Source: Miltoncostaea oceani | GTDB lineage: Bacteria; Actinomycetota; Thermoleophilia; Miltoncostaeales; Miltoncostaeaceae | Direction: 5' to 3' | Length of the DNA: 64,000 nucleotides | NCBI RefSeq assembly: GCF_018141545.1 | Contig: NZ_CP064356.1 | Span: 372,001 to 436,000, forward strand | Part shown: piece by piece, positions 1 to 64,000 of the stretch | Numbering within the stretch: the stretch's first letter is position 1 | Layout of the letters: every line of letters starts with the position of its first letter | Notes under the pieces: model-generated | Seen by the model: only the letters and a program-made list of their open reading frames with translations | Told to the model about the DNA's origin: nothing | Database searches by the model: none | Program-made: the position numbers and the translations under genes

Positions 1-778
1 GGGTGATCAGGCCGATCGCGACGCCGGCGATGGTGGCGTGGACACCCGACTCGAACGTCGCGAACCACGCGACGAGGCCGAGGGCGACGTACGGCACGAG
101 GTACCGCACCCCGACCCGCTGGAGCGCGTACATCGCGGCCAGCGCGATGAGGGCGGTCGCGAGCCACGCGAGGACCACGGCGTCGGTGTAGTAGACCGCG
201 ACGACGAGGATCGCGACGATGTCGTCGATCACGGCGACGCCCAGCAGGAACGCCACGAGGGCCGTCGGCACGCGGCGCCCCAGGGCGGCGAGGGCGGCGA
301 GGGCGAACGCCACGTCGGTCGCCATCGGGATGCCCCAGCCCCGGGTCGCGTCGCCGCCGCCGCTGAGGGCGACGTAGATCAGGGCGGGGAGCACGACCCC
401 GCCGAGCGCGGCGAACAGCGGCAGCAGGGCCGCCTGGCGGGTCGACAGCTCCCCCGTGACGAGCTCCCGCTTCACCTCGAGCCCGATCACCAGGAAGAAG
501 ATCGCCATCAACCCGTCGTTGACGACGTGCTGGAGGTCCTCGGTGACGCTCCAGTCGCCGAGGGCGACGGTGAACTCCGTGGACCAGAGGTCCAGGTAGG
601 AGGCCGTGGCGAGGTTGGCCCACAGGAGCGCGATGATCGAGGCCCCGAGCAGGACGATCCCGCCGGAGACCTCCGTGTGCAGGAACTGCTGCACGGGGCG
701 CACGACGCGGCGGGGCACCGCGCGGTCCGAGCGCGACCAGGGGCGCCGCACCGGCGGCGGGGTGGCTCCGGGGGTCAT
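1..778 (-). CDS. nhaA: Na+/H+ antiporter NhaA (3' end cut by window edge)
   Basis: Integral membrane antiporter that exchanges protons for sodium in pH and salt homeostasis. The reverse strand reads MTPGATPPPVRRPW, then a hydrophobic stretch (GGIVLLGASIIALLWAN) typical of the first NhaA membrane helix. At the window edge it reads GVHATIAGVAIGLI, the conserved NhaA segment in the second half of the protein. About 259 codons are present of the family's usual 390-450, so the C-terminus lies outside the window. The ATG is the first plausible start before the hydrophobic region. The 150 bases upstream are G-runs with no gene. Family assignment is strong; ion specificity is inferred. Confidence 0.9.
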   Translation of the reverse strand, partial: MTPGATPPPVRRPWSRSDRAVPRRVVRPVQQFLHTEVSGGIVLLGASIIALLWANLATASYLDLWSTEFTVALGDWSVTEDLQHVVNDGLMAIFFLVIGLEVKRELVTGELSTRQAALLPLFAALGGVVLPALIYVALSGGGDATRGWGIPMATDVAFALAALAALGRRVPTALVAFLLGVAVIDDIVAILVVAVYYTDAVVLAWLATALIALAAMYALQRVGVRYLVPYVALGLVAWFATFESGVHATIAGVAIGLIT

Positions 779-931
779 CGCGGGGCCGCGGGGCGGCGGC
801 GGGGGCGGGGGGCGGGGGGGCGCGGCATGTGACGTCCCATTCCGGGGGTCGACGGCGTGTTCGCCGACCAGACTTCCCGGCACACCGCGGGGGACGGTAG
901 CAGCCCCGCGGTCACGCCCGGCGCCCGCCCC

Positions 932-3673
932 TCAGGCGGGGCGGAACCTGAGGCAGACGAGGACGGCGTCGTCGGAGTTGCCGGTCTCCCGGATCATCGC
1001 GGCGACGACGCGGTCGCACATGTCGGCGACGGGCGCGTCGCGCAGGTCCTCCGCGGCCGCGCGGAGCCGCCCGAGGCCGACGTCCATCGACTCCTCGCGC
1101 CGCTCGACGAGGCCGTCCGTGTAGAGCAGCAGCACCGCGCCGGCGGGGAGGACGGTGGAGGCGTGCCCGCGATCGCGTCCCGACCCCGGCCGGCACAGGG
1201 GCATCGAGCGACCTCCCTCCAGCCACGCGGCGGGACCGTCGGGCGGCAGCAGCAGCATGGGCGGGTGCCCCGCGTAGGCGTAGTCGAGGCGCCCCGTCGC
1301 GGGGTCGAGGGCCGCGAAGCCGACGGTGGCGAAGTCGGTCCCGTTCGGGCCGTCGGCGAACTGCTGCAGGCGGGCGAGGAGCGCGCCCGGTGACGGGGTG
1401 TGCGGCGCGAGCGCGGCGAGGGCGGTCCGCAGGCGTCCCATCGTCGCGGCGGCCTCCAGGCCGTGGCCGACGACGTCGCCCACGGCGATGCCGATGCGCC
1501 CGTCGGGCAGCGGCAGCGTCTCGTACCAGTCCCCGCCGACCTCGAGGGCGTCGCCCGCGGCGGTGTAGCGCGCCGCGACCTCGATCGCGGCGTGCTCCAG
1601 CAGGCGCTCGGGCAGCAGGGCCCGCTGCAGCGACAACGCCACCCGCCGCTCCTCGTCGTGGATCCGCGCGCTCGCCAGGAGCACCCCCGCCCGCCCCGCG
1701 AGGTCGGTGAGGAACGGCATGTCCTCCGCGCCGTAGGCGGGGCGCTCCGGGTTGGTGAGCGACAGCACGAGGCGCCCCGACCGGGGCCCTCCGACGTCGA
1801 GCGGCAGGGTCACGACCGAGTGGGCCCGCAGCGGCGTCCCGGGGCCGGGGTCCTCACCGGGGATGCGGATCGCGGCGTGGTCGGCGACCCGCGGGGCGAG
1901 CATCGCCACGAGGCGCTCCGCCCGCCCCTCCGCGCCCTCGACGGCCTCGAGGCCGCTGACGATCTCGGCGATCAGCTCGGCCCGCCGCCGCGCCCGCCGC
2001 TCGGCCGCCTCGCTCGCGCGCAGGGCCTCCTCGGCGCGGCGGCGGGCGGTCACGTCCGTGAAGACGAGGGCGAACCGCCCGCGGGGCTCGACGGGTGTCG
2101 CGAAGACGTCGAACGTGCGGCCCATCGCCTCGGAGGCGCTCTCGAAGCGGCGCGTCGCGCCCCCGAACGCGACCTCCGCGTACGTGTCGATCCATGCCTG
2201 CTCGAGGCCGGGCACGAGCTCGAGGGCGGTGTGCCCGACCGCGTCCCGGAGGCCCGTCATCGACTCGAAGACGGGGTTCGTCTCGAGGAAGCGGTAGTCG
2301 ACGGGCCGTCCGTCCGGGTCGAGGACCATCTCCGCGAGGCAGTAGCCCTCGTCGATCGACGCGAACAGGGCGCGGAAGCGGGCCTCGCTCTCGCGCAGCG
2401 CCACCTCGGTGCGGGTCCGCTCGTGGACGTCGATCACCGATCCGATGAAGCCGCCGGGACGACCGCGGACGTCGGTGAGGGGCCGGCCGGCGTCGAACGC
2501 CCAGCGGTACCGCCCCTCCGCGTCGCGCAGCCGGTAGTCGAGCGTGAACGGCTCGTGGGCGGCGACCGCCTGCTCGTGCGCCCGTCGCACCGCCTCGCGG
2601 TCGTCGGGGTGGACGGCGTCGAGCCAGCCCGCCCCGAGGCCCTCCTCCTCGGTCTGGCCGGTGAAGGCGTACCACCCGCGGCTGAGGTACGTGCAGCGCC
2701 CCTCGTCGTCGGTCACCCACAGCATCGCCGGGGCCGAGTCGGCCATCGCGCGGAAGCGGAGGGCGGCGTTGCGCTCCACCGCCGACGTCTCGCGCTCCCC
2801 GACCTCGGCGGCGATGCCGTAGGCGGCGGCGATCAGGACGGCGAGGGTGAGCTGCAGGTAGAGGAGCCCGGCGTCGGGGGCGACGTCGAGGTCCTCCCAC
2901 AGGCCGTGCCCGCCGGCCGTCGCGTGCGCCGCGATGAACGACACGACGGCCCCGGTGAGCGCGACCCCCCGCACGCCGATGCGGAACCCGCTGGCGAGCA
3001 GCACGCCGATCGGGACGGCGATGAGCCCGACCTCGCCCGACCAGGCCACGGCGACGGTCGCGGCCCCCGCGGCCCCGACCAGCACGAACGTCTCGATGAG
3101 GCGCAGGGGGCGCCCGGCGGTCGGGGGGTCGGACCGGACGCCGAGGATCGCGCCGGCCACGACGAGCACGCCGAGGCCGTCCCCGACCCACCACTCGCCG
3201 GCGAACCGGAGCCAGCCGTCCCCGTCGTCGAGCACGGTGAAGGCGGTCGCGCCCACGACGGCCCCGACGGCGGGCCCGGCGACGACGGCCCCGCCGAGGA
3301 ACGCGACGAGGTCGCGCAGGCGCGAGAGGTCGGGGCGGGCCACCACCCCGAGCAGCAGGGTCGCGCCGACGAGCGGCTGCACGACGTTCGCGACGGCGTA
3401 TCCGACGGAGGCCGCCGGCCCGATGTCGTGCCAGAGGTCGAGGGAGATCTCCGCGAGCGCCGCGGCGGCGACCACGACGACCCAGTCCGCGCGCCGGGCG
3501 ATCACGAGCGCCGCGAGGGTGACGCCCGCGGCGGGGAAGAACGACGCGCCGGTGCCGTCGGCGCCGAACCACGAGTACGAGAGCTGCGACCCGACCGCGT
3601 ACGCGGCGGCGACCGCGATGAAGATGCACACCCGGCGTCGCGCGTCGGCGTCCATCGCCAGCCTCGAGGTCAT
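932..3673 (-). CDS. MASE1-PAS-PAS-GAF-SpoIIE sensor phosphatase
   Basis: Membrane-anchored PP2C-type serine phosphatase (RsbU/SpoIIE class), of the kind that controls anti-sigma-factor antagonists. Residues 10-290 are eight to nine hydrophobic helices of MASE1 type (SWFGADGTGASFFPAAG near residue 35). Two PAS domains follow (about 305-420 and 425-545), then a GAF-like region (565-670) and the SpoIIE domain (about 680-911). The metal-binding aspartates are visible in GGDWYE (D715) and VGDVVGHG (D733), and NSDDAVLV closes the domain. At 913 residues it is a full-length sensor. No anti-sigma or anti-anti-sigma gene lies nearby, so its target is unknown. The ligand of the sensory domains cannot be read from sequence. 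Confidence 0.9.
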   Translation of the reverse strand: MTSRLAMDADARRRVCIFIAVAAAYAVGSQLSYSWFGADGTGASFFPAAGVTLAALVIARRADWVVVVAAAALAEISLDLWHDIGPAASVGYAVANVVQPLVGATLLLGVVARPDLSRLRDLVAFLGGAVVAGPAVGAVVGATAFTVLDDGDGWLRFAGEWWVGDGLGVLVVAGAILGVRSDPPTAGRPLRLIETFVLVGAAGAATVAVAWSGEVGLIAVPIGVLLASGFRIGVRGVALTGAVVSFIAAHATAGGHGLWEDLDVAPDAGLLYLQLTLAVLIAAAYGIAAEVGERETSAVERNAALRFRAMADSAPAMLWVTDDEGRCTYLSRGWYAFTGQTEEEGLGAGWLDAVHPDDREAVRRAHEQAVAAHEPFTLDYRLRDAEGRYRWAFDAGRPLTDVRGRPGGFIGSVIDVHERTRTEVALRESEARFRALFASIDEGYCLAEMVLDPDGRPVDYRFLETNPVFESMTGLRDAVGHTALELVPGLEQAWIDTYAEVAFGGATRRFESASEAMGRTFDVFATPVEPRGRFALVFTDVTARRRAEEALRASEAAERRARRRAELIAEIVSGLEAVEGAEGRAERLVAMLAPRVADHAAIRIPGEDPGPGTPLRAHSVVTLPLDVGGPRSGRLVLSLTNPERPAYGAEDMPFLTDLAGRAGVLLASARIHDEERRVALSLQRALLPERLLEHAAIEVAARYTAAGDALEVGGDWYETLPLPDGRIGIAVGDVVGHGLEAAATMGRLRTALAALAPHTPSPGALLARLQQFADGPNGTDFATVGFAALDPATGRLDYAYAGHPPMLLLPPDGPAAWLEGGRSMPLCRPGSGRDRGHASTVLPAGAVLLLYTDGLVERREESMDVGLGRLRAAAEDLRDAPVADMCDRVVAAMIRETGNSDDAVLVCLRFRPA

Positions 3674-3745
3674 GACCGCATTCCCGCGGGGGACGCTACA
3701 AGCTCGCCCGCGCGGGAGGTCGGGGACCGTCGCGCCGCCTGCGGT

Positions 3746-4189
3746 TCACGCCCCGGCGTCGGGGGGCCCCGCGAGGTCGAGCGACGCCACGAGGGCGGCG
3801 AGCCGGGCGCGGTCGTCCCGCAGGGCGGCCACCGTCGCCGCGAGCCGCCGCTCACCCTCGGGCGAGACACTCAGCAGGACGCTGCGCCCGTCGGCGGCGG
3901 AGGCCTCGCGGCGCACGAGGCCGACGGCCTCGGCACGGGCGACGAGGTCGGTGACGGTGTTCTGCGCGAGCTGCATCCGCTCGGCGAGGTCGGTCACCGT
4001 CGCCCGCTCCGACCCGTCCGGCGCGCCCTTGATCTGCACGAGCAGCAGGTGGCGCTGCGGCGTCAGGCCGTTCGCCGCGGCGATCTCCTCGCTGCGCCGC
4101 ATGAAGCGCCGCAGCCCTTCGCGCAGCGCCGCCGCCTCGCGGTAGTCCGTGGCCGAGGGTGCCGGCCGGGGGTCGGGGAGCTGCGCCAT
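3746..4189 (-). CDS. MarR-family transcriptional regulator
   Basis: Winged-helix DNA-binding protein of 147 residues, the normal MarR length. The core runs from LTPQRHLLLVQIKG through ATVTDLAERMQLAQNTVTDLVARAE (recognition helix region) to the wing VRREASAADGRSVLLSVSPEG. The ATG was chosen because it gives the usual short N-terminal helix; the open frame upstream is a shadow of the reductase gene. It is divergent from the siroheme reductase gene with about 126 bp between them, the usual layout for a regulator acting on its neighbour. The effector is unknown. Regulation of the reductase is inferred only from the divergent arrangement. Confidence 0.88.
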   Translation of the reverse strand: MAQLPDPRPAPSATDYREAAALREGLRRFMRRSEEIAAANGLTPQRHLLLVQIKGAPDGSERATVTDLAERMQLAQNTVTDLVARAEAVGLVRREASAADGRSVLLSVSPEGERRLAATVAALRDDRARLAALVASLDLAGPPDAGA

Positions 4190-4315
4190 CGCGGTCCGGA
4201 GGCTACCCGCGGGGCCCCTCGGGGACGGCGATCCACCCGACACATCGTGATGCGATACAGTCGCCCGACAATTGCCGGGAAACTCTCCGGTCATCGAGTG
4301 ATTCGAGGGGGACGC

Positions 4316-5959
4316 ATGTCGCGACGCGCGGGCGGCCAGTGGGCCAGGGGGTACCGGGAGCCGCTGAACGGGTCGGAGCGGATCAAGCGCGACGACGACG
4401 GCCTGAACGTGCGGGCGCGCATCGTGGAGCGCTACGCCCGCGAGGGGTTCGCGGCCATCCACCCCGACGACCTCCGCGGCCGCTTCCGCTGGTGGGGCCT
4501 CTACACCCAGCGCCGCGCGGGCGCGGAGGGCGACGTCGAGGAGGTCGAGGACGAGCACTTCATGCTGCGCGTCCGGATCCCCGGCGGGCGGCTCACCAGC
4601 GCGCAGCTGCGGGTGATCGGCGAGCTGTCCCTGCGGTACGGGCGCGACGTCGCGGACGTCACCGACCGCCAGAACGTGCAGCTCCACTGGATCCGGATCG
4701 AGGACGTCCCCGCGATCTGGGAGGCGCTGGAGGCCGTCGGCCTGAGCAGCGTCCAGGCCTGCGGCGACGTGCCGCGCACCACGATCGGCTGCCCCCTCGC
4801 CGGGGTCGACGCCCGCGAGCTGATCGACGCGACCCCCTTCGTCGCGGAGATCGAGCGGCGGTTCGTCGGCGACCCGGCCTTCTCGAACCTGCCGCGCAAG
4901 TTCAAGACGTCGATCTCCGGGTGCGCCGACCACTGCGCCCAGCACGAGATCAACGACATCGCCTTCGTCGCCGTCGAGGTGGACGGGCGGGTCGGGTTCG
5001 ACCTCTGGGTCGGCGGGGGCCTCGGGCCGGCGCCGCGGCTCGCCCAGCGGCTCGGCGTCACCGTCCCGCCGGAGCGGGTCGCCGAGGTCTGGGCCGGGGT
5101 CACCGGCCTCTTCCGTGACCACGGGTACCGGCGCTCGCGCAACCACGCCCGCTTCAAGTTCCTGGTCGCGGACTGGGGTCCGGAGCGGGTGCGCGAGGTG
5201 CTCGAGCGCGAGTACCTCACGGCGCCGCTCCCGGACGGCCCGGCGCCCGCGCCGTCGACCACCGCGCAGCGCGACCACGTCGGGGTCCACACCCAGGCCG
5301 ACGGCCGCCACTACGTGGGCGCTGCGCCCCGCGCGGGGCGCACGGCCGGTCACGAGCTGGTGCGCGTCGCGGACCTCGCGGAGCGGCACGGGTCGGGCCG
5401 CGTGCGGCTCACGACGCAGCAGAAGATCGTGGTCCTCGACGTCGCGCCCACCGGCGTGGACGCCCTCGTCGCCGGGCTCGAGGAGATGGACCTCCGGGTC
5501 GCGCCGGGCGTCCTGCGCCGCGCGGCGATGGCCTGCACCGGCAACGAGTTCTGCAAGATCGCGGTCGTCGAGACCAAGTCCCGGACCGACGCGCTCGTCC
5601 GGGAGCTCGAGCTGCGCATCCCCGATCTGGAGGAGCCGATCCGGATCCACATGAACGGCTGCCCCAACTCCTGCGCGCGCTTCCAGCTCGCCGACATCGG
5701 CCTGCTCGGGTCGCTCGCCCCCGGCGACGACGGCGCCCGGGTGGAGGCGTTCCAGGTGCACCTCGGCGGCCACCTCGGCCCCGGCGCCGCCGTCGCCCGC
5801 CGGGTGAAGGGCGTACGCGTCCGCAGCGACCGGCTCGACGACTACCTCGAGGCGGTGATCCGGTGCTTCCTCGACACCCGCGACGAGGACGAGCCCTTCC
5901 ACCGCTGGGCGTCGCGGGCCGAGGACGCCTGGCTGCAGCCCCCGGTCGGCGTCGCGTGA
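4316..5959 (+). CDS. Ferredoxin-type nitrite/sulfite reductase (siroheme, 4Fe-4S)
   Basis: Cytoplasmic six-electron reductase that takes nitrite to ammonium or sulfite to sulfide. It has 547 residues, the usual single-subunit length, with two ferredoxin-like half-domains repeated (RQNVQLHWIRIEDVP near residue 120; TTQQKIVVLDV near 365). The 4Fe-4S/siroheme cysteines are C407 and C413 (ACTGNEFC) and C449 and C453 (GCPNSC). The ATG follows GAGGGGG, a good ribosome site; the longer frame upstream is a shadow ORF. The stop overlaps the GTG of the zinc-ribbon gene (GTGA), and a rhodanese is third, so a sulfur role is favoured over nitrite assimilation. Sequence alone does not separate NirA from Sir. 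Confidence 0.93.
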   Translation: MSRRAGGQWARGYREPLNGSERIKRDDDGLNVRARIVERYAREGFAAIHPDDLRGRFRWWGLYTQRRAGAEGDVEEVEDEHFMLRVRIPGGRLTSAQLRVIGELSLRYGRDVADVTDRQNVQLHWIRIEDVPAIWEALEAVGLSSVQACGDVPRTTIGCPLAGVDARELIDATPFVAEIERRFVGDPAFSNLPRKFKTSISGCADHCAQHEINDIAFVAVEVDGRVGFDLWVGGGLGPAPRLAQRLGVTVPPERVAEVWAGVTGLFRDHGYRRSRNHARFKFLVADWGPERVREVLEREYLTAPLPDGPAPAPSTTAQRDHVGVHTQADGRHYVGAAPRAGRTAGHELVRVADLAERHGSGRVRLTTQQKIVVLDVAPTGVDALVAGLEEMDLRVAPGVLRRAAMACTGNEFCKIAVVETKSRTDALVRELELRIPDLEEPIRIHMNGCPNSCARFQLADIGLLGSLAPGDDGARVEAFQVHLGGHLGPGAAVARRVKGVRVRSDRLDDYLEAVIRCFLDTRDEDEPFHRWASRAEDAWLQPPVGVA

Positions 5960-6159
5960 GCGGGCACCCGTCCGCCGCGGCGCCGGGGGGCCGCGCGCAG
6001 CCCTTCTCGTGCCCGTACTGCGGGGAGGAGGACCTGCGCCCCGCCGAGGGCGGTCACCACTGCCCCGACTGCGACCGGCGGTTCGCGCTCACCTTCCTCG
6101 GGCGCGGCGCCGGCGAGCGACACCCGACACGATCCACGACCACAGGAGGGACCGTATGA
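5956..6159 (+). CDS. Small two-knuckle zinc-ribbon protein
   Basis: A 67-residue protein with two CxxC knuckles, C19/C22 (CPYC) and C36/C39 (CPDC), enough to bind one zinc (or possibly one iron). It starts at a GTG overlapping the reductase stop, and its own TGA overlaps the ATG of the following rhodanese, so three genes are translationally coupled. The C-terminal 20 residues are polar with no motif. By position it could help reductase assembly, pass electrons to siroheme, or hand sulfur to the rhodanese; none of this can be read from the sequence. I do not know a characterised homologue. Confidence 0.8.
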   Translation: MSGHPSAAAPGGRAQPFSCPYCGEEDLRPAEGGHHCPDCDRRFALTFLGRGAGERHPTRSTTTGGTV

Positions 6160-6995
6160 GCCGTAGGGACGAGGTACTCGTCTCCACCGAATGGGTGGCC
6201 GCCCACACCGGCGATGCCGCCTACCGGCTGGTGGAGGTCGATGAGGACACCGCCGCCTATGCCGGTGGCCACATCCCCAACGCGATCGCGTGGCACTGGA
6301 AGGACGACCTGCACGCCGCGCCACGCCGCGACTTCCTCGACCAGGAGGGCCTGTCGGCCCTCCTCGCCCGCTCGGGGGTCGGCCCGGACACCACCGTCGT
6401 CCTCTACGGCGGCAACAACAACTGGTTCGCGACCTACGCCTACTGGCTGTTGCGGTACCAGGGGTTCGACCGTGTCCGCCTGATGGACGGCGGCCGCAAG
6501 AAGTGGGAGCTGGAGGACCGTGAGCTGGTCACCGAGGTCCCCACCCCGGCGGCGGCGGACCCCGGTCCCCTCGCCCCGGTGCGGGAGGAGTACCGGGCGT
6601 TCCGCGATGACGTCCTCGCCCACATCGGTGGTGAGGGGGCGACGATGGTCGATGTCCGCAGCCCCGCCGAGTTCTCGGGTGAGGTGATGGCCCCCCCGCA
6701 CCTGCCCCAGGAGCAGGCGCAGGTCCCCGGCCACATCCCGGGTGCCGCGAACGTGCCGTGGGCCTCGGCGGCCCGTGAGGACGGGTCGTTCAAGAGCGAT
6801 GAGGAGTTGACGTCCCTGTATGGCGGGGTGGGGGTCACCCCCGACACCGACGTGATCGCGTACTGCCGGATCGGGGAGCGGTCGAGTCACACGTGGTTCG
6901 TCCTCCACGAGATCCTCGGCTATGACCGGGTCCGCAACTACGACGGGTCGTGGACCGAGTACGGCAGCCTCGTCGGGGTCCCCGTCGAGAGGTGA
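6156..6995 (+). CDS. Two-domain rhodanese (thiosulfate sulfurtransferase)
   Basis: Moves sulfane sulfur from thiosulfate or a similar donor to a thiol acceptor. The 279 residues form two rhodanese domains. The N-terminal one carries YGGNNNWFATYAYW at the position of the inactive loop, and the C-terminal one carries the active cysteine C237 in YCRIGERSSHTW. GGHIPNAIAWHW and GHIPGAANVPW are the paired CH2A-like motifs of the two domains. AGGAGG lies eight bases before the ATG. The coding sequence uses more T-ending codons (GGT, GAT) than its neighbours, which suggests strong expression. A perfect GC hairpin ends the operon directly downstream. Confidence 0.92.
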   Translation: MSRRDEVLVSTEWVAAHTGDAAYRLVEVDEDTAAYAGGHIPNAIAWHWKDDLHAAPRRDFLDQEGLSALLARSGVGPDTTVVLYGGNNNWFATYAYWLLRYQGFDRVRLMDGGRKKWELEDRELVTEVPTPAAADPGPLAPVREEYRAFRDDVLAHIGGEGATMVDVRSPAEFSGEVMAPPHLPQEQAQVPGHIPGAANVPWASAAREDGSFKSDEELTSLYGGVGVTPDTDVIAYCRIGERSSHTWFVLHEILGYDRVRNYDGSWTEYGSLVGVPVER

Positions 6996-7000
6996 GCGAA

Positions 7001-7039
7001 CCCCCGCGCGGCACCGGGTGGTCCGGTGCCGCGCGGGGG
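7001..7039. terminator. Strong hairpin terminator after the reductase operon
   Basis: Perfect 17-bp arms (CCCCCGCGCGGCACCGG and its complement) enclose a five-base loop. It lies five bases after the rhodanese stop and just past the end of the convergent small membrane gene, so it can serve both strands. There is no T-tract, as is common in very GC-rich actinobacteria. Confidence 0.8.
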
Positions 7040-7049
7040 GACCGGCGCG

Positions 7050-7175
7050 CTACGCGCCGAGCACGGCGGCCCCGACGATGATCCCCACGATCACCACCAC
7101 CAGCAGCGCCCCGAACAGGATCAGTGCGCGGGCGCGCGGGTCGCCGCGCCCGTCCGGTCCCCGGGTCTCACCCAT
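7050..7175 (-). CDS. 41-residue single-span membrane protein
   Basis: Reads MGETRGPDGRGDPRARAL, a charged head, then one hydrophobic helix of about 22 residues (ILFGALLVVVIVGIIVGAAV) and LGA at the end. AGGAGG sits about eight bases before the ATG, which is the main reason to believe a gene this short. It is divergent from the methyltransferase gene across a 75-bp gap containing a small perfect palindrome. The function is unknown. Confidence 0.62.
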   Translation of the reverse strand: MGETRGPDGRGDPRARALILFGALLVVVIVGIIVGAAVLGA

Positions 7176-7209
7176 GATCTCCGCCTCCTGGTCGCCGAAC
7201 CGAAAGTGC

Positions 7210-7222
7210 ATCGTACTACGAT
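7210..7222. promoter_or_regulatory. Perfect palindrome in a divergent promoter region
   Basis: ATCGTA-C-TACGAT lies midway between two divergent starts and is one of the least GC-rich spots in this part of the window. It is placed where a dimeric repressor could block both promoters. No regulator gene is adjacent, so the binding protein is unknown. Confidence 0.4.
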
Positions 7223-7238
7223 CTTACCGGGTCGCCGG

Positions 7239-7250
7239 TAGGCTCGCGAC
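7239..7250 (+). promoter_or_regulatory. Leaderless -10 box (TAGGCT) for the methyltransferase gene
   Basis: TAGGCT is followed by six bases and then the ATG, which puts the expected transcription start on the start codon itself. No Shine-Dalgarno sequence is present. The same arrangement recurs at several other genes in this window. Confidence 0.55.
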
Positions 7251-8138
7251 ATGAGCGACGCCCGGTCCGCACCCGCGCCCACCGGGGTCGTCGCGGCGCT
7301 CGGCGCGCTGCGCGACGGCGACCGCGCCCGGGCGGCTGCCGTCCTCGCCGCCGGGGACGCCGGAGACCTCGCCGCGGCCCTCGCACGCCACCTGGGCCGC
7401 GCCTCCGCGGACGCCGTCTACGACGACGGAACGGCCTTCGCCGCGTTCATCGGCAACGGCACCAACCCCGAGCTCTACCGCCGCACGATCGCGGCGCTCT
7501 CCGCCGTCCACGCCCGGCGGCCGCCCCGCACGGTCCTCGACATCGGATGCGGCGACGGCCGCGTCACCGCCGCCGTCGTCGGCGGGGCCGTCACGGACGT
7601 CGATCTGGTCGATCCCTCGGCGGACCTCCTCGCCCGGGCGGGCGCGGCGCTCGCCGGCCGGCCGACACGGGTCGCCGCCCACCGCACCGACGTCGCACGG
7701 TTCCTGGCCGGCCTCCCCCCGGGCGCCGGCTGGGACCTGGCCCAGTCGACCTTCGCCCTCCACACGCTCCCGCCGGCCCACCGCGCCGACGTCCTGCGGG
7801 GCCTCGCCGGGCGGGCCCGCACCGTCGCGATCGCCGAGTTCGACGTCCCCGCCCTCGACGGCGACGCGTGGACCGCCCACCTCGCCGAGCGGTACGCGCG
7901 CGGCGTGGACGAGTACCGCGACCACCCCGAGGTGGTCGACGGCTTCCTGATGCCCGTCCTCGTCGGCCAGGTGGAACCCGGCCGGGCGCGCCACACCTTC
8001 GAGCAGCCCGCGGCGGCCTGGGAGGACGACCTGCGCACTGCCGGCTTCACGGCGGTCACGACCGTCCCGCTGCACGCCTACTGGTGGGCGCCCGCGGTCC
8101 TGATCACCGCGGAGGCCGCCGCCGGGCGCGGCGCCTGA
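7251..8138 (+). CDS. Class I SAM-dependent methyltransferase
   Basis: Rossmann-fold methyltransferase of 295 residues. SAM motif I is VLDIGCGDGR at residues 95-104; the acidic residue ending strand 2 is in VDLVDPS, and motif IV is WDLAQSTFALHTLP. An N-terminal helical region of about 90 residues (ALARHLGRASADAVYDDGTAF) precedes the catalytic core. The substrate cannot be read from sequence, and no pathway partner lies beside it (next is a cupredoxin). The start is supported by the leaderless -10 box. Confidence 0.85.
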   Translation: MSDARSAPAPTGVVAALGALRDGDRARAAAVLAAGDAGDLAAALARHLGRASADAVYDDGTAFAAFIGNGTNPELYRRTIAALSAVHARRPPRTVLDIGCGDGRVTAAVVGGAVTDVDLVDPSADLLARAGAALAGRPTRVAAHRTDVARFLAGLPPGAGWDLAQSTFALHTLPPAHRADVLRGLAGRARTVAIAEFDVPALDGDAWTAHLAERYARGVDEYRDHPEVVDGFLMPVLVGQVEPGRARHTFEQPAAAWEDDLRTAGFTAVTTVPLHAYWWAPAVLITAEAAAGRGA

Positions 8139-8203
8139 TCCACCGGCGCACCCGCGGCGTATCCCGGGGGAGGCACCGCCCACCCCACCGACGAGGACCC
8201 GCC

Positions 8204-8575
8204 ATGCGCAGGACATCCGCGATCACCCCCCTCATCGCCGCCGCCGCGCTCGCCGGCGGCCTCGGCGGCGTCGCGTCCGGGGCCGGGGTGGCGGGCAGCG
8301 CCGCGAACCCCGTCCGGGCGACGACGAGCCCCACCCGCGGCTTCGCCCCCGCGACGGTGGTCGCCCGGCCCGGCGCCCGCATCCACGTCCGCAACGTCGA
8401 CCGCGCCCGCCACAACATCGTCGAGGACCGCCCCGGCGGCGGCCGCCCGCGGTTCCGCTCCGGCGCGCCCACGACGCGCGACTTCACGGTCCGGGCGCCC
8501 ACCCGCGCCGGCACCTACTCCTTCATCTGCCAGGTGCACGGCTTCATGCGGGGGACCCTGCGGGTGCGCGGCTAG
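8204..8575 (+). CDS. Exported cupredoxin (plastocyanin-like) protein
   Basis: Small blue-copper-type electron carrier or copper-binding protein outside the membrane. A Sec-type signal (MRR, then AITPLIAAAALAGGLGGVASGAG) precedes a cupredoxin domain. The type 1 copper ligands are all visible in order: His in RHNIV near residue 67, then Cys, His and Met in FICQVHGFM near residues 107-114. The 123-residue length fits a single domain. Downstream, after 44 bases, is a K+ channel gene; no oxidase partner is adjacent. The redox partner is unknown. Confidence 0.85.
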   Translation: MRRTSAITPLIAAAALAGGLGGVASGAGVAGSAANPVRATTSPTRGFAPATVVARPGARIHVRNVDRARHNIVEDRPGGGRPRFRSGAPTTRDFTVRAPTRAGTYSFICQVHGFMRGTLRVRG

Positions 8576-8619
8576 CGACCGCCGGCCGCGCGCCGGCGCC
8601 GGCGTGGGAGACTCGCGCC

Positions 8620-9303
8620 ATGACCGACCCCGCGCCACGCCGCCCGCGCCGGGTGCCGCACGGCTACGGGCTCGTGCTGATCGCGCTGGTCGCCGCCGTC
8701 GTCGTCGGGGCGGTCGGGACACGCGGCCTGGGGCTCGTGCTCTCGGCACTCGTGCTCGTCGGCGTCTGGCACGCCACCGCGAACGCCGTCGGCGTGTCGC
8801 GGGTGCTCCGCCGCGCCGGCTCGGCCGTGGTCGTGCTGCTCGTCGTCGGCGCGGTGGTGGCCTTCGCCGACGGGGGCTCCGGCGTCCGGGCGGGGGTGGG
8901 CTTCGCGACGGCCGCGGTCACGGTCGGCGTGGCCGTCCTCATCGCGGCAGACCTGCTGCGCCACCGGGAGGTGACGCTCGCGACGGTCGCCGGGCTCGTC
9001 AGCCTCTACCTCCTGATCGCCCTGATCTTCGGCCAGCTGTACCTCGGGTGCGCCGAGCTCTCGTCGACGGCCTTCGCGTCGTCGGTGGGGCCGCTCGGCC
9101 GGTTCGACCTCCTCTACTTCAGCTTCGTCACCATCACCACGGTGGGCTTCGGCGACATCACGCCCGCCATCGGGGTGACCCGTGCGCTCGCGGCCGGCGA
9201 GGCCGTCACCGGCCAGCTCTTCCTGGTGACGGTCGTCGCGCGCGCCGTCGCGATGATGCGACCCCCGGAGCGCCGCCGGACGCCGCCCCCCGGCGACGGC
9301 TGA
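8620..9303 (+). CDS. Potassium channel family membrane protein
   Basis: A 227-residue membrane protein with four to five hydrophobic helices and a pore loop carrying the selectivity filter TITTVGFGDITP near residue 170, diagnostic of K+ channels. The N-terminal helices are very hydrophobic (LIALVAAVVVGAVGTRG). After the filter there is one more helix and a short basic tail (MMRPPERRRT), so there is no RCK gating domain. A leaderless-like GAGACT box lies six bases before the ATG. Gating and physiological role are unknown. Confidence 0.88.
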   Translation: MTDPAPRRPRRVPHGYGLVLIALVAAVVVGAVGTRGLGLVLSALVLVGVWHATANAVGVSRVLRRAGSAVVVLLVVGAVVAFADGGSGVRAGVGFATAAVTVGVAVLIAADLLRHREVTLATVAGLVSLYLLIALIFGQLYLGCAELSSTAFASSVGPLGRFDLLYFSFVTITTVGFGDITPAIGVTRALAAGEAVTGQLFLVTVVARAVAMMRPPERRRTPPPGDG

Positions 9304-9385
9304 CGGCGACCCGGCGGTGCGGGCCGCCCGCCGGGGCACGGGCCGCCCCGCGCCGCGCCGGTGGGGCGGTGACCCGTCCCCCGGG

Positions 9386-10123
9386 TCAGTCCTCCGCGCG
9401 CCGCGCGATCCAGGTCGCCCTCAGGGTCGCGTCGCCGACCGGTTCCCACGTGTACTCGTCGGTCACCGCGACGGCGCCAAAGCCGGCGCCGGCGAGCGCC
9501 GCGCGGACGTCGCCGTCGCGGAAGAAGTGCTGCCGGTGCACCTCGTCGAACCCACCCCGGCCGTCGCCGTCGCGCAGCGCGATGCGCGCATCGCAGGTGC
9601 GCCCCGCGACGTCCACGGTGCTGGTGATGGTGAAGCGGTGCCCACCGGACTGTCCCTCGACGATCGCGTTGGCCCGGGCGAACTCCATCATCGCATCGGT
9701 GTGGAGGTCGGCGACGAGCCAGCCCCCCGGGCGGAGGCGGCCCGCGATCGCGGCGAACGCCGGGCCCAGCTCCGCGGGGGTGAGGTGGTTCAGGCCGTCG
9801 AGGGTCGACACCGCGGCGTCGAACGGCCCGGTGAGCGTGAGGTGGGGGAGGGCCTCGTGGACGAGGGGGACGTCCGGGCCGAGCCGCCGCCGCGCCCGGG
9901 CGAGCATCTGCGCGGACGCGTCGACGCCGGACACCCGGTAGCCGAGCGCGACCAGCTCGGCCGCCATGAGGCCGGTGCCGCAGCACACGTCGAGGACCGA
10001 CCGGACCCCGGCCGCGTCGGACCCGCACAGCTCCTGCAGGAACGCCGCCCAGCGCGCGTGGCAGGGGTCCACGACGACCTCGTCGTAGACCCCCGCGAGC
10101 CGCGTGTACGGGGTCGCGCTCAG
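9386..10123 (-). CDS. Class I SAM-dependent methyltransferase, CTG start likely
   Basis: A 245-residue methyltransferase with the typical N-terminus YTRLAGVYDEVV, motif I VLDVCCGTGLMA near residue 45, the acidic SGVDAS strand, and DAAVSTLDGLNHL as motif IV. No ATG, GTG or TTG precedes the conserved N-terminal block. The best fit is a CTG that overlaps the TGA of the upstream SHOCT gene (CTGA), which suggests translational coupling; a GTG at 10072 would remove part of the domain. It is third after the DUF6325 and SHOCT genes on the same strand. The substrate is unknown. Confidence 0.82.
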   Translation of the reverse strand: MSATPYTRLAGVYDEVVVDPCHARWAAFLQELCGSDAAGVRSVLDVCCGTGLMAAELVALGYRVSGVDASAQMLARARRRLGPDVPLVHEALPHLTLTGPFDAAVSTLDGLNHLTPAELGPAFAAIAGRLRPGGWLVADLHTDAMMEFARANAIVEGQSGGHRFTITSTVDVAGRTCDARIALRDGDGRGGFDEVHRQHFFRDGDVRAALAGAGFGAVAVTDEYTWEPVGDATLRATWIARRAED

Positions 10124-10395
10124 ATCCCGAGGATCCGGGCCTTCGCGGCCGCGAACTCCTCGGCGGAGAGGACGCCCTGCTGGTGGAGCGCCGCGAGGTC
10201 CTGGAGCTTCGTGATCTGCTCGTCCTGGGCGGGCGCGGCCGGGGCGGGCTCCGCGTACTGCGGCGGCGCGGGGGCGGGCTCGGCGTACTGCGTCTCGCCG
10301 TAGCGCGCGGCCTGGCGGCGAGCGACGCGGCCGGACACGGCGGTCGCGGTGCCCGCGACCACGGCGGTCCGGGCGGCCATTCGGAGAAGTCCCAT
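10120..10395 (-). CDS. SHOCT-domain small protein
   Basis: A 91-residue protein. Residues 1-25 are hydrophobic (MGLLRMAARTAVVAGTATAV), residues 30-58 are a Pro/Ala/Tyr-rich linker with YAEPAP twice, and residues 60-91 are a SHOCT domain (ITKLQDLAALHQQGVLSAEEF). SHOCT domains are short helical modules found at the ends of many bacterial membrane proteins, probably for oligomerisation. GGAGG precedes the ATG. It lies 30 bases after the DUF6325 gene and probably shares its promoter. Confidence 0.8.
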   Translation of the reverse strand: MGLLRMAARTAVVAGTATAVSGRVARRQAARYGETQYAEPAPAPPQYAEPAPAAPAQDEQITKLQDLAALHQQGVLSAEEFAAAKARILGI

Positions 10396-10425
10396 CGGTG
10401 CTGCCTCCAGTCGGGGTGCGGCGGC

Positions 10426-10842
10426 CTAGGAGCCGGAGAGTGCGGCCTCGGACACGTCGGCGGGGATGCGGATCTGGTCGATCAGCACGGCGTCCGCGGC
10501 GCGGCACGCCTCGACGAACCTCGCCGCCCACGTGTTCTCGAACGCGATCAGCAGCGCCGAGCTCTCGGGCGCCAGGTCGTCGGCGACCTCCTCGGCGTCG
10601 TCCGGCCCGAGGACACCCGGGTCGTGGACGTTGACCTCGAGGAACGCCGGACCCGTCTCCGGGTCGAGGTCCTGGATGTCGATCGCCGTGGTGACCCCCG
10701 CGGCGTCCTTCGTGACGAACAGGAGGTCGAGCACGCGGATCGTGTTGCTCTCGACGAGCTCCATGAGGGCCGGCGCGATGCGGCCCGTGAACCTGTTCCC
10801 GGGGAATCCGATGATGACGACGTCGACGGGGCCCGATGCCAT
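10426..10842 (-). CDS. DUF6325 family protein
   Basis: A 138-residue protein opening VDVVIIGFPGNRFTG, the signature of DUF6325, a family distantly like DUF1269. The middle reads VLDLLFVTKDAAGVTTAIDI and the C-terminal half is helical (ESSALLIAFENTWAARFVEAC). AAGGAGG sits upstream of the ATG. One copy of the 21-bp element lies 64 bases upstream and points at this gene. It is the first gene of a three-gene unit (DUF6325, SHOCT, methyltransferase). The function is unknown; the family often travels with stress-type genes. Confidence 0.82.
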   Translation of the reverse strand: MASGPVDVVIIGFPGNRFTGRIAPALMELVESNTIRVLDLLFVTKDAAGVTTAIDIQDLDPETGPAFLEVNVHDPGVLGPDDAEEVADDLAPESSALLIAFENTWAARFVEACRAADAVLIDQIRIPADVSEAALSGS

Positions 10843-10906
10843 GGCGCCCTCCTTCGTGGGGCTCGCCTGCCGGTCGGGTCGATTCGACTCCCCGGCCCCC
10901 CGCGGC

Positions 10907-10927
10907 GCATCGTCCCATCGGGATGAA
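10907..10927 (-). promoter_or_regulatory. 21-bp regulon element, copy 1 (toward DUF6325)
   Basis: On the reverse strand it reads TTCATCCCGATGGGACGATG plus C, close to the consensus YTCRYCCCATCGGGGCGATG plus C built from all ten copies. It ends 64 bases before the DUF6325 ATG. Confidence 0.65.
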
Positions 10928-10961
10928 GCGGGCCCCCGGGGCGCGCCGTAGCGTCCGCCGC

Positions 10962-10991
10962 GTGCACGCAACCCCTCCCCGACCGGCATGA
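10962..10991 (+). CDS. Nine-codon upstream ORF before the drug exporter
   Basis: GTG followed by His-Ala-Thr-Pro-Pro-Arg-Pro-Ala and TGA. A TAGCGT box ends seven bases before the GTG, so the mRNA could start exactly there. The stop codon overlaps the exporter's ATG (ATGA). The Pro-Pro-Arg-Pro stretch could slow ribosomes. It may be a translated leader controlling exporter expression, or a chance reading frame. Confidence 0.35.
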   Translation: MHATPPRPA

Positions 10992-12601
10992 GCACCCGGG
11001 CGTCGGGCGGGACGGCGCTGGTGTTGCTGACACTCGCGACCGGCCAGTTCCTGATGGCGCTCGACAGCTCCGTGATGAACGTGGCCATCGCGACGGTCGC
11101 CGCGGACGTCGGGACCACCGTGAGCGGGATCCAGACCGCCATCACGCTCTACACGCTGGTGATGGCGGCGCTGATGATCCCCGGCGGCAAGGTCGGCGCG
11201 CTCATCGGCCACCGGCGGGCGTTCTCGCTCGGCTGCGTCATCTACGCCGCCGGCTCGCTCACGACGTCGCTCGCCCCGAACTACCCGACGCTGCTCTTCG
11301 GGTGGTCGTTCCTCGAGGGCCTCGGCGCGGCGCTGATCCTGCCCGCCATCGTCGCGCTCGTGGCGAGCAACTTCGCCCCGGAGCGGCGTCCCGCGGCGTA
11401 CGGCCTGATCGCCGCGGCCGCCGCCATCGCGATCGCGGTCGGACCCCTCATCGGCGGCCTCGCGACCACCTACTTCTCGTGGCGGTGGGTCTTCGCCGGC
11501 GAGGTGGTGCTGGTGCTCGGGATCCTCATCCTGGGACGCCGGATCGCCGACGTGCCGCCCGTCGCGCGGAAGCGCATCGACCTGGTGGGCGCCGTGCTGT
11601 GCGCCTCGGGCCTCGCGCTGTTCGTCTTCGGCGTCCTCCGCAGCGGCGAGTGGGGCTTCCTCGAGCCGAAGGCCGGGGCGCCGACGTGGTTCGGCATCTC
11701 GCCCGTGCTGTGGCTCGTCTGCGCCGGCGCGCTGCTCGTCTGGCTGTTCCTGCGCTGGGAGGCGCGGGTCGAGGACCGCGGCGGCGAGCCGCTCGTGCGC
11801 CCGGCGATGCTCCGCAACCGGCAGCTCACGGGTGGCCTGACGATGTTCTTCTTCCAGTACGCGGTCCAGGCCGGGGTGTTCTTCGTCACGCCCCTCTACC
11901 TCTCGGTCGCGCTCGGCCTCTCCGCCCTCGACACCGGCGTGCGCCTGGTGCCGCTGTCGGTGACGCTGCTGCTGGCGGCCGTCGGCATCCCGAGGCTGCT
12001 GCCGCGGGTCTCGCCGCGGCTGGTCGTCCGCGCCGGCCTCCTCGCGATGCTCGCCGGCACGCTCGTGCTGATCGGCGGTCTCGACGCCGACTCCGGCCCC
12101 GAGATCGTGCTCGTCCCGATGCTCCTGCTGGGGCTCGGCATGGGCGCCCTCGCCTCCCAGCTCGGCGCCGTGACGGTGTCGGCCGTCCCCACCGAGCAGA
12201 GCGCCGAGGTCGGCGGGGTCCAGAACACCGTCACCAACCTCGGGGCGTCGATCGGCACCGCCCTCGCCGGGTCGCTCCTCATCGCCGCCCTGTCGAGCGC
12301 CTTCCTGACGAACATCGCGGCGAGCCCCGCCGTCCCGGAGAGCGTGAAGTCGTCCGCCGAGGTGCAGCTCGCCGGGGGGATCCCGTTCGTCTCGGACGCA
12401 GACATGCAGGCCGCGCTCGACGAGGCCGGGCTCTCGTCCTCCGCGACCCGGGCCGCGCTCGACGCCAACGCGGAGGCGCGGATCACCGGGCTCCGGGCGG
12501 GCCTCGCGATCCTCGCCCTGCTGGCGCTCGTCGCCCTGTTCCTGTCCGGCCGGATCCCGCGGGCGCCACCCGGGGAGGCCCTCGTCCCCCGGGCCGCCTG
12601 A
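10988..12601 (+). CDS. DHA2-family (14-helix) MFS drug exporter
   Basis: Proton-coupled multidrug efflux protein of the EmrB/QacA group, 537 residues with about 14 hydrophobic helices. The first helix carries ALDSSVMNVAIATVAADVG, and motif A lies near residues 74-80 (GALIGHRR). A C-terminal loop (residues 440-500, rich in Ala/Glu) lies before the last helix, as in this family. No good Shine-Dalgarno is present before the ATG, but the start overlaps the stop of a possible upstream mini-ORF. The substrate is unknown. Confidence 0.9.
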   Translation: MSTRASGGTALVLLTLATGQFLMALDSSVMNVAIATVAADVGTTVSGIQTAITLYTLVMAALMIPGGKVGALIGHRRAFSLGCVIYAAGSLTTSLAPNYPTLLFGWSFLEGLGAALILPAIVALVASNFAPERRPAAYGLIAAAAAIAIAVGPLIGGLATTYFSWRWVFAGEVVLVLGILILGRRIADVPPVARKRIDLVGAVLCASGLALFVFGVLRSGEWGFLEPKAGAPTWFGISPVLWLVCAGALLVWLFLRWEARVEDRGGEPLVRPAMLRNRQLTGGLTMFFFQYAVQAGVFFVTPLYLSVALGLSALDTGVRLVPLSVTLLLAAVGIPRLLPRVSPRLVVRAGLLAMLAGTLVLIGGLDADSGPEIVLVPMLLLGLGMGALASQLGAVTVSAVPTEQSAEVGGVQNTVTNLGASIGTALAGSLLIAALSSAFLTNIAASPAVPESVKSSAEVQLAGGIPFVSDADMQAALDEAGLSSSATRAALDANAEARITGLRAGLAILALLALVALFLSGRIPRAPPGEALVPRAA

Positions 12602-12621
12602 CACCGCGGGGGGACCGGACG

Positions 12622-13326
12622 TCAGGCGACGCGCGCGCCGTCCCGGTCGGCGCCCGCCTCGTGCGGGCCGTTGGCGAGGTAGAGCAGGGCGGCGCGGACA
12701 CGGCGGTCGACGGCCTCGTCCTGCACGGGCAGGGCCAGCTTCGCGAGGATCGCGTTGACGTGCTTCTCGACCGCGCGCTTCGTGAGCACCAGCTCGGCGG
12801 CGATGGCGGCGTTGCTGCGGCCCTGCGCGATCTCGCCGAGGATCTGGAGCTCGCGGGGGGTGAGCGCCGCGAGCGGTGAGCGCCGCGAGCGGACGCGGTC
12901 CTCGACCAGCGCCTCGACGACCGCCGGGTCGATGACCGAGCCGCCCCGCGCGACCTCGTGGATCGCGCCGACGAGCTGCTCCGGGCGCGCGACGTGCTCC
13001 TTCAGGAGGTACGCACGGCCCCGCGAGCCGTCCTCGAGCAGGGTGAGGGCGTACGCCGGGTCGGCGTGGGCGCTCAGCACGACGACCCCGAGGTCGGGGC
13101 GCTCGCGGCGCAGGAGGCGCGCGGCTTCGAGGCCCTCGTCGCGGAACGTCGGCGGCATCCGGATGTCGGTCACCACGACGTCCGGCAGGTGCCGGTCGAC
13201 GGCGGCCAGCAGCGCGTCGCGGTCGCCGCACGTCGCGAGGACCTCGACGTCGCCGGCCGCGGCGAGCACCCGGAGGATCCCCTCGCGCACGAGCAGGTCG
13301 TCCTCGGCGATCACGACGCGGGTCAT
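12622..13326 (-). CDS. NarL/LuxR-type response regulator
   Basis: A 234-residue two-component regulator. The receiver holds the acidic pair in IAEDD, phosphoacceptor D54 in VVTDIRMPP, and the conserved Lys in YLLKEHV. The C-terminal LuxR helix-turn-helix is LTPRELQILGEIAQGRSNAAIAAEL through RAVEKHVNAIL. It is head-to-head with the histidine kinase gene, its probable partner. A TAGGGT box six bases before the ATG suggests a leaderless transcript. Its targets are unknown. Confidence 0.92.
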   Translation of the reverse strand: MTRVVIAEDDLLVREGILRVLAAAGDVEVLATCGDRDALLAAVDRHLPDVVVTDIRMPPTFRDEGLEAARLLRRERPDLGVVVLSAHADPAYALTLLEDGSRGRAYLLKEHVARPEQLVGAIHEVARGGSVIDPAVVEALVEDRVRSRRSPLAALTPRELQILGEIAQGRSNAAIAAELVLTKRAVEKHVNAILAKLALPVQDEAVDRRVRAALLYLANGPHEAGADRDGARVA

Positions 13327-13332
13327 CGCCCG

Positions 13333-13338
13333 ACCCTA
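13333..13338 (-). promoter_or_regulatory. Leaderless -10 box for the response regulator
   Basis: TAGGGT on the reverse strand, then six bases (CGGGCG), then the ATG. This matches the TANNNT-N6/7-start pattern seen elsewhere in the window; there is no ribosome site. Confidence 0.5.
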
Positions 13339-13500
13339 GTCCCCCCCGTGCCGCGCTGACCAGCCCGGGAAAACGGGCAGATGTTGCGGGAAGCGGGCCC
13401 CCCGCGGCGTCGCGGAGTGGTGTGGCGGCGCCCGCCCGACATATCATCCCGGTCGTAACAGCGAATCCGGCGGACGCGCTCTGCAGAGGGCGGGCGGACG

Positions 13501-15360
13501 GTGCTCGGAACGAACGGGGAGAGGACCACCGGACCGCCTCCGCGCGCGGTGGGCCCCCCGGCGCCGGTGGACGGGATCCTCCCGTCATGGGTCGCCTGGT
13601 ACGTCGCGCTCGGGACCGCCGGGTTCGCCGTCGCGCTCGGCACCCCGCTCGTCGTGGCCGCCGCGACCGGCGACCACCTGCGGTACCCCGTCGCGGCGGC
13701 CGTCCTCCGCGCGTGCTGGATCGGCCTCTACGCCGTCGTCGGTCTCGCCCTCGCCCGCGGGGAGGGACAGCGGCGGCTCGGGTTGATGATGACCTCGTGC
13801 GCGGCCCTCGGGGCGATCGCGAGCACCGACGTCCTGCCGGGCGCGGGCGCCTACACCGTGTCCCGCACGGCCACGCTGGCGGTCGTGCCCCTCCTGGCGC
13901 TCATGTTGATCTCCGTCCCGGAGGCGCGCGCCGCCCGGCTCCGTGCCTGGGGAGTCCTCGTCATCTCGATCCCGGTCGTCCTCGGCCTCGGCGTGGCGTT
14001 CCTGACGGTCGCCGCCGAGGCCCCGTGGGGCCAGGCGGCGAGCGACTGCGCGGGCACCTGCGCCGGCTCGGCCGTCCAGGTGGCCGACGCGCCCGGAGTC
14101 GCGCACGTCCTGGTGGTCGCCGTGGCGCTCGCGCTGGTCGCGCCCCTCGCCGTGGTCGCCCGCGAGGTCGTCCGGGCCGCGCGGACCGAGAGCCCGGTCG
14201 CGGGCAGGTCGCTGCGCTGGGTGGCGTGGCTCCTGGTGATCTGGGTCGCGCCGCTGGCCGTCGGGCTCGTGGTGATCTCCGTCGATCCGGAGCCCGGTCG
14301 CCTCAGCCCCTACCTGGTCACGACGAGCGTCATCCGGGCCGTCCTGCCGATCGCGATCCTCGGCGTCATCGTCGGTCGCCTCGCGCGGACCGCCACGATG
14401 CGCGACGAGCTGACCCTGCGACTCGCGCACGCGGAGGACCCCGCGGAGGTCGAGCACGTGATCACCGACGTGCTCGGCGACCCCTCCCTGCGGCTCGCGT
14501 TCCGCGACGGGACCGAGTGGATCGACGTCCACGGGCGGCCCATCGACGTCGCCGCCGATGACGACCGCGGATGGATCCCGCTCGACGACCCGTACGGGGC
14601 GACGCTGGTCGTCGACCGGGCCCTCCAGGCCCAGCCGGAGCGCATGCACGTCATCGCCGGGCTCGGGGCGGCCGCCCTCGAGCGCGCGCGGACCGTCGCG
14701 GAGCTCCGCGCCATCCGGCGACGGCTCGTCCAGGTCGCCGACGAGGAACGCCACCGGATCGAGCGCAACCTGCACGACGGCGCCCAGCAGCGCCTCATCG
14801 GCATGGCGATCCGCGTGGAGATGGCGCGCGAGACGCTGGCGTCGCATCCGGAGATGGCCCCCGCAATCCTCCGCGACTTCGGGACCGACGTGCAGCAGGT
14901 CCTGGACGAGCTGCGCGAGCTCGCCCACGGCCTCCACCCGCCGGTGCTGGTCGATCACGGCCTCCCCGACGCGCTGCGGTCGATGGCGCGCCACGCCCCG
15001 GTCCCCGTCGAGGTGAGCGCCGCGCCGGTCGGGCGCCTCGACCCCCTCGCCGAGTCGGCCGTGTACTTCTGCTGCGCCGAGGCCCTCCAGAACGCCGTCA
15101 AGCACGGGGGCCCGCGGCCGCGGATCTGCATCGGCCTGGACCGGGACGGGGACGACGCCGTCATGTTCGAGGTGACCGACGACGGCTCCGGGTTCGCCGT
15201 CGGCCCGCTGCGCCCCGGCACGGGACTGATGGGCATGAGGGACCGCGTGGAGGGGGTCGACGGGACCCTCACGATCGAGTCGGCGCCCGGCGACGGCACG
15301 CGCGTGGCGGGCCGTGTGCCCGCGGCCCGCCGTCGCGCCGACGGCCTCGTCGGGGCGTAG
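13501..15360 (+). CDS. NarL-family sensor histidine kinase
   Basis: A 619-residue membrane kinase. Eight or so hydrophobic helices occupy residues 25-300, with a small Cys-containing periplasmic loop (SDCAGTCAGSA). A HisKA_3 dimerisation helix follows, with phospho-acceptor H425 in RIERNLHDGAQQRL, then an HATPase_c domain (ALQNAVKHGG, VTDDGSGF, GTGLMGMRDRVEGVDG). It is divergent from the response regulator, its likely target. A GTG start is used; it gives a short Pro-rich N-terminus before the first helix. The signal sensed by the membrane part is unknown. Confidence 0.92.
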   Translation: MLGTNGERTTGPPPRAVGPPAPVDGILPSWVAWYVALGTAGFAVALGTPLVVAAATGDHLRYPVAAAVLRACWIGLYAVVGLALARGEGQRRLGLMMTSCAALGAIASTDVLPGAGAYTVSRTATLAVVPLLALMLISVPEARAARLRAWGVLVISIPVVLGLGVAFLTVAAEAPWGQAASDCAGTCAGSAVQVADAPGVAHVLVVAVALALVAPLAVVAREVVRAARTESPVAGRSLRWVAWLLVIWVAPLAVGLVVISVDPEPGRLSPYLVTTSVIRAVLPIAILGVIVGRLARTATMRDELTLRLAHAEDPAEVEHVITDVLGDPSLRLAFRDGTEWIDVHGRPIDVAADDDRGWIPLDDPYGATLVVDRALQAQPERMHVIAGLGAAALERARTVAELRAIRRRLVQVADEERHRIERNLHDGAQQRLIGMAIRVEMARETLASHPEMAPAILRDFGTDVQQVLDELRELAHGLHPPVLVDHGLPDALRSMARHAPVPVEVSAAPVGRLDPLAESAVYFCCAEALQNAVKHGGPRPRICIGLDRDGDDAVMFEVTDDGSGFAVGPLRPGTGLMGMRDRVEGVDGTLTIESAPGDGTRVAGRVPAARRRADGLVGA

Positions 15361-15487
15361 CCGCACCGCCGGGGGCGAGGGGGTGGCGGGCCCCACCCCC
15401 CGCGGGCATGCGCACACCCTCGCGCCCGTGCGGCCCCCGGTGATTGGCTGCGGGCGATCCCGCCACCCGAGCGCCGAGGCACACGTG

Positions 15488-15937
15488 ATGGACCCCATGC
15501 CCGAGGTGTTCGTGGCCGTCTTCGAGGAGTCCGGCCGGGCGTCCGCCGTGGACCGGGAGCTGGCGGCGCTCGCGAGCCGCGGCCACATCGCCCTGCTCGC
15601 CACCGCGGTCGTCACGCATGACCGCGACGGGGGTGTCCTGTGGAGCGTCGGGGGGGCCGGCGTCGGTCACATCTGCGCGCGCGCCGACACGATCGCCACG
15701 ATCCTCGGCGTCCTGCTCCCGACCCCGGTCCTCCTGGCCGGCCTCGCCGCGACGTCGTATGACGGCCCGGAGCGTGAGGAGGCCGAGCGGGCGTTCGGGG
15801 AGGGCTTCGCCCGGGAGGTCGCGGCGGGGGTCCCGCCCGGCGGATCGGTGTTCATCGGCGTCGTCGAGGACGACTGGGTCCCCGAGGTCGAACGCGGCCT
15901 GCGGGGCTACCACCACCTGACGCGCAAGCGCTCCTGA
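15488..15937 (+). CDS. Small alpha/beta protein, DUF1269-like
   Basis: A 149-residue protein opening EVFVAVFEESGRASAVDRELAAL, then IALLATAVVTHDRDGGVLW. This strand-helix pattern with a 'charged residue-aspartate-glycine' hairpin is like the DUF1269 proteins at 20.3 and 32.1 kb, but the glycine-rich membrane hairpin of those proteins is weak here (ICARADTIATILGVLLPTPVLL). It ends eight bases from the convergent DUF2252 gene. A GTG three bases upstream of the ATG is an equally possible start. The function is unknown. Confidence 0.65.
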   Translation: MDPMPEVFVAVFEESGRASAVDRELAALASRGHIALLATAVVTHDRDGGVLWSVGGAGVGHICARADTIATILGVLLPTPVLLAGLAATSYDGPEREEAERAFGEGFAREVAAGVPPGGSVFIGVVEDDWVPEVERGLRGYHHLTRKRS

Positions 15938-15944
15938 CGGCGGC

Positions 15945-17355
15945 TCAGAGCGGCGCGGCGCGTACGCGGCCCTCCGCCACCGCGGCGGCGAGCGCGGCGT
16001 GGTCGCGGTCGTTCTGGTCGGCGTAGCGCTCCGCGAACTCCGCGATGGCGCGGTCGAACACGTCGCCGCCCCCCAGGTACGCGGCGATCGCGATGCGGTC
16101 GCCCGAGCGGGCGTGCGCACGTGCGAGCGTCCAGCCGCAGACCTCGGCGTACGCGACCAGGCCGTCGGGTGACATGCGGTCGAGGTCGGCGGACCCCTTG
16201 CCGTCCCAGAGCTGCCGGACGTAGAAGTCGCGCGGCCTGCCGTCGAGCCCCCGCTGCAGGTGGTGCCATCCGAGGAAGATGTCGCTCGCCGACTGCATGA
16301 GCCGTTGCCCCTCGACGACCCGCCGGCCCTCGTTGCGGAACCGGCTGCGCCCCGCGTGGGGCGCGAGCACCGAGGCGGTCGCCTCCTTCACCTGCATCAC
16401 CAGGGGGTCCGCCTCGTCGCGGCCGAGGAGGAGGACGACCCATGCCCGTGTGCCGACGCTGCCGACGCCGACGACCTTCCGCGCCAGGTGCGCGTACCGG
16501 TAGCCGTCAGCAGGTGCCGCCGGTCGTGCTGGAGCGTCGCCCGGTAGTCCCGGAGGATGACGGCGATCGCCGCCTCGATCTCGCGGGCGCCCCGGCCCGC
16601 GACGAGGTCCTCGATGGGGACGAGGAGCGGGGGGTCGCTGACGAAGCGCAGCCGGCCGTCCACGCGGTGCGTGAGGCGCTCCATCGCGCGGAGGCTGTCC
16701 TTCCGGCGGGATCGCGTCGTCGCGCGGGCGAAGGCCCGCGTCCCCCCGCCGTCGAGGGCCGCCCCCCACCGGCGGAGGATCGTGCCCTCGTTGGCCCGCG
16801 CGTACCAGAGTCGATGTCGCGCATCGCCGCGAACTCGCGCATCGCATCGCGGTAGGCGGCGACGGCGCGCGTCGCGAGCCGCCGCCCCGCGGCCCCCGGG
16901 CGTCCCTGCCCGCGCGCGGCGACGGCGCAGCTGGCGGCGAGGCGCTTCACGTCCCACTCCCACGGGCCGGGCAGCGTCTCGTCGAAGTCGTTGACGCTGA
17001 AGACGAGGGAGCGCTCGGGGGACGACGCGAACCCGAAGTTCGACAGGTGCGCGTCGCCGCAGAGCTGGACGCGGATGCCGCTGACCGGGGTCCCGGCGAG
17101 GTCGGCGGCCATCACCCCCGCGGCCCCGCGGTAGAAGGCGAACGGCGAGGTGAGCATGCGGCCGTACCGGATCGGCGTGAGCTCCGGCACGCGGGTGGCG
17201 GCCTGCGCCTCGAGCACCGCGACGGGGTCGCGCCGCCCCGGATCCGGCGCCCAGTCGGCGTGCCGGGACCGGGGGGACCGCGAACGCGCGGCCCGCCCCC
17301 GGGCGGTCCGGTCCGCGACGGACCCCGGTCCCCCCGGACCCGCGCCGGGCGTCAC
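15945..17355 (-). pseudogene. DUF2252 protein gene with two frameshifts
   Basis: DUF2252 proteins are about 430-470 residues and kinase-like in fold, with unknown substrate. The N-terminal part is intact (LTPIRYGRMLTSPFAFYRGA, LCGDAHLSNFGF, NDFDETLPGPWEWDVKRLA). The frame then changes at about 16809, where MRDID should continue as VWYARANEG, and again at about 16508, where HLL should continue as GYRYAHLARKVVGVGS. Adding one C (plus strand) at each place restores the full protein, and codon use stays normal in all three segments. The damage is therefore very recent or a sequencing artefact. The GTG start overlaps the stop of a small upstream gene. Confidence 0.8.
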
Positions 17356-17504
17356 CCGCCCCCGCCCCGGCTCCCGCCCGCCGGACGGGCCCCGGCCCCC
17401 GGCGCCCGTGCCGCCCCGGCGTCCGCCACGCCGTCCGCCTCCCGCCGGGCACGGTAGGCCGGCGCCGCGGCGGCGGCCGCGCGGAGCAGTCGCCGCCGGC
17501 GCAT
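17352..17504 (-). CDS. Small basic protein, possibly SHOCT-associated type
   Basis: About 50 residues opening MRRRRLLRAAAAAAPAYRARRE, followed by a Gly/Ala/Arg tail. The basic start followed by an alanine stretch resembles the N-termini of small SHOCT-type membrane proteins, but no SHOCT domain follows. GAAGGG lies upstream of the ATG; an ATG at 17522 is an alternative start. Its TGA overlaps the GTG of the DUF2252 gene, which is the best evidence that it is translated. It sits in a unit with the CMD gene upstream. Low information content makes this tentative. Confidence 0.42.
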   Translation of the reverse strand: MRRRRLLRAAAAAAPAYRARREADGVADAGAARAPGAGARPAGGSRGGGG

Positions 17505-17532
17505 CACGCGTGCACCCTTCATCGCCGCCACG

Positions 17533-17874
17533 TCACGCCTCGTGGACGGGGAGCCCGAGCGCGATCATCAGCTCCGGTGCGGCGGCCACCACCTTCGGCA
17601 TCCCCACCTGGGGGCCGACCGCGACGAGCACGCCGAGCATCTCCTCCGGTGTCGCGCCGGCCGCGAGCGCGCTGGCCACCTCCGCCACGACGGACGCCGG
17701 CGGCGCGTCCACGGCGATCAGGGCGGCGATCCGGACGAGGCCGTACGTGCGGGCGTCGAGCCCCGAGTCGTCGAGGTTCTCGACGCGGGACCCGAGGAGG
17801 CCCTCCAGCACCGAGGGCTCGCCCACGGCCATCCCCCGGAGCGTGTCCGCGGTCTCGGTCGTGACGTGGGGCAA
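17533..17874 (-). CDS. Carboxymuconolactone decarboxylase (CMD/AhpD-like) protein
   Basis: A 113-residue all-helical CMD-fold protein. DARTYGLVRIAALIAV and EVASALAAGATPEEMLGVLVAV match the two conserved helices. The CxxC pair of AhpD peroxidase reductases is absent, so thiol-redox activity is not expected. A TTG start is preferred because GGAAGGG lies about nine bases upstream; the longer reading frame runs back through the 21-bp element and is unlikely. It probably heads a unit with the small basic protein and the DUF2252 gene. Confidence 0.82.
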   Translation of the reverse strand: MPHVTTETADTLRGMAVGEPSVLEGLLGSRVENLDDSGLDARTYGLVRIAALIAVDAPPASVVAEVASALAAGATPEEMLGVLVAVGPQVGMPKVVAAAPELMIALGLPVHEA

Positions 17875-17951
17875 TCGGCGCCACCCTTCCCATCCCGGGC
17901 GGCGCGTCGGGCGCCGTCGCCCCCCGATGCAAACCCCCGGCCAGGGGTGGC

Positions 17952-17972
17952 GCATCGCCCCGATGGGACGAG
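17952..17972 (-). promoter_or_regulatory. 21-bp regulon element, copy 2 (toward CMD gene)
   Basis: Reverse strand CTCGTCCCATCGGGGCGATG plus C, a near-exact consensus copy. It ends 77 bases before the TTG of the CMD gene. Confidence 0.68.
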
Positions 17973-18131
17973 CCGGGTGCCGGGATGGTGCGGGCATCCC
18001 CCGGCGTGGGCATGCGTGCGCGTGCGCCGGTGTCGTGCGCGCCGAGTGGGGCGGCCGGGGGCGCGGGCGGAGGATCGCGTCGCCCGATGACGTGCCGGAC
18101 CACGTCCGGCACCGGCGAGGAGAGATGTGCC

Positions 18132-20342
18132 GTGCCCCCCCGTACCACCATGCCCCCGCGGTTCCCGGCGCCCGTGGACCCGCCGGGGGCGGGGATCCCC
18201 GCCCCCGTCCCCGACGAGATCACCCGGTCCGCCCTCCTCGCCCGCCTGGACCGTGCGACGACCGGCCTGGTGCTCGTCTCCGCCCCCGCGGGGTACGGCA
18301 AGACGACGCTCCTGGCCCAGATGGCGCGCGCGGCCGCGACGCCCGTCGCCTGGCTGACGCTGCGCCCGGCCCACCGCGCCCCGCGCCGCCTCGAGGCCGA
18401 CCTGGCCGCGGCGCTGACGGCCGTCGCGCCCGGCCGGCGGCAGCCGTTCCTGCTCGTCATCGACGACGTCGACGTCCTCACGTCGCGGCGGGCGCTGGCG
18501 GCGGTGGAGGGGCTCGCCGCCGGCCTGCCCGAGGGGTCGCGCGTGGCCCTCGGGTGCCGCGCCGACCCGGGGCTGCTGCTCGGCCGCCGGCAGGTGGAGG
18601 GCGCCGTCCTGCGGATCACCGCGGAGGACCTCGCCTTCGACGAGGCGGAGGTCGCCGCCCTGATGGCCGCGGCCGGCATCGACCTCGGCCCCGGCGAGCT
18701 CGTGGCGGTCGCGGACGGCACGGAGGGCTGGCCCGCCGGGCTGCGGCTCGCGGCGGTGAGGATCGGCGGCCACCCACGGCCGCCGGAGGCCGCCCGGTCG
18801 TTCGCGGGCGACGACCGGCTCGTCGCCGACTACCTGCACGAGGTGATGCTCGACGACCTCGCACCGGAGGTGCGCACCTTCCTGATGCGCACGTCCGTCC
18901 TCGAACCGCTCAGCGGCGACCTGTGCGACGCGGTGCTCGGGACCACCGGGTCGGCGACGCGGCTGCTCGGCCTGGAGCGCTCCAACCTCCTGCTCGTCGT
19001 GCTCGACGACCACGGGGAGAGCTACCGCTACCACCACCTCCTCGGCGACCTCCTGCGCCGCGAGCTGCGCCGGTGCGAACCCGGCGAGGTCGCCGGCCTG
19101 CACGACCGGGCGAGCCGCTGGCACGCCGCCGCGGGCGACGCCGAGCGGGCCGTGCGCCACGCCCTCGCCGCGGGCGACTCCCCGGGGGCGGTCGGGATGC
19201 TCTGGCGCGCGTTCCCCGGGGCCCTCACCCGCGGCGGCATCGGGACGCTGCAGGCGATGCTGGCGCGGTTCGGCGTCGACGAGGTCGTCGCCAGCGCCCC
19301 GCTCGCCGTGGCGTCGGCCTGGTGCTACGCCGAGACCCGCGGCGACCTCGCCGCGCACTGCCTGTCGCTCGCCGAGCGGGTCCCGGTCCCGCCGGGGGCG
19401 GAGGCGCCGGACGGGCTCGCGCCCGCCGCGACTGCGCTGCGGGCCCTCCTCGCCCGCGACGGCATCGGGGCGATGGCGCGCACCGCCGCCGAGGGCTTCC
19501 GGACCGCGCCGGACGACGGGCCGTGGCGCGCGTACCACCGCTTCCTGGAGGGCGTCGCCCGCCACCTCGCCGGTGACCCGGTGCGCGCCCGGGTCCTGCT
19601 GGAGGACGGCGTCGAGCGCGCCGGCCGGGTCGCTCCGAGCGTGCACGCGCTCTGCCTCGCCCAGCTCGCGCTGCTGCTGCTCGCCGAGGACGAGCCGGTG
19701 CGCGGGCTGATGATGGCCCGGCGGTCCCGCGCGGTGATCGCGGAGTGGGGCCTGGGCTCGCAGGGGTCCGCGGCGCTCGGCTACTCCGCCCTCGCCCTCG
19801 CGCTGGCGGTGTCCGGCCACCCGGACGAGGCGCGCGAGAACATCCGGGAGGCGCGGCGGGTCCTGTCGGCCACGGTCGACGCGTCCGCATGGCTCGCCGT
19901 CGAGGTGCGCGTCGCGATGGCGCGCGCGGGCCTCGCGATCGGCGACGACGGCGTCGCGGAGGAGGCCATGTCGGAGGCCGACCGGTTCCGCGGTCAGCTC
20001 GGCGACGCGCCGCTGCTGCGCGACGAGGTCGAGGAGCTCGCCCGCCGCGTGCAGCCGGTGCCGGAGGGCGACGCCGCATGCCTCTCGTCGATCACGGCGG
20101 CGGAGACGCGGGTGCTGCGCCTGCTCCCCACCCACCACTCCGTCCGCGAGATCGGCGACCTCCTGTTCCTCTCGCGGTTCACCGTCAAGAGCCACGCCCA
20201 CTCGCTCTACCGCAAGCTCGGCGTCTCGTGCCGCAGCGAGGCGGTCGAGCGGGCCCGGCAGCTGCGGATCCTCCCGCCGGCCGGAGGGGGCCCTCCCGCC
20301 GCACGGCGGCGGGAGGGGGCCGTGCTCAGAGGCCGAGCTTGA
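18132..20342 (+). CDS. Large LuxR/LAL-type ATPase transcriptional regulator (first)
   Basis: A 736-residue MalT/LAL-like regulator. Walker A is APAGYGKTT (residues 51-59) and Walker B is LLVIDDVD near 105. A central helical-repeat region follows (ARFGVDEVV to VARHLAGDPV), then a C-terminal LuxR HTH (LSSITAAETRVLRLLPTHHS through SRFTVKSHAHSLYRKLG). The GTG start is chosen for GAGGAG upstream and because it gives the usual short head before the NTPase. The C-terminal 20 residues are encoded by a hairpin and overlap the convergent DUF1269 gene, so the original stop may have been earlier. The inducer is unknown. It may act on the 21-bp elements around it. Confidence 0.9.
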   Translation: MPPRTTMPPRFPAPVDPPGAGIPAPVPDEITRSALLARLDRATTGLVLVSAPAGYGKTTLLAQMARAAATPVAWLTLRPAHRAPRRLEADLAAALTAVAPGRRQPFLLVIDDVDVLTSRRALAAVEGLAAGLPEGSRVALGCRADPGLLLGRRQVEGAVLRITAEDLAFDEAEVAALMAAAGIDLGPGELVAVADGTEGWPAGLRLAAVRIGGHPRPPEAARSFAGDDRLVADYLHEVMLDDLAPEVRTFLMRTSVLEPLSGDLCDAVLGTTGSATRLLGLERSNLLLVVLDDHGESYRYHHLLGDLLRRELRRCEPGEVAGLHDRASRWHAAAGDAERAVRHALAAGDSPGAVGMLWRAFPGALTRGGIGTLQAMLARFGVDEVVASAPLAVASAWCYAETRGDLAAHCLSLAERVPVPPGAEAPDGLAPAATALRALLARDGIGAMARTAAEGFRTAPDDGPWRAYHRFLEGVARHLAGDPVRARVLLEDGVERAGRVAPSVHALCLAQLALLLLAEDEPVRGLMMARRSRAVIAEWGLGSQGSAALGYSALALALAVSGHPDEARENIREARRVLSATVDASAWLAVEVRVAMARAGLAIGDDGVAEEAMSEADRFRGQLGDAPLLRDEVEELARRVQPVPEGDAACLSSITAAETRVLRLLPTHHSVREIGDLLFLSRFTVKSHAHSLYRKLGVSCRSEAVERARQLRILPPAGGGPPAARRREGAVLRGRA
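20292..20316. terminator. Hairpin between convergent genes (inside LAL tail)
   Basis: CCTCCCGCCGC and its complement, perfect 11-bp arms with a three-base loop. It lies where the LAL and DUF1269 genes converge and probably ends both transcripts, although the LAL reading frame passes through it. Confidence 0.6.
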
Positions 20343-20823
20343 TCGTCTCGCGGAGGAAGTCCTGCGCCTCCGGGGAGATCATCTGGTACGAGACCTCGCG
20401 TCCGCCGGCGACCATCTCCTCGATGCGCGCCGCGATCGCCAGCGCCGACGCGTCGTCGGCCAGTACGAAGATGCCGGCCTCGTCGCCCTCGATGAGGCGG
20501 CCGGCCTCCTTCATCATCGCGTCGCTGACCCCGCTGTCGCGGGCGCGCGAGATCAGCGCCCCCGCCCCGGCGCCGACGGCCGCGGCGCCCACGAGGGGGG
20601 CGGCGAACAGGCCGACGAGGACGCCGAGCGCCCCGCCCCGCACGGCGCCGACCCCCGCCGTGGCGTCGTGGGTCTGGTGGATCTTCACCCGCCCCTTGTC
20701 GTCCTTGTAGACCAGGGCCGCGTCCTCGACGTCGATCCTGCCCTCCATCACCGCGTCCGCGAGCCGGTCGAGGGCGTCGAGGCCCTCCTCGCGGGTGGGC
20801 ACGCCGATCATGAGCAGCTGCAT
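20326..20823 (-). CDS. DUF1269 membrane-hairpin protein
   Basis: A 165-residue DUF1269 protein. The N-terminal domain (MQLLMIGVPTREEGLDALD) ends in VYKDDKGRVKIHQTHD, a typical family hairpin. A glycine/alanine membrane hairpin (GGALGVLVGLFAAPLVGAAA) follows, then a C-terminal domain (GDEAGIFVLADDASALAIAA). GGAGGAGGG precedes the ATG. The 21-bp element lies 54 bases upstream. The function is unknown; the family is common among stress-induced genes. Confidence 0.85.
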   Translation of the reverse strand: MQLLMIGVPTREEGLDALDRLADAVMEGRIDVEDAALVYKDDKGRVKIHQTHDATAGVGAVRGGALGVLVGLFAAPLVGAAAVGAGAGALISRARDSGVSDAMMKEAGRLIEGDEAGIFVLADDASALAIAARIEEMVAGGREVSYQMISPEAQDFLRETIKLGL

Positions 20824-20877
20824 GGTGACCCTCCTCCTGTACGGGTCCCCCGAGCCAACCGCGCCACGGCGCGCGCG

Positions 20878-20898
20878 GCATCGCCCCGTCCGGATGAA
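20878..20898 (-). promoter_or_regulatory. 21-bp regulon element, copy 3 (toward DUF1269)
   Basis: Reverse strand TTCATCCGGACGGGGCGATG plus C, ending 54 bases before the DUF1269 ATG. It is paired back-to-back with copy 4. Confidence 0.65.
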
Positions 20899-20911
20899 CG
20901 CGTCCCCGGCG

Positions 20912-20932
20912 TTCGTCCCATCGGGGTGATGC
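20912..20932 (+). promoter_or_regulatory. 21-bp regulon element, copy 4 (toward CYTH gene)
   Basis: Plus strand TTCGTCCCATCGGGGTGATG plus C, ending 74 bases before the CYTH-like gene's ATG. Together with copy 3, each of two divergent genes has its own correctly oriented copy. Confidence 0.68.
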
Positions 20933-21006
20933 GACGACCCTCCGGACCGGACGAACCTCCGGTGCACGCCCCGGGGGCATCGACACACGAGTAGAGGAGG
21001 TGACGG

Positions 21007-21795
21007 ATGGCGTCCCGCGCCACGGCCGCCCGGCTGTCCGACGCGCAGGTCGCGGAGGTGCTCGACCTGACCCGCGGCGCGGACAGCGTCGAGCTGAAGC
21101 TCACGGTCCCGCTCTCGGACCGGAGCCGCGCGTCGCAGGCGCTGGGGGTCGACCCCCTCGACGCGCAGCTGCGGCAGGTCTACTTCTTCGACACCCCCGA
21201 CCTCGCGCTGAACCGCGCCGGGCTGGTCGTGCGGGCCCGGCGCGTGCAGCGCCGCGGTGACGACTCGGTCGTGAAGCTCCGCCCCGTCGTGCCGGCCGCC
21301 CTCGACGCCGACCTGCGTGCCTCCCCGTACTTCGGCGTGGAGGTCGACGCGATGCCCGGCGGCTTCGTGTGCTCCGGATCGATGAAGCGGGCGGTGGGCA
21401 AGATCGACGTCCGGGCGACCCTCGCGGCGGGCGACCCGATCCGGCGCCTCTTCTCGAAGGCCCAGCGCCGGCTCTACGCCGCGCACGCCCCAGAGGGGAT
21501 CGACCTCGACGACCTCTCGGTCCTCGGCCCGATCTTCGTGCTGAAGGCGAAGTTCTCGCCGGAGGGGTACGACCGGAGGATCGTGGCCGAGGTCTGGCTC
21601 TACCCCGACAACTCGATGATCCTCGAGTTGTCGACGAAGTGCCTCCCGTCGGAGACGTTCCAGGTCGCCGCCGAGACGCGGGCGTTCCTCGCGGGGCACG
21701 GCATCGACCTGTCGGGCGAGCAGGAGACGAAGACCCGCAAGGCGCTGCAGTACTTCTCCCGCCGGCTCCGCGCGGAGGACCGGGCGACGGCATGA
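21007..21795 (+). CDS. CYTH-like triphosphate-tunnel domain protein
   Basis: A 262-residue protein of the CYTH/triphosphate tunnel metalloenzyme type, whose members hydrolyse or cyclise triphosphates or act on polyphosphate. Strand 1 reads SVELKLTV (residues 27-34), matching ExExK except that the first Glu is Ser. VYFFDTPDLALNRAGLVVRARR and DSVVKLRPV are the typical Tyr-Asp-Thr and Lys-Arg strands. A C-terminal Lys/Arg stretch (ETKTRKALQYFSRRL) follows. GAGGAGGTGA precedes the ATG. The substrate is unknown; two membrane protein genes follow on the same strand. Confidence 0.78.
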   Translation: MASRATAARLSDAQVAEVLDLTRGADSVELKLTVPLSDRSRASQALGVDPLDAQLRQVYFFDTPDLALNRAGLVVRARRVQRRGDDSVVKLRPVVPAALDADLRASPYFGVEVDAMPGGFVCSGSMKRAVGKIDVRATLAAGDPIRRLFSKAQRRLYAAHAPEGIDLDDLSVLGPIFVLKAKFSPEGYDRRIVAEVWLYPDNSMILELSTKCLPSETFQVAAETRAFLAGHGIDLSGEQETKTRKALQYFSRRLRAEDRATA

Positions 21796-21847
21796 GCGCG
21801 CCGGGCGCCCCCGTCCGCGCCGGCGCCGGCCGGCCGCGGGTGCGCCC

Positions 21848-22672
21848 GTGAACCTCGTCATCGGGGGGCTCGTCCTCGTCGCCGTCGTCGCGGTCGCGTC
21901 GGCGGCGATGCTGCTCGTCCGGCGGAGCTCGCCGGAGGGCAGCCGCTTCACCGACGGGGACCGGGCGTCCGGCGTGTTCGGGGTGCTGGCGACGGGGTTC
22001 TCGGTGCTGCTCGGCTTCATCATCTTCCTGGCGTTCACGAGCTACGACGAGTCGCGCACCGGCGCGGAGGCGGAGGCACTGGTCGTGGCCCAGCAGGTGC
22101 AGACCGCCCAGTTCCTGCCGCCCGCCGTCCGCGCCGAGCTGACGGGTGAGCTCATCTGCTACGGCCGGAGCGTCGTCGGCCCGGAGTGGGACCGGATGGA
22201 CGACGGCACCCAGGGCGACGCGATCAACCCGTGGGGGGTGGCGCTCTTCCGGACGATCCGGGGCGTGGAGCCGCGGACCGCGAGCGAGGGGTCCGCCTAC
22301 GACACGTGGCTCGACCAGACCTCGGCGCGGGAGGAGGCGCGGCTTGACCGCATCCACGGCGCCGAGGGCGTCATACCCGTCCCGCTCTGGATCGCCCTCT
22401 TCTTCATCTCCGCCGTCGTGTTCGTCTACATGCTGTTCTTCGCGGACGCGGCGGAGGGGGCCGTCACCCAGGCCCTCCTGATGGGCTCCGTCGCCGCCGT
22501 CATCACGGTGATGCTGCTCCTGCTGGCGTTCCTCGACAGCCCGTTCGGGTCGGGCGTCGGGCGGCTCGAGCCGACCGCGATGGAGCGCACCCTGCGGATC
22601 GCCGACCAGGCGCTCGACGCCATCGGGCGCACGGTGCGCCCGCCGTGCGACGCCCGCGGGATCCCGTCGTGA
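21848..22672 (+). CDS. DUF4239 family membrane protein
   Basis: A 274-residue membrane protein with four hydrophobic helices: residues 5-24, a GFSVLLGFIIFLAF helix near 55, and two C-terminal helices (LFFISAVVFVYMLFF and GSVAAVITVMLLLLAFLD). The intervening extramembrane part starts SYDESRTGAEAEALVVAQQ, a typical DUF4239 segment. A GTG start is used and no closer ATG exists. The stop overlaps the next GTG (GTGA), so the pair is coupled. The function is unknown. Confidence 0.78.
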   Translation: MNLVIGGLVLVAVVAVASAAMLLVRRSSPEGSRFTDGDRASGVFGVLATGFSVLLGFIIFLAFTSYDESRTGAEAEALVVAQQVQTAQFLPPAVRAELTGELICYGRSVVGPEWDRMDDGTQGDAINPWGVALFRTIRGVEPRTASEGSAYDTWLDQTSAREEARLDRIHGAEGVIPVPLWIALFFISAVVFVYMLFFADAAEGAVTQALLMGSVAAVITVMLLLLAFLDSPFGSGVGRLEPTAMERTLRIADQALDAIGRTVRPPCDARGIPS

Positions 22673-23310
22673 GCACCGGTGCGCGGGGGTGGCGGGAGGG
22701 CTGGGTGGACGTCGTGGCCACCGTCCTGCTGGCCCTCGCCACCGTCGCGACCGCCTGGAGCGGGTACCAGGCGAGCCGCTGGAACGGCGAGCAGGCCGCC
22801 GCGGCGGGGCGCGCGAACGCCGCCCGCATCGAGTCGACGGGGGCCGCCGGTCGGGCGGACGCGCAGACCCAGATCGACGTCGCCTCGTTCACGGCGTGGG
22901 TCGATGCCTACGCACGCGGGGAGGACCGGCTCGCCGTGTTCTACCGGCGGCGGTTCCGACCGGAGTTCGCCCCCGCCGTCGACGCCTGGATCGCGACGCG
23001 GCCCCTCCGCCGCGCCGACGCGCCGCTGACGCCGTTCGCGATGCCGCAGTACACGCTCGCGGCACGGGAGGAGGCGGCGCGGCTCGCCGCCCGCGCCGAC
23101 GACCAGTCGGCGCAGGTCCGCCTCTTCATCCAGCGCTCCACGAACTACGTCCTCGCGGTGGTCCTCTTCGCCGCGACCCTGTTCTTCGCGGGGATGAGCG
23201 CGAAGCTGCCCTCGCCGCGCCTGCGCCTCGCCCTCCTCGTCATGGGCCTCGTGGTGTTCGCGGGCGCGCTGGTGTGGATCGCGACGTCGCCGGTCAGCGT
23301 CTCGGTCTGA
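22669..23310 (+). CDS. Three-helix membrane protein coupled to DUF4239
   Basis: A 213-residue protein with one N-terminal helix (VATVLLALATVATAWSGYQ) and two adjacent C-terminal helices (VLAVVLFAATLFFAGMS, LALLVMGLVVFAGALVWI). Between them lies a soluble helical segment containing YRRRFRPEFAPAVDAWIATRP. This topology resembles DUF4337-like proteins, but I cannot assign a family firmly. It is translationally coupled to the DUF4239 gene, which suggests a two-protein membrane complex. Confidence 0.72.
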   Translation: MSTGARGWREGWVDVVATVLLALATVATAWSGYQASRWNGEQAAAAGRANAARIESTGAAGRADAQTQIDVASFTAWVDAYARGEDRLAVFYRRRFRPEFAPAVDAWIATRPLRRADAPLTPFAMPQYTLAAREEAARLAARADDQSAQVRLFIQRSTNYVLAVVLFAATLFFAGMSAKLPSPRLRLALLVMGLVVFAGALVWIATSPVSVSV

Positions 23311-23322
23311 GCGGGCGGGCGG

Positions 23323-24516
23323 TCAGGGGGCCGGGTGCCCCGCCCCCACGGCGTCGGCCGGGTGCTCGCGTGCCGTCTGGCGCCGGAGCGCCTCGACCCC
23401 GCCGACGACGAGGGCGATCATCACGATGGTGCCGACCAGGCGCCGCGGGGCCCCCGTCGGCCCCCACGCCAGGACGAGGAGGGCCACCACCAGGACGCCG
23501 GCGTGGACGGCGGCGGCGTGGTCGCGCATGGCCGGGGCGATCCACGACCGGATGGCGCGCGCCGGCCGGGTCGGGCCGCTGAGCACGGCCCAGACGAGGC
23601 CGACGAGGCCGATCGCCACGAGGCCGAGCGCGATCTCCCCGAGCACCTCCGTGCCGACCAGCCACACCGTCGCGGCGGCGCTGCGGGTGGGGGGTTCCGC
23701 CAGCGCCTCGACGACGGCGTCGCCCACGAGGCGCCGCACCACGAGCAGCACGAGCCCGACCACCAGCAGGCCGAGGGCCGTCGCGCGCACCGCCTGGCGC
23801 CGGAACCCCTCCGCGAGGTACACGGCGCCCGCGAGCAGGGCGAGCACCACCACCAGCAGCACCGGCGAGAGCACGTCGAGCGTGGCGACGGCGTCCTGCG
23901 CCGCCGCGAGCTCGTCGGACTCCATCAGGACGAACTCGGCGGCGCCGGGCCGGGGCGCCCCCCCGATGCCGAGCTCCGCGCGGAGGCTCGCGACGAGGGG
24001 CGTCAGGTCGAGCACGACCTCGCCGCCGGTCGTCGTGACGAGCTCGCCGTCGTCGCCCCGGAGGACCGCGACGAGGCGCGTGTGCGCCCGCCGGTTGACC
24101 TCCTCCCACACCGACTGGACGGTGGGGCGCTGCAGGAACGTGTCGGCGCGGTCGAGGGCCACGTTCCGCAACCCCGCCGCGATCGGCTCCGCCAGCGGGT
24201 CGAGGGCGGGGGGCAGCCTCATGCGCAGGCCCTCCACCACCGAGGGGTCGTCGAAGAGGGCGTCGACGATCCGCAGCGACACCGCCTCGCGGACGTCGGC
24301 GTCCTGCAGCAGCTCGCTGCTCGTCTCGGTCCACCGGTCCGTATCGAGCAGCTGCCGCTGCACCCACACCGTCAGCGTCGACGCGAGCGCCACGACGCAG
24401 GCGAGGCCGATCATCCCGTAGACCAGGGCGCGGCGGCGGCCGGGGGTCAGTCCCCCCCGGCCCGGGGCGTCCCCGTCCCCGGTGTCGCGCCCCTGCCGGC
24501 CGGTGGTCTCGTCCAT
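23323..24516 (-). CDS. Large integral membrane protein with extracytoplasmic domain
   Basis: 397 residues. An N-terminal helix (LVYGMIGLACVVALASTLTVW) is followed by a soluble domain of about 170 residues (VQRQLLDTDRWTETSSELL, RIVDALFDDPSVVEGLRMRL) and then four to five helices (LLVVVLALLAGAVYLAEGF onward). The first-helix plus 'D.D.W..T...LL....V' pattern is recurrent in actinobacterial membrane proteins of unknown role. GAGGAGCG precedes the ATG. It is divergent from the PLDc_N/SHOCT gene, with a 21-bp element facing each way between them. Confidence 0.75.
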   Translation of the reverse strand: MDETTGRQGRDTGDGDAPGRGGLTPGRRRALVYGMIGLACVVALASTLTVWVQRQLLDTDRWTETSSELLQDADVREAVSLRIVDALFDDPSVVEGLRMRLPPALDPLAEPIAAGLRNVALDRADTFLQRPTVQSVWEEVNRRAHTRLVAVLRGDDGELVTTTGGEVVLDLTPLVASLRAELGIGGAPRPGAAEFVLMESDELAAAQDAVATLDVLSPVLLVVVLALLAGAVYLAEGFRRQAVRATALGLLVVGLVLLVVRRLVGDAVVEALAEPPTRSAAATVWLVGTEVLGEIALGLVAIGLVGLVWAVLSGPTRPARAIRSWIAPAMRDHAAAVHAGVLVVALLVLAWGPTGAPRRLVGTIVMIALVVGGVEALRRQTAREHPADAVGAGHPAP

Positions 24517-24589
24517 CGCGCGCGCTCCTCCGTCGCGGATCGCGGCGCACCCGCCGCGGGGACGATCCAACCGCCGACGGGGGGGCCCG

Positions 24590-24610
24590 GCATCGGCCGG
24601 AGGGGATGAG
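24590..24610 (-). promoter_or_regulatory. 21-bp regulon element, copy 5
   Basis: Reverse strand CTCATCCCCTCCGGCCGATG plus C, ending 73 bases before the ATG of the large membrane protein gene. Confidence 0.6.
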
Positions 24611-24635
24611 ACGGGCGGGGGGCGCCGCCCGCGCG

Positions 24636-24656
24636 TTCACCCCATCGGGAGGATGG
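24636..24656 (+). promoter_or_regulatory. 21-bp regulon element, copy 6
   Basis: Plus strand TTCACCCCATCGGGAGGATG plus G, the only copy not ending in GATGC. It lies 109 bases before the PLDc_N/SHOCT gene, farther than the other copies. Confidence 0.55.
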
Positions 24657-24765
24657 CCGCGCCGGGTGCCGCTGGTTCGATGGACGCCGTGGCCGCCCGG
24701 TCGCGACGCCCGGAGACGCCGGGGCGCACGGGCGGGACGGCGACCCAACGCGGAAAGGACTGCAC

Positions 24766-25146
24766 ATGGACTGGAGCTTCTGGGATGTCCTGTGGACCAC
24801 CTTCGTGGTGTTCCTCTGGATCAGCGTCCTCATGATCTACTTCAACGTCGTCATCGACGTCTTCCGGAGCCACGACCTGTCGGGGTGGGCGAAGGCGGGT
24901 TGGCTCGTCGTCCTCGTCGTGCTGCCGTTCCTCGGCCTGCTGATCTACGTCATCACCCGTGGACCGAAGATGGCGGAGCGCGGGATGCGGGACCAGCTCG
25001 AGCGTGCCGACCAGATCCGCGCGGCCTACGGCGACGGGAGCGGTGCCGCGGCGGACCAGATCGCCCGCGCGAAGGAGCTGCTGGACAGCGGCGCGATCGA
25101 CGCCGGCGAGTACGAGCAGCTGAAGAGCCGGGCGCTCGCCGCCTGA
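24766..25146 (+). CDS. PLDc_N membrane region plus SHOCT protein
   Basis: 126 residues. Two hydrophobic helices (VLWTTFVVFLWISVLMIYF and GWLVVLVVLPFLGLLIYVI) match the PLDc_N membrane module found at the N-terminus of cardiolipin synthases and in stand-alone proteins. They are followed by RGPKMAERG and a C-terminal SHOCT domain (IARAKELLDSGAIDAGEYEQLK). GGAAAGGA precedes the ATG. No catalytic HKD motif is present, so it is not a phospholipase. This combination is common in actinobacterial stress regulons. Confidence 0.85.
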   Translation: MDWSFWDVLWTTFVVFLWISVLMIYFNVVIDVFRSHDLSGWAKAGWLVVLVVLPFLGLLIYVITRGPKMAERGMRDQLERADQIRAAYGDGSGAAADQIARAKELLDSGAIDAGEYEQLKSRALAA

Positions 25147-25153
25147 GCGACGT

Positions 25154-25186
25154 GGAGGGGCGCCGCCCGCCGGGCGCCGCCCCTCC
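25154..25186. terminator. GC hairpin between convergent genes
   Basis: GGAGGGGCG and its counterpart form an imperfect stem of about 16 bp with one central mismatch. It sits exactly between the ends of the PLDc_N/SHOCT and HD-domain genes. Confidence 0.6.
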
Positions 25187-25188
25187 GC

Positions 25189-25647
25189 TCAGGGGGCCCG
25201 CGCCAGGAGGGCCCGCGCCCGGGCGTACGGCGGGGCCCACGGCGCGCCCGGGTCGCGCGGGTGGCGCGCCCGGTCCTCGATGTCGGCACGTTTCACCGTC
25301 CGCGCGATCCGGCCCGCGCGGCCCGGGGCACGGGCGATCTCACGGGTGTGCTCCAGGAACGCGTGGTCGTCGGCGTCGCCCGCGTCGCGTGTGAGCAGGC
25401 GCACCGCGGCGACCTCGTCGGGGCCGAGGCCGGCGCCGGCGAGGTCGTGCTCACCGAGCCCCGTCCACTCGAGCGCGTCGTGCAGCCACGCGACACGGCG
25501 GGCGAACGGCGGCACGGCCTCCGCGACCCGCCGGACGTGATCGATGTACGGCCGTCCGCTCGGCTCGACCTGCCCGCGGTGCGCGCGCTCGGCGAGCGCC
25601 CGGGCGTCCTCCGCCGTCGCCGTCCCGTTCCCACGTCCCGCGTCCAT
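25189..25647 (-). CDS. HD-domain phosphohydrolase (SpoT/MESH1-like)
   Basis: A 152-residue metal-dependent phosphohydrolase domain. AERAHRGQVEPSGRPYIDHVRRVAE contains the first His and the 'H.GQ....PY..H' signature of the RelA/SpoT hydrolase domain. RVAWLHDALEWTG holds the HD pair, and RTVKRADIEDRARHP the later Asp. It lacks synthetase or TGS domains. Small stand-alone members can hydrolyse (p)ppGpp, but that activity here is inference. The 21-bp element lies only 30 bases before the ATG. Confidence 0.8.
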   Translation of the reverse strand: MDAGRGNGTATAEDARALAERAHRGQVEPSGRPYIDHVRRVAEAVPPFARRVAWLHDALEWTGLGEHDLAGAGLGPDEVAAVRLLTRDAGDADDHAFLEHTREIARAPGRAGRIARTVKRADIEDRARHPRDPGAPWAPPYARARALLARAP

Positions 25648-25677
25648 GGGTCACGGTCCCGCGCCGGGGCCGCGCGC

Positions 25678-25698
25678 GCATCACCCCGATGGGGCGAG
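25678..25698 (-). promoter_or_regulatory. 21-bp regulon element, copy 7 (toward HD gene)
   Basis: Reverse strand CTCGCCCCATCGGGGTGATG plus C, ending 30 bases before the HD-domain ATG. It is back-to-back with copy 8. Confidence 0.65.
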
Positions 25699-25710
25699 CG
25701 CCGTCCGGGC

Positions 25711-25731
25711 TTCATCCCATCGGGGCGATGC
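25711..25731 (+). promoter_or_regulatory. 21-bp regulon element, copy 8 (exact consensus)
   Basis: Plus strand TTCATCCCATCGGGGCGATG plus C, matching the consensus at every position. It ends 60 bases before the DUF7144 ATG. Confidence 0.7.
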
Positions 25732-25791
25732 CGGGGCGCCGCCACCGTCGTTTCATCGACGCGCCCGCACCTCGGACGAAAGGACGCCACC

Positions 25792-26208
25792 ATGGCGGTA
25801 GGACAGGAACCCACCGGGATGGCCCCGGCGTCGGACGCCGGCTACGGGGCGGTCGTCTTCGCGGCGAGCATGATGGTGCTGATCGGGGTGTTCCAGGCGA
25901 TCGCGGGACTCGTCGCGATCATCGACGACGACTACTACGTCGTCACGCCGAACTACACGTTCGAGCTCGACGTCACGGCGTGGGGCTGGATCCACCTCAT
26001 CCTGGGGATCGTGATCTTCTGCGCCGGCGTCGCGCTCTTCAGCTTCAAGCCGTGGGCCGGCTACCTCGCCATCGCCCTCGCGATCCTGAGCGCCGTCGCG
26101 AACTTCTTCTTCATCCCGTACTACCCGTTCTGGTCCCTCGTCGTGATCGCCCTCGCGGTGTTCGTGATCTGGGGACTGTCGCGGCCCGGCATCCTGGTCC
26201 GCAGCTAG
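25792..26208 (+). CDS. DUF7144-type four-helix membrane protein
   Basis: 138 residues with four hydrophobic helices: VVFAASMMVLIGVFQAIAGL, then a short loop DDDYYVVTPNYTFELDVTAWGW, then three further helices (IHLILGIVIFCAGVALF, LAIALAILSAVANFFF, SLVVIALAVFVIWGL). The Tyr/Asn-rich first loop and 'WGWIHLILG' are characteristic of this small actinobacterial family. GAAAGGAC precedes the ATG. The function is unknown. A hairpin terminator follows. Confidence 0.82.
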   Translation: MAVGQEPTGMAPASDAGYGAVVFAASMMVLIGVFQAIAGLVAIIDDDYYVVTPNYTFELDVTAWGWIHLILGIVIFCAGVALFSFKPWAGYLAIALAILSAVANFFFIPYYPFWSLVVIALAVFVIWGLSRPGILVRS

Positions 26209-26255
26209 TCGTCGTGACGGTCCTGGGGACGGGGGCGCTCCCCGACGGCCGGTCA

Positions 26256-26283
26256 GCCGGGCACGGTGGGGATCGTGCCCGGC
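26256..26283. terminator. Hairpin terminator after the DUF7144 gene
   Basis: GCCGGGCACG and its exact complement (10-bp arms) around an eight-base loop, in the short gap before the AI-2E transporter gene. Confidence 0.6.
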
Positions 26284-26299
26284 CGACCCCCTCCCCCGC

Positions 26300-27439
26300 G
26301 TGACCGGGCCGCAGGAGGGGACCCCCCCGGCCGCGGACGGTGCCCCCGACCCGCTGCTGCCGCCGCGCACGTTCGCGCCGCCGGCGTGGCTGCGCGACAT
26401 GGGCCGCACGGCCTGGGCGCTCGTCGGCATCGCCGTGGTCGTCGTCGGGGCGCTCCTGCTGCTGGGGGTCGCGTCCGACATCGTGACCCCGGTCATCGCG
26501 GCGGGGGTCGCCGCCTCCGTCGCGGGCCCCGCCGTCGCCTGGATGGGCCGCCGCTGGCGCCTGCCGCGCGCCGCGGGGGCGGGGATCGTGCTGCTCGGCC
26601 TGCTGGGGGCGGCGGTGGTCATCGCCCTGATGGTCGTCCACGGGATCACGGGGCAGGCCGACGAGATCCGCGCGGCCCTCTCGTCCGGCGCCGACACGAT
26701 CGAGGGGTGGGCCGACGACGCCGGGACGTCGCAGACGGGGGACGCGCGCCAGGACCTCGAGGCGGCGCTCCCCGCGATCGGCGGCGCGCTGCTCGGCGGG
26801 GTGGTGCAGGGCATCAGCGGCCTGACGTCGCTCGCCTTCTTCCTGTCGTTCTTCTTCTTCAGCACGTTCTTCCTGCTGAAGGACGGCCCCGTCTACCGGC
26901 GCTTCGCGGACCGCCACCTCGGGCTCCCGCGACCCGTCGCCACGATCATCACCGGCGACGTCGTCGGGTCCCTGCGCGACTACTTCTACGGGGTCACCCT
27001 CGTCGCGGTCTTCAACGCGGTGCTCGTCGGGGCGGGGGCCCTCGCGCTCGGGGTGCCCCTCGCCGGGACCATCGCCGTCGTGACCTTCGTGACGGCCTAC
27101 ATCCCGTTCATCGGCGCGTTCATCTCCGGCGCGTTCGCGGTCGTGATCGCCCTGGGCAGCGAGGGCACCGACACCGCCCTCCTCATGCTGGTGATCGTGC
27201 TGCTCGCCAACGGGATCCTGCAGCAGATCGTCCAGCCGATCGCCTTCGGGGCGACGCTCGACCTGAACCCCCTCGTCGTCCTGATCACGACGATCGCGGG
27301 CGGCGCCCTGTTCGGCATGCCGGGGCTGGTGCTGGGGGCGCCGCTGACCGCCGCCGGGGTGCGGATCGCCGCGGACGTCGCCCGGGCGCGGTCCGGGGTC
27401 GGCGCGGCGCCCGTCGCCACGACGGCGGAGGGTCCGTGA
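26300..27439 (+). CDS. AI-2E family transporter (PerM/TqsA-like)
   Basis: A 379-residue membrane protein with about eight helices. The family core is clear: FFFFSTFFLLKDGPVYRRF, then SLRDYFYGVTLVAVFNAVLVG, TAYIPFIGAFISGAFAV and LNPLVVLITTIAGGALFGMPG. Members export autoinducer-2 or other small molecules, or act as Na+/H+ antiporters; the substrate here is unknown. A GTG start gives a short Pro-rich head before the first helix. The stop overlaps the GTG of the next gene, so the two are coupled. Confidence 0.88.
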   Translation: MTGPQEGTPPAADGAPDPLLPPRTFAPPAWLRDMGRTAWALVGIAVVVVGALLLLGVASDIVTPVIAAGVAASVAGPAVAWMGRRWRLPRAAGAGIVLLGLLGAAVVIALMVVHGITGQADEIRAALSSGADTIEGWADDAGTSQTGDARQDLEAALPAIGGALLGGVVQGISGLTSLAFFLSFFFFSTFFLLKDGPVYRRFADRHLGLPRPVATIITGDVVGSLRDYFYGVTLVAVFNAVLVGAGALALGVPLAGTIAVVTFVTAYIPFIGAFISGAFAVVIALGSEGTDTALLMLVIVLLANGILQQIVQPIAFGATLDLNPLVVLITTIAGGALFGMPGLVLGAPLTAAGVRIAADVARARSGVGAAPVATTAEGP

Positions 27440-28605
27440 GCGCGTCCGACGGCGACACGGGTCCGCCCGGCCCCCCGGAGGAGACGGTCACGGAGGTCGG
27501 GCGACGCCGGCTGCACATCCCGGACACCGTCGCGCGGGGCCTGCTCGCCCTGCTGCTGCTCGGGTTGATCCTGTGGGTTCTGCTGTCGAACGTCGGGGAC
27601 CTGGAGGCGGTCGCCGAGGCGCTCGCCGGCGTGTCGTGGGAGGCGGCGGTGCTGCTCATCGCGCTGCTGCTCGCGACGCAGGTCGTGATCGCGTCGCAGC
27701 TGGCGTTCACCGTCCCGGGGCTCGGCGTCACGCGGGCGGTCGTGACGGTCGAGTCGGCGGCGGCCGTGTCGAACACGGTCCCCGGCCCCTCGGGGACCGC
27801 CACCCGGCTCGGGATCCTGCGGTCCTGGGGCTTCTACACCGACGACTTCGCGCGGAGCTGGCTGTTCACGAGCTCGCTGACGAACCTCGTGGTCCTCGTC
27901 ATGCCGGTGCTCGCCATCATCATCGCGGCGGCCCTCGGGGAGGTCACGACCGGCGTGGTGGTGCTGGCGGTCATCGGCGGCGTCGCCTCCGTCGTGGGGA
28001 TCGTGCTGGTGTGGCTCATGCTCCGCAGCGAGACGTTCTCGCGCCGCATCGGGACCCTGGCGGGCCGGTTCGCGCGGTGGGCGCGCGGGGTGGTGTCGAA
28101 GCGGCCGAGCGAACGCGACTTCGCCGAGGCCGCGGTGCGGTTCCGGGACGGCCTGCGCGCGACGTGGCGGGAGAACGGCGGCCGCGTGAGCCTCGCGGTG
28201 GTCGCCGCGTACGGCCTGAACGCGCTGATGCTCTCCATCTCGATGCGCGCCGTGGGCCTCGGGTACGACGTCCTGCCCGTCGGGTCGATCGTCGTGGTCT
28301 ACGCCTTCGTGCGGCTGCTGACGATCGTCAACCTCACGCCGGGCGGGGTGGGCGTGGTGGAGGCGCTCTACGTGTCGGGCTTCCTGCTCGTCGCGACGGG
28401 CGCCGACGAGTCGCAGATCGTCGCCGGGGTGTTCCTCTTCCGCGGCCTCACCTACGTCGGTCCGATCCTGCTCGGCGTCGTGGGGCTGCTGATCTGGAAG
28501 CTGCGGTCGTCGTGGCGGGTCCCGTCACCGCCGGAGCCGGTGGGTGCCGCGGGCGTCGGCGCGGTCATCGCCGACCGCGAGCCCCCCGGCCCGGGGGCGC
28601 GCTAG
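27436..28605 (+). CDS. UPF0104/LPG-synthase-like flippase membrane protein
   Basis: A 389-residue protein with about eight hydrophobic helices. The family features are ESAAAVSNTVPGPSGTATRLG near residue 115 and IVNLTPGGVGVVEALYVSG near 300, as in the membrane domain of lysylphosphatidylglycerol synthases and related glycolipid-linked proteins. There is no C-terminal aminoacyl-transfer domain, so it is probably a flippase or lipid-handling protein. It is coupled by GTGA to the AI-2E gene, and its end overlaps the convergent metallo-beta-lactamase gene by four bases. Confidence 0.83.
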   Translation: MSASDGDTGPPGPPEETVTEVGRRRLHIPDTVARGLLALLLLGLILWVLLSNVGDLEAVAEALAGVSWEAAVLLIALLLATQVVIASQLAFTVPGLGVTRAVVTVESAAAVSNTVPGPSGTATRLGILRSWGFYTDDFARSWLFTSSLTNLVVLVMPVLAIIIAAALGEVTTGVVVLAVIGGVASVVGIVLVWLMLRSETFSRRIGTLAGRFARWARGVVSKRPSERDFAEAAVRFRDGLRATWRENGGRVSLAVVAAYGLNALMLSISMRAVGLGYDVLPVGSIVVVYAFVRLLTIVNLTPGGVGVVEALYVSGFLLVATGADESQIVAGVFLFRGLTYVGPILLGVVGLLIWKLRSSWRVPSPPEPVGAAGVGAVIADREPPGPGAR

Positions 28606-29396
28606 TGGGTGTGGTCCCCCGGTCCGGGGAGCGCGACGACGGTGGTGCCGCCGACCGCCAGCACCCGCACGTCGACGCCGGGCGCGAGGACGGCGGCCGC
28701 CGCCGCGAACGCCCCGCCCGGGTCACGCAGGTACGCCGCCCGTGCCGTGACCGGCCACGGCGCGTAGGTGCCCCAGTGGACGGGGATCGCCACGCGCGGC
28801 CGCAGCAGCCGCAACGCCTGGGCGGCGCGGGTGGGGTCGAGGTGCCCGGGGCCGAGGCGCGGTCCCCAGCCGCCGACGGGCAGCAGCGCCACGTCGAGCC
28901 GCGGGGCGATGTGCGCCATCCCGTCGAAGAGGTCGGTGTCGCCCGCGACGTACGCGGTGCCGGTGCCCTCCACCACGAACCCGAGCGCGACGGCGCGGGC
29001 GCCGCGCACGCCCCGCGGACCGCGCCGCCGCCCCCCGCCGTCGTGGGCCGCCGGCGTCGCCCGGACCCGCAGCGGGCCGACCTCCGCGACGTCGCCGGGG
29101 TGCATCTCGGTGACGGCGCGCCGGCCCGCCCCCGCGAGGAGCGCGCGTGCGCCCCAGGGGGCGAGGACCGGAACCCCCGGGTCGATGCGGCGCAGCGACG
29201 GCAGGTCGAGGTGGTCGCGGTGGAGGTGGGAGATCAGCACCGCCGACAGGCCGTCGGCGACCCGCCCCGGGGTGGGGGCGACCCGGTGGAGGTGGCCGAG
29301 TCGTCCCCGCAGGAGCGGGTCCGTCAGCACCGCGACCCCGTCCATCTCGATCCGCGCGGTCGCGTGCCCCGCCCAGGTGACCACGAGCCCCGTCAT
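28602..29396 (-). CDS. Metallo-beta-lactamase-fold hydrolase
   Basis: A 264-residue hydrolase of the UPF0173/UlaG-like type. The N-terminus VVTWAGHATARIEMDGVAVLTDPLL is typical. The di-metal motif is HLHRDH (H57, H59, D61, H62), with further metal ligands in AAHDGGG, VAGDTDLF and PVHWGTY near the end. This resembles enzymes acting on N-acyl-phosphatidylethanolamine-like or sugar-phosphate substrates, but no substrate can be assigned. It is convergent with the flippase-like gene and divergent from the phosphodiesterase gene. Confidence 0.88.
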   Translation of the reverse strand: MTGLVVTWAGHATARIEMDGVAVLTDPLLRGRLGHLHRVAPTPGRVADGLSAVLISHLHRDHLDLPSLRRIDPGVPVLAPWGARALLAGAGRRAVTEMHPGDVAEVGPLRVRATPAAHDGGGRRRGPRGVRGARAVALGFVVEGTGTAYVAGDTDLFDGMAHIAPRLDVALLPVGGWGPRLGPGHLDPTRAAQALRLLRPRVAIPVHWGTYAPWPVTARAAYLRDPGGAFAAAAAVLAPGVDVRVLAVGGTTVVALPGPGDHTH

Positions 29397-29413
29397 GCGG
29401 GCGGGGGGACGCC

Positions 29414-31450
29414 GTGAGCGCCCCCGGGGTCCCCGAGGCCCGCCCGGAGACGCTGCGCATCCGGCCCGGCGCCCTCGCCGTCGCCTGGGTGGTCGCGGCC
29501 CTCGCCCTCGGGTTCGCCGCCGTCGTCCTGCCGGGGCTGCGCGTGCACGGCGCCGCGGGCGCCCTGCTCGCGGCGGCGCTGATCGCCGTCCTCAACGCGG
29601 TCGTCCCGCCGGTCGTCGCCGCCCTGCGTGTGCCGTACACGCTGCTCGTCGACTTCGTCCTGATCCTCCTCATCGACGGGGCGATGCTGAAGGCGGCGTC
29701 GGAGATCGTCCCGGGCGCCCTGACGGTCGACTCCTACGGGTGGGCGCTCCTCGCGGCGCTGATCATGTCCGCCGCATCGGTGGTCCTCGAGGTGGTCCTC
29801 GGGACGAACGACGACGACACCTACATGCTGCGCCAGGCGCGGCGCATCGCCCGCCGCGGCGGCGGCGGCGAGCGGTCGGACGTCCCGGGGATCGTGTTCC
29901 TGGAGATCGACGGCCTCGCGCTCCCGGTGCTGCGGCGCGCGATGCGGGACGGCAACGCACCGGCGATGGCGTCGTGGCTCGCGGACGGCTCCCACCGGTT
30001 GATCGAGTGGGAGACCGACCTGTCGTCGCAGACCGGCGCGTCGCAGGCGGGCATCCTGCTCGGCTCGAACGAGGACATCCCGGCGTTCCGGTGGGTCGAG
30101 AAGGAGACGGGGCGGACGATGGCGTGCTCGGCGCCCGCCGACTGCGCCGAGATCGAGCGCCGCCTCTCCACCGGCCGCGGGCTGCTGCGCGACGGAGGGG
30201 CGAGCCGCGGCAACCTCCTGTCGGGCGACGCGGACCACGTGATCCTCACGGTCAGCCGCATCGAGGAGGAGAAGGGCGCCAACCCCGGCTACCGCGCGTT
30301 CTTCGCGAACGGCTCGAACGTGACGCGGACGATGGTGCTGTTCACGTGGGAGGTGATCCTCGAGCTGATCGCGGCGGCCCGCAGCGCCCGCCGGGACGTC
30401 CGCCCGCGCGGCCACCGCGGCGGCGTCTACCCGTTCATGCGCGCCGCCCTCTGCGTCGCGGTGCGCGACCTCATCGTGTTCGGGGTGATCCTCGACATGA
30501 TGCGCGGCCGCCCCGCCGTCTACGCGACGTTCTCGAGCTACGACGAGGTGGCCCACCACTCGGGGCTGGAGCGCGCCGACACGCTCGAGGCGCTGCGCAA
30601 GCTCGACCAGCAGTTCGCCCGCATCGACCGCGCGCGGGCGCACGCCGCCCGGCCCTACGACATCGTCGTGCTCTCCGACCACGGCCAGACCCAGGGCGCG
30701 ACGTTCCGGCAGCGCAACGGGTACGGCCTCGACGAGCTGGTGTCGCGGTCGCTGTCCCGGGGGGAGGTCGCCCTGATGGAGGGCGGCGACGAGAACGACG
30801 GCGCCGTCGGCCGGGCCGTGTCGGAGGCCACCGGCCGGCCCGTCGGCCGCGACGGCTCCGGCGACGTCCCCGCCGACGGCGGGCGGGACGTGGTGCTCGC
30901 GTCGGGCAACCTCGGCCTCGTGTACCTGATGGGGGTGCCGCGCCGGCTGACGCGGGAGGAGATCGACGCCGCCCACCCGGACCTGATCCCGGCGCTGCGC
31001 GCCCACCCCCACATCGGCTGGCTGATGGTCCGCGGGGCCGACGGGCCACTGGTGCTCGGCGCCCGCGGGGTGCGCCACCTCGCCTCCGGCCGGGTCGAGG
31101 GCGAGGACCCCCTCGCGCCGTTCCCGCCGACCGCCGCGGGTCACCTCCTCCGCGCCGACGGGTTCGCGCACGTCGCGGACATCATGGTGGGGAGCTTCTA
31201 CGACCCGGTCCTCGAGGAGGGGTGCGCGTTCGAGGAGCTGATCTCGTTCCACGGCGGGCTCGGCGGCCCGCAGACCCGCCCGTTCATCCTCCACCCCGCG
31301 CACCTCGCCGCACCCGGCGCGCCGCTCGTCGGCGCCGCGGCCGTGCACGATGTGCTGGCGGGCTGGCGCGGGGCGACCGCCGACGGGCGGCGGGACCCGG
31401 CCCCGGCGGGCACCACCACGGACCACACGGACGGAGGACGACATGGGTGA
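29414..31450 (+). CDS. Holin-like membrane domain fused to alkaline-phosphatase-fold hydrolase
   Basis: 678 residues. Residues 20-130 hold four hydrophobic helices of phage_holin_4_2 type (VLPGLRVHGAAGALLAAAL, LLVDFVLILLIDGAMLK). Residues 155-640 form a nucleotide-pyrophosphatase/phosphodiesterase domain: LEIDGL (metal Asp), SSQTGASQAGILLG (nucleophile region), SYDEVAHHSGLER and LSDHGQTQG (metal Asp/His), and ISFHGGLGG near the end. The C-terminal 30 residues are Gly/Asp/Thr-rich. The stop overlaps the amphi-Trp gene's ATG. It likely acts on a membrane or envelope phosphodiester; the substrate is unknown. A GTG start is used. Confidence 0.87.
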   Translation: MSAPGVPEARPETLRIRPGALAVAWVVAALALGFAAVVLPGLRVHGAAGALLAAALIAVLNAVVPPVVAALRVPYTLLVDFVLILLIDGAMLKAASEIVPGALTVDSYGWALLAALIMSAASVVLEVVLGTNDDDTYMLRQARRIARRGGGGERSDVPGIVFLEIDGLALPVLRRAMRDGNAPAMASWLADGSHRLIEWETDLSSQTGASQAGILLGSNEDIPAFRWVEKETGRTMACSAPADCAEIERRLSTGRGLLRDGGASRGNLLSGDADHVILTVSRIEEEKGANPGYRAFFANGSNVTRTMVLFTWEVILELIAAARSARRDVRPRGHRGGVYPFMRAALCVAVRDLIVFGVILDMMRGRPAVYATFSSYDEVAHHSGLERADTLEALRKLDQQFARIDRARAHAARPYDIVVLSDHGQTQGATFRQRNGYGLDELVSRSLSRGEVALMEGGDENDGAVGRAVSEATGRPVGRDGSGDVPADGGRDVVLASGNLGLVYLMGVPRRLTREEIDAAHPDLIPALRAHPHIGWLMVRGADGPLVLGARGVRHLASGRVEGEDPLAPFPPTAAGHLLRADGFAHVADIMVGSFYDPVLEEGCAFEELISFHGGLGGPQTRPFILHPAHLAAPGAPLVGAAAVHDVLAGWRGATADGRRDPAPAGTTTDHTDGGRHG

Positions 31451-31688
31451 CGAGTTCGAGCTCTACGGCCGGTCGGAGGAGATGACCCGCGAGGAGGCGG
31501 CGCGGCGTCTGCACGCCATCGCCGACGAGCTCGCGTCGAACAACGGGATCCGGGTGACCCGCGACAACACGCGCCTCTCCATCGCGGTCCCCGCCCGCGT
31601 CGAGCTCTCCGTCGAGGTCGAGCAGGACGACGACGGGATGGAGATCGAGATCGAGATCGGCTGGCGGGGCGGGCCGATGGCGACCTGA
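31443..31688 (+). CDS. Amphi-Trp domain small protein
   Basis: An 81-residue acidic protein. FELYGRSEEMTREEAARRLHAIADELASNN and a beta strand region (LSIAVPARVELSVEVEQDDDGMEIEIEIGWR) match the amphi-Trp domain, named for its amphipathic helix-strand pattern with a late Trp. The ATG lies inside the end of the phosphodiesterase gene in another frame (8-base overlap) and GGAGGA precedes it, so the pair is translationally coupled. The domain's function is unknown. Confidence 0.85.
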   Translation: MGDEFELYGRSEEMTREEAARRLHAIADELASNNGIRVTRDNTRLSIAVPARVELSVEVEQDDDGMEIEIEIGWRGGPMAT

Positions 31689-31701
31689 GTCCGGCGGCGG
31701 G

Positions 31702-31908
31702 TCACGGCCCGCGGACGACGGTGACCATCTCGCCGGGCGCCCACTCCCGCGCGACGTCGTCCCGGCCCGGGACGCGCAGCACCACGTGGACGGCCGTCTC
31801 CGTCCGCACGATGTCGCGGGCGACGGTGGCCTCGACGTCCCCGTCGCCGAGGTCGACCCGGATCACGTCGCCGACCTGGAGCCTCTGCACGACGAACTCC
31901 ATCGCCAT
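31702..31908 (-). CDS. Small beta-rich protein of unknown function
   Basis: 68 residues: MAMEFVVQRLQVGDVIRVDL, then VEATVARDIVRTETAVHVVLRV and WAPGEMVTVVRGP. The regular strand pattern suggests a small barrel of SH3 or HIRAN-like size, with no catalytic motif visible. GAGGAGGGG precedes the ATG and a 21-bp element lies 74 bases upstream, both supporting a real gene. I do not recognise the family. Confidence 0.68.
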   Translation of the reverse strand: MAMEFVVQRLQVGDVIRVDLGDGDVEATVARDIVRTETAVHVVLRVPGRDDVAREWAPGEMVTVVRGP

Positions 31909-31982
31909 CGGTCCACCCCCCTCCTCGGCGTGGCGCACGGGTCCCCGGACACCCCCCATGGGACGCCCCGCGGGACCCGCGC

Positions 31983-32003
31983 GCATCGCCCGAAGGGGAT
32001 GAG
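31983..32003 (-). promoter_or_regulatory. 21-bp regulon element, copy 9
   Basis: Reverse strand CTCATCCCCTTCGGGCGATG plus C, ending 74 bases before the small beta-rich gene. A weaker, possibly degenerate copy lies on the plus strand near 32047-32070, upstream of the DUF1269 gene. Confidence 0.62.
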
Positions 32004-32125
32004 CGGGGGCCGGGCGTCCCACCCACCCGGCGTCATCACCCGGGTGAGCGTCCCCGCCGGGTCATCGCCCCCACCACGCGCGGCATACGTTCGGGTCGTC
32101 CGGCGCCCGGTGAGGAGGAAGGACG

Positions 32126-32623
32126 ATGGCGACGACCCTGACGGTCTGGAAGTACCGCACCCCGGCGGGAGCCGAGGACGCGCTGGCGGTGCTCGAGGAG
32201 CTGAGGAGCGAGCAGCTGATCGAGATCCACGACGCCGCGGTCGTGTCGTGGTCCCCGGGCGCGAAACGGCCGAAGACGCGTGAGCTCAACAGCCTGACCG
32301 GTGTGGGCGCACTCGGCGGGGCGTTCTGGGGGTTGCTCTTCGGGCTCGTGTTCTTCATCCCGCTCCTCGGGGTCGCGGTCGGCGCGGCGATGGGGGGACT
32401 GGCCGGCTCGCTCACGGACGTCGGGATCGACGACAGCTTCATCAGGAAGATCCGCGAGGAGGTCACCCCCGGCACCTCCGCGCTCTTCCTGCTCACGTCG
32501 GGGGCCGTCATGGAGAAGGTGCTCGACCGCTTCCAGGCGCACGAGCGGCCGGAGCTCATCCAGACCAACCTGTCGGACGAGGACGAGGCGGCCCTCCGCC
32601 AGGCCTTCACCGAGCAGGGCTGA
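32126..32623 (+). CDS. DUF1269 membrane-hairpin protein (second)
   Basis: 165 residues. The N-terminal domain (TLTVWKYRTPAGAEDALAVLEEL) ends in AAVVSWSPGAKRPKTRELN, followed by a glycine-rich membrane hairpin (GALGGAFWGLLFGLVFFIPLLGVAVGAA) and a C-terminal domain (TPGTSALFLLTSGAVMEKV). It matches the DUF1269 'W..G..RP' variant. It differs clearly from the copy at 20.3 kb, so it is not a recent duplicate. GAGGAAGGAC precedes the ATG. The function is unknown. Confidence 0.85.
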   Translation: MATTLTVWKYRTPAGAEDALAVLEELRSEQLIEIHDAAVVSWSPGAKRPKTRELNSLTGVGALGGAFWGLLFGLVFFIPLLGVAVGAAMGGLAGSLTDVGIDDSFIRKIREEVTPGTSALFLLTSGAVMEKVLDRFQAHERPELIQTNLSDEDEAALRQAFTEQG

Positions 32624-32664
32624 CGCGACGGAGGGACCCCGGCCACCGCCGGGCGGCGGACGGG

Positions 32665-32685
32665 ATCGTCCGATCCGGCCGATGC
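32665..32685 (+). promoter_or_regulatory. 21-bp regulon element, copy 10 (toward second LAL gene)
   Basis: Plus strand ATCGTCCGATCCGGCCGATG plus C, the most divergent of the ten but of the same length and polarity. It ends 31 bases before the ATG of the second LAL regulator, so that regulator may belong to the regulon. Confidence 0.5.
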
Positions 32686-32716
32686 CGTCCCGTGGCCCGG
32701 CGGGGTCGGATGGCGC

Positions 32717-34969
32717 ATGGGCATGCGCACCGCACCGCCCGGCGTGGCCGGGCCCGGACCGACGCCGCCGTCCGTCCAGGGCACCGTCCTCCGGTCGAAG
32801 CTCACCGCCCCCCGTCCGGGCCGGGACGGCGTGCCCCGCCCCCGCCTCATCGCACGGCTCGACGCGGCCGCCGGCCTCCCGCTCACCGTGGTGTCCGCGC
32901 CGCCCGGGTTCGGCAAGACCGCGCTCCTGGCCCAGTGGGTCGCGACGCGCGACCCGGGCTCCACCGCCTGGGTGTCGCTCGACGCCGACGACAACGACCC
33001 GACCCGGCTGTGGGCGCACGTCTGCGCCGCGCTCGGAGTCGAGGGCCCCCTGCCGGAGGATCCGCCCGACCGTCCGACGGCCTCGGCGATCCTGGTGGCC
33101 GCCGCCCTGAACGACGCGGAGGGCCGCCGCGACCGCGTGCTGGTGCTCGACGACTACCACCTCGTCGTGAACGGCGACTGCCACGAGCGGATCCGCTTCC
33201 TGGTGGAGCACCTCCCGGCGCCCCTGCACGTGGTCATCGCCAGCCGCCGCGACCCGCCGCTGCCCCTGGCGCGCATGCGCGCCCGGGGTGACCTCGGCGA
33301 GGTGCGCGCACGCGACCTCCGCATGGGGCGGGAGGAGTCACGGCAGCTGATCGACCTCAACGGGGTGTCGCTGTCGGCCGCCGACGTCCGGCGGCTGCAC
33401 GAGCGGACGGAGGGGTGGGCCGCCGGCCTGTACCTCGCGGTGCTGTCCCTCCGGGGCCGCGAGGACGTCGCCGGTTTCATGGACGGCTTCAGCGGCTCGA
33501 ACCGCCACATCGTGGACTACCTCACCGCGGAGGTGCTCGCCGCGGAGTCCCCGGAGACGACGGACTTCCTGCTGCGCACCTCCGTGCTCGACCGGATGTG
33601 CGGCCCGCTCTGCGACGCCGTGCTCGAGACGAGCGGCTCGACGGCGCGGCTGCGTGAGCTGGAACGGCGCAACCTCCTCGCCTGGGCGCTCGACGACGAG
33701 CTGCGGTGGTTCCGCTACCACCCGCTCCTCCGCGACGTGCTCAGCCTGATGCTGTCCGAAGGGCATCCGGGCGAGGCGTCGGCGTTGCACCTCCGCGCGT
33801 CCGTCTGGTGGGAATCGCACGGCGACGCCGAGCGCGCGGTGGAGCACACCCTCGCGGCGCGCGACGCGCGGCGCGCCGCGCGCCTGGTCGGGGCACACTG
33901 GCGGGAGCTGGCGGGCGCCCGCGGCGCGGCGCCCGTCATCGACCGCTGGCTCGAGCGGCTGCCCCGGGCGGTGGTGCTGGGCGATCCCGGGCTCTGCCTG
34001 ACGCGGGCGGTGCTGGAGGAAGCGCGCGGCTCCCCCCGTCGCGTGGTCGAATACTGGATCGAGGCCGCCGAGCGTGCGCCCGACCCCACCGCGGACACGT
34101 CCGCGCTGCCCTTCGGAACCGACTCGGTCCTCCTCGAGACCGCACTCGTGCGGGGTGCCTACGACGGCCAGGACGTCGGCCGGCGGCTCGGCAGCGCCAC
34201 CCGCGCCGTCCGCCTCGCACGCCGCGCCGGGCCGTTCGCCCGGGCGCTCGCCGGGACGCACCTCGCGTACGCCCAGTGGCAGGCCGGCCGGCACGGCGAG
34301 GCACTCGCGACGGCGCGCGCCGGCCTCGCGGAGGACGACGCCCGTGTCGTGCCGTTGCTCACCGCCGTGCTCCACGCCATCTGCTCCCTCGCGACGGCGG
34401 CGCTCGGGGACGACGCGACCGCCGACGAGGAGGCCCGCGCCGCGTTCGCGCGGATGAACGCGTTCGGGCACGGCGAGACCCCGCAGGCCACCGTGGTGTG
34501 GCTCGCGCACGGGACGGCCTGCGCGCGGCGTGGGGCGGCGGAGACCGCGGAGGCGGCGCTGCGCCACGCGATCCGGATCGCCGACGGGCCCCACCAGGCG
34601 CTCGACCGCGCGCACGCCCTCCTGGCCCTCGCCTCCGTCCTGAAGGTCCGCTCCGACGTCGGGTCGGCGGCCCTCGCCGTCGCCCAGGCGCGCCGCATCG
34701 TCGCGGGCACCGTCGACCCCGACCCGTTGCGGCGGCTCGCCGCGGCCTCCCGGGTCCGTGACGTGCCGGTGCTGGCGGAGCCGATCAGCCAAGGGGAGAT
34801 GCGGATCCTGCGGTGGCTGGAGTCGGACCTGACGCTCCGGCAGATCGGCGATCGCCTGTTCCTTTCGGTGAACACCGTGAAGTCGCACACCCGGCTGCTG
34901 TACCTCAAGCTGGACGCGACGTCCCGCGAGGGGGCCGTCGACCGGGCGCGGGAGCTGCACCTGATCTGA
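32717..34969 (+). CDS. Large LuxR/LAL-type ATPase transcriptional regulator (second)
   Basis: A 750-residue MalT-like regulator. The head LRSKLTAPRPGRDGVPRPRLIARLD is the classic LAL N-terminus; Walker A is APPGFGKTA (61-69) and Walker B is VLVLDDYH near 140. A helical-repeat middle region follows (HLRASVWWESHGDAERAVEHTLAA), then a LuxR HTH (ESDLTLRQIGDRLFLSVNTVKSHTRLLYLKL). It is similar in design to the LAL at 18.1 kb but only moderately alike in sequence. The inducer is unknown. Confidence 0.9.
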   Translation: MGMRTAPPGVAGPGPTPPSVQGTVLRSKLTAPRPGRDGVPRPRLIARLDAAAGLPLTVVSAPPGFGKTALLAQWVATRDPGSTAWVSLDADDNDPTRLWAHVCAALGVEGPLPEDPPDRPTASAILVAAALNDAEGRRDRVLVLDDYHLVVNGDCHERIRFLVEHLPAPLHVVIASRRDPPLPLARMRARGDLGEVRARDLRMGREESRQLIDLNGVSLSAADVRRLHERTEGWAAGLYLAVLSLRGREDVAGFMDGFSGSNRHIVDYLTAEVLAAESPETTDFLLRTSVLDRMCGPLCDAVLETSGSTARLRELERRNLLAWALDDELRWFRYHPLLRDVLSLMLSEGHPGEASALHLRASVWWESHGDAERAVEHTLAARDARRAARLVGAHWRELAGARGAAPVIDRWLERLPRAVVLGDPGLCLTRAVLEEARGSPRRVVEYWIEAAERAPDPTADTSALPFGTDSVLLETALVRGAYDGQDVGRRLGSATRAVRLARRAGPFARALAGTHLAYAQWQAGRHGEALATARAGLAEDDARVVPLLTAVLHAICSLATAALGDDATADEEARAAFARMNAFGHGETPQATVVWLAHGTACARRGAAETAEAALRHAIRIADGPHQALDRAHALLALASVLKVRSDVGSAALAVAQARRIVAGTVDPDPLRRLAAASRVRDVPVLAEPISQGEMRILRWLESDLTLRQIGDRLFLSVNTVKSHTRLLYLKLDATSREGAVDRARELHLI

Positions 34970-35066
34970 CCGGTGGCCGCGGAACCGCCCGGGTGAACGG
35001 GTCCCGGGCCCGGCACCCCGCCCCGCGGCCGTGACACGCTCCGGTCCCCCCACGAGAGGTGAGGTG

Positions 35067-35339
35067 GTGTCGCGGTACCGGGTGGAGATGGCGGGACATG
35101 TCGGATCCCGTTTCCAGAACGTCTTCGACGTCGTCGTCGTCGAGATGGGCCGTGGCCGGACGATCCTGACGGTCGACCTCCCGGACCAGGCCGCACTGCA
35201 GGGCCTCCTGGAGATGGCCGGCGGCGCCGGCATCGAGCTCCTCGCGGTCAACCGCACCGACGTCCCCGCGGTGCGGGGCGCCGCTCACCCGGGTGAGCGG
35301 CGCCCCTGCGACAGTGCGGAGGAGACCACCAGCCCGTAG
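35067..35339 (+). CDS. Small alpha/beta protein of unknown function
   Basis: About 90 residues opening SRYRVEMAGHVGSRFQNVFDVVVVEM, then RTILTVDLPDQAALQGLLEMAGGAGIELLAVNR. The 'G-H-[VL]-G .. strand .. [LP]-DQAAL-.GLL' layout recurs in a common actinobacterial protein of unknown role, similar to an ACT-like two-layer fold. The GTG start was chosen for GAGAGGTGAG upstream. The last 20 codons pass through a 32-bp palindrome and overlap the convergent ThrE gene, so the natural end may once have been near VPAVRG. Confidence 0.6.
   Translation: MSRYRVEMAGHVGSRFQNVFDVVVVEMGRGRTILTVDLPDQAALQGLLEMAGGAGIELLAVNRTDVPAVRGAAHPGERRPCDSAEETTSP
35275..35306. terminator. 32-bp perfect palindrome between convergent genes
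   Basis: GGGGCGCCGCTCACCC is directly followed by its exact complement, with 16-bp arms and no spacer. Its position at the meeting point of two convergent genes suggests a bidirectional terminator, although both reading frames run into it. Confidence 0.6.
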
Positions 35340-36520
35340 ACGATGGCGAGGGCCGTCACGACGGTGTCGACCCCGACCTCGACCCCGGCGATCGTGTCCC
35401 CCGACACCAGCCGTGCGGCGCTCTCGAAACCGAGGCTGCCGGGCACGAGCAGCAGGATCCCCGGCACGATGAACACGAGCGGGGAGCGGTGCAGCACCCG
35501 GTCGAAGAGGTTCCCGGCGAGGCCCACCGCGAGCGCTGCGACGAAGGCGGCGGCCTCGTCGCCCAGCAGATCCGCCGCCGGCGTGCGGATCCCCACGGCG
35601 AGCGCCGCGGCGACCGCGCCCCACCCGAAGTCCCGCGCGCCCGCGTTGAGGGTGATGGTGAGCGCGGCGCCGGCCGCCGCCGCCGCGGCGACCTCCAGGA
35701 GCGGGCCCGCCGACGAGATGGTGACGCCCGGCGACCGGCCGAACCACCCCTCGGAGAGCGACCGCACGACGGCCACCCCGAACACCAGGCCCATGAGCTG
35801 CACGAGCGCGACGGCCGTGTTCGCCACCCCCGACTGCAGATGGCCCGTCGTCAGGTCGCGGATCCCGACGGTGAGCGCCATGCCCGGCAGGATCGCGACC
35901 AGCGCCGCGAGCGTCGCCAGGTCGGCGCCGACGCCGGCGACGGCCTCCGCGGCCACGGCGCACACCAGGCCCGCGACCACCGCCGCGGCGGGTGTGGAGA
36001 CGGCCCGCACCGCGTCCCGGCCCGGGCCGGGCCGCACCACCGCGCCGACCGCCACACCCGCGACCAGGGCCGTCAGCGCCTCCCGCCACCCGCCACCCAG
36101 GATCGGGGTGACGGCGGCCGCCGTCACCCCGAACGCCGCGAGCGTGACCGCCGGGTGGTGCCGCGTCGGCGCGAGGGCCTCCAGCTCGGCGAGGGCGTCC
36201 GCGGCGGGCATGCCGTCCGCGACGCGTCGGGCGAGGTCGTCGAGGCGGGCGATCGTGTCGAGGTCCACGTCCCGCGGCTCCACGCGGATCGTGGTGGTCC
36301 GCTGGTCGGGGAACGCCCCGATCGCGACCTCCACCAGCGTCGGCGTGGCCGACACGGCGACGTCGAGGCCGAGGGTCCGGCCCATGTCCCCGACCCGCCG
36401 TTCGAGGTCGTCGGTGGGCAGCCCCGCCACGTGTCCCGCGCGGGCGAACCGCAGGAGCAGGCGGTCGGGGACGTCGGGTGCGGGGACCCAGCCGGCGCCC
36501 GTGTGGGATGGCGCCGGCAG
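35285..36520 (-). CDS. ThrE-family threonine/serine exporter
   Basis: A 411-residue membrane exporter. The cytoplasmic N-terminal domain (LLLRFARAGHVAGLPTDDLERRV, LDVAVSATPTLVEVAIG) matches DUF1212 of ThrE. About ten hydrophobic helices follow (VAILPGMALTVGIRDLTTGHLQSG, VPGILLLVPGSLGFESA). No ATG, GTG or TTG lies between the upstream stop and the conserved domain, so a CTG about 21 bases after that stop is given as start; this is uncertain. It is the last gene of the amino-acid run. The substrate is inferred from the family. Confidence 0.83.
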   Translation of the reverse strand: MPAPSHTGAGWVPAPDVPDRLLLRFARAGHVAGLPTDDLERRVGDMGRTLGLDVAVSATPTLVEVAIGAFPDQRTTTIRVEPRDVDLDTIARLDDLARRVADGMPAADALAELEALAPTRHHPAVTLAAFGVTAAAVTPILGGGWREALTALVAGVAVGAVVRPGPGRDAVRAVSTPAAAVVAGLVCAVAAEAVAGVGADLATLAALVAILPGMALTVGIRDLTTGHLQSGVANTAVALVQLMGLVFGVAVVRSLSEGWFGRSPGVTISSAGPLLEVAAAAAAGAALTITLNAGARDFGWGAVAAALAVGIRTPAADLLGDEAAAFVAALAVGLAGNLFDRVLHRSPLVFIVPGILLLVPGSLGFESAARLVSGDTIAGVEVGVDTVVTALAIVYGLVVSSALSQGRRSPG

Positions 36521-36540
36521 GGTCGTTCCCGCAGCCCCGC

Positions 36541-37923
36541 CTACGGGGCGGGGGCGGTGGTGGCCGGGACGTCGATGCCGGTGTCCCCGAAGAACGCCGA
36601 CGCGATGATGACCCCGACGATCGCGGTGACGATCCACATGATCTGCAGCGGGAGCTGGAACGAGTGGTCGATCACGCGCTTGCCGAGGCTGGTGGTGCCG
36701 GTCTTGTCCGCCTCGGCCGCGGCGATCTGCGTGCCGTTCGCGGGGAGGAACAGGACGCCCATGACGGCGGTCCACGCCGCGACCATGAAGCCGGCGCCGA
36801 TCCCCAGGGCGAGGCCGATCGGCACGATCGTCCTCGTCGCCGCGGACTGGCTGGTCGTGAGGCCGGCCACGAGGAAGATGGCGATCGCGATCATGAACGG
36901 GGCGTTCTCCGCCATCCCGCCGAGCATGTCGACGATGGAGTCCTCGTTGTTGGCGATGAACGTGTCCGCCATCCAGGCGATCCCGAACAGGGCGATCATC
37001 GCCACCATGCCCGCGCTGAAGATCGACTGCCGGACGACGTCGCCCGGGCGGACGTGCGCGAAGACCAGGATGAGCGCCGCGGCCGCGAACATGATCATCT
37101 GGATCAGCGGCGTCACGGCCATGGGCTCCACCCCGCCGCCCTCCGCGGCGACCGTCGGGCGGAGGCCCTCGGCGAGGCCGAACACGCAGATGGCGGCCAC
37201 GCCGAGGAGGAAGATCACGACGCTGCGGACGGCGAACCGCATCAGCTCGATCTCGCCGACGGGCGCGGGCGGCTGCACCTCTCCGGCCTCCAGCCGGCGG
37301 AGGTACTCGGGGTCCTTGTCGAGCTCGCGCCCATGGCGGCTCATGATGAACGCCATGACCATGATGCCGACGATGCTCGACGGGATCGTGATCAGCAGGA
37401 CGTCCACCAGGTCGAGCCCGTAGGGCTCGACGAGGGGGAGCATGGTCGCCGTCGCCGCCGCGACCGGGCTCGAGGTGATGCCGGCCGCCGAGGCCACCGT
37501 CGAGGTCGCCAGGGCGCGCTCCGGGCGGATCTTGTTGGCGTACGCCACCTCGTTGATGACCGGGACGATCGAGTAGAAGGTGTTGCTCGTCCCGGTGAGG
37601 ATGCACAGCAGGTACGAGATCGGCGGGGCGACGAACACCAGGGCCTTCGGTCTCGCCCTCAGCGCGTGGCTCGCCACCTTCACCATGTAGTCGATCCCGC
37701 CGGCCGCCTGCATCGCGGCCGCGGCCGAGATGACGGCGACGATGATCAGCATCGCGTCCGTCGGCGGCTCCCCGGGCTCGAGCCCGAAGGCGAACACCAG
37801 GACGAGCGTCCCGACGCCGCCCCACACGCCGAGCCCGATGCCGCCGCTGCGGACACCGAGGGCGATGAAGCCGATGACGACGGCGCCCTGGAGCGCCATC
37901 AGGAACCAGTCGGTGGCGCTCAT
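36541..37923 (-). CDS. Anaerobic C4-dicarboxylate transporter (DcuA/DcuB family)
   Basis: A 460-residue carrier with ten to twelve helices. GGIDYMVKVASHALRARPK, FVAPPISYLLCILTGTSNTFYSIVPVINEVAY and STVASAAGITSSPVAAATATM are strong Dcu-family segments. Dcu proteins exchange fumarate, malate, aspartate and succinate. Beside a dipeptidase and amino-acid transporters it probably handles aspartate or succinate from amino-acid breakdown (inference). The ATG overlaps the stop of the upstream gene by four bases (ATGA), so the genes are coupled. Confidence 0.88.
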   Translation of the reverse strand: MSATDWFLMALQGAVVIGFIALGVRSGGIGLGVWGGVGTLVLVFAFGLEPGEPPTDAMLIIVAVISAAAAMQAAGGIDYMVKVASHALRARPKALVFVAPPISYLLCILTGTSNTFYSIVPVINEVAYANKIRPERALATSTVASAAGITSSPVAAATATMLPLVEPYGLDLVDVLLITIPSSIVGIMVMAFIMSRHGRELDKDPEYLRRLEAGEVQPPAPVGEIELMRFAVRSVVIFLLGVAAICVFGLAEGLRPTVAAEGGGVEPMAVTPLIQMIMFAAAALILVFAHVRPGDVVRQSIFSAGMVAMIALFGIAWMADTFIANNEDSIVDMLGGMAENAPFMIAIAIFLVAGLTTSQSAATRTIVPIGLALGIGAGFMVAAWTAVMGVLFLPANGTQIAAAEADKTGTTSLGKRVIDHSFQLPLQIMWIVTAIVGVIIASAFFGDTGIDVPATTAPAP

Positions 37924-38528
37924 GAGGCCCTCTCCTCCTGGAGGGTGCGGCAGGTCGGGGCGTTCCGGACGGCGACGGCGAGCTGCGGGTCGCTGACCGC
38001 GACCTCCGCGATCACGTCCACGCCGCCGGCGAGGGCCGTGCCCAGTGAACGGGTGGCGGAGGCGAGCTGCTCGACGGCCGCCTCGAGGGTGTCGGCCTCC
38101 TCATCGAGGGCGTCCTGCGCCGCGTCGAGCTCGTCGCGCGCGTCCGAGCTCCACGCGTCGAGCGCGTCCGCGGACTCCGCGCCCCCGGGCGAGTCGGGGA
38201 TGCCGGCGGTCTCGATCGCCAGCGTCAGGGTGTCGGTGGCCTGCACGGCCCGCTCGAGACCGCTCCGGATGAAACCCGTGCGGGTCTGCTCCGTCTCGGA
38301 CTGCGGCTCCGACGTCGCGTCCCCGATCGCCGTGGGCTGCCGGATGTCGTCGACGATCGACTCCATCTGGCCGCGCCACACGAGGACCGCGCCGCAGACG
38401 TCCGCCGACCACTCCGCGGCGCTGACCTGCTCGTCCGCGTGGTCGTCGGTGCCCACGATCGCGAACAGGCCGATGACCGCGCCGAGGCCGATGATGATCA
38501 GGCCGACCCAGAGGAATGCGCCGCGCAT
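37920..38528 (-). CDS. Membrane-anchored helical protein of unknown function
   Basis: 202 residues with one N-terminal hydrophobic helix (FLWVGLIIIGLGAVIGLFAIV), then an acidic, helix-rich extracytoplasmic domain. It contains two cysteines, in SADVCGAVLVWRG and APTCRTL, which could form a disulfide, and a Glu/Ala/Asp-rich coiled-coil-like stretch near residues 120-165. The layout resembles a family of small exported actinobacterial proteins without known role. It lies four bases after pepD and overlaps the Dcu gene, inside a tight operon. Confidence 0.72.
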   Translation of the reverse strand: MRGAFLWVGLIIIGLGAVIGLFAIVGTDDHADEQVSAAEWSADVCGAVLVWRGQMESIVDDIRQPTAIGDATSEPQSETEQTRTGFIRSGLERAVQATDTLTLAIETAGIPDSPGGAESADALDAWSSDARDELDAAQDALDEEADTLEAAVEQLASATRSLGTALAGGVDVIAEVAVSDPQLAVAVRNAPTCRTLQEERAS

Positions 38529-38531
38529 CCC

Positions 38532-40067
38532 TCACCCCCTCACGGCCGGCGCGGAGAGCTCGTCCACCAGCGACAGCAGCAGACGCCAGAAGCGCTCCAC
38601 GGTCGGGGTGCTGACGCGCTCGTCCGGCGAGTGGGGGGCCTCGATCTGGGGCCCGAAGGACACCATGTCGAGCTCGCCCGGCACCCGCGTCGCGATGACC
38701 GCGCTCTCGAGGCCGGCATGGACGGCCGTGACGATCGGGTCCTCCCCGAGCGCGCGGGTGTAGGCGGCGATCGTGGCGGCGAGGACGGGGGACCCCATGT
38801 CCGGCCGCCAGCCGGCGTAGTTCCGCCTCACCCGGATCGTGCCGCCGGCCAGGCGTGCCGCCGCCTGCAGGGTCCCGATGAGGTCGGGCATCGCCGCGTC
38901 GTTGGAGGAGCGGCTCAGGCTGTGCAACGTCAGCACGTCGCCGTCCGTCACCGCCTCGCCGAGCGAGGTGCTCGTCTCGACCAGGTCGTCAAAGGCGGGG
39001 CTCATCGCCAGCGGGCCGGTGGGGATGACGGCGACCGCGTCGAGCATCCGCCGCGTCGCCTCCGACGTCCAGGCCGGGGCGCCGTCGCCGGCGTCGGGCG
39101 TGACGGTGACCGTCACCCCGGGGTCGGTGACCGAGCAGGCGTCCCGGATGACCGCCTCCGCCCGGGCGACGGCCTCGCCGAAGGCCGCCGTCGCGTCCGC
39201 GGGGACCTGCACGACGGCCGCGGCGTCCCGCGGGATGGCGTTGCGGCTCCTGCCGCCGTCCATCGCCACGAGGCGGAACGGCACCTCGGCCAGCGCCTCG
39301 CCGAGCGCGCGGCCCAGCACCTTCACCGCGTTGGCGCGCCCGGCGGCGATGTTCGTGCCCGAGTGCCCGCCGAGCCCTCCCGACACGGCGACCCGCAGGG
39401 ACACCGCCCCCGGTGTCGCCGGCTCGCGCGCCGCGGTGATGTCGATCCACGTGTCGGTGCTGCCCGCGCACCCGACGGTGATCCGGCCGTCCTCCTCGCT
39501 GTCGAGGTTGACGAGGACGCTCCCGGTGACCATCGCGCCGTCGAGGTTGTTGGCGCCCTCGAGGCCGACCTCCTCGGCCACCGTCATCAGCAGCTCGAGC
39601 GGTCCGTGGGGTATGTCACCGTCCTCGACCAGCGCCATCATGGCCGCGATCGCGACCCCGTCGTCGGCGCCGAGGGTGGTCCCGTCGGCGGTCAGCCACT
39701 CCCCGTCGCGTACGAGGCGGATGCGCCCCTCGGCGGGGTCGTTCGGGCTCTCGGGGTCGCGCTCGCAGACCATGTCGAGGTGCCCCTGGAGGACGACGGT
39801 CGGCGCCTGCTCGCGCCCCGGTGTCGCGGGGACGGAGATGACCGTGTTGCCGGCCGCGTCGCGGCGGGACGACAGGCCGAGGCGGCCGGACCAGGCGTCC
39901 ACCCACGCGATGACGGCCTCCTCCTTCCGGGATGGTCGCGCGATCGTCGTGAGCTCACCGAACCTCTCCCAGAACCGTCGTGGTTCGAGCCCGGCGAGGG
40001 CCTCGTGCCAGTCGCCCGGCGCCGGTCCTCCCGACGCCGGTCCTCCCGACGCCGATTCGGTCGTCAT
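38532..40067 (-). CDS. pepD: Aminoacyl-histidine dipeptidase / cytosol dipeptidase PepD (M20)
   Basis: A 511-residue zinc-dependent dipeptidase of the M20 family. It reads LQGHLDMVCERD (metal His and Asp), TTLGADDGVAIAAMMAL (bridging Asp), LLMTVAEEVGLEGANNL (catalytic Glu and metal Glu), and SGGLGGHSGTNI in the lid domain; a late His lies in FGPQIEAPHSPDERV. The ATG follows GGAGGTGGAGG, and a short Gly/Pro repeat (GGPASGGPAPG) sits at the N-terminus. It would release free amino acids from dipeptides such as Xaa-His for the transporters encoded alongside. Confidence 0.92.
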   Translation of the reverse strand: MTTESASGGPASGGPAPGDWHEALAGLEPRRFWERFGELTTIARPSRKEEAVIAWVDAWSGRLGLSSRRDAAGNTVISVPATPGREQAPTVVLQGHLDMVCERDPESPNDPAEGRIRLVRDGEWLTADGTTLGADDGVAIAAMMALVEDGDIPHGPLELLMTVAEEVGLEGANNLDGAMVTGSVLVNLDSEEDGRITVGCAGSTDTWIDITAAREPATPGAVSLRVAVSGGLGGHSGTNIAAGRANAVKVLGRALGEALAEVPFRLVAMDGGRSRNAIPRDAAAVVQVPADATAAFGEAVARAEAVIRDACSVTDPGVTVTVTPDAGDGAPAWTSEATRRMLDAVAVIPTGPLAMSPAFDDLVETSTSLGEAVTDGDVLTLHSLSRSSNDAAMPDLIGTLQAAARLAGGTIRVRRNYAGWRPDMGSPVLAATIAAYTRALGEDPIVTAVHAGLESAVIATRVPGELDMVSFGPQIEAPHSPDERVSTPTVERFWRLLLSLVDELSAPAVRG

Positions 40068-40152
40068 GGCCTCCACCTCCTGTCGCCCGTCCCGGCCGGG
40101 CCGGGACGTGGAGTTCCGACGGGCCACGTTCCGGGCCCACCGCGCGGGGCCG

Positions 40153-41478
40153 TCACGACCCCGCCCCCGCCTGCGCGGGCGCCGCGGCGCGGCCCCGCGT
40201 CAGGTGGTCGAGCACCACCGCGAGCCCCGCGATGGCCACGATCGCCACGAAGGTCTCCGGGGACTCCCGGAGGGTGTCGACCGCGAAGAACGCGAGGACG
40301 ACGACCGTCAGGCCGATCGCCGCGGCCACGATCGCCGGGTTGCTCCCGGTGTCGGCGCGCCGTCGCCATCCGGCGAACCCGACGAGCACGAAGATCATCA
40401 GCGCGACCGCGCTCCCGACCGACGCGATCGACGAGAGGTCGACCAGGTTCGCGACGAGGAGCACCAGGGCGGCGCTGATCAGGAGGCCCGGTTTGCGGCC
40501 GAGCCGGGATCCGGGGGAGAACACCGCCGGGAACAGCGCGAGCGACGCGAGCATCGCGGTGAGGTTCGACGCCGCGTAGAGGGTCGCGTTGGTCGCACCC
40601 GCAGTCGACAGGAGCGCGGCGACGGCCATGACGACGAAGCCGGCGTCGCCCAACGCGGGCCGCGCTGCCTCGGCGATCGCCGTCTCGCCGTAGCCGACGA
40701 CCTCCGTGACCGTCAGCGTCCCGAACACGCCGATGGCGATCAGCACGTAGACCGTGGCCGTGATGCCGAGGGCGCCGAACATCGCCCGCGGGAGGTCGCG
40801 GCCCGGGTCGGCGAGGTCGCCCGCGGTGAAGGTGATGACGTTGAAGCCGAGGTACGCGAAGAACGTCAGCGCGACGCTGGCGATGATGTCGGACACGTCC
40901 GGGTAGCCCGAGAACGCCAGGAGGTCCACGTCGATGTCGGTGATCGTCACGCAGATGAACACCGCGAAGACGATCAGGACGCCCGTGACGATCACCTGTT
41001 GCGCCCGGGCGACGAACGTCGCGCCGACCATGTTCACGGCGACCATCACGACCACGAGCGCGGAGGTGAAGACGTTGTCCCACCAGGCCGCCGGCTCGTC
41101 GCCGACGAAGAGCGACGTCGCGTAGCTCCCGAAGGAGACCGCGACCATCGAGCAGACGATGACGATCGCCGCGATGTAGCCGAGCCACGACGCCACGCCG
41201 ACGAGGCGCCCGACGCCGAACCCCTCCACCAGGTAGGTGATCAGGCCGCCCGAGCTCGGGAAGCGGACGCCGAGCTTCGCGCACGTGTACCCGAGCAGCA
41301 CTGCGACGAGCCCGCCGAGCAGGAACGAGAGCCAGACGGCCGAGCCCGCGACGGCGCCGGCCTCGCCGAGCAGGGCGAAGATGCCGGCGCCGATCATGGC
41401 GCCGACGCCCAGGAACAACGCACCGCGCGCCGTCATCCGCCGCGGCGGCGCCTCCGGCTCGGGCACGGTGCCCCTCAT
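40153..41478 (-). CDS. APC-family amino-acid permease
   Basis: A 441-residue permease with twelve hydrophobic helices. Helix 1 carries GVGAMIGAGIFALLGEAGAVAG, the unwound substrate-binding motif of APC transporters. LITYLVEGFGVGRLVGVASWLGYIAA and FFAYLGFNVITFTAGDLADPGRDLPRAM (helix 6 and following loop) are also typical. The ATG after GGGAGGGGGTGGGG is preferred to an upstream in-frame ATG. It is 85 bases upstream of pepD on the same strand. The substrate is unknown but the context fits amino-acid uptake. Confidence 0.88.
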   Translation of the reverse strand: MRGTVPEPEAPPRRMTARGALFLGVGAMIGAGIFALLGEAGAVAGSAVWLSFLLGGLVAVLLGYTCAKLGVRFPSSGGLITYLVEGFGVGRLVGVASWLGYIAAIVIVCSMVAVSFGSYATSLFVGDEPAAWWDNVFTSALVVVMVAVNMVGATFVARAQQVIVTGVLIVFAVFICVTITDIDVDLLAFSGYPDVSDIIASVALTFFAYLGFNVITFTAGDLADPGRDLPRAMFGALGITATVYVLIAIGVFGTLTVTEVVGYGETAIAEAARPALGDAGFVVMAVAALLSTAGATNATLYAASNLTAMLASLALFPAVFSPGSRLGRKPGLLISAALVLLVANLVDLSSIASVGSAVALMIFVLVGFAGWRRRADTGSNPAIVAAAIGLTVVVLAFFAVDTLRESPETFVAIVAIAGLAVVLDHLTRGRAAAPAQAGAGS

Positions 41479-41611
41479 CCCCACCCCCTCCCATGACGCT
41501 GGTCGGGGGCATCGTCCGGGCCCCACGGTGTGGGTGGACCCGGCGGAACCCCGTTCACCCGGGTGAGGGCGCGGCCGCGCGGACCCCGGTCAGCCGCCGA
41601 CGGGCGCCCCG

Positions 41612-42904
41612 TCAGAGCAGGAAGCGGAAGAGCGGCCCCGCCGGGTCGACCGGCTCGATGTGGAGGGGGCTGGCGTCCATCCGGGCGCGCAGGCCGACGA
41701 CGTCGCCGGGGCGGCCGACCTCGATGCCGACGAGCGCCGGCCCGGTCTCGCGGTTGTTGCGCTTCACGTACTCGAAGAGCGTGATGTCGTCGTCGGGGCC
41801 GAGGACCTCGTCGAGGAAGCGCCGCAGCATCCCCGGCTCCTGGGGGAAGTCGACGAGGAAGTAGTGCTTGAGGCCCTCGAAGACGAGGGCGCGCTCGATG
41901 ATCTCGCTGTAGCGGCTGACGTCGTTGTTGCCGCCGGACAGCACGCAGACCGTCACGGCCCCCGGCGCCGGGTGCACCACCCGGCCGAGCGCCGCCGACG
42001 CGAGGGCCCCGGCGGGCTCCGCGATGACGCCGTCCACCTGGTAGAGCGCGAGCATCTCGGCGCAGACGGCGCCGGTGTCGACCTCGGTGACGGTCGCGCC
42101 GCTGTCGCGGACGACGGGGTGGGTGAGGTCCCCGGCGCGGCGGACGGCGGCGCCGTCGACGAACGGGTCGAGCGTCTCGAGGTCGACGGGCGCGCCGGCG
42201 CGCAGGGCCGCGGCCATCGCGGCGGCGCCGGCGGGCTCGACGCCGGTGAGCGTGACGGTGGGGGCACGCTCGCCGAGCCATGTCGCCATGCCGGCGAGGA
42301 GCCCGCCCCCGCCGACGGGGGCGACGATCAGGTCGGGTGCGTGGCCGAGCTGGTCGACGATCTCGCGGGCGACGGTCCCCTGCCCGGCGATGGTGCGCGG
42401 GTCGTCGAAGGCGGGGACGAGGTGGGCGCCGGTGGCGCGGGCGTCGGCGAGGGCCGCGGCGTGGGCGTCGTCGTAGGCGTCGCCCCGGATGACGACCTCG
42501 ACCCAGCGGCCGCCGAGCGCGGCGATGCGCTCCCGCTTCTGCCGCGGGGTGGTGCGGGGCAGGTAGACCCGGCCGCGGACGCCGAGGGTGGCGCAGGCGT
42601 GGGCGACGCCCTGCGCGTGGTTGCCGGCGCTGGCGCAGACCACGCCGGCCTCGCGGGCTTCGATCTGCGCCATCAGGTTGTAGGCGCCGCGCAGCTTGTA
42701 GGAGCGGACGGGCCGGAGGTCCTCCCGCTTCAGCCAGACCTGGGCGCCGGTCGCCGCCGACAGCCGCCCGCTGAACGTGAGCGGGGTGCGCAGCGCGACG
42801 CCCTCCAGCCGGGCGGCGGCGGCGTCGACGGCCGCGGCGTCGACCGGTGCGGGCGGCGCGGGCGGCGGGGGAGGCGGGGCGCCGGGGGTGGGGTCCGGTG
42901 TCAC
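41612..42904 (-). CDS. ilvA: Threonine ammonia-lyase (threonine dehydratase)
   Basis: PLP enzyme converting threonine to 2-oxobutanoate and ammonia. The Schiff-base lysine is K70 in RSYKLRGAYN, the PLP phosphate loop is PVGGGGLLAG, and SAGNHAQGVA and VCVLSGGNNDVSRY are conserved. A C-terminal ACT-like domain (LKHYFLVDFPQEPGMLRRFLDEVLGPDDDI, then FEYVKRNNRETGPALVGIE) marks the short biosynthetic IlvA type with one regulatory domain. The Pro/Ala-rich N-terminus is unusual (residues 3-22). The GTG start overlaps the stop of the VOC gene. With ThrE and an APC permease nearby, a catabolic role is also possible. Confidence 0.92.
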   Translation of the reverse strand: MTPDPTPGAPPPPPPAPPAPVDAAAVDAAAARLEGVALRTPLTFSGRLSAATGAQVWLKREDLRPVRSYKLRGAYNLMAQIEAREAGVVCASAGNHAQGVAHACATLGVRGRVYLPRTTPRQKRERIAALGGRWVEVVIRGDAYDDAHAAALADARATGAHLVPAFDDPRTIAGQGTVAREIVDQLGHAPDLIVAPVGGGGLLAGMATWLGERAPTVTLTGVEPAGAAAMAAALRAGAPVDLETLDPFVDGAAVRRAGDLTHPVVRDSGATVTEVDTGAVCAEMLALYQVDGVIAEPAGALASAALGRVVHPAPGAVTVCVLSGGNNDVSRYSEIIERALVFEGLKHYFLVDFPQEPGMLRRFLDEVLGPDDDITLFEYVKRNNRETGPALVGIEVGRPGDVVGLRARMDASPLHIEPVDPAGPLFRFLL

Positions 42905-43533
42905 CGCAGGACGATCTCCCCCTCGGCGGTCGCGATGCCGCAGGCGTGGATGCCCCGGCGCGCCGGTGGGGGCGCGTAGCGGATCGGCAGGCCGTGGTCG
43001 GGGCCGAGCCAGCCCTCGAGCACCGGCTGGTGGTCGCCGACCTCGACGAAGGTGTACCCGGTCGGCGCGCAGGTGTGGCCGGCGGCCTCGTACCGCTCCC
43101 GCTGGATCCGGTGGCGGTCCTCGGGGTCCCCGACGAGCGAGAGGAAGAACGGCAGCGGGTACTGCGGCATGCCGGCGCTGCGGAACGTGAGGCTGTCGCG
43201 ATCGGGGTTCGCCTGCCCGACGCGCAGGGGCAGCCCGCGCCGGCGCGCCGTCTCGTCGAGGTCGGCGACCCCGAGGCACCACCACAGCACGCGGTCCTCG
43301 CCCTGCAGCGTCGCGGCGAGCCATGCGCCGTCGTCCCTGCCCGTGTCCGCGACGCCGAGCAGCTCGAGGAAGCACTCGGGCCCGAGCGGCACGATCCGGC
43401 TGGCGGTCCCGCCGAGGTGCGGGACACCGGCCACCGACCCGAGGCCGTGCTCCTCGCGCAGGCGCGCCGCGGCGGCGTCGACGTCGACGACCCCGTAGAT
43501 GACGTGGTCGATGACGAACCCCTCGTTGTCCAT
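42901..43533 (-). CDS. Glyoxalase/VOC-like domain protein
   Basis: A 210-residue protein of the glyoxalase-like type. It opens VIDHVIYGVVDVDAAAARLREEHGLG, with a probable metal-binding His at HV, and continues with PHLGGTASRIVPLGPECFLELLGVAD, a hallmark of this group. The C-terminal half (TYTFVEVGDHQ-like region and GIATAEGEIVLR) would form the second beta-alpha module. The substrate is unknown. It is coupled to ilvA by a GTGA overlap. A degenerate version of the 21-bp element lies upstream near 43564-43585. Confidence 0.8.
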   Translation of the reverse strand: MDNEGFVIDHVIYGVVDVDAAAARLREEHGLGSVAGVPHLGGTASRIVPLGPECFLELLGVADTGRDDGAWLAATLQGEDRVLWWCLGVADLDETARRRGLPLRVGQANPDRDSLTFRSAGMPQYPLPFFLSLVGDPEDRHRIQRERYEAAGHTCAPTGYTFVEVGDHQPVLEGWLGPDHGLPIRYAPPPARRGIHACGIATAEGEIVLR

Positions 43534-43613
43534 CGTGCGCCCTCCCCGGATGCCGTCGGTCGACCCATCGTGCCCGATGGGGACGGCGTGGGTCCCGCGG
43601 GCCTGCGGGCGTC

Positions 43614-44539
43614 ATGGATGCGCCGCGTGGTGCCGACGACCTCGGGGTGGATCCCCTTCGACGGCAGTGGTGGCGCGGGCCCTCGGGGGCGGCCGCATCG
43701 TGGGCGCTCGTCGTGCTCGCGGTGGCGTCGGTCTACTTCGGGCGGGACGCCCCGACCGCGCCACCCGAATGGGCGCAGCGTCCCGTCGACACGTCCATGG
43801 TGGACCGTGCCGCGTGTCCCACGGCGGAGGGCGGCGAGGGCGCGTACGCCCGTCCACGACAGCCGAGGCGCGGGGAGATCCTCGACATGGAGCCGACGCG
43901 GGGCCACATGGGGTGGCGCGTCGTGCGGGTCGACCTGCCTCTGCCGTCGGGCCGCGTGTTCGAGAACGGTGGGGAGTACCTGGGGTGGGACGGGACCGTG
44001 ACCGACCTGGGGCCGCCACGACGTGCGAGGTGGTTCCTCTTCCTCGCGCGCTTCCGCGACGGTGGTGAGCGGGCCGCCTTCGCGCAGCTCGTGCTGGAGC
44101 CCGGCCGCCGCCCCGTCCGCTGGACCGAGGACGAGCGTTTCGGCTTCGGTACCGACGGCGGGATGGGAGCCATCGGCGCGCCGGAGGCGGCGGCGGCCGT
44201 CGAGTCGTACGGCGAGGCAGCCTCGGAGGTGCAGCGGGAATGGATCCTCGAGGACCGTCCCTGCCTCGCCTTCGCGGGTCCCGGGGCAGCCGGCTCGTCA
44301 TCTTCGGCAACGGGTACGGCGACGGCGACACGCCGGCGGCGGCCGGCCACGACGCCACGGGGCGGCTCGTCGCCGTGACGTGGTTCATGGGCACCGAACC
44401 GTGGGCGCTCGGCGGGTTCCCCGGGCGGCCGCCCCGGTCCGTCGTGCGGCAGACCGGCCGCCGCCGTGACCTCATCGGCCGCGGGGTGGCGCGCGACGAG
44501 AGCCACCGCAGGTGCGTGGAGATGGCGCAGGAGGCATGA
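43614..44539 (+). pseudogene. DUF4241-like protein gene with one frameshift
   Basis: Residues 1-220 are in one frame: an N-terminal membrane helix (ASWALVVLAVASVYFG), then AAFAQLVLEPGRRPVRW and FGFGTDGGMGAIGAPEAAAAVE. The frame changes at about 44280 in a GGGG run, and the next frame continues SRLVIFGNGYGDGDTPAAAGHDATGRLVAV. The order 'VRW ... D.G .. G.GDG..P...G.D..G' is that of DUF4241. One extra G in the run would restore a protein of about 307 residues. Either a fresh pseudogene or an indel error. The function of the family is unknown. Confidence 0.6.
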
Positions 44540-44822
44540 ACGGGATGGTCGGGAGCGCACGACCGACCGTGGCCGGGCACGGGGCCCTCGACACGAAGGA
44601 GCCCGGGTTCGTCGCCGACCGCGCCGCCACCCTCGGGGCCTGCGTCCCGGTGACCCCGGTCCCGCCGCAGCCCGACCGCATGAAGCCGCGGAGCGCCCTC
44701 CGGCCGTCGGCGACGGCCGGAGGGCCGGTCCCCGACCCGGAGCCGATGGCGCGCGGCCGCCCGATCCGGGCACCGTGTGAGACGCATCCACCGCGGCCGG
44801 GGCGATTCCGTCCAACCGCGAA
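44540..44822. other. Intergenic stretch without a convincing gene
   Basis: The open frames here (one from 44536 running into the tRNA) show no domain or convincing codon pattern. The stretch holds one strong hairpin, described separately. Confidence 0.5.
44695..44725. terminator. Hairpin, 12-bp perfect arms
   Basis: GCCCTCCGGCCG and its complement flank a seven-base loop about 155 bases after the broken DUF4241-like gene. It probably ends that transcript. Confidence 0.55.
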
Positions 44823-44846
44823 AAAGGCCCGCATCAGCGGGCCTTT
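44823..44846 (-). terminator. Rho-independent terminator of the tRNA-Phe gene
   Basis: Perfect arms AAAGGCCCGC/GCGGGCCTTT around a four-base loop. On the reverse strand it is followed by more T residues (CCTTTTTCGCGG), so it is oriented to end the tRNA transcript six bases past its 3' end. Confidence 0.88.
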
Positions 44847-44851
44847 CGGAG

Positions 44852-44924
44852 TGGCGGGACCCAGATTCGAACTGGGGACACCACGATTTTCAGTCGTGTG
44901 CTCTACCAACTGAGCTATCCCGCC
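44852..44924 (-). tRNA. tRNA-Phe (GAA)
   Basis: 73 nt on the reverse strand. The acceptor stem is GGCGGGA/TCCCGCC, the D-arm is AGCTCAGTTGGTAGAGCA, and the anticodon stem CACGA/TCGTG encloses the loop CTGAAAA with anticodon GAA. The T-arm is CCCAGTTCGAATCTGGG and the discriminator base is A. CCA is not encoded (CAC follows). All stems pair fully. Confidence 0.97.
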
Positions 44925-45005
44925 GCGCCCGCCCGGCCGGGCCGGGGGGTCCCGGAACGGTAGGGCCCGCCCCAGGGCGATTCAAGCCCGCCCGCGGGGG
45001 CGGGG

Positions 45006-45011
45006 TATCAT
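45006..45011 (+). promoter_or_regulatory. Leaderless -10 box (TATCAT)
   Basis: TATCAT, then seven bases (CGCCGCG), then ATG of the secreted protein gene. The identical TATCAT-N7-ATG layout occurs at 46498 for the response regulator. Confidence 0.6.
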
Positions 45012-45018
45012 CGCCGCG

Positions 45019-45474
45019 ATGCGCCGCCTGCTCCTCGCCTGCCTCACGGTGGCCCTCGTCGGGGCGTTCGCGGGTCCGGCGGCCGCGGCGCTCCGGCTGG
45101 AGCCCGGCACCGTCCGGCTGCTCACCCCCGAGGCCCAGCCCCGCGACCGCGAGCCGGTCTTCGCGGCGCGCGCCGGCGCCGAGTACCGCTTCGAGGTCGC
45201 CTACCGCGTGACCGGGGCGCCCCGCATCGGCACCGGCCACGTCTTCGTGTTCGAGGACGCCGTCACGGGGGAGCGCCTCGACGTGCGGTCCAAGAGCTTC
45301 CCCCCGGAGCCCGCCGGCCGGTACACCGAGTCGAGCAACCTCCGGATCCCGGAGTCGTGGGGGCCGGGCCTCTACCGCTTCCGGTGGACGATCACCGCCC
45401 GCAACCCGCGCCTCCCCTCCGTCCGCGCGACCGGCACCCGCGTCTTCCTCGTCGCCGGCGGCGCGACCGACTAG
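45019..45474 (+). CDS. Secreted protein of unknown function
   Basis: 151 residues with a clear Sec signal (MRRLLLACLTVALVGAFAGPAAA, cleavage after AAA near residue 23). The mature part looks all-beta: YRFEVAYRVTGAPRIGTGHVFVFED, then GLYRFRWTITARNPRLPSVRATGTRVFLV, an immunoglobulin-like pattern. There are no cysteines in the mature protein. The stop is directly adjacent to the convergent EamA stop (CTAGCTAG). I do not recognise the family. Confidence 0.75.
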   Translation: MRRLLLACLTVALVGAFAGPAAAALRLEPGTVRLLTPEAQPRDREPVFAARAGAEYRFEVAYRVTGAPRIGTGHVFVFEDAVTGERLDVRSKSFPPEPAGRYTESSNLRIPESWGPGLYRFRWTITARNPRLPSVRATGTRVFLVAGGATD

Positions 45475-46404
45475 CTAGCGGGGCGGGACCGCCGCCTCCG
45501 GGGCGACGGGGACCGCGTCGCGCCGCGCACGCGCCCCGCCGCGGGCGGTGAGCCACACGCCCAGCAGGATCAGCACCCCGCCGGCGACCGTGGCGGCCGT
45601 GATGCGCTCGTCGCGCAGCGCCCAGCCGTAGGCGAGGGCGACCGGGGGGATCGTGTACGCCACGACCGACGCCCGGCCGTAGCCGATCTCCGCGATCAGG
45701 CGGAAGTACACGACGAACGCCCACGCCGTCCCCACCACCGCCAGGGCGACCACCGCGAGCACCGGGCCGAGGCCCGGCACGTGGTCCGGGGGCTGCACCA
45801 CCACCGCCGGCACGGTCAGCACCGCCGCCGCCGCGACCGACGTGAACGTCGTCACCACCGGCGGCACACCCGGGTAGCGGCGCGTCAGCACGAACCCCGA
45901 CAGCGCGTAGCTCGCGGCGGCGCCGATCATCGCGAGGCCGCCGAGCAACTCCCCGGTGCTGCCGACCTGCTCCACCCCCACCAGCAGCGCCACCCCGCCG
46001 AGCCCGATCAGCAGCCCCGTCCACTGGGCGGGGGACATCACCTGCGAGCGGTCGAGCACCGGGGCGAGGATCGCGATGAAGATCGGCGCCGCGGCGATCA
46101 GGGTCGCGGACAGGCCCGTCGGGACCGTCCGCTCGCCGAAGGTGATGAGCATGAACGGCAACGCGATCGCCACGAACCCCAGCACCACCGCCCACCCCGG
46201 CCGCCGCCGCACCACCCCGAGGGCGGCCCGCGCCTCGCCGCCGCGCACCGCGATCAGGATCCCGAGCGTCAGCGCCGCCAGCCCCGTCCGCCCCAGCACC
46301 ACCAGCGACTCCGGCATGCCCTCGGCCGCCTCCGCGATCAACAGGTAGGAGGCGCCCCAGACGGCGGACAGCAGGACGAGCATCAGGACGTGCCGGGGTC
46401 TCAC
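45475..46404 (-). CDS. EamA/DMT-superfamily transporter
   Basis: A 309-residue membrane protein with ten helices in two EamA repeats. Repeat 1 opens LVLLSAVWGASYLLIAEAAEGMPESLVVLGRTGLAAL and repeat 2 GELLGGLAMIGAAASYALSGFVLTRR, each with the family's 'W/YA.....R' pattern. GLIIGLGGVALL-type and GGVLILLGVWL helices end the repeats. The GTG start follows GGAGG. Family members export amino acids or metabolites; the substrate is unknown. It is divergent from the OmpR-type regulator gene. Confidence 0.87.
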   Translation of the reverse strand: MRPRHVLMLVLLSAVWGASYLLIAEAAEGMPESLVVLGRTGLAALTLGILIAVRGGEARAALGVVRRRPGWAVVLGFVAIALPFMLITFGERTVPTGLSATLIAAAPIFIAILAPVLDRSQVMSPAQWTGLLIGLGGVALLVGVEQVGSTGELLGGLAMIGAAASYALSGFVLTRRYPGVPPVVTTFTSVAAAAVLTVPAVVVQPPDHVPGLGPVLAVVALAVVGTAWAFVVYFRLIAEIGYGRASVVAYTIPPVALAYGWALRDERITAATVAGGVLILLGVWLTARGGARARRDAVPVAPEAAVPPR

Positions 46405-46497
46405 GCGGCCTCCGGGGGGCGGCGGGCGGAGGGGCGAGTCTGGTCGACCGCCCGGCGCCGGGCCCCGCGGGTGGTCGGCGGTGACGCCGGAGGCGAC

Positions 46498-46503
46498 TAT
46501 CAT
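46498..46503 (+). promoter_or_regulatory. Leaderless -10 box (TATCAT) for the OmpR-type regulator
   Basis: TATCAT followed by CGGGAGG and ATG. GGGAGG directly touches the ATG and is too close to work as a ribosome site, so a leaderless start is the better reading. Confidence 0.55.
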
Positions 46504-46510
46504 CGGGAGG

Positions 46511-47188
46511 ATGGCGAGCCGCGGTCACGTGCTGGTGGTCGACGACGAGCGCGCGATCCGCCGCCTGTTGCGGCTCTACCTGACCGACGCCGGGTTCACC
46601 GTGGCGGAGGCGCCCGACGGCGAGACGGCCCTCGAGCAGGTGCGCCGGGGCGGGATCGACCTGGTCCTCCTCGACCTGATGCTCCCCGAGATGGACGGCT
46701 ACGAGGTCTGCCGCCGCCTCCGCGAGATGGGCCAGACGCCCGTCATCATGATCACCGCCCGCAGCGACGAGGCGAACCGCATCACCGGCCTCGAGCTGGG
46801 CGCCGACGACTACGTCGTCAAGCCGTTCTCCCCGATCGAGGTCGTCGCGCGCGTGAAGGCCGTGATGCGCCGGGTCGGCGCGCCCCCCGACCCCGGGCGC
46901 CTCCTCCGCGCCGGCCCCGCCGTGCTGGAGCCGTCGAGCCGCCGCGTCACCCTCGACGGGGAGGAGGTCGACCTCACCCGCCTCGAGTTCGACCTGCTCG
47001 CCGAGCTCGCCGCCCACCCGCGGGTCGTCTACACCCGCGAGCGGCTGCTGGAGAAGGTCTGGGGCTACCAGTCGGCCGTCGGCGGCAAGACCGTCGACGT
47101 CCACGTCGCGAACCTGCGGCGCAAGCTCGGGGACGGGATCGGGATCGTGGCCGTTCGGGGGGTCGGCTACCGGCTGGAGCCCTCGTGA
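46511..47188 (+). CDS. OmpR/PhoB-type response regulator
   Basis: 225 residues. The receiver carries DD at 11-12, phosphoacceptor D55 in LVLLDLMLPEMDGYEV, Thr/Ser in MITARS and Lys in YVVKPFSP. The C-terminal winged helix is the Trans_reg_C type (VDLTRLEFDLLAELAAHPRVVYTRERLLEKVWGY, then TVDVHVANLRRKLGD). The ATG at the leaderless box was chosen over an earlier in-frame start. The stop overlaps the kinase GTG. It forms a classic two-component system with the next gene; targets are unknown. Confidence 0.93.
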   Translation: MASRGHVLVVDDERAIRRLLRLYLTDAGFTVAEAPDGETALEQVRRGGIDLVLLDLMLPEMDGYEVCRRLREMGQTPVIMITARSDEANRITGLELGADDYVVKPFSPIEVVARVKAVMRRVGAPPDPGRLLRAGPAVLEPSSRRVTLDGEEVDLTRLEFDLLAELAAHPRVVYTRERLLEKVWGYQSAVGGKTVDVHVANLRRKLGDGIGIVAVRGVGYRLEPS

Positions 47189-48543
47189 GGGACGCGCTCC
47201 GCCGGCTCCGGCCGAGGAGCATCCAGGCCCGCGTCGCCCTGGCGATCGGCATCGCCCTCCTCGCCGTGTTCCTCGTCGTGCAGGTCGTCTTCGTGGGCTT
47301 CGTGCAGGCGCGGGCCCGGGACGAGGTCGAGGCGGCGCTGCACCAGCAGGCCGACTCCATCGCCCGCCAGATCGAACGCAGCGGCCTCGAGAACGCCGCG
47401 GCGAGCGCCCGCGAGGCGCAGCGCTACATCGGCGACGCCCGCCTCGTCGTGCGGGTGTCCGGTGTGGCGGTGCACTGGAACGTCCCCGTCTCCGACCTGG
47501 AGGCGTCCGCCACCGCCCGCCGCGGCGACCTGGAGGTGCTGCTCGAACGGCCCGACCCGTCGGCGGGCCTCTTCACCGACTGGGTGTTCGTCGCGCTCCT
47601 CGCGATCGGGCTGGTCGGCACCGGCGGCCTGATCTGGGGGCTCGCCGTCGGGGTCGGCTCCCGCCTGCGCGCCTCCGTCCGGGACCTGGCGGACAGCGCC
47701 GAGGCCGTCACCCGCGGCCACCTCGACGTGCGCGTCGCCGAGACCGACGACGAGCTCGGCCGCCTCGCCCAGGCCTTCAACCGCATGACGGCGCGGCTCG
47801 AGGCCGCGGACGTCCGCCAGCGCGAGTTCCTCGCCGACGTCGCCCACGAGCTGCGGACGCCGGTCACCGCGATCGAGGGCTTCGCCCAGGCGCTGTCCGA
47901 CGGGACCGCGGCGACACCGGAGGACCGCGCCGAGTCCGCCGACTTCATCCGGGCGGAGGCCGCCCGCCTGCGCGAGCTGGTGCGGGACCTGCAGCAGCTC
48001 ACCTGGCTCGACCTCGACCCCCCCGTCGAGACCGCCGACATCGACCTCATGGACGCCGGCCGGGACGCCGTCGCGCGCCTCGCCGCCGACGCCCGCGCCG
48101 CCGGCGTCTCGCTGCACCCCCCCGAGGGGCACCTCATCGCGCGCGCCGACCCGGCGCACGTCGAGACGATCCTCGCCAACCTCATCACCAACGCCATCCG
48201 GGCGACGCCCCCCGGCGGATTCGTGCACCTCCACCCGGTCGCCGCCCCCGGCCAGGCGGGGATCGCCGTGAGCGACACCGGCATCGGCATCCCGCCGGAG
48301 CACATCCCCTACATCTTCGACCGCCTCTACCGCGTCCAGTCCGGGCGGCAGCGTCCCGGCGGGTCCGGGCTCGGCCTGTCGATCGTGCGCCGCCTCGCGA
48401 CCCTGCTCGGGGGGCGCGTCACCGTCCGCAGCGTCCCCGGCACCGGCTCCACCTTCACCCTCTGGCTGCCGGCCCGCGCGGTCGCGCCGCCGCGCCGGCC
48501 CAGGGTAGGCTCGACGCTCGACCAGCCCACGACACGGGGGTGA
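47185..48543 (+). CDS. Sensor histidine kinase (HAMP, HisKA, HATPase)
   Basis: 452 residues. Helix 1 (ARVALAIGIALLAVFLVVQVVFVGF), a sensor region of about 100 residues outside the membrane, and helix 2 (VFVALLAIGLVGTGGLIWGL) are followed by a HAMP domain, then HisKA with H221 in DVAHELRTPVTAIEGFAQAL. The HATPase follows (LANLITNAIRATPPGG, VSDTGIGIPPEHIPYIFDRLYR, GGSGLGLSIVRRLATLLGG). The C-terminal tail is Pro/Arg-rich. It is coupled to the response regulator by GTGA. The signal is unknown. Confidence 0.93.
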   Translation: MRDALRRLRPRSIQARVALAIGIALLAVFLVVQVVFVGFVQARARDEVEAALHQQADSIARQIERSGLENAAASAREAQRYIGDARLVVRVSGVAVHWNVPVSDLEASATARRGDLEVLLERPDPSAGLFTDWVFVALLAIGLVGTGGLIWGLAVGVGSRLRASVRDLADSAEAVTRGHLDVRVAETDDELGRLAQAFNRMTARLEAADVRQREFLADVAHELRTPVTAIEGFAQALSDGTAATPEDRAESADFIRAEAARLRELVRDLQQLTWLDLDPPVETADIDLMDAGRDAVARLAADARAAGVSLHPPEGHLIARADPAHVETILANLITNAIRATPPGGFVHLHPVAAPGQAGIAVSDTGIGIPPEHIPYIFDRLYRVQSGRQRPGGSGLGLSIVRRLATLLGGRVTVRSVPGTGSTFTLWLPARAVAPPRRPRVGSTLDQPTTRG

Positions 48544-48546
48544 GCG

Positions 48547-49911
48547 GTGGCCCAGCGCCGCTATCTGCTGTCCGAGGACGCGATACCGACCCGGTGGTAC
48601 AACGTCGCCGCCGACCTGTCGTCGATGCCCCCGCCCCCCCTCCACCCGGGGACCGGGCAGCCGATCGGCCCGGACGACCTCTCGCCGATCTTCCCGATGG
48701 CGCTCATCGAGCAGGAGGTCAGCGGGGAGCGCTGGATCCCCATCCCGGACCCCGTCCGCGAGATCTACTCGATGTGGCGCCCCACCCCCCTGCACCGCGC
48801 GCTCGGCCTGGAGCGGGCCCTCGGGACCACGTGCCGCATCTTCTACAAGTACGAGGGCGTCAGCCCCGCGGGCAGCCACAAGCCGAACACGTCCGTGCCG
48901 CAGGCCTACTACAACCGCGAGGAGGGGGTCACCCGCCTCGCCACCGAGACCGGCGCCGGCCAGTGGGGCTCCGCCCTCGCGTTCGCCTGCGGGCTGTTCG
49001 GCATCACCTGCAAGGTGTTCATGGTGCGCGCCTCGTTCGACAGCAAGCCGTACCGCCAGTCGATGATCCGCACGTGGGGCGGTGAGATCGTCGCGAGCCC
49101 GTCACCCGACACGGCCGCCGGGCGGGCGATCCTCGAGGCCACCCCCGACAGCACCGGCAGCCTCGGCATCGCGATCAGCGAGGCCGTCGAGGACGCCGCG
49201 ACCCGCGACGACACGAACTACGCGCTCGGCAGCGTCCTCAACCACGTGCTGCTGCACCAGACCGTCGTCGGCCAGGAGGCGCGGGCGCAGCTCGCGATGG
49301 CGGGCGCCGAGCCCGACGTCGTCATCGGCTGCGTCGGGGGCGGGTCGAACTTCGCGGGCCTCGCCTTCCCGTTCCTCGCCGACAAGGCCGCCGGCAGCGA
49401 CATCCGGATCGTCGCCGCCGAGCCCGCCGCGTGCCCCACCCTCACCCGCGGCCACTACGGCTACGACTTCGGCGACACCGCGGGCATGACCCCGCTGCTC
49501 GCCATGCACTCCCTCGGCCACGGGTTCGTGCCCCCCGCCATCCACTCCGGCGGCCTGCGGTACCACGGCATGGCGCCGCTCGTGTCGCACCTCGTCCACA
49601 CGGGTCTCGTCGAGGCGCGGGCGTACACCCAGTCCGAGTGCTTCGCCGAGGCCGTGCGGTTCGCCCGTGCGGAGGGGATCGTGCCGGCCCCCGAGCCGTC
49701 CCACGCGATCCGCGCGGTGGTGGAGGAGGTCGCGCGCGCCGAGGAGGAGGGCGTCGAGCGGACGATCCTCTTCAACCTCTGCGGCCACGGCAACTTCGAC
49801 ATGGCCGCCTACGACGCGTACCTGTCGGGGACGATGACCGACATCGAGCTCCCCCAGGAGGAGCTCGACCGCGCCGCCGCCGAGATGGAGGGCCTCCCGG
49901 CCCTCGGCTGA
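48547..49911 (+). CDS. TrpB2-type tryptophan synthase beta chain
   Basis: A 454-residue PLP enzyme. The Schiff-base lysine is K112 in [18 protein letters not shown], the typical TrpB2 form of this motif; the catalytic Glu lies in [17 protein letters not shown], and the phosphate loop is [11 protein letters not shown]. The N-terminal extension ([12 protein letters not shown]) and the length match TrpB2 rather than the TrpA-bound TrpB1. TrpB2 makes tryptophan from indole and serine without TrpA, so it may salvage indole. No other trp gene lies in the window. A GTG start follows GGGGGTGAG. Confidence 0.92.
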
Positions 49912-49954
49912 CCTCCGTGCCCGCCCCCCGGCCGCGGGCCGGGGGGCGCGCCGG

Positions 49955-50188
49955 TCAGTACGGGCTGCGGTGCCCGCCGCCGGGCGGCGGGGCGTCGTCC
50001 TCCTCCTCGGCCTTGCGCCGGGCGCGGCGCTGGCTGGCGGCGACCCCGCCGATGATCACGACGCCGATCAGCAGGTAGGGGATGCCGTAGAGGAAGCGGT
50101 TGTCGTCGAGGCCGATCAGGAACACCACGCCGCCGACGGCGAAGATCAACCCGATCAGGTACGAGAAGATGACCCCGGTCGGGCTCAC
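49955..50188 (-). CDS. Small two-helix membrane protein
   Basis: 77 residues: two hydrophobic helices (VIFSYLIGLIFAVGGVVFLIG and FLYGIPYLLIGVVIIGGVAA) joined by LDDNR, then a charged tail (RRARRKAEEEDDAPPPGGG). The GTG start overlaps the stop of the Nfu_N gene, so the two are translationally coupled. A small basic-acidic tail after two helices is common in actinobacterial proteins of unknown role. Confidence 0.65.
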   Translation of the reverse strand: MSPTGVIFSYLIGLIFAVGGVVFLIGLDDNRFLYGIPYLLIGVVIIGGVAASQRRARRKAEEEDDAPPPGGGHRSPY

Positions 50189-50457
50189 GCGTCACCCTCG
50201 AAGTGGGCCTCGAGCTGCGCGATGACCTGGGGGACGAGCTCGTCCCAGCTCACGTCGTCCTCCTTCGTGACGCTCACGAAGTTCGAGGTCGCGAAGACGT
50301 TCGTCACCCCGTCGAGGGCGAAGATCCGCGCCCCGAGCGGTGAGTCCGCCGGGTCGGAGCCCGCGCGGAAGGTCTGCCCGCGGCCCTCCACGGCCGGCCG
50401 GTCGAGCGTGAACTTGACCGCGTTGGGGTTGGGCGTCCCCTCGGGCGTCACGTCCAT
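50185..50457 (-). CDS. Nfu N-terminal domain protein
   Basis: A 90-residue stand-alone Nfu_N domain: TPNPNAVKFTLDRP, FRAGSDPADSPLGARIFALDGVTNVFATSNFVSVTK, then WDELVPQVIAQLEAHF. In full-length Nfu proteins this domain precedes a NifU-like CxxC cluster-binding domain, which is missing here. It probably aids Fe-S cluster delivery by binding a partner, but that is inference. GAGAGG precedes the ATG. A small membrane protein gene is coupled downstream, and a cysteine-motif mini-protein is divergent. Confidence 0.85.
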   Translation of the reverse strand: MDVTPEGTPNPNAVKFTLDRPAVEGRGQTFRAGSDPADSPLGARIFALDGVTNVFATSNFVSVTKEDDVSWDELVPQVIAQLEAHFEGDA

Positions 50458-50592
50458 GTCGCGCTGTTCCTCTCGTGGATTCTCGCCGGAATGATCACTC
50501 GTGCGGGGGATGCCCGCGGGTCGGGTCCGGGGCGCCGGAGCCGATGAGGGAATACAGGGCCCTCGGGTGGGCCCCTCGTGAAAGGTACCGCC

Positions 50593-50787
50593 ATGGCGAT
50601 GTCGATCGACCCGCGCCTGCGTCGCGGGACCCCGCCGGCCACCGTCCCCGTCCAGGCCCCCGACCTCTGCGCCTGGTGCTTCGGGACCGGCTCCATCCTC
50701 GAGCCGATGGACTGCGACACCGCGAACGTCTACCTCCCCGTCGTCTGCGCGCCCTGCGAGGGCACCGGCCACCGGCGGGACCGGTAG
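50593..50787 (+). CDS. DnaJ-type CxxCxGxG mini-protein
   Basis: A 64-residue protein with two CxxCxGxG-like motifs, CAWCFGTGS (C26, C29) and CAPCEGTGH (C52, C55), plus an extra cysteine (C41). Two such motifs form one zinc centre in the DnaJ cysteine-rich domain. Here the centre stands alone, without a J-domain. AAAGG lies before the ATG. It is divergent from the Nfu_N gene and sits just before pyrE. It could be a small zinc-dependent chaperone or adaptor; the role is unknown. Confidence 0.72.
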   Translation: MAMSIDPRLRRGTPPATVPVQAPDLCAWCFGTGSILEPMDCDTANVYLPVVCAPCEGTGHRRDR

Positions 50788-50816
50788 TCCACCCGCGGCG
50801 CCCCCGGCGCCGCGGG

Positions 50817-50822
50817 TAGGAT
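50817..50822 (+). promoter_or_regulatory. Leaderless -10 box (TAGGAT) that sets the pyrE start
   Basis: TAGGAT, seven bases, then GTG. The box covers the ATG at 50821, which would otherwise be taken as the start; the GTG at 50830 fits the leaderless pattern and the protein family's N-terminus better. Confidence 0.55.
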
Positions 50823-50829
50823 GCCCGGC

Positions 50830-51402
50830 GTGAGCGACGATCCCCGCACCCGCCTGGCCACCCTGCTGCGCGAGCACGCGCTCGTGCGGGAGTCCGTGAT
50901 GCTCTCGTCGGGGCGGCGGTCCTCGTACTACTTCGACGCGCGCCAGGTGCTGCTCGACCCGGAGGGCGCCGCGCTCGCGGGGCGCCTCATGTGGGACCAC
51001 CTCGCCCCCGCGGGACCCGCCGCCGTCGGCGGGCTGACCCTCGGCGCGGACCCGCTGGTGTGCGCAGTGAGCGCCACGGCATGGGCCGGCGGCCGCCGGG
51101 TGACGGGCTTCTTCGTGCGCAAGGAGGCCAAGAAGCACGGCCTCCAGCAGTGGATCGAGGGTCCGTTCATCGAGGAGGGCACCCCCGTCGCCGTCGTCGA
51201 CGACGTCCTCACGAGCGGGGGGTCGCTCGTCGCCGCCGTCGAGAAGGCGCGTCAGGCCGGCGGGGTCGTGGTCGCGGCGTCCGTCGTGATCGACCGCGGC
51301 GAGGGCGGCCGCGAGGTCGCCGAGGCCGCGCTCGACGGAGCCCCGCTCCATGCGCTCTACACGTCCGCCGAGCTGCTCGAGACGGGGCGCCCGGGAGCGT
51401 GA
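50830..51402 (+). CDS. pyrE: Orotate phosphoribosyltransferase
   Basis: Converts orotate and PRPP to OMP in pyrimidine synthesis. 190 residues; the PRPP motif VAVVDDVLTSGGSL lies at residues 120-133. VMLSSGRRSSYYFDARQVLLDPEG near the N-terminus is the orotate-binding region, and FFVRKEAKKHGLQQWIEG holds the mobile loop. The stop overlaps the rsgA GTG (GTGA). No other pyr gene is in the window. An ATG nine bases upstream is the alternative start. Confidence 0.92.
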   Translation: MSDDPRTRLATLLREHALVRESVMLSSGRRSSYYFDARQVLLDPEGAALAGRLMWDHLAPAGPAAVGGLTLGADPLVCAVSATAWAGGRRVTGFFVRKEAKKHGLQQWIEGPFIEEGTPVAVVDDVLTSGGSLVAAVEKARQAGGVVVAASVVIDRGEGGREVAEAALDGAPLHALYTSAELLETGRPGA

Positions 51403-52298
51403 GCCGGACACCCCGGGCGGTCGCCGCGACACGGGAGGCCGTGGTCGTGCGCGTCTCGGGGCCGACGGCGACGTTGTGGGTGGAGGGCGAGGAGCGGGAG
51501 GCGCGGCTGCGCCCGCGCATGCCGGGCGGGCCGGCCGTGGCCGGCGACCGGGTGCTGCTGCGCCCCAGCGACGCCGACGCCGCCGCGCCGACCGTGATCG
51601 GGGTCGCGCCCCGGACGACGGTGCTGGAGCGCGGTGAGCGGCCGGGGGGGAAGCCGCGGGCGATCGTCGCGAACGCCGACCTCGTCGTGATCATGGCCGC
51701 CGCCGCCGACCCGCCGCTCAGCGCCCGCCTCATCGACCGCTACCTGGTGGCGGCGGAGGTCGGGGGCATGGAGGCGGCGGTCGTCGTCACGAAGATCGAC
51801 CTGCCGCACGACGCCGCGGAGCTCGACGCGCTGCTCGGGGTCTACCGCGACATCGGGTACCCCGTCCTCACCGGCGTCGCGCGGGAGCCGGCCCTCGCCG
51901 CCGCCGTCCGCGACCTCATCGACGGCCGCACCGCGGTGCTCGCCGGCCACTCCGGGGTCGGCAAGTCGACCCTCACGCGCGGGCTGACGGGCGTGCAGCG
52001 GGCGGTCGGCGCGGTCAGCGAGAAGGCCGGCACCGGTCGCCACACCACGAGCGACCCGCGGGTGATCCCGATGCCGGGCGGCGGGGCCGTCGTCGACACG
52101 GCCGGGGTACGGACCTTCCACCTCCCCGCGATGGACCGGGCGCGGCTCGAGGCCGGGTTCCCCGAGATCGCCGCGGCGGCGCGGGGATGCCGGTTCCGCG
52201 GGTGCGCGCACGACGGCGACGCCGGGTGCGCGGTCGAGGGCGCGGTGAGCGACGAGCGCCTCGCGAGCTACCGGCGGATCCTCGCCACGATGCGGTAG
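51399..52298 (+). CDS. rsgA: Ribosome small-subunit GTPase RsgA
   Basis: Circularly permuted GTPase that helps mature the 30S ribosomal subunit. 299 residues: OB-fold head (AVVVRVSGPTATLWVEGEE), then G4 TKID (131-134), G1 GHSGVGKST (183-191), G3 DTAGVR (233-238), and a C-terminal zinc finger with C264, C269, H271 and C277 (CRFRGCAHDGDAGC). The permuted order G4-G1-G3 is diagnostic. A GTG start is coupled to pyrE. It ends 18 bases before the promoter of the repeat-protein gene. Confidence 0.94.
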   Translation: MSRTPRAVAATREAVVVRVSGPTATLWVEGEEREARLRPRMPGGPAVAGDRVLLRPSDADAAAPTVIGVAPRTTVLERGERPGGKPRAIVANADLVVIMAAAADPPLSARLIDRYLVAAEVGGMEAAVVVTKIDLPHDAAELDALLGVYRDIGYPVLTGVAREPALAAAVRDLIDGRTAVLAGHSGVGKSTLTRGLTGVQRAVGAVSEKAGTGRHTTSDPRVIPMPGGGAVVDTAGVRTFHLPAMDRARLEAGFPEIAAAARGCRFRGCAHDGDAGCAVEGAVSDERLASYRRILATMR

Positions 52299-52315
52299 AC
52301 GGGCCTCCGCGTTCC

Positions 52316-52344
52316 TTGACCTTGTATGGAGCCAGGCCTTAAGT
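52316..52344 (+). promoter_or_regulatory. Sigma-70-like promoter of the repeat-protein gene
   Basis: TTGACC, a 17-base spacer and TTAAGT, 64 bases before the ATG. It is the cleanest housekeeping-type promoter in the window and lies in a locally less GC-rich stretch (TTGTATGGAG). A palindrome begins on its last base. Confidence 0.65.
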
Positions 52345-52363
52345 TCGTGCCGCACGGCACGAA
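52344..52363. promoter_or_regulatory. Perfect palindrome at the expected transcription start
   Basis: TTCGTGCCG, then CA, then CGGCACGAA: 9-bp arms with a two-base centre, starting at the last base of the -10 box. Its position suits a repressor operator; it could also fold as a short 5' hairpin in the mRNA. Confidence 0.55.
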
Positions 52364-52408
52364 GCCGTCCCGCTATCCCGTGACCGAAACCCGCCGGAGG
52401 AAGAGTTC

Positions 52409-53515
52409 ATGAGTCGTCCTCGACGTTTCCTGCCCCCGATCGCCGGAGGGGCCCAGACCACCGGCTGGGAGGCGCTGGAGAAGTGGGTCGGCGGGTCGGG
52501 TGGCTCCGCGTCCGGCGACGCCCCCGCGGCGGCCGCGACCGGCAAGACCGGTTGGGAGGCCCTGGAGAAGTGGGTCGGCGGCGGGTCCGGCGGCGGCGCG
52601 TCCGCGGCCCCGGCGGCGACGGGCAAGACGGGCTGGGAGGCCTTGGAGAAGTGGGTCGGCGGGGGCTCCGGCGGGTCCTCGTCGGCCGCCGCCCCCGCGG
52701 CGGCCGCGACCGGCAAGACCGGCTGGGAGGCCCTGGAGAAGTGGGTCGGCGGCGGGTCCGGCGGCGGCGCGTCCGCGGCCCCGGCGGCGACGGGCAAGAC
52801 GGGCTGGGAGGCCTTGGAGAAGTGGATCGGCGGGGGCTCCGGCGGGTCCTCGTCGGCCGCCGCCCCCGCGGCGGCCGCGACCGGGAAGACCGGTTGGGAG
52901 GCCCTGGAGAAGTGGGTCGGCGGCGGGTCCGGCGGCGGCGCCTCCGCCGCCCCGGCGTCCTCCTCGGTCCCGGGCGCGGCCCCGGCGGGCGGCACCGGCT
53001 GGGAGGCCCTCGAGAAGTGGGTGGGCGGCGGCTCCGGTGGCGGGGCGTCCGCCCCGGCGTCCCCCTCCGGGAAGACCGGTTGGGAGGCCCTGGAGAAGTG
53101 GGTCGGCGGCTCGGCCGGCGGCGCGGCCGCGGCGACCCCGGCGGCGGACGCCCCGGCGTCCTCCTCGGTCCCGGGCGCGGCTCCGGCGGGCGGCACCGGC
53201 TGGGAGGCCCTGGAGAAGTGGGTCGGCTCGGGCTCCGGCCCCGGCGGCGCATCCGCGGCGACCCCGGCGGCGGACGCCCCGGCGTCCTCCTCGGTCCCGG
53301 GCGCGGCCCCGGCGGGCGGCACCGGCTGGGAGGCCCTCGAGAAGTGGGTCGGCGACAGCGGCACGTCCGCGCCGCCGCCCGCGGCGACCGCCTCGAACGG
53401 CGCCGCGGCGTCCGAGGGCGCGGGCAGCGCCCCCGCCCCCGCCGCGTCGGCGGAGGCCCCGGCCGAAGCCGGCGGCTTCATCGGCTTCCTCAAGCGCCTC
53501 TTCGGCGGCAAGTAG
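52409..53515 (+). CDS. Ten-repeat TGWEALEKWVG protein, function unknown
   Basis: 368 residues with no recognisable family. The sequence TGWEALEKW(V/I)G occurs ten times, starting at residues 18, 47, 74, 104, 131, 161, 196, 223, 263 and 305. The linkers (15-31 residues) are Gly/Ser then Ala/Pro, of three types: ones ending in TGK, a Ser-rich version, and ones with ASSSVPGAAPAGG. The N-terminus is basic (SRPRR) and the C-terminus (residues 357-367, FIGFLKRLFGG) is cationic and amphipathic. Each repeat has two Trp and a net charge of -1. There is no signal peptide or membrane helix. GGAGGAAGAG gives a strong ribosome site. This looks like a multivalent scaffold or linker; a multi-core peptide precursor is an alternative, but no modifying enzyme is nearby. 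Confidence 0.88.
   Translation: MSRPRRFLPPIAGGAQTTGWEALEKWVGGSGGSASGDAPAAAATGKTGWEALEKWVGGGSGGGASAAPAATGKTGWEALEKWVGGGSGGSSSAAAPAAAATGKTGWEALEKWVGGGSGGGASAAPAATGKTGWEALEKWIGGGSGGSSSAAAPAAAATGKTGWEALEKWVGGGSGGGASAAPASSSVPGAAPAGGTGWEALEKWVGGGSGGGASAPASPSGKTGWEALEKWVGGSAGGAAAATPAADAPASSSVPGAAPAGGTGWEALEKWVGSGSGPGGASAATPAADAPASSSVPGAAPAGGTGWEALEKWVGDSGTSAPPPAATASNGAAASEGAGSAPAPAASAEAPAEAGGFIGFLKRLFGGK
52547..52888 (+). repeat. 171-bp tandem duplication inside the repeat gene
   Basis: Two consecutive 171-bp units (57 codons, each holding two repeats) are almost identical in DNA, differing at a few bases including the GTC to ATC change that gives WIGG in repeat five. The two copies of the same unit also share silent positions (GCCTTGGAG in the second half), so this is a recent duplication rather than convergence. 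Confidence 0.85.
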
Positions 53516-53530
53516 CCGCCCGCGCGCAGG

Positions 53531-53556
53531 GGGGCGCCGCCGTCCGGCGGCGCCCC
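53531..53556. terminator. Hairpin terminator after the repeat-protein gene
   Basis: GGGGCGCCGCCG and its exact complement (12-bp arms, two-base centre), 15 bases after the stop. It isolates the repeat gene as a single-gene transcript. Confidence 0.75.
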
Positions 53557-53609
53557 GGTGGCCCGCCGGACCGGCGCCCCCGGTCCGGGCGGCCCCTGCG
53601 CGGGGCCCG

Positions 53610-54083
53610 ATGACCCGCGTCATCACCGAGCGGTCCGCCGGCGGCGTGCTGCTCCTGCGCATCGGCCCCGCCCTGCTCGTCGCCCTCATCCGCCTCCGCG
53701 GCGGGGGGATCCTCGGCCTGCCGAAGGGCCACATGGAGGCGGGGGAGGAGCCCCACGAGACCGCCCTCCGGGAGACCCGCGAGGAGACGGGCCTCTCCGG
53801 CCGGGTGCTCGCCCCGCTCGAGGAGATCTCCTACGTCTTCTGGTCGCGCGCCCAGGGCGCGCGGGTCGCGAAGCAAGTGTCGTTCTTCCTGCTGGAGTAC
53901 CGGGCGGGGTCGCCCGCCCACCACGACGGCGAGGTCGAGGGCGTCACCCTGGTGCCGGTGGCACGGGCGCCGGGGGCGTTGACGTACCCCGGCGAGCGGA
54001 GCGTGATGCGCCGCGCACTCGCCTGGGTCGATGCGACGGGTTACGGTGGCGGGGAGGCACCGCCGCCCTCCTCCCGGGGCTGA
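53610..54083 (+). CDS. Nudix hydrolase
   Basis: 157-residue pyrophosphohydrolase. The full Nudix box (residues 40-62) opens GHMEAGEEPHE and ends RETREETGL, with the metal-binding REXXEE. SAGGVLLLRIG and GGILGLPKG precede it, as in the bis(5'-nucleosyl)-tetraphosphatase-like group. The C-terminal part (VEGVTLVPVARAPGALTYPGERSVMRRAL) is typical for that group. The substrate is unknown. The ATG gives the usual short N-terminus. Confidence 0.9.
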   Translation: MTRVITERSAGGVLLLRIGPALLVALIRLRGGGILGLPKGHMEAGEEPHETALRETREETGLSGRVLAPLEEISYVFWSRAQGARVAKQVSFFLLEYRAGSPAHHDGEVEGVTLVPVARAPGALTYPGERSVMRRALAWVDATGYGGGEAPPPSSRG

Positions 54084-54120
54084 GCCGCGCCCGCCTGCCA
54101 CCCGCGCCCCGAGGACGTCC

Positions 54121-54483
54121 GTGTACGCGCTGAACTTCTACTCGCCCCTGTTCATCGACCAGCTGCGCAAGGGTCGGAAGACCGCGACCATCCGGCTCGG
54201 GGACAAGGCGCACAAGTACAAGAAGGGCCAGCTGGTCTGGGTCACCGTCGGCCATCGGCACGGGCCGCGGCAGCGCATCTTCACGGCGATCATCGACGAC
54301 GTCACCGTCAAGCCCGTCCGCGAGCTCACCCAGCGGGAGATCGAGCGCGACAACCCCGAGTTCCGCCTCGTCGAGGACACCCTCCACTTCCTGTCCCACA
54401 TCTACTCGCGCGAGGTCGCCCTCGACGACAACGTCTCGGTGATCCACTTCTCCGAGGTCATCGAGTTCCCCTCGCTCAAGTAG
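54121..54483 (+). CDS. ASCH-domain RNA-binding-type protein
   Basis: A 120-residue ASCH domain: [27 protein letters not shown], then [16 protein letters not shown] and [22 protein letters not shown]. The G..T.T.R motif in the first loop matches the family's putative RNA- or nucleotide-binding cleft. A GTG start follows GAGGACG. Such proteins are thought to act in translation or RNA handling, or as amidohydrolases on acetylated nucleosides; this one is unassigned. Confidence 0.83.
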
Positions 54484-54535
54484 GCGCGTCCCCGGGCGGT
54501 CCCGGCTTGCGCCGGGGCGGCCCGGGTGGCATCTT

Positions 54536-54562
54536 TTGGCACTCAACATCATTGAGTGCCAA
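54536..54562. promoter_or_regulatory. CIRCE operator (HrcA site)
   Basis: TTGGCACTC-N9-GAGTGCCAA, a perfect 9-bp inverted repeat with nine-base spacer, one base per arm from the canonical TTAGCACTC form. It lies 15 bases before the groES TTG start and should bind the HrcA repressor, so the chaperonin operon is under heat-shock control. Confidence 0.93.
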
Positions 54563-54577
54563 GTAGGGGGAAGTGCT

Positions 54578-56498
<1,921 letters not shown>

Positions 56499-56528
56499 GC
56501 ACCCGGCACACGCCGGATGTGAGTCTGC

Positions 56529-56554
56529 GACGGGGGCCCTGCGGGGCCCCCGTC
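56529..56554. terminator. Terminator of the groES-groEL operon
   Basis: GACGGGGGCCC and its exact complement (11-bp arms) around a four-base loop, 30 bases after the groEL stop. Confidence 0.8.
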
Positions 56555-56658
56555 GTCGTCGACGGGCCACAGCGCCCGGCCCGCGCTAGCCTGGACACCA
56601 CGGCCGCGTTCCGGAGGCCGCCCAGGGGGCGCGTGCCGACGGCGCCCGGGAGGTGACG

Positions 56659-57912
56659 ATGACGGCGCCCCCCTCCGCGCACCCGCGGCGCACGATCGTG
56701 TTCTGGATGGCGACCGCCCTCATCGCGGTCGACACGCTGCTGTTCACGATGGTGGTGCCGGCGCTCCCCGAGTTCGCCGAGCGCGACGGGTTGTCCGACG
56801 CCCAGGCCGCCCTGATCTTCGCGGCCTTCCCGATCGCCCAGCTCCTCACGGCCCTCGCGACGGCGGGCCTGGTGGAGCGCCTCGGCCGCCGCCCCCTGAT
56901 CATCGCGGCGACGGTGCTGCTGACCCTCGCGACCCTGCTGTTCGCCGTCACCGAGGGCGGGGCGATGCTGACCGTCGCCCGCGGCGCCCAGGGCGTCGCC
57001 GCCGGCGCGGCCTGGACCGCCGGCATCGCGGCGATCTCGGACGTCTTCCCGACCCGCGACCTCGGCCTGCGGATCGGCCTCGCGCAGACCGCCGGCGGCG
57101 GCTTCGGGCTGCTCGGCCCCATCGTCGGCGGGGTCCTGATCGACCTCGTCGGCACCGACGCCACCTTCCTGATGGCGGCCGCCCTCCCCGCGCTGCTCGT
57201 CGTCCCCGCGCTGCTCGTGCCCGAGACCCGCCGCCCCGGAGCCGTGCCCACCCGCGTCTTCGTGGGCATCCGGGCGGTCATGTCGCGCCGCCGGGCGCGC
57301 GCCGCCGCCGGGGCCCTCGCCGCGGTGTCCGGCGCCCTCGCCCTGATCGAGCCCCTCGTCCCGCTCGACCTGGAGGACCGCCTCGGGTTGTCGGCGTCGG
57401 CGATCGGCGTGGTCTTCGCCGCCAGCCTGCTCGGCAACATGGTCGCCGCGCCGCTCGCGGGCCGGTGGTCGGACCGCTCCGGCCGCGTCGCTCCCGTCGC
57501 CGTCGGGGGTGCGGTGCTCGCCGCGAGCCTCCCCCTGCTCGCCATCGGCCCCGCGGCCTGGGTGACGTGCGCGCTCTTCGTGATGGGCCTCGGCTTCGGG
57601 ACGATGGGCGCCTCGTCGGGCCCCGTCCTCACGGAGGCCGTCGACGAGGCCGGGCTCGCCGGCAACTACGGGCTGTCCGCCGCGATCCTCACCGTCGTCT
57701 ACTCCGCCGGGTACGCCGTCGGGCCGCTCGTCGGGGCGGCGGCCGCGGCGACGATGCCGTTCCTGGGGGCCATGATCGCCGGCGCCGTCCTCGTCGGCGC
57801 CACCGCCGCCTGGGCGACGGCCGGCCTGCGGGCCACGTCGGGCGACGGACCGGTCGCGCCCGGCGCGGGTGCTTTGGCCGCCGGGCCAAGGGGACCCGCG
57901 CCGCCACGCTGA
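56659..57912 (+). CDS. MFS transporter (DHA1-like, 12 helices)
   Basis: 417-residue exporter with twelve hydrophobic helices. Helix 1 carries IVFWMATALIAVDTLLFTMVVPALPEF, motif A is VERLGRRPL between helices 2 and 3, and a second motif A-like loop is GRWSDRSGR between helices 8 and 9. GPIVGGVLID is motif C of exporters. The ATG was preferred over a GTG six bases upstream because GGGAGG is better spaced. The substrate is unknown. The tail is Gly/Pro/Ala-rich. Confidence 0.88.
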   Translation: MTAPPSAHPRRTIVFWMATALIAVDTLLFTMVVPALPEFAERDGLSDAQAALIFAAFPIAQLLTALATAGLVERLGRRPLIIAATVLLTLATLLFAVTEGGAMLTVARGAQGVAAGAAWTAGIAAISDVFPTRDLGLRIGLAQTAGGGFGLLGPIVGGVLIDLVGTDATFLMAAALPALLVVPALLVPETRRPGAVPTRVFVGIRAVMSRRRARAAAGALAAVSGALALIEPLVPLDLEDRLGLSASAIGVVFAASLLGNMVAAPLAGRWSDRSGRVAPVAVGGAVLAASLPLLAIGPAAWVTCALFVMGLGFGTMGASSGPVLTEAVDEAGLAGNYGLSAAILTVVYSAGYAVGPLVGAAAAATMPFLGAMIAGAVLVGATAAWATAGLRATSGDGPVAPGAGALAAGPRGPAPPR

Positions 57913-57949
57913 TAGCGTCACCACCCCGGATGTGGGTGAAGGGGGTCCC

Positions 57950-59377
57950 GTGTCGCAGTTGTTCACGGATTACACGACCGACGGCTTCTTCGACGAGATG
58001 TTCGAAGGGCCCGACGTCCCCCGCGCCGCCTACGAGCGCCTCTTCGACGGCCTCCGCGCCCTGCGTCCCGCGACGTTCGCCGCCCGCTCCGCGCTGGTCG
58101 ACCGCGCCTACCTGACCCAGGGCATCACCTTCGCCCACGGCGGGCGCGAGCAGCCCTTCCCGTTCGACCTGCTCCCCCGGCTGATCCCCGCCGACGAGTG
58201 GGCCGTGCTGCAGCGGGGCCTCGCCCAGCGGGTGCGGGCCCTCGACATGTTCATCGCCGACATCTACGGCGAGCGCAGCTCCGTGGCGGCGGGCGTCGTG
58301 CCGAACCGCCTGGTCTCCACGTGCGAGGGCTACGTGCGCGAGATGGTGGGGATCACCCCGCCCCTCGGGCGCTTCGTCCACGTCGCGGGCGTCGACCTGG
58401 TCCGCGACGACGACGGCGTCTGGCGCGTGCTGGAGGACAACCTCCGGTGTCCCTCGGGCCTCTCCTACGTCGTCCAGAACCGGGCGTTCATGCGCCGCGC
58501 GTTCCCCGAGGCCTTCACCGACCACCACGTCGAGCCCGTCGGCCACGCGCCTTTCCTGCTGCTGTCGGCGCTCATGGCGTCCGCGCCGGAGGGCCGCGAG
58601 TCGCCCCGCGTCGTCGTGCTGACGCCGGGACCGGCGAACGCCGCCTACTACGAGCACTCGTTCCTCGCGCAGCAGATGGGCGTGCCCCTCGTCGAGGGCC
58701 GCGACCTGACGGTGCGCGACCGCCGCGTCTACCTGCGCACCACCGCAGGACGCGAGCGGGTCGACGTGATCTACCGCCGCATCGACGACGGGTTCCTCGA
58801 CCCCGCGTCGCTGATCGCCGACTCCCTGCTCGGCGTCGCCGGGCTGATGCAGGTCTGCCGCGAGGGCCGCGTCGCCGTCTGCAACGCCGTCGGCACCGGG
58901 GTGGCCGACGACAAGGCCGTCTACGCGTACGTGCCGGGGATCATCCGGTACTTCCTCGACGAGGAGCCGATCCTGGAGCAGGTGCCGACGTACCTCCTGG
59001 AGCGCGAGGACGAGCGGGAGCACGCCCTCGCCAACCTCGACACCCTCGTCGTGAAGGCCGTCGACGGCGCCGGCGGCTACGGCATGCTTATCGGCCCCCA
59101 CGCCACGCCCGGCGAGCGCCAGGCCTTCGCCAAGCGGGTGCGGGCCAACCCGCGCGGCTACATCGCCCAGGAGACGATCAAGCTCTCGCGTGCGCCGGTG
59201 CTGGTGGGCGACCGCTTCCAGGGACGCCACGTCGACCTGCGCCCGTTCGTGCTCTACGGCGACCACCCCGTCGTCGTCCCCGGCGGGCTGACCCGGGTCG
59301 CGTTGCGCGACGGGTCGCTGGTCGTGAACTCGTCGCAGGGCGGGGGCAGCAAGGACACCTGGGTCCTGTCGAGATGA
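57950..59377 (+). CDS. Circularly permuted ATP-grasp protein (DUF404/DUF407)
   Basis: 475-residue protein of the circularly permuted ATP-grasp type 2 family. DEWAVLQRGLAQRVRALDMFIADIYG, VDLVRDDDGVWRVLEDNLRCPSGLSYVVQNR and VVKAVDGAGGYGMLIGP are family markers; the last holds the glycine-rich ATP-binding loop. SQGGGSKDTWVL closes the domain. The family is thought to ligate peptides. It is followed by alpha-E and transglutaminase genes, the standard partner set. A GTG start follows GAAGGGGG. Confidence 0.9.
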   Translation: MSQLFTDYTTDGFFDEMFEGPDVPRAAYERLFDGLRALRPATFAARSALVDRAYLTQGITFAHGGREQPFPFDLLPRLIPADEWAVLQRGLAQRVRALDMFIADIYGERSSVAAGVVPNRLVSTCEGYVREMVGITPPLGRFVHVAGVDLVRDDDGVWRVLEDNLRCPSGLSYVVQNRAFMRRAFPEAFTDHHVEPVGHAPFLLLSALMASAPEGRESPRVVVLTPGPANAAYYEHSFLAQQMGVPLVEGRDLTVRDRRVYLRTTAGRERVDVIYRRIDDGFLDPASLIADSLLGVAGLMQVCREGRVAVCNAVGTGVADDKAVYAYVPGIIRYFLDEEPILEQVPTYLLEREDEREHALANLDTLVVKAVDGAGGYGMLIGPHATPGERQAFAKRVRANPRGYIAQETIKLSRAPVLVGDRFQGRHVDLRPFVLYGDHPVVVPGGLTRVALRDGSLVVNSSQGGGSKDTWVLSR

Positions 59378-59390
59378 CGGCGGGGCGCTG

Positions 59391-60398
59391 ATGCTGGCCC
59401 GCGTCGCCCAGACGCTCTACTGGACCGCCCGCGACCTCGAGCGCGCCGAGAGCTTCGCCCGCCTGCTCGAGGTGGGCCAGTCGGCCGCGCTCGAGGGCGA
59501 CTCGTCGAACGGCGCCGGCGGCCGCCTCGTCTGGGAGCCGCTCGTGCGGATCGCGGGCGACATGGACAGCTTCCTCGAGACGCACCGCCGCGCCGACGAG
59601 CGCAGCGTCCCCTGGTACCTCACCTTCGGCCGCGACAACCGCGACAGCATCGTCGCCTGCCTCAACCGCGCCCGCGAGAACGCCCGCTCCGTCCGCGACC
59701 GCCTGCCGACGGAGGTGTGGGAGGGCATCAACGACGCCTGGCTCGAGCTGATCGAGTGGCCGCCCGAGCGCGTCGCCCGCGACGGCGTCTACCCCTTCTG
59801 CCAGAGCATCCGCCGCGCGTCGTACCTCATCCTCGGCCTCGTCGAGCAGACGATGCGCCGCGACGAGGGCTGGCAGTTCATGCGCCTCGGCCGGTTCCTC
59901 GAGCGGGCCGAGCGGTCCGCGCGACTCGTCCAGGCCCGTCAGATCGACAGCGCCCAGGACGGCGTCGACGGCGTCCTCGACCTCCACGGGTGGCGGGCGC
60001 TGCTCGGCGACGCGTCCGCGCACGAGGCCTACCTGCAGGTCGACGCGGCGGCCCTGTCGCCCGAGTCGATCAGCCGCTTCCTGATGCTCGACCCGCGGTT
60101 CCCGCGGTCGGTGTCCTTCTGCCTCGGCGAGGTCGAGTCGGCCATCGAGGACCTCATCGCGATGGACGCCATGGCGCCGAACCCAGCGCCCCTCGTGCTG
60201 GCCCGCACGGCGCGCGACATGGTCGAGGCCGCCGCCCGCCGCCCGTGGGGCGGGGCCGAGGTCGCCGACGTCATCGAGCGCCTCCTCGCCCGCTGCACCT
60301 CCATCGACACCGCCCTCGGCGAATCGTGCTTCCTCGCCGCCTACGAGCGCACCCCGATCGGACAGCATGCCCAGGCTTCACGCCAAGCACAGAACTGA
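59391..60398 (+). CDS. Alpha-E domain protein (DUF403)
   Basis: 335-residue all-helical protein. MLARVAQTLYWTARDLERAESFARLLEV, FGRDNRDSIVACLNRARENARSVRDRLP and EGWQFMRLGRFLERAERSARLVQ are classic alpha-E segments. The family always occurs beside the circularly permuted ATP-grasp protein and may position its substrate. The end overlaps the transglutaminase gene by about 30 bases in another frame, so the genes are coupled. Confidence 0.9.
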   Translation: MLARVAQTLYWTARDLERAESFARLLEVGQSAALEGDSSNGAGGRLVWEPLVRIAGDMDSFLETHRRADERSVPWYLTFGRDNRDSIVACLNRARENARSVRDRLPTEVWEGINDAWLELIEWPPERVARDGVYPFCQSIRRASYLILGLVEQTMRRDEGWQFMRLGRFLERAERSARLVQARQIDSAQDGVDGVLDLHGWRALLGDASAHEAYLQVDAAALSPESISRFLMLDPRFPRSVSFCLGEVESAIEDLIAMDAMAPNPAPLVLARTARDMVEAAARRPWGGAEVADVIERLLARCTSIDTALGESCFLAAYERTPIGQHAQASRQAQN

Positions 60399-61212
60399 GA
60401 TCCGCTACGCCGGCCCCGTCGGCGAGAGCGTCAACGAGATCCGGCTGCTGCCCTCCGGCAACGGCCGGCAGGCCGTCGAGTGGGCGACGGTGCGCACCGA
60501 GCCGCCCGCCGAGCTGCTCCCCCACGTCGACGCCTACGGCAACGAGGTGCGCTGGTTCCAGCTCACCGAGCCGCACGACGTGCTCCTCGTTGAGTCGGAG
60601 GCCGTCGTCGTGACCCGGCCCGCGCCGCCGCGGGCGTTCGACTCGGCGTCCGGCTTCGACGACACGACCGGCGACGACTACGGGCAGCTCTACGCCGAGT
60701 TCCTGTCGGGGTCGCCGTTCATCCGGTGGGTCGAACCCGTCGCGAGCTTCGCCGACGCCCTCGAGCTCGACGAGTCGTTCGGGGTGCTCGCGTGGGCCCG
60801 CGCCCTCGAGGCGGGCGTCAACCGCGCGATCACGTACACGCAGGGCGCGACGCGGGTGGACACGCCGATCGAGGAGGTCGTCCGGGCCGGCCGGGGCGTC
60901 TGCCAGGACATGGCGCACGTGATGATCGCGTGCGCCCGCCGCCGCGGCATCGCGGCCCGCTACATCTCGGGGTGGCTCAACCTGCCGAACCACTCGGGGC
61001 CGGGCGAGAGCCACGCGTGGGCGGAGCTCGCGATCCCCGGCCTCGGCTGGGTCGAGTTCGACCCCACCCACCCGGAGCCGTCGAGCGAGCACTACGTCCG
61101 CCTCGCGGTCGGGCGCGACTACGCCGACGTCCCGCCGCTGCGGGGCAGCTACCTCGGTCCCCCGACGGAGGGGATGACGGTCACCGTCGAGGTGCGGGAG
61201 CTGCCGGGCTGA
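60367..61212 (+). CDS. Transglutaminase-like cysteine protease family protein
   Basis: 281 residues. The N-terminal beta domain (LHAKHRTEIRYAGPVGESVNEIRL) precedes a transglutaminase core with the catalytic triad C179 (RGVCQDMAH), H216 (ESHAWAEL) and D232 (FDPTHP). Proteins of this pattern probably cleave or cross-link peptides made by the ATP-grasp partner. The start lies inside the alpha-E gene. A hairpin terminator closes the cluster. Confidence 0.9.
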   Translation: MPRLHAKHRTEIRYAGPVGESVNEIRLLPSGNGRQAVEWATVRTEPPAELLPHVDAYGNEVRWFQLTEPHDVLLVESEAVVVTRPAPPRAFDSASGFDDTTGDDYGQLYAEFLSGSPFIRWVEPVASFADALELDESFGVLAWARALEAGVNRAITYTQGATRVDTPIEEVVRAGRGVCQDMAHVMIACARRRGIAARYISGWLNLPNHSGPGESHAWAELAIPGLGWVEFDPTHPEPSSEHYVRLAVGRDYADVPPLRGSYLGPPTEGMTVTVEVRELPG

Positions 61213-61220
61213 TCCCCGGC

Positions 61221-61259
61221 GGGGCCGCCGCCGCCCCGTCGATCCGCGGCGGCGGCCCC
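61221..61259. terminator. Hairpin terminator of the ATP-grasp cluster
   Basis: GGGGCCGCCGCCG and its exact complement (13-bp arms) enclose a 13-base loop, nine bases after the transglutaminase stop. Confidence 0.7.
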
Positions 61260-61832
61260 TCTCGCTCCCTGGTCCGGTGGGACCGGTCCGGGGCCCGCGT
61301 GACGCGGGCCCGGCCGGCCCGTGGTGTGACGGGTGCGGGCGGACCCCCACGGCGTCACGCGCCGGGGTGACCGCCCTCGATCGCCGCATCCAGAGGCGTC
61401 ACCTCCCCACGGCCGGTCCGCCCGTGCCGACGGACGTGTGGCCGCATCCGACGTGTCGCGCCGTCGCCGCCGGGCGCGCCGGGGAGCCCACGCGCCCCCG
61501 GGGCCGGCCCGCGTCGACGGGATCCGATGCGTGGGACCGCCGCCCACCCCACGTCGCACGGGGCGTCCGTCCTCCGCTCCGCTGAGCGGTGCCTCCCGGG
61601 CGCGGTCGTACGCGGCCGTCTGCCGGGACGTCGGTGTCGGAGCTCACCTGCGAGTGGTGACGCATGCGATCCACGAATCGGTGCGACGCTGCAGGACGGG
61701 ATCGGTGCCCGTGTCCGGCGAGCGGACCCATCGGGCGCTCATCCCTGCACCGAGGATCCCACCGGGTCGACCACGCGTCAAGGACCCCGCGGCACGCCCC
61801 CACCGACCCCCCCGGGAGGGGGCCGCCTCAGA
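61260..61832. other. Stretch of about 570 bases without a convincing gene
   Basis: It holds a GGGCCCGCG-TGA-CGCGGGCCC palindrome near 61290 and several weak open frames with no domain. On the reverse strand near 61377-61420 the words TPLDAAIEGGH resemble the end of an ankyrin repeat and may be a gene remnant. Codon-position bias is poor compared with the flanking genes. Confidence 0.5.
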
Positions 61833-62417
61833 TCAGTGGGACTCGATCACCTTGTCGACGATGCCGTAGTCGCGGGCGACGTCGGCGTTCATGAAGTAGT
61901 CGCGCTCGGTGTCGGTGCGGACCTTCTCGATCGGCTGGCCCGTGTGCTTCGCGATGATCTCGTCGAGCCGCTTGCGCATGGCGAGGGCCTCGCGCGCGTG
62001 GATCTCGATGTCGCTCGACTGACCGCTGAAGCCGCCGGAGAGCTGGTGGATCATGATCTTCGCGTTCGGCAGCGCCATCCGCTTGCCGGGGGCGCCGGCC
62101 GCCAGCAGCAGCGCGCCCATGCTCATCGCGATGCCCATGCAGATGGTCGACACGTCGGGCTTGATGAACTGCATCGTGTCGTAGATCGCCATGCCCGCGT
62201 ACACCGACCCGCCCGGCGAGTTGATGTAGATCGAGACGTCCTTGTCGGGGTCCTCGCTCTCCAGGTGGAGCAGCTGGGCCACGATCAGGTTCGCGATCTG
62301 GTCGTCCACGGGGGTGCCGAGGAAGATGATCCGCTCGTTGAGCAGGCGGGAGTAGATGTCGAAGGAACGCTCGCCGCGCGAGGTCTGTTCGACGACCATC
62401 GGTATCAGTGGGCTCAT
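61833..62417 (-). CDS. clpP: ATP-dependent Clp protease proteolytic subunit
   Basis: 194-residue serine protease subunit that forms the ClpP barrel. The triad is S99 ([11 protein letters not shown]), H124 ([12 protein letters not shown]) and D173 (DTERDYFM). [19 protein letters not shown] is the handle region. The N-terminal propeptide is short ([18 protein letters not shown]). A TAGTCT box six bases before the ATG indicates a leaderless transcript; that box overlaps the stop codon of the upstream gene. Only one clpP is visible and no clpX follows. Confidence 0.96.
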
Positions 62418-62423
62418 GCGGCC

Positions 62424-62429
62424 AGACTA
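62424..62429 (-). promoter_or_regulatory. Leaderless -10 box (TAGTCT) for clpP
   Basis: TAGTCT, six bases (GGCCGC), then ATG on the reverse strand. Its first three bases are the stop codon of the upstream SnoaL-like gene, so clpP can have its own transcript inside the run. Confidence 0.6.
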
Positions 62430-62738
62430 CGCCTCCAGCAGCGTGATGCGCCCCTGGTCGTCCATGTCGAGGCGGTGGGGGCGGTCGTCCACGCTCTCCG
62501 CCGCCCGGTCGATGATCCGCACGGTGAGCACCACCCGGTCCCCGTCGATGCGCGCCCCGCGGAACGAGGAGCGCCCCGGCGGGGTCACCGCGCGCACCCC
62601 GTCGGGCGAGCTCTCCGCGCCGGCGACGGTCACCCGCGCACCGGGGGCGAAGAGCGCGGCGAAGGCCTCGGGACCGGTGTTCAGCGCACCGACGTACGTC
62701 TTCCCGAACTGGCGGGCCTGGTCGTAGCTCGGCGTCAT
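62427..62738 (-). CDS. SnoaL/NTF2-like small protein
   Basis: 103 residues with the NTF2-like cone pattern: YDQARQFGKTYVGALNTGPEAFAALFAPGARVTVAGAESSPDGV, then SSFRGARIDGDRVVLTVRIIDR and HRLDMDDQGRITLLEA. No catalytic residues are certain. Many such proteins bind small molecules or act as isomerases. The ATG overlaps the stop of the upstream membrane protein (ATGA), so the two are coupled. It lies directly before clpP. Confidence 0.78.
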   Translation of the reverse strand: MTPSYDQARQFGKTYVGALNTGPEAFAALFAPGARVTVAGAESSPDGVRAVTPPGRSSFRGARIDGDRVVLTVRIIDRAAESVDDRPHRLDMDDQGRITLLEA

Positions 62739-63073
62739 GCGGCGCGGATGACGAAGACGACGTAGACGAGCAGCACCACGACCCCCAGTGTCAGTGCGGC
62801 GGCGGTGAGGGCCGACATCGGGGCCCGCTCGCCGCTGCGCAGCTCCCCGTCGGCGGTGGCGCCCGCCGCCCGCCGGGTGCGCCGGCGCTCCGCCACCACG
62901 ATGGCGGCGACCGCGAGCACGGTGGCGATCGACAGGCACGGCAGCGGGCCGAGGCCGCTCAGCGGCAGCAGCAGCAGCAGCAGGATCCAGACCGGGATGC
63001 CGACGGCGGCGGCCCGGCCGACGCGCCGGGTGAGGCGCTCGATCTGGTCGAAGTCGTCCAGCGGCGGGTCGAT
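62735..63073 (-). CDS. Three-helix small membrane protein with unclear start
   Basis: About 112 residues: a soluble head (DPPLDDFDQIERLTRRVGR), a helix pair rich in leucine from a CTG run (VWILLLLLLPLSGLG, IATVLAVAAIVV), a basic loop (ERRRTRRAAG), and a final helix (AAALTLGVVVLLVYVVFVI). No ATG, GTG or TTG precedes the first helix in frame; an internal GTG at 62920 would remove two helices. A strong AAGGAGG inside the end of the upstream gene is well placed for an ACG at 63085, or an ATC at 63073. The start is therefore uncertain. Confidence 0.55.
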   Translation of the reverse strand: MDPPLDDFDQIERLTRRVGRAAAVGIPVWILLLLLLPLSGLGPLPCLSIATVLAVAAIVVAERRRTRRAAGATADGELRSGERAPMSALTAAALTLGVVVLLVYVVFVIRAA

Positions 63074-63074
63074 G

Positions 63075-63674
63075 TCAGAAGGCGTAGCGCTCCTCCTTCC
63101 ACGGGTCGGCCTCGTTGTTGTAGCCGAGGCGCTCCCAGAAGCCGGGTTCGTCGTGGTCGAGGATCTCGAGGCCGCGCAGCCACTTCGCGCTCTTCCAGAA
63201 GTAGAGGCTCGGCACGAGCAGGCGCAGCGGCCCGCCGTGCTCGGGCTCCAGCGCCCGCCCGTCGAACCGGTAGGCCAGCATCACGTCGCCGGCGCGCAGG
63301 CGCTCCAGCGGCATGTTGGCGGTGTAGCCCTCCTCGGCGTGGGCGACGCAGTTGGTCGCACCGTCCTGCAGGCCGAGGCTCTCGAGCAGCGGCCAGAGGG
63401 CGACGCCCTCCCAGACCGTGTCGAGCTTCGTCCACGTCGTCACGCAGTGGATGTCGCAGGTGACGCGGGTGACGTCCTGGGCGAGCAGCTCGTCGTACGT
63501 CCAGCGCAGGGGGCGGTCGACGAGGCCCCAGATGCGCAGGTCCCAGTCCTCGGGGACGGAGCGGTACGGGATCGACCCGGCGTGCAGCACCGGGAAGTCG
63601 CGCACCAGGTGCTGGCCGGGAGCGAGGCGCGCGCGCTCGTCGTCGCTGATACCGCGGTTGCGAAGCAGTCCCAT
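63075..63674 (-). CDS. Molybdopterin-dependent oxidoreductase (sulfite-oxidase fold)
   Basis: 199 residues of the YedY/sulfite-oxidase type. The cysteine ligand of molybdenum is in TCDIHCVTTWTKLD near residue 97, and GYTANMPLERL and HGGPLRLLVPSLYFWKSAKWLRGLEIL are typical of the small soluble members. There is no twin-arginine signal, so this form is cytoplasmic, unlike periplasmic MsrP. GGAGGG precedes the ATG. The substrate is unknown. Confidence 0.88.
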   Translation of the reverse strand: MGLLRNRGISDDERARLAPGQHLVRDFPVLHAGSIPYRSVPEDWDLRIWGLVDRPLRWTYDELLAQDVTRVTCDIHCVTTWTKLDTVWEGVALWPLLESLGLQDGATNCVAHAEEGYTANMPLERLRAGDVMLAYRFDGRALEPEHGGPLRLLVPSLYFWKSAKWLRGLEILDHDEPGFWERLGYNNEADPWKEERYAF

Positions 63675-63725
63675 GGGCCCTCCGTCGTCGGCGCTCCCCC
63701 CCGCGGATAGTACGCTGGCCGCCAC

Positions 63726-64000
63726 GTGCGTTACCTGCTCGCCGCACTCGCCACCCTCGTTCTGCTGGCGGGGTGCTCCGACTCGTCGCCCGCCTGGCGA
63801 CCCCTCGCCTCGGCGCCGGAGGCGCGCACGGAGGTCGCCGGGGCCGCGCTCGCTCGGCGGGTCGCCGTCGTCGGCGGGCTCACCGCCACCGGGCAGGCGT
63901 CGGCGCGCGTCGACCTCTACGACCCGCGGCGGGCGCGCTGGATCCGGCTGCCCGACCTGCCCGAGGCGCGCCACCACGCGATGGCCGCCACCCGCGGCGG
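63726..64000 (+). CDS. Kelch-motif lipoprotein (cut by window edge)
   Basis: The first 91 codons read MRYLLAALATLVLLAGCSDSS, a lipoprotein signal with lipobox LAGC. VAVVGGLTATGQASARVDLYDPRRARWIRLPDLPEARHHAMA follows in order, the Gly-Gly, Tyr and Trp spacing of a Kelch blade. The rest of the propeller lies outside the window. A TACGCT box upstream suggests its own promoter, divergent from the molybdopterin enzyme gene. Surface-anchored; the ligand is unknown. Confidence 0.8.
   Translation, partial: MRYLLAALATLVLLAGCSDSSPAWRPLASAPEARTEVAGAALARRVAVVGGLTATGQASARVDLYDPRRARWIRLPDLPEARHHAMAATRG

Follow-up and report, generated by a model that had tools for sequence, protein, structure and literature searches.

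A conserved inverted repeat on the promoter of a family-restricted repeat-protein gene is most likely the operator of a dedicated repressor

The locus described in this study is located in a stretch of 64,000 nucleotides from Miltoncostaea oceani (G000:C1:372001-436000 of a genome of 4.54 Mb), which we refer to as the window. It contains rsgA, encoding the ribosome small subunit GTPase A, followed by a gene coding for a protein built from short repeats, with the promoter region that is the subject of our analysis placed in between (Table 1). In most of the ten neighbourhoods compared, the order of genes is pyrE-rsgA-repeat gene-(NUDIX)-ASCH-groES-groEL, and no gene for a regulator or transcription factor was seen beside the repeat gene in any of the ten, as judged by homology to the proteins of the window and by eye. 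In g10, a genus with small genomes, the repeat gene is followed by a class I aldolase-like gene (assigned by eye; L195, L196), and its promoter region differs and does not contain the operator described below.

Table 1. Coordinates of features at the repeat-gene locus, numbered from the first base of the window.
Feature	Position	Strand	Basis and remarks
rsgA (ribosome small subunit GTPase A), upstream gene	51402..52298	+	PF03193, E 3.5e-43; TIGR00157; synteny; conserved neighbour
-35 element TTGACC	52316..52321	+	Sequence; TTGAC/TTG near this position in 17/17 aligned orthologous promoters
-10 element TAAGTT	52340..52345	+	T-A-n-n-T-T invariant in 12 operator-bearing promoters; 18 bp spacer
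Operator 5' half-site TTCGTGC	52344..52350	.	Consensus TTYGTGC; overlaps end of -10
Operator centre N6, here CGCACG	52351..52356	.	36-43% identity between genomes vs 82-90% in the arms
Predicted transcription start	about 52351-52354		Inside operator centre; predicted from distance to -10
Operator 3' half-site GCACGAA	52357..52363	.	Consensus GCACRAA; 5-7/7 arm matches in 12/17 promoters
Shine-Dalgarno GGAGGA	52396..52401	+	Sequence; leader about 55 nt
Repeat gene, 368 aa	52409..53515	+	10 copies of (T)GWEALEKWVGG; C-terminal GGFIGFLKRLFGGK

The repeat protein has no match in Pfam or NCBIfam, and a literature search with strings of its repeat peptide was equally without a match. Its repeats are connected by linkers rich in Gly, Ser, Ala and Pro, and its C-terminal stretch is amphipathic. 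A low-confidence model obtained with AlphaFold2 from the single sequence, with a mean pLDDT of 43.9, contains short helices at most repeats and at the C-terminus. A search of 41 genomes detected relatives, which where complete comprise between 2 and 14 repeats, in 21, a number that includes G000. These 21 belong to the 25 genomes from the same bacterial family, and none was detected in the 16 from other families of the class. In a sample of 396 genomes spread over the phylum, the gene was found in 11, again all of this family. The combination of a GWEALEKWV helix with flexible linkers and an amphipathic tail was encountered in no other bacterial family searched. In one relative (G014, L010), a hydrophobic segment resembling a membrane-spanning one replaces the amphipathic FLKRLFGG tail, an exchange that hints at membrane attachment of the protein, and its role as a multivalent membrane-associated scaffold is offered here as a guess.

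The region upstream of the repeat gene had initially attracted attention for a promoter of the form TTGACC-17-TTAAGT, overlapped by a perfect palindrome with arms of nine and a centre of two bases. Both boxes are indeed located at 52316-52321 and 52339-52344 with the described spacing, and the letters of the palindrome, TTCGTGCCG-CA-CGGCACGAA, were confirmed at 52344-52363, where it ends 45 bases 5' of the ATG at 52409. A search for TTGAC-N17-20-TANNNT on both strands of the 64 kb window returned this single match, compared to 0.15 expected from 40 dinucleotide shuffles, and perfect 9-2-9 palindromes occur six times compared to a mean of 1.9 and a maximum of 5 in 40 shuffles. The promoter of the repeat gene is unusual for the window, and a 9-2-9 palindrome alone constitutes weak evidence.

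The significance of the palindrome was assessed by comparison with related genomes. Upstream regions were examined for 26 loci, some of which are duplicates of one genome, with G014 taken separately. Of the 21 genomes carrying the repeat gene, 17 have a comparable promoter that could be read, and these promoters, which belong to orthologous genes from 11 genera, were aligned without gaps starting from the -10 box. The alignment leaves out three genomes of g10 (G012, G021, G023), whose upstream region is different, and G019, where the contig starts within the gene. At a spacing of six bases, the fraction of pairing positions between both arms is 0.70 in the 17 promoters, compared to 0.25 +/- 0.05 at 59 other spacings, the next best of which reaches 0.445. 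If only the 5-bp parts of the arms located outside the -10 box are considered and 93 spacings are used as null, the pairing amounts to 0.72 in all 17 promoters (null maximum 0.44), to 0.64 with one row for each of the 11 genera (null maximum 0.42), and to 0.69 in the 14 rows that remain without the genus of the window (null maximum 0.49). Twelve of the 17 promoters have complementary bases at 5-7 of the seven arm positions, two at three and another three at one or two. Among the 12 genomes bearing the operator, the -10 box has a pairwise identity of 0.90, the portion of the 5' arm outside this box 0.83 and the 3' arm 0.82, and the identity falls to 36-43% in the centre, 35-37% in the spacer and 27-32% in the leader. 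Covariation between the arms is slight, with both changing together only in the two genomes of genus g4, whose operator reads TTTGTGC-N6-GCACAA. The conservation of the arms across species is far beyond chance. An ordinary promoter carrying a fortuitous palindrome, which the abundance of 9-2-9 palindromes in a window of 75% GC might suggest, is thus very improbable, since both arms are retained at fixed spacing in genera where spacer and leader are close to saturation. Such coincidence is refuted by the comparison unless the promoters had been transferred recently, and the neighbouring RsgA is deeply divergent. What had started as an impression from a single genome has in this way become a conserved and testable operator.

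The comparison also refines the anatomy of the region. At the same place in orthologous promoters, the sequence reads TAAGTT, TAGGTT or TAACTT, and its distance to the -35 box varies slightly. Since all 12 operator-bearing promoters share TAnnTT, and since the distance between both boxes varies among relatives, we place the functional -10 element probably at TAAGTT, with a spacer of 18 bp. The original prediction had thus pointed to the correct region but likely not to the exact box, and the overlap with the palindrome, which it had confined to the last base of the -10, would comprise its last two. Its 9-2-9 description has to be replaced: the conserved element is a 7-6-7 palindrome of 20 bp, TTYGTGC-N6-GCACRAA, with arms of seven and a centre of six bases, and the inner pairs that extend it in G000 are not common to its relatives. 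With a distance of 6-9 bases past the revised -10 element, transcription would start near the centre of the palindrome.

This predicted start bears on a different explanation, where the 3' arm would supply the 5' strand of a small hairpin formed right at the 5' end of the transcript, with a protective or regulatory role for the mRNA, and where the palindrome in the promoter would be secondary. A possible hairpin, ACGGC-ACGAA-GCCGT, is discerned by eye at 52354-52368, and similar short hairpins are found in several relatives, as exemplified by CGCACG-AACCC-CGTGCG in G009. When folded, the first 32 nt from the predicted start show a mean z of -0.99 in 17 genomes (Fisher p 1.7e-4), and in G010 the hairpin is kept although the dyad is lost. 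However, a hairpin would require neither the letters GCACRAA nor a match to the arm adjacent to the -10 element, its stem and the position of its partner strand vary, z is positive in 5 of the 17 genomes, and the lowest-energy fold in G000 is a different one. Since with a start in the centre the 5' arm would not be transcribed, recognition as operator in DNA is favoured over recognition of an RNA hairpin. We thus consider the hairpin, which is weak and variable, an improbable origin of the conserved arms, and it could coexist with the operator.

The operator is absent from five of the 17 aligned promoters, where at most three of the seven arm positions match, and from all three g10 upstream regions examined. 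In the five dyad-less promoters, both the -35 and the -10 box are kept, with an identity of 0.83 in the -10 and of only 0.20 in the 3' arm, which illustrates that the operator is a separable module that was either gained by, or lost from, a persisting promoter. When mapped on a maximum-likelihood tree of RsgA (21 rows), its distribution requires three changes compared to a mean of 7.1 after shuffling. Two of these changes are forced by well-supported branches of a tree whose long branches leave the root and some placements unsure.

Because the palindrome lies on the promoter and because it is kept in relatives, it is marked as a likely docking site for a repressor. We find it likely that the gene is controlled by a sigma-70-type promoter where the repressor binds the 20-bp operator TTYGTGC-N6-GCACRAA extending over the end of the -10 element and the start. 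In this mechanism, a dimeric DNA-binding protein encoded elsewhere in the genome would bind the operator via two recognition elements separated by roughly one turn of the helix (with 11 bp between the centres of GTG and CAC), the bound repressor would block access of RNA polymerase to the promoter, and the repeat protein would be produced only upon its release. The suspicion in the original prediction that the gene is probably repressed is strengthened with respect to an operator-like palindrome on its promoter, both of which are conserved at the same gene within the family, whereas repression itself is deduced from this position. Classical operators of the tet, lac and CIRCE type overlap the -10 and the start. 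As in these systems, the dyad extends over -10 and +1 in a sigma-70 promoter, with both elements sharing bases, here with the inverted repeat at 52344-52363 reaching into the -10 element at 52340-52345 and across the predicted start, and it is conserved as a dyad across species. Unlike the classical examples, it apparently serves one target gene. The motif is new and the kind of element is familiar.

The same layout is found at two other sites of the same genomes, namely in a CIRCE element preceding groES and in a dyad that covers the -10 of rex. The former, a perfect inverted repeat TTGGCACTC-N9-GAGTGCCAA (TTGGCACTCAACATCATTGAGTGCCAA) at 54536-54562, directly precedes groES-groEL and is present in 7 of 8 neighbourhoods checked, with none in L189. 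The consensus of HrcA/CIRCE is TTAGCACTC-N9-GAGTGCTAA, and groESL is probably under the control of HrcA. The notion that the repeat gene is wired differently from its surroundings consequently applies to its sigma-70-type promoter, which is unusual in the window, but not to operator control as such, since groES with its own operator is located only 1 kb downstream. Both elements are repressor-type inverted repeats conserved in the same gene neighbourhood, but they differ in half-site and spacing, and the groES site is the only one in the window that agrees with HrcA/CIRCE.

The rex promoters of 20 genomes of the family (L167-L186) contain the dyad GTTTGYGAC-N5-GTCACAAAC overlapping a -10 of sequence TAGTTT, with a pairing of 0.64 compared to an average of 0.28 across 20 spacings, in an alignment of 19 of the 20 genomes that leaves out G005. 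Its layout equals that of the repeat-gene operator, although it is one base wider. Known sites of CRP, TGTGA-N6-TCACA, and Rex, TTGTGAA-N4-TTCACAA, share with the repeat-gene operator a GTG-N8-CAC core, with 11 bp between recognition triplets, whereas the operator is distinguished by its conserved inner C/G and outer TTY/RAA bases. As a special case of the proposed mechanism, the repressor could thus be a global regulator of the CRP/FNR or Rex family with a lineage-specific preference. The core geometry is compatible with this identity, as is the operator of g4 (TTTGTGC-N6-GCACAA), and an HTH_Crp_2 domain is encoded in 42 of 42 and the Rex N-domain in 38 of 42 genomes of the family. It is for this wide distribution, which includes genomes without operator, that neither family discriminates between candidates. 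The Rex N-domain was not found in G011, an operator-bearing genome that is 87% complete. The letters of the half-sites deviate from both families. In place of the inner A of TGTGA, the 5' half-site contains a C in 10 of 12 operators, a T in one and an A in G009, and the corresponding base of the 3' half-site is a G in 12 of 12. Two to three copies of TGTGA-N6-TCACA itself are present in each of three genomes, compared to 0 for a control pattern, suggesting that the usual inner A may still be used there. Similarly, the dyad of rex has a centre of five bases flanked by AC/GT, compared to C-N6-G in the operator. More sites would also be expected for a global regulator, and we regard this assignment as rather unlikely.

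A group 1 site of the IclR family is described as GKTYCRYW3-4RYGRAMC (PMC8222616), and the GTTCG/CGAAC ends of the operator in several relatives resemble it, but these ends are 12 bases apart instead of the 5-6 in GTNCG-N5-6-CGNAC (PMC8222616). Among the papers listed in literature searches for the motif, whether contiguous or spaced, nothing matched TTYGTGC-N6-GCACRAA, and among those listed for Rex motifs nothing matched the repeat-gene operator. The operator is not filed under any known regulator family.

The specificity of the operator for one gene is reflected in its genomic distribution. A search of G000 for TTYGTGC-N6-GCACRAA returned one exact site, one with a single mismatch, which lies across the beginning of a short predicted frame, and 15 with two mismatches, 12 of which are inside predicted reading frames (selected by third-position GC, which is a rough criterion). 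The expectation that further copies would name the repressor was thus disappointed, with no second site being informative. Totals at up to two mismatches in G000, G001 and G003 (17, 14 and 20) are not far above those of a reversed-pattern control (7, 9 and 3). Sites with two mismatches were inspected for all 15 of G000 and for 7 of the 28 in G001 and G003. The composite pattern TTGAC-N19-TANGTTYGTG occurs in 8 of 42 genomes of the family, once in each and always before the repeat gene. The near-absence of other copies is what would be expected for an operator with a single target, and we infer a dedicated repressor. In summary of the sequence evidence, both the promoter and the conserved operator on it appear to be real, and the operator most likely serves such a repressor.

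As an extension that we deem rather unlikely in its full form, both partners would constitute a private regulatory pair, where the sole target of the repressor within the family is a family-restricted helical scaffold with many repeats and a membrane-seeking tail. This scaffold would be produced under a single condition only, since its dose would otherwise lead to unwanted assembly. With a target confined to one bacterial family among those searched, the signal sensed by the repressor would be the first clue to the role of the protein, and the 20-bp operator provides an exact bait for fishing out the repressor.

Matches to the exact motif are present in 14 of 42 genomes of the family, in four of them at the repeat gene (G000, G004, G011, G018). 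Others are found at a zinc-ribbon gene (G018, G009), between an amino-acid-transporter-like and an MFS-like gene (six g10 genomes) and inside predicted coding frames (three g10 genomes). In two genomes of g7, a perfect TTCGTGCYGATCRGCACGAA is located between the -10 and the start codon of the small zinc-ribbon gene (L046:1501-1520, L047:1501-1520), which has orthologues in 9 of 42 genomes of the family. The orthologue in G022, the sole upstream region from another genus examined, does not contain the site. No convincing autoregulatory site for a regulator was found, and sites with one mismatch in 14 genomes reveal neither a coherent regulon nor a regulator gene among the targets. A recurrent one, TTTGTGAGGTNNNGCACGAATG, is located at the translation start of an alpha/beta hydrolase gene in five genomes from three genera (L070-L074), where it comprises both the ATG and its GAGGT ribosome site and may be kept for this reason, and a palindrome resembling TTCACCGGTGAA is located further upstream. 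A carboxypeptidase-regulatory-like gene is preceded by such a site in G001 and G003, and single cases, with gene names assigned by eye, are found before isocitrate-lyase-like (G001), dodecin-like (G003) and alcohol-dehydrogenase-like (G008) genes. Before the isocitrate-lyase-like gene of G001 (L076:2971-3020), a CRP-type TGTGATCTTTCTCACA is located 14 bases from the one-mismatch copy of the operator.

Follow-up and report, generated by a model that had tools for sequence, protein, structure and literature searches.

What might a protein do that carries the same 11-residue word ten times over? The question arises from a 64,000-nucleotide stretch of the Miltoncostaea oceani genome (contig NZ_CP064356.1; the window, in what follows), in which an ATG-initiated open reading frame at 52409-53515 on the + strand codes for a protein of 368 aa. 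Its ten 11-residue units, nine reading TGWEALEKWVG and one TGWEALEKWIG (unit 5), contribute two Trp each; there is no Trp elsewhere and no Cys, the linkers between the units are rich in Gly, Ala, Ser, Pro, and Thr, and the protein runs from a basic N-terminus (MSRPRRF) to the C-terminal tail GGFIGFLKRLFGGK. The putative docking unit, written as a peptide, is GKTGWEALEKWVGGG. An earlier sequence-only reading had described the ten-unit frame, its linkers, the basic N-terminus, and the cationic tail, all of which the sequence bears out, with the following features:

52409..53515, + strand: ten-unit repeat protein gene (368 aa plus stop), from the open reading frame, its orthologues, and selection
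52421..52453, + strand: N-terminal motif RRFLPPIAGGA; genera other than g10 conserve it in the form [RF]xxPPxxGGA
52460..52492, + strand: unit 1, TGWEALEKWVG, from sequence
52547..52579, + strand: unit 2, TGWEALEKWVG, from sequence
52628..52660, + strand: unit 3, TGWEALEKWVG, from sequence
52718..52750, + strand: unit 4, TGWEALEKWVG, from sequence
52799..52831, + strand: unit 5, TGWEALEKWIG, from sequence
52889..52921, + strand: unit 6, TGWEALEKWVG, from sequence
52994..53026, + strand: unit 7, TGWEALEKWVG, from sequence
53075..53107, + strand: unit 8, TGWEALEKWVG, from sequence
53195..53227, + strand: unit 9, TGWEALEKWVG, from sequence
53321..53353, + strand: unit 10, TGWEALEKWVG, from sequence
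53471..53512, + strand: C-terminal amphipathic tail GGFIGFLKRLFGGK, a putative MinD-like membrane-targeting helix, from GFLKRLFGG identity to E. coli MinD and a predicted helix

Profile searches of Pfam, NCBIfam, and PHROG returned no match to the window protein, and the PDB holds no related solved structure; homology to a characterized family, looked for in these profiles and structures as grounds against novelty, was not found. The protein is undescribed, as the sequence-only reading had it, but it does not stand alone: the gene is conserved throughout the family Miltoncostaeaceae. Homologues were identified in 35 of 42 genomes of this family, M. oceani included, when 101 genomes around M. 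oceani were searched, and no match outside the family reached E 0.001. A class-level search of 399 genomes gave clear scores in Miltoncostaeaceae only, with two others marginal (0.002 and 0.007), and among the 396 genomes searched at the phylum level nothing outside the family matched at 1e-4. When 85,000 species genomes were scanned, 30 loci with orthologues emerged, titled as Thermoleophilia, Miltoncostaeales, or Miltoncostaeaceae, or generically as actinobacterial or bacterial, together with a few evidently mislabelled MAGs. Loci L034, L045, and L051 are titled 'Bifidobacterium breve', yet they carry the repeat gene in Miltoncostaeaceae gene order and are apparently mislabelled MAGs. A search of viral contigs and plasmids found no relatives of the repeat protein.

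Gene order is constant at the 30 loci as far as their contigs extend (pyrE-rsgA-[repeat gene]-NUDIX-ASCH-groES-groEL), except that in genus g10 an inserted gene, for an aldolase of the DeoC/LacD family, separates the repeat gene from NUDIX (e.g., L043:8435-9538). That 30 loci, each fetched independently, place an orthologue with this word in the same position is more than chance would give. Seven of the 42 family genomes gave no match, but in these the assembly lacks the rsgA side of the locus, has it at a contig end, or shows rsgA only as a partial and weaker match, so that loss of the gene from these seven is not demonstrated. The ten-unit gene is present once in the M. oceani genome, and the repeat gene is a syntenic, family-wide, single-copy gene of the Miltoncostaeaceae, within the Thermoleophilia; judged by its sequence and that of its relatives, the window frame is a real, translated, orthologous gene.

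The gene was also said to have its own promoter and terminator, of which the first is supported. Upstream of the start codon we recognize the following elements:

52316..52321, + strand: putative -35 element TTGACC, part of TTGACC-N17/18-TA[AG]GTT conserved upstream in non-g10 genera
52340..52345, + strand: putative -10 element TAAGTT, 18 nt from TTGACC and conserved in other genera
52344..52363, no strand assigned: inverted repeat TTCGTGC-N6-GCACGAA, also found upstream of orthologues at about ten loci
52396..52401, + strand: Shine-Dalgarno sequence GGAGGA, 7 nt ahead of the ATG, from sequence

The promoter rests on its conservation across genera; a consensus promoter scan did not report TTGACC/TAAGTT for the repeat gene, and a scan for a classical terminator after the gene found none. 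The inverted repeat lies just downstream of the -10 element, and relatives in other genera carry compensatory variants of it (TTTGTGC...GCACAA, in L009 and L029). It may serve a dedicated regulator as operator, or else form a hairpin in the 5' part of the mRNA, although the RNA leader with the inverted repeat folds no better than shuffled sequences. A shared regulon was considered and rejected, since TTCGTGC-N6-GCACGAA occurs once in the whole 4.5 Mb genome, at the repeat-gene promoter only.

What could the units be for? Identical short segments repeated within one frame might be the cores of a ribosomal peptide precursor, each released and modified, a role that the sequence-only reading had thought less likely. 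We now reject it as highly improbable: the conserved neighbours are housekeeping genes that include no modifying enzyme, protease, or exporter, the supposed cores are identical over more than 10 genera, and the protein has a membrane-anchor-like tail while lacking a leader or signal. A conserved neighbour is likewise rejected as the client, since all are housekeeping and the g10 aldolase gene is not common to other genera. Short helical motifs repeated along a disordered chain are also the layout of the Rubisco and carboxysome/BMC linkers EPYC1 and CsoS2, which had been offered as precedents. As to the client this analogy fails, because the Rubisco large chain (PF00016, which did match in control genomes) and the BMC shell protein (PF00936) were each found in 0 of the 26 family genomes searched, and an equivalent of either linker is next to inconceivable here. 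Of 42 genomes, 40 encode SepF, among them almost every carrier of the repeat gene, which therefore does not simply replace it; an FtsZ tether in place of SepF is rejected, leaving room for a role of the repeat protein beside SepF. A second SepF-like gene is present in G012, G021, G023, and G025, and also in G008 and G013.

The units are far more uniform than the chain that joins them. Among 154 units from 30 genomes, collected with a search that required a TGWE start, Thr1, Gly2, Trp3, Glu4, and Leu6 are invariant (154/154), position 7 is Asp or Glu, position 8 is mostly Lys, position 9 is Trp with a few His or Tyr, and position 10 is Val. Beyond TGWE units, the orthologues have Trp at three kinds of place only: the tail, the N-terminal motif (once, in two related proteins), and units truncated where a contig stops. 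No degenerate unit that retains Trp has therefore been overlooked. The pN/pS ratio of the units is 0.18, and 76.7% of the base differences between genomes in the units fall at third codon positions; on these sequence comparisons, strong purifying selection on the units at the protein level is clear. Units within a genome differ at somewhat fewer synonymous codons than units from different genomes (1.54 versus 2.26), showing that recent duplication has contributed, although such copying could not have held the word constant across genera.

The linkers, in contrast, vary freely across the family, at 11-37 residues and composed mostly of A, G, S, P, K, T, D, and E, and the number of units ranges from 2 to 14 per protein, although counts from short-read MAGs are uncertain; in the two genomes that are close to finished the numbers are 10 and 14. 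A family-wide invariant word set in such linkers strengthens the multivalent-scaffold interpretation that the sequence-only reading proposed. That reading also suggested looking for the word in other proteins, and as a clue to the partner this was unrewarding: GWExL[DE]xW has zero occurrences at other loci of the family genomes. In one clade (L049, L050, L056, and L060) His or Tyr takes the place of the unit's second Trp (WEALEKHV, WEALEKYV), which offers a handle for locating a co-varying client pocket. In L005 and L024 the last unit is separated from the tail by an additional charged segment that resembles a coiled coil. The RRFLPPIAGGA-type N-terminal motif, kept in most genera and missing in g10, is perhaps a second docking motif.

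An AlphaFold2 run on eight sequences (mean pLDDT 46; pTM 0.19) predicts a short helix for every one of the ten units and another for the tail, residues 357-365, where confidence is best, and leaves the linkers unstructured; confidence is low overall, and within it the prediction agrees with the short helices and disordered linkers anticipated from the sequence. No packing of unit against unit is predicted, which at this confidence is weak evidence. It bears on the idea that the units bind one another through Trp stickers and so build, on the membrane, a condensate or mesh that is homotypic and needs no separate client. Uniform units at a valency of 2-14 do give the protein a stickers-and-spacers layout, but homotypic binding has no need of strict identity that extends to Thr, Gly, and Glu, some genomes hold merely 2-3 units, and we consider this explanation improbable.

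The tail points to the membrane. E. coli MinD ends in KKGFLKRLFGG, the last nine residues of which (GFLKRLFGG) are identical to the tail of the window protein, and KGFLKRLFGG of MinD has been employed as a transplantable membrane tag (PMC5471200). The tail drifts among the orthologues (FMGWLKRLFGG, LVAALKRLFGG, FMGWLKRLFGGK, LVAALKRLFGGK, FWDKLKAFFSGK, and similar), and in L010, where the gene keeps its usual place with rsgA on one side and NUDIX/ASCH on the other, the tail is missing and the C-terminus is instead MFAGVSAIGWALGIALLVIGVVILIVALLS. The 19-residue Kyte-Doolittle mean of this segment is 3.27; no other complete orthologue exceeds 1.23. Exchange of the tail for a transmembrane segment, although observed in one genome only, is best explained if the amphipathic helix and the transmembrane segment share one job. 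Together, the comparison with MinD and the L010 exchange argue that the C-terminal tail is a membrane anchor, and they strengthen the suggestion in the sequence-only reading that the terminal helix is a membrane tag. A stringent tail pattern matched the repeat gene alone among family proteins, and a PDB search with the tail alone returned nothing.

If the tail binds lipid, the units might do so too, as amphipathic helices in a membrane or lipid-granule coat resembling perilipin, alpha-synuclein, or phasin, with the tail as another lipid anchor. This is the main rival to a docking scaffold, and we regard it as a minority possibility. The hydrophobic moment of the unit is 0.60, greater than in about 97% of shuffles, its two Trp would suit a membrane interface, and the tail itself is of a lipid-binding type. 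Lipid-binding helices drift, however, as the tail does, whereas T, G, W, E, and L of the unit are constant in every copy; the net charge of the unit (WEALEKWV) is -1, unlike that of helices that bind anionic bacterial membranes, and a helix of two turns is short for such a role. Since the tail drifts and can be replaced and the unit does not drift, docking of the unit in a specific protein is favoured over binding to lipid.

The best explanation, to which we give a probability of about 0.6, is a membrane-tethered multivalent docking scaffold, with membrane binding, client docking, and clustering all inferred; the ten-motif protein probably brings copies of a partner protein together at the cell membrane. 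In this model, each TGWE[A]L[DE]KWVG unit would fold, alone or upon binding, into a two-turn amphipathic helix with a Thr-Gly cap and with Trp3, Leu6, Trp9, and Val10 on one face, and would dock in one pocket of a single client protein, itself conserved across the whole family Miltoncostaeaceae. Linkers of 11-37 residues, of Gly, Ala, Ser, and Pro, would allow 2-14 unit copies to hold several client molecules together, while the MinD-type helix, or the transmembrane anchor in one genus, would keep the string close against the inner side of the membrane. The client would thereby be clustered locally at the membrane, with unit number setting the valency. Counting against this model are the lack of an obvious partner among the housekeeping neighbours, the amphipathic character of the unit, which could itself bind lipid, the low AlphaFold2 confidence, and the confinement of the transmembrane exchange to one genome.

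More tentatively, we speculate that the protein is a family-specific membrane-anchored condensate or polar/septal organizer that uses one invariant 11-residue docking word and a ligand-pocket pair of its own, unrelated to described hubs (PopZ, DivIVA, and CsoS2). If true, this would be a class of bacterial membrane scaffold carried by an entire family. The word is short and unique to one gene per genome, so the partner should be findable by a single peptide pull-down, and the natural range of valency (2-14) and of anchor type (amphipathic or transmembrane) would provide a system for valency and tethering control of membrane condensates.

Among known systems, GW182-type GW-repeat proteins bind Argonaute through many Gly-Trp motifs, borne on a disordered chain and docking in Trp pockets. 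Compared by description, the repeat protein likewise has multiple Gly-Trp motifs in a disordered chain, but the GW182 type is eukaryotic and differs in spacing and context. With MinD, the repeat protein shares the short cationic amphipathic helix at the C-terminus, GFLKRLFGG included; unlike MinD, it has no P-loop ATPase domain by Pfam, and its tail is joined to a disordered repeat chain, so that the likeness is probably convergent.

EPYC1 and the green-lineage Rubisco linkers have a repeated helix in a disordered linker (PMC11570498). The repeat protein follows the same stickers-and-spacers logic, but EPYC1 is eukaryotic and has a pyrenoid client. The client being absent and there being no sequence relation, the repeat protein is not a member of the Rubisco linkers. 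EPYC1 and the green-lineage linkers are not known to have a membrane tail. CsoS2, the alpha-carboxysome scaffold, carries four repeated helical Rubisco-binding motifs in its N-terminal region (PMC10614612). It resembles the repeat protein in being a disordered chain with short helical motifs split by linkers, and in multivalent docking as proposed here; the two have no sequence relation, however, the Miltoncostaeaceae searched have neither Rubisco nor shell proteins, and, unlike CsoS2, the repeat protein has near-identical units, up to 14 of them, and a putative membrane-targeting tail. Multivalent enzyme-clustering linkers are known mainly from carbon fixation. In the repeat protein, an actinobacterial family devoid of Rubisco would keep a multivalent linker of its own, one whose chromosomal place is fixed, whose docking word is invariant, and whose membrane anchor can be exchanged.
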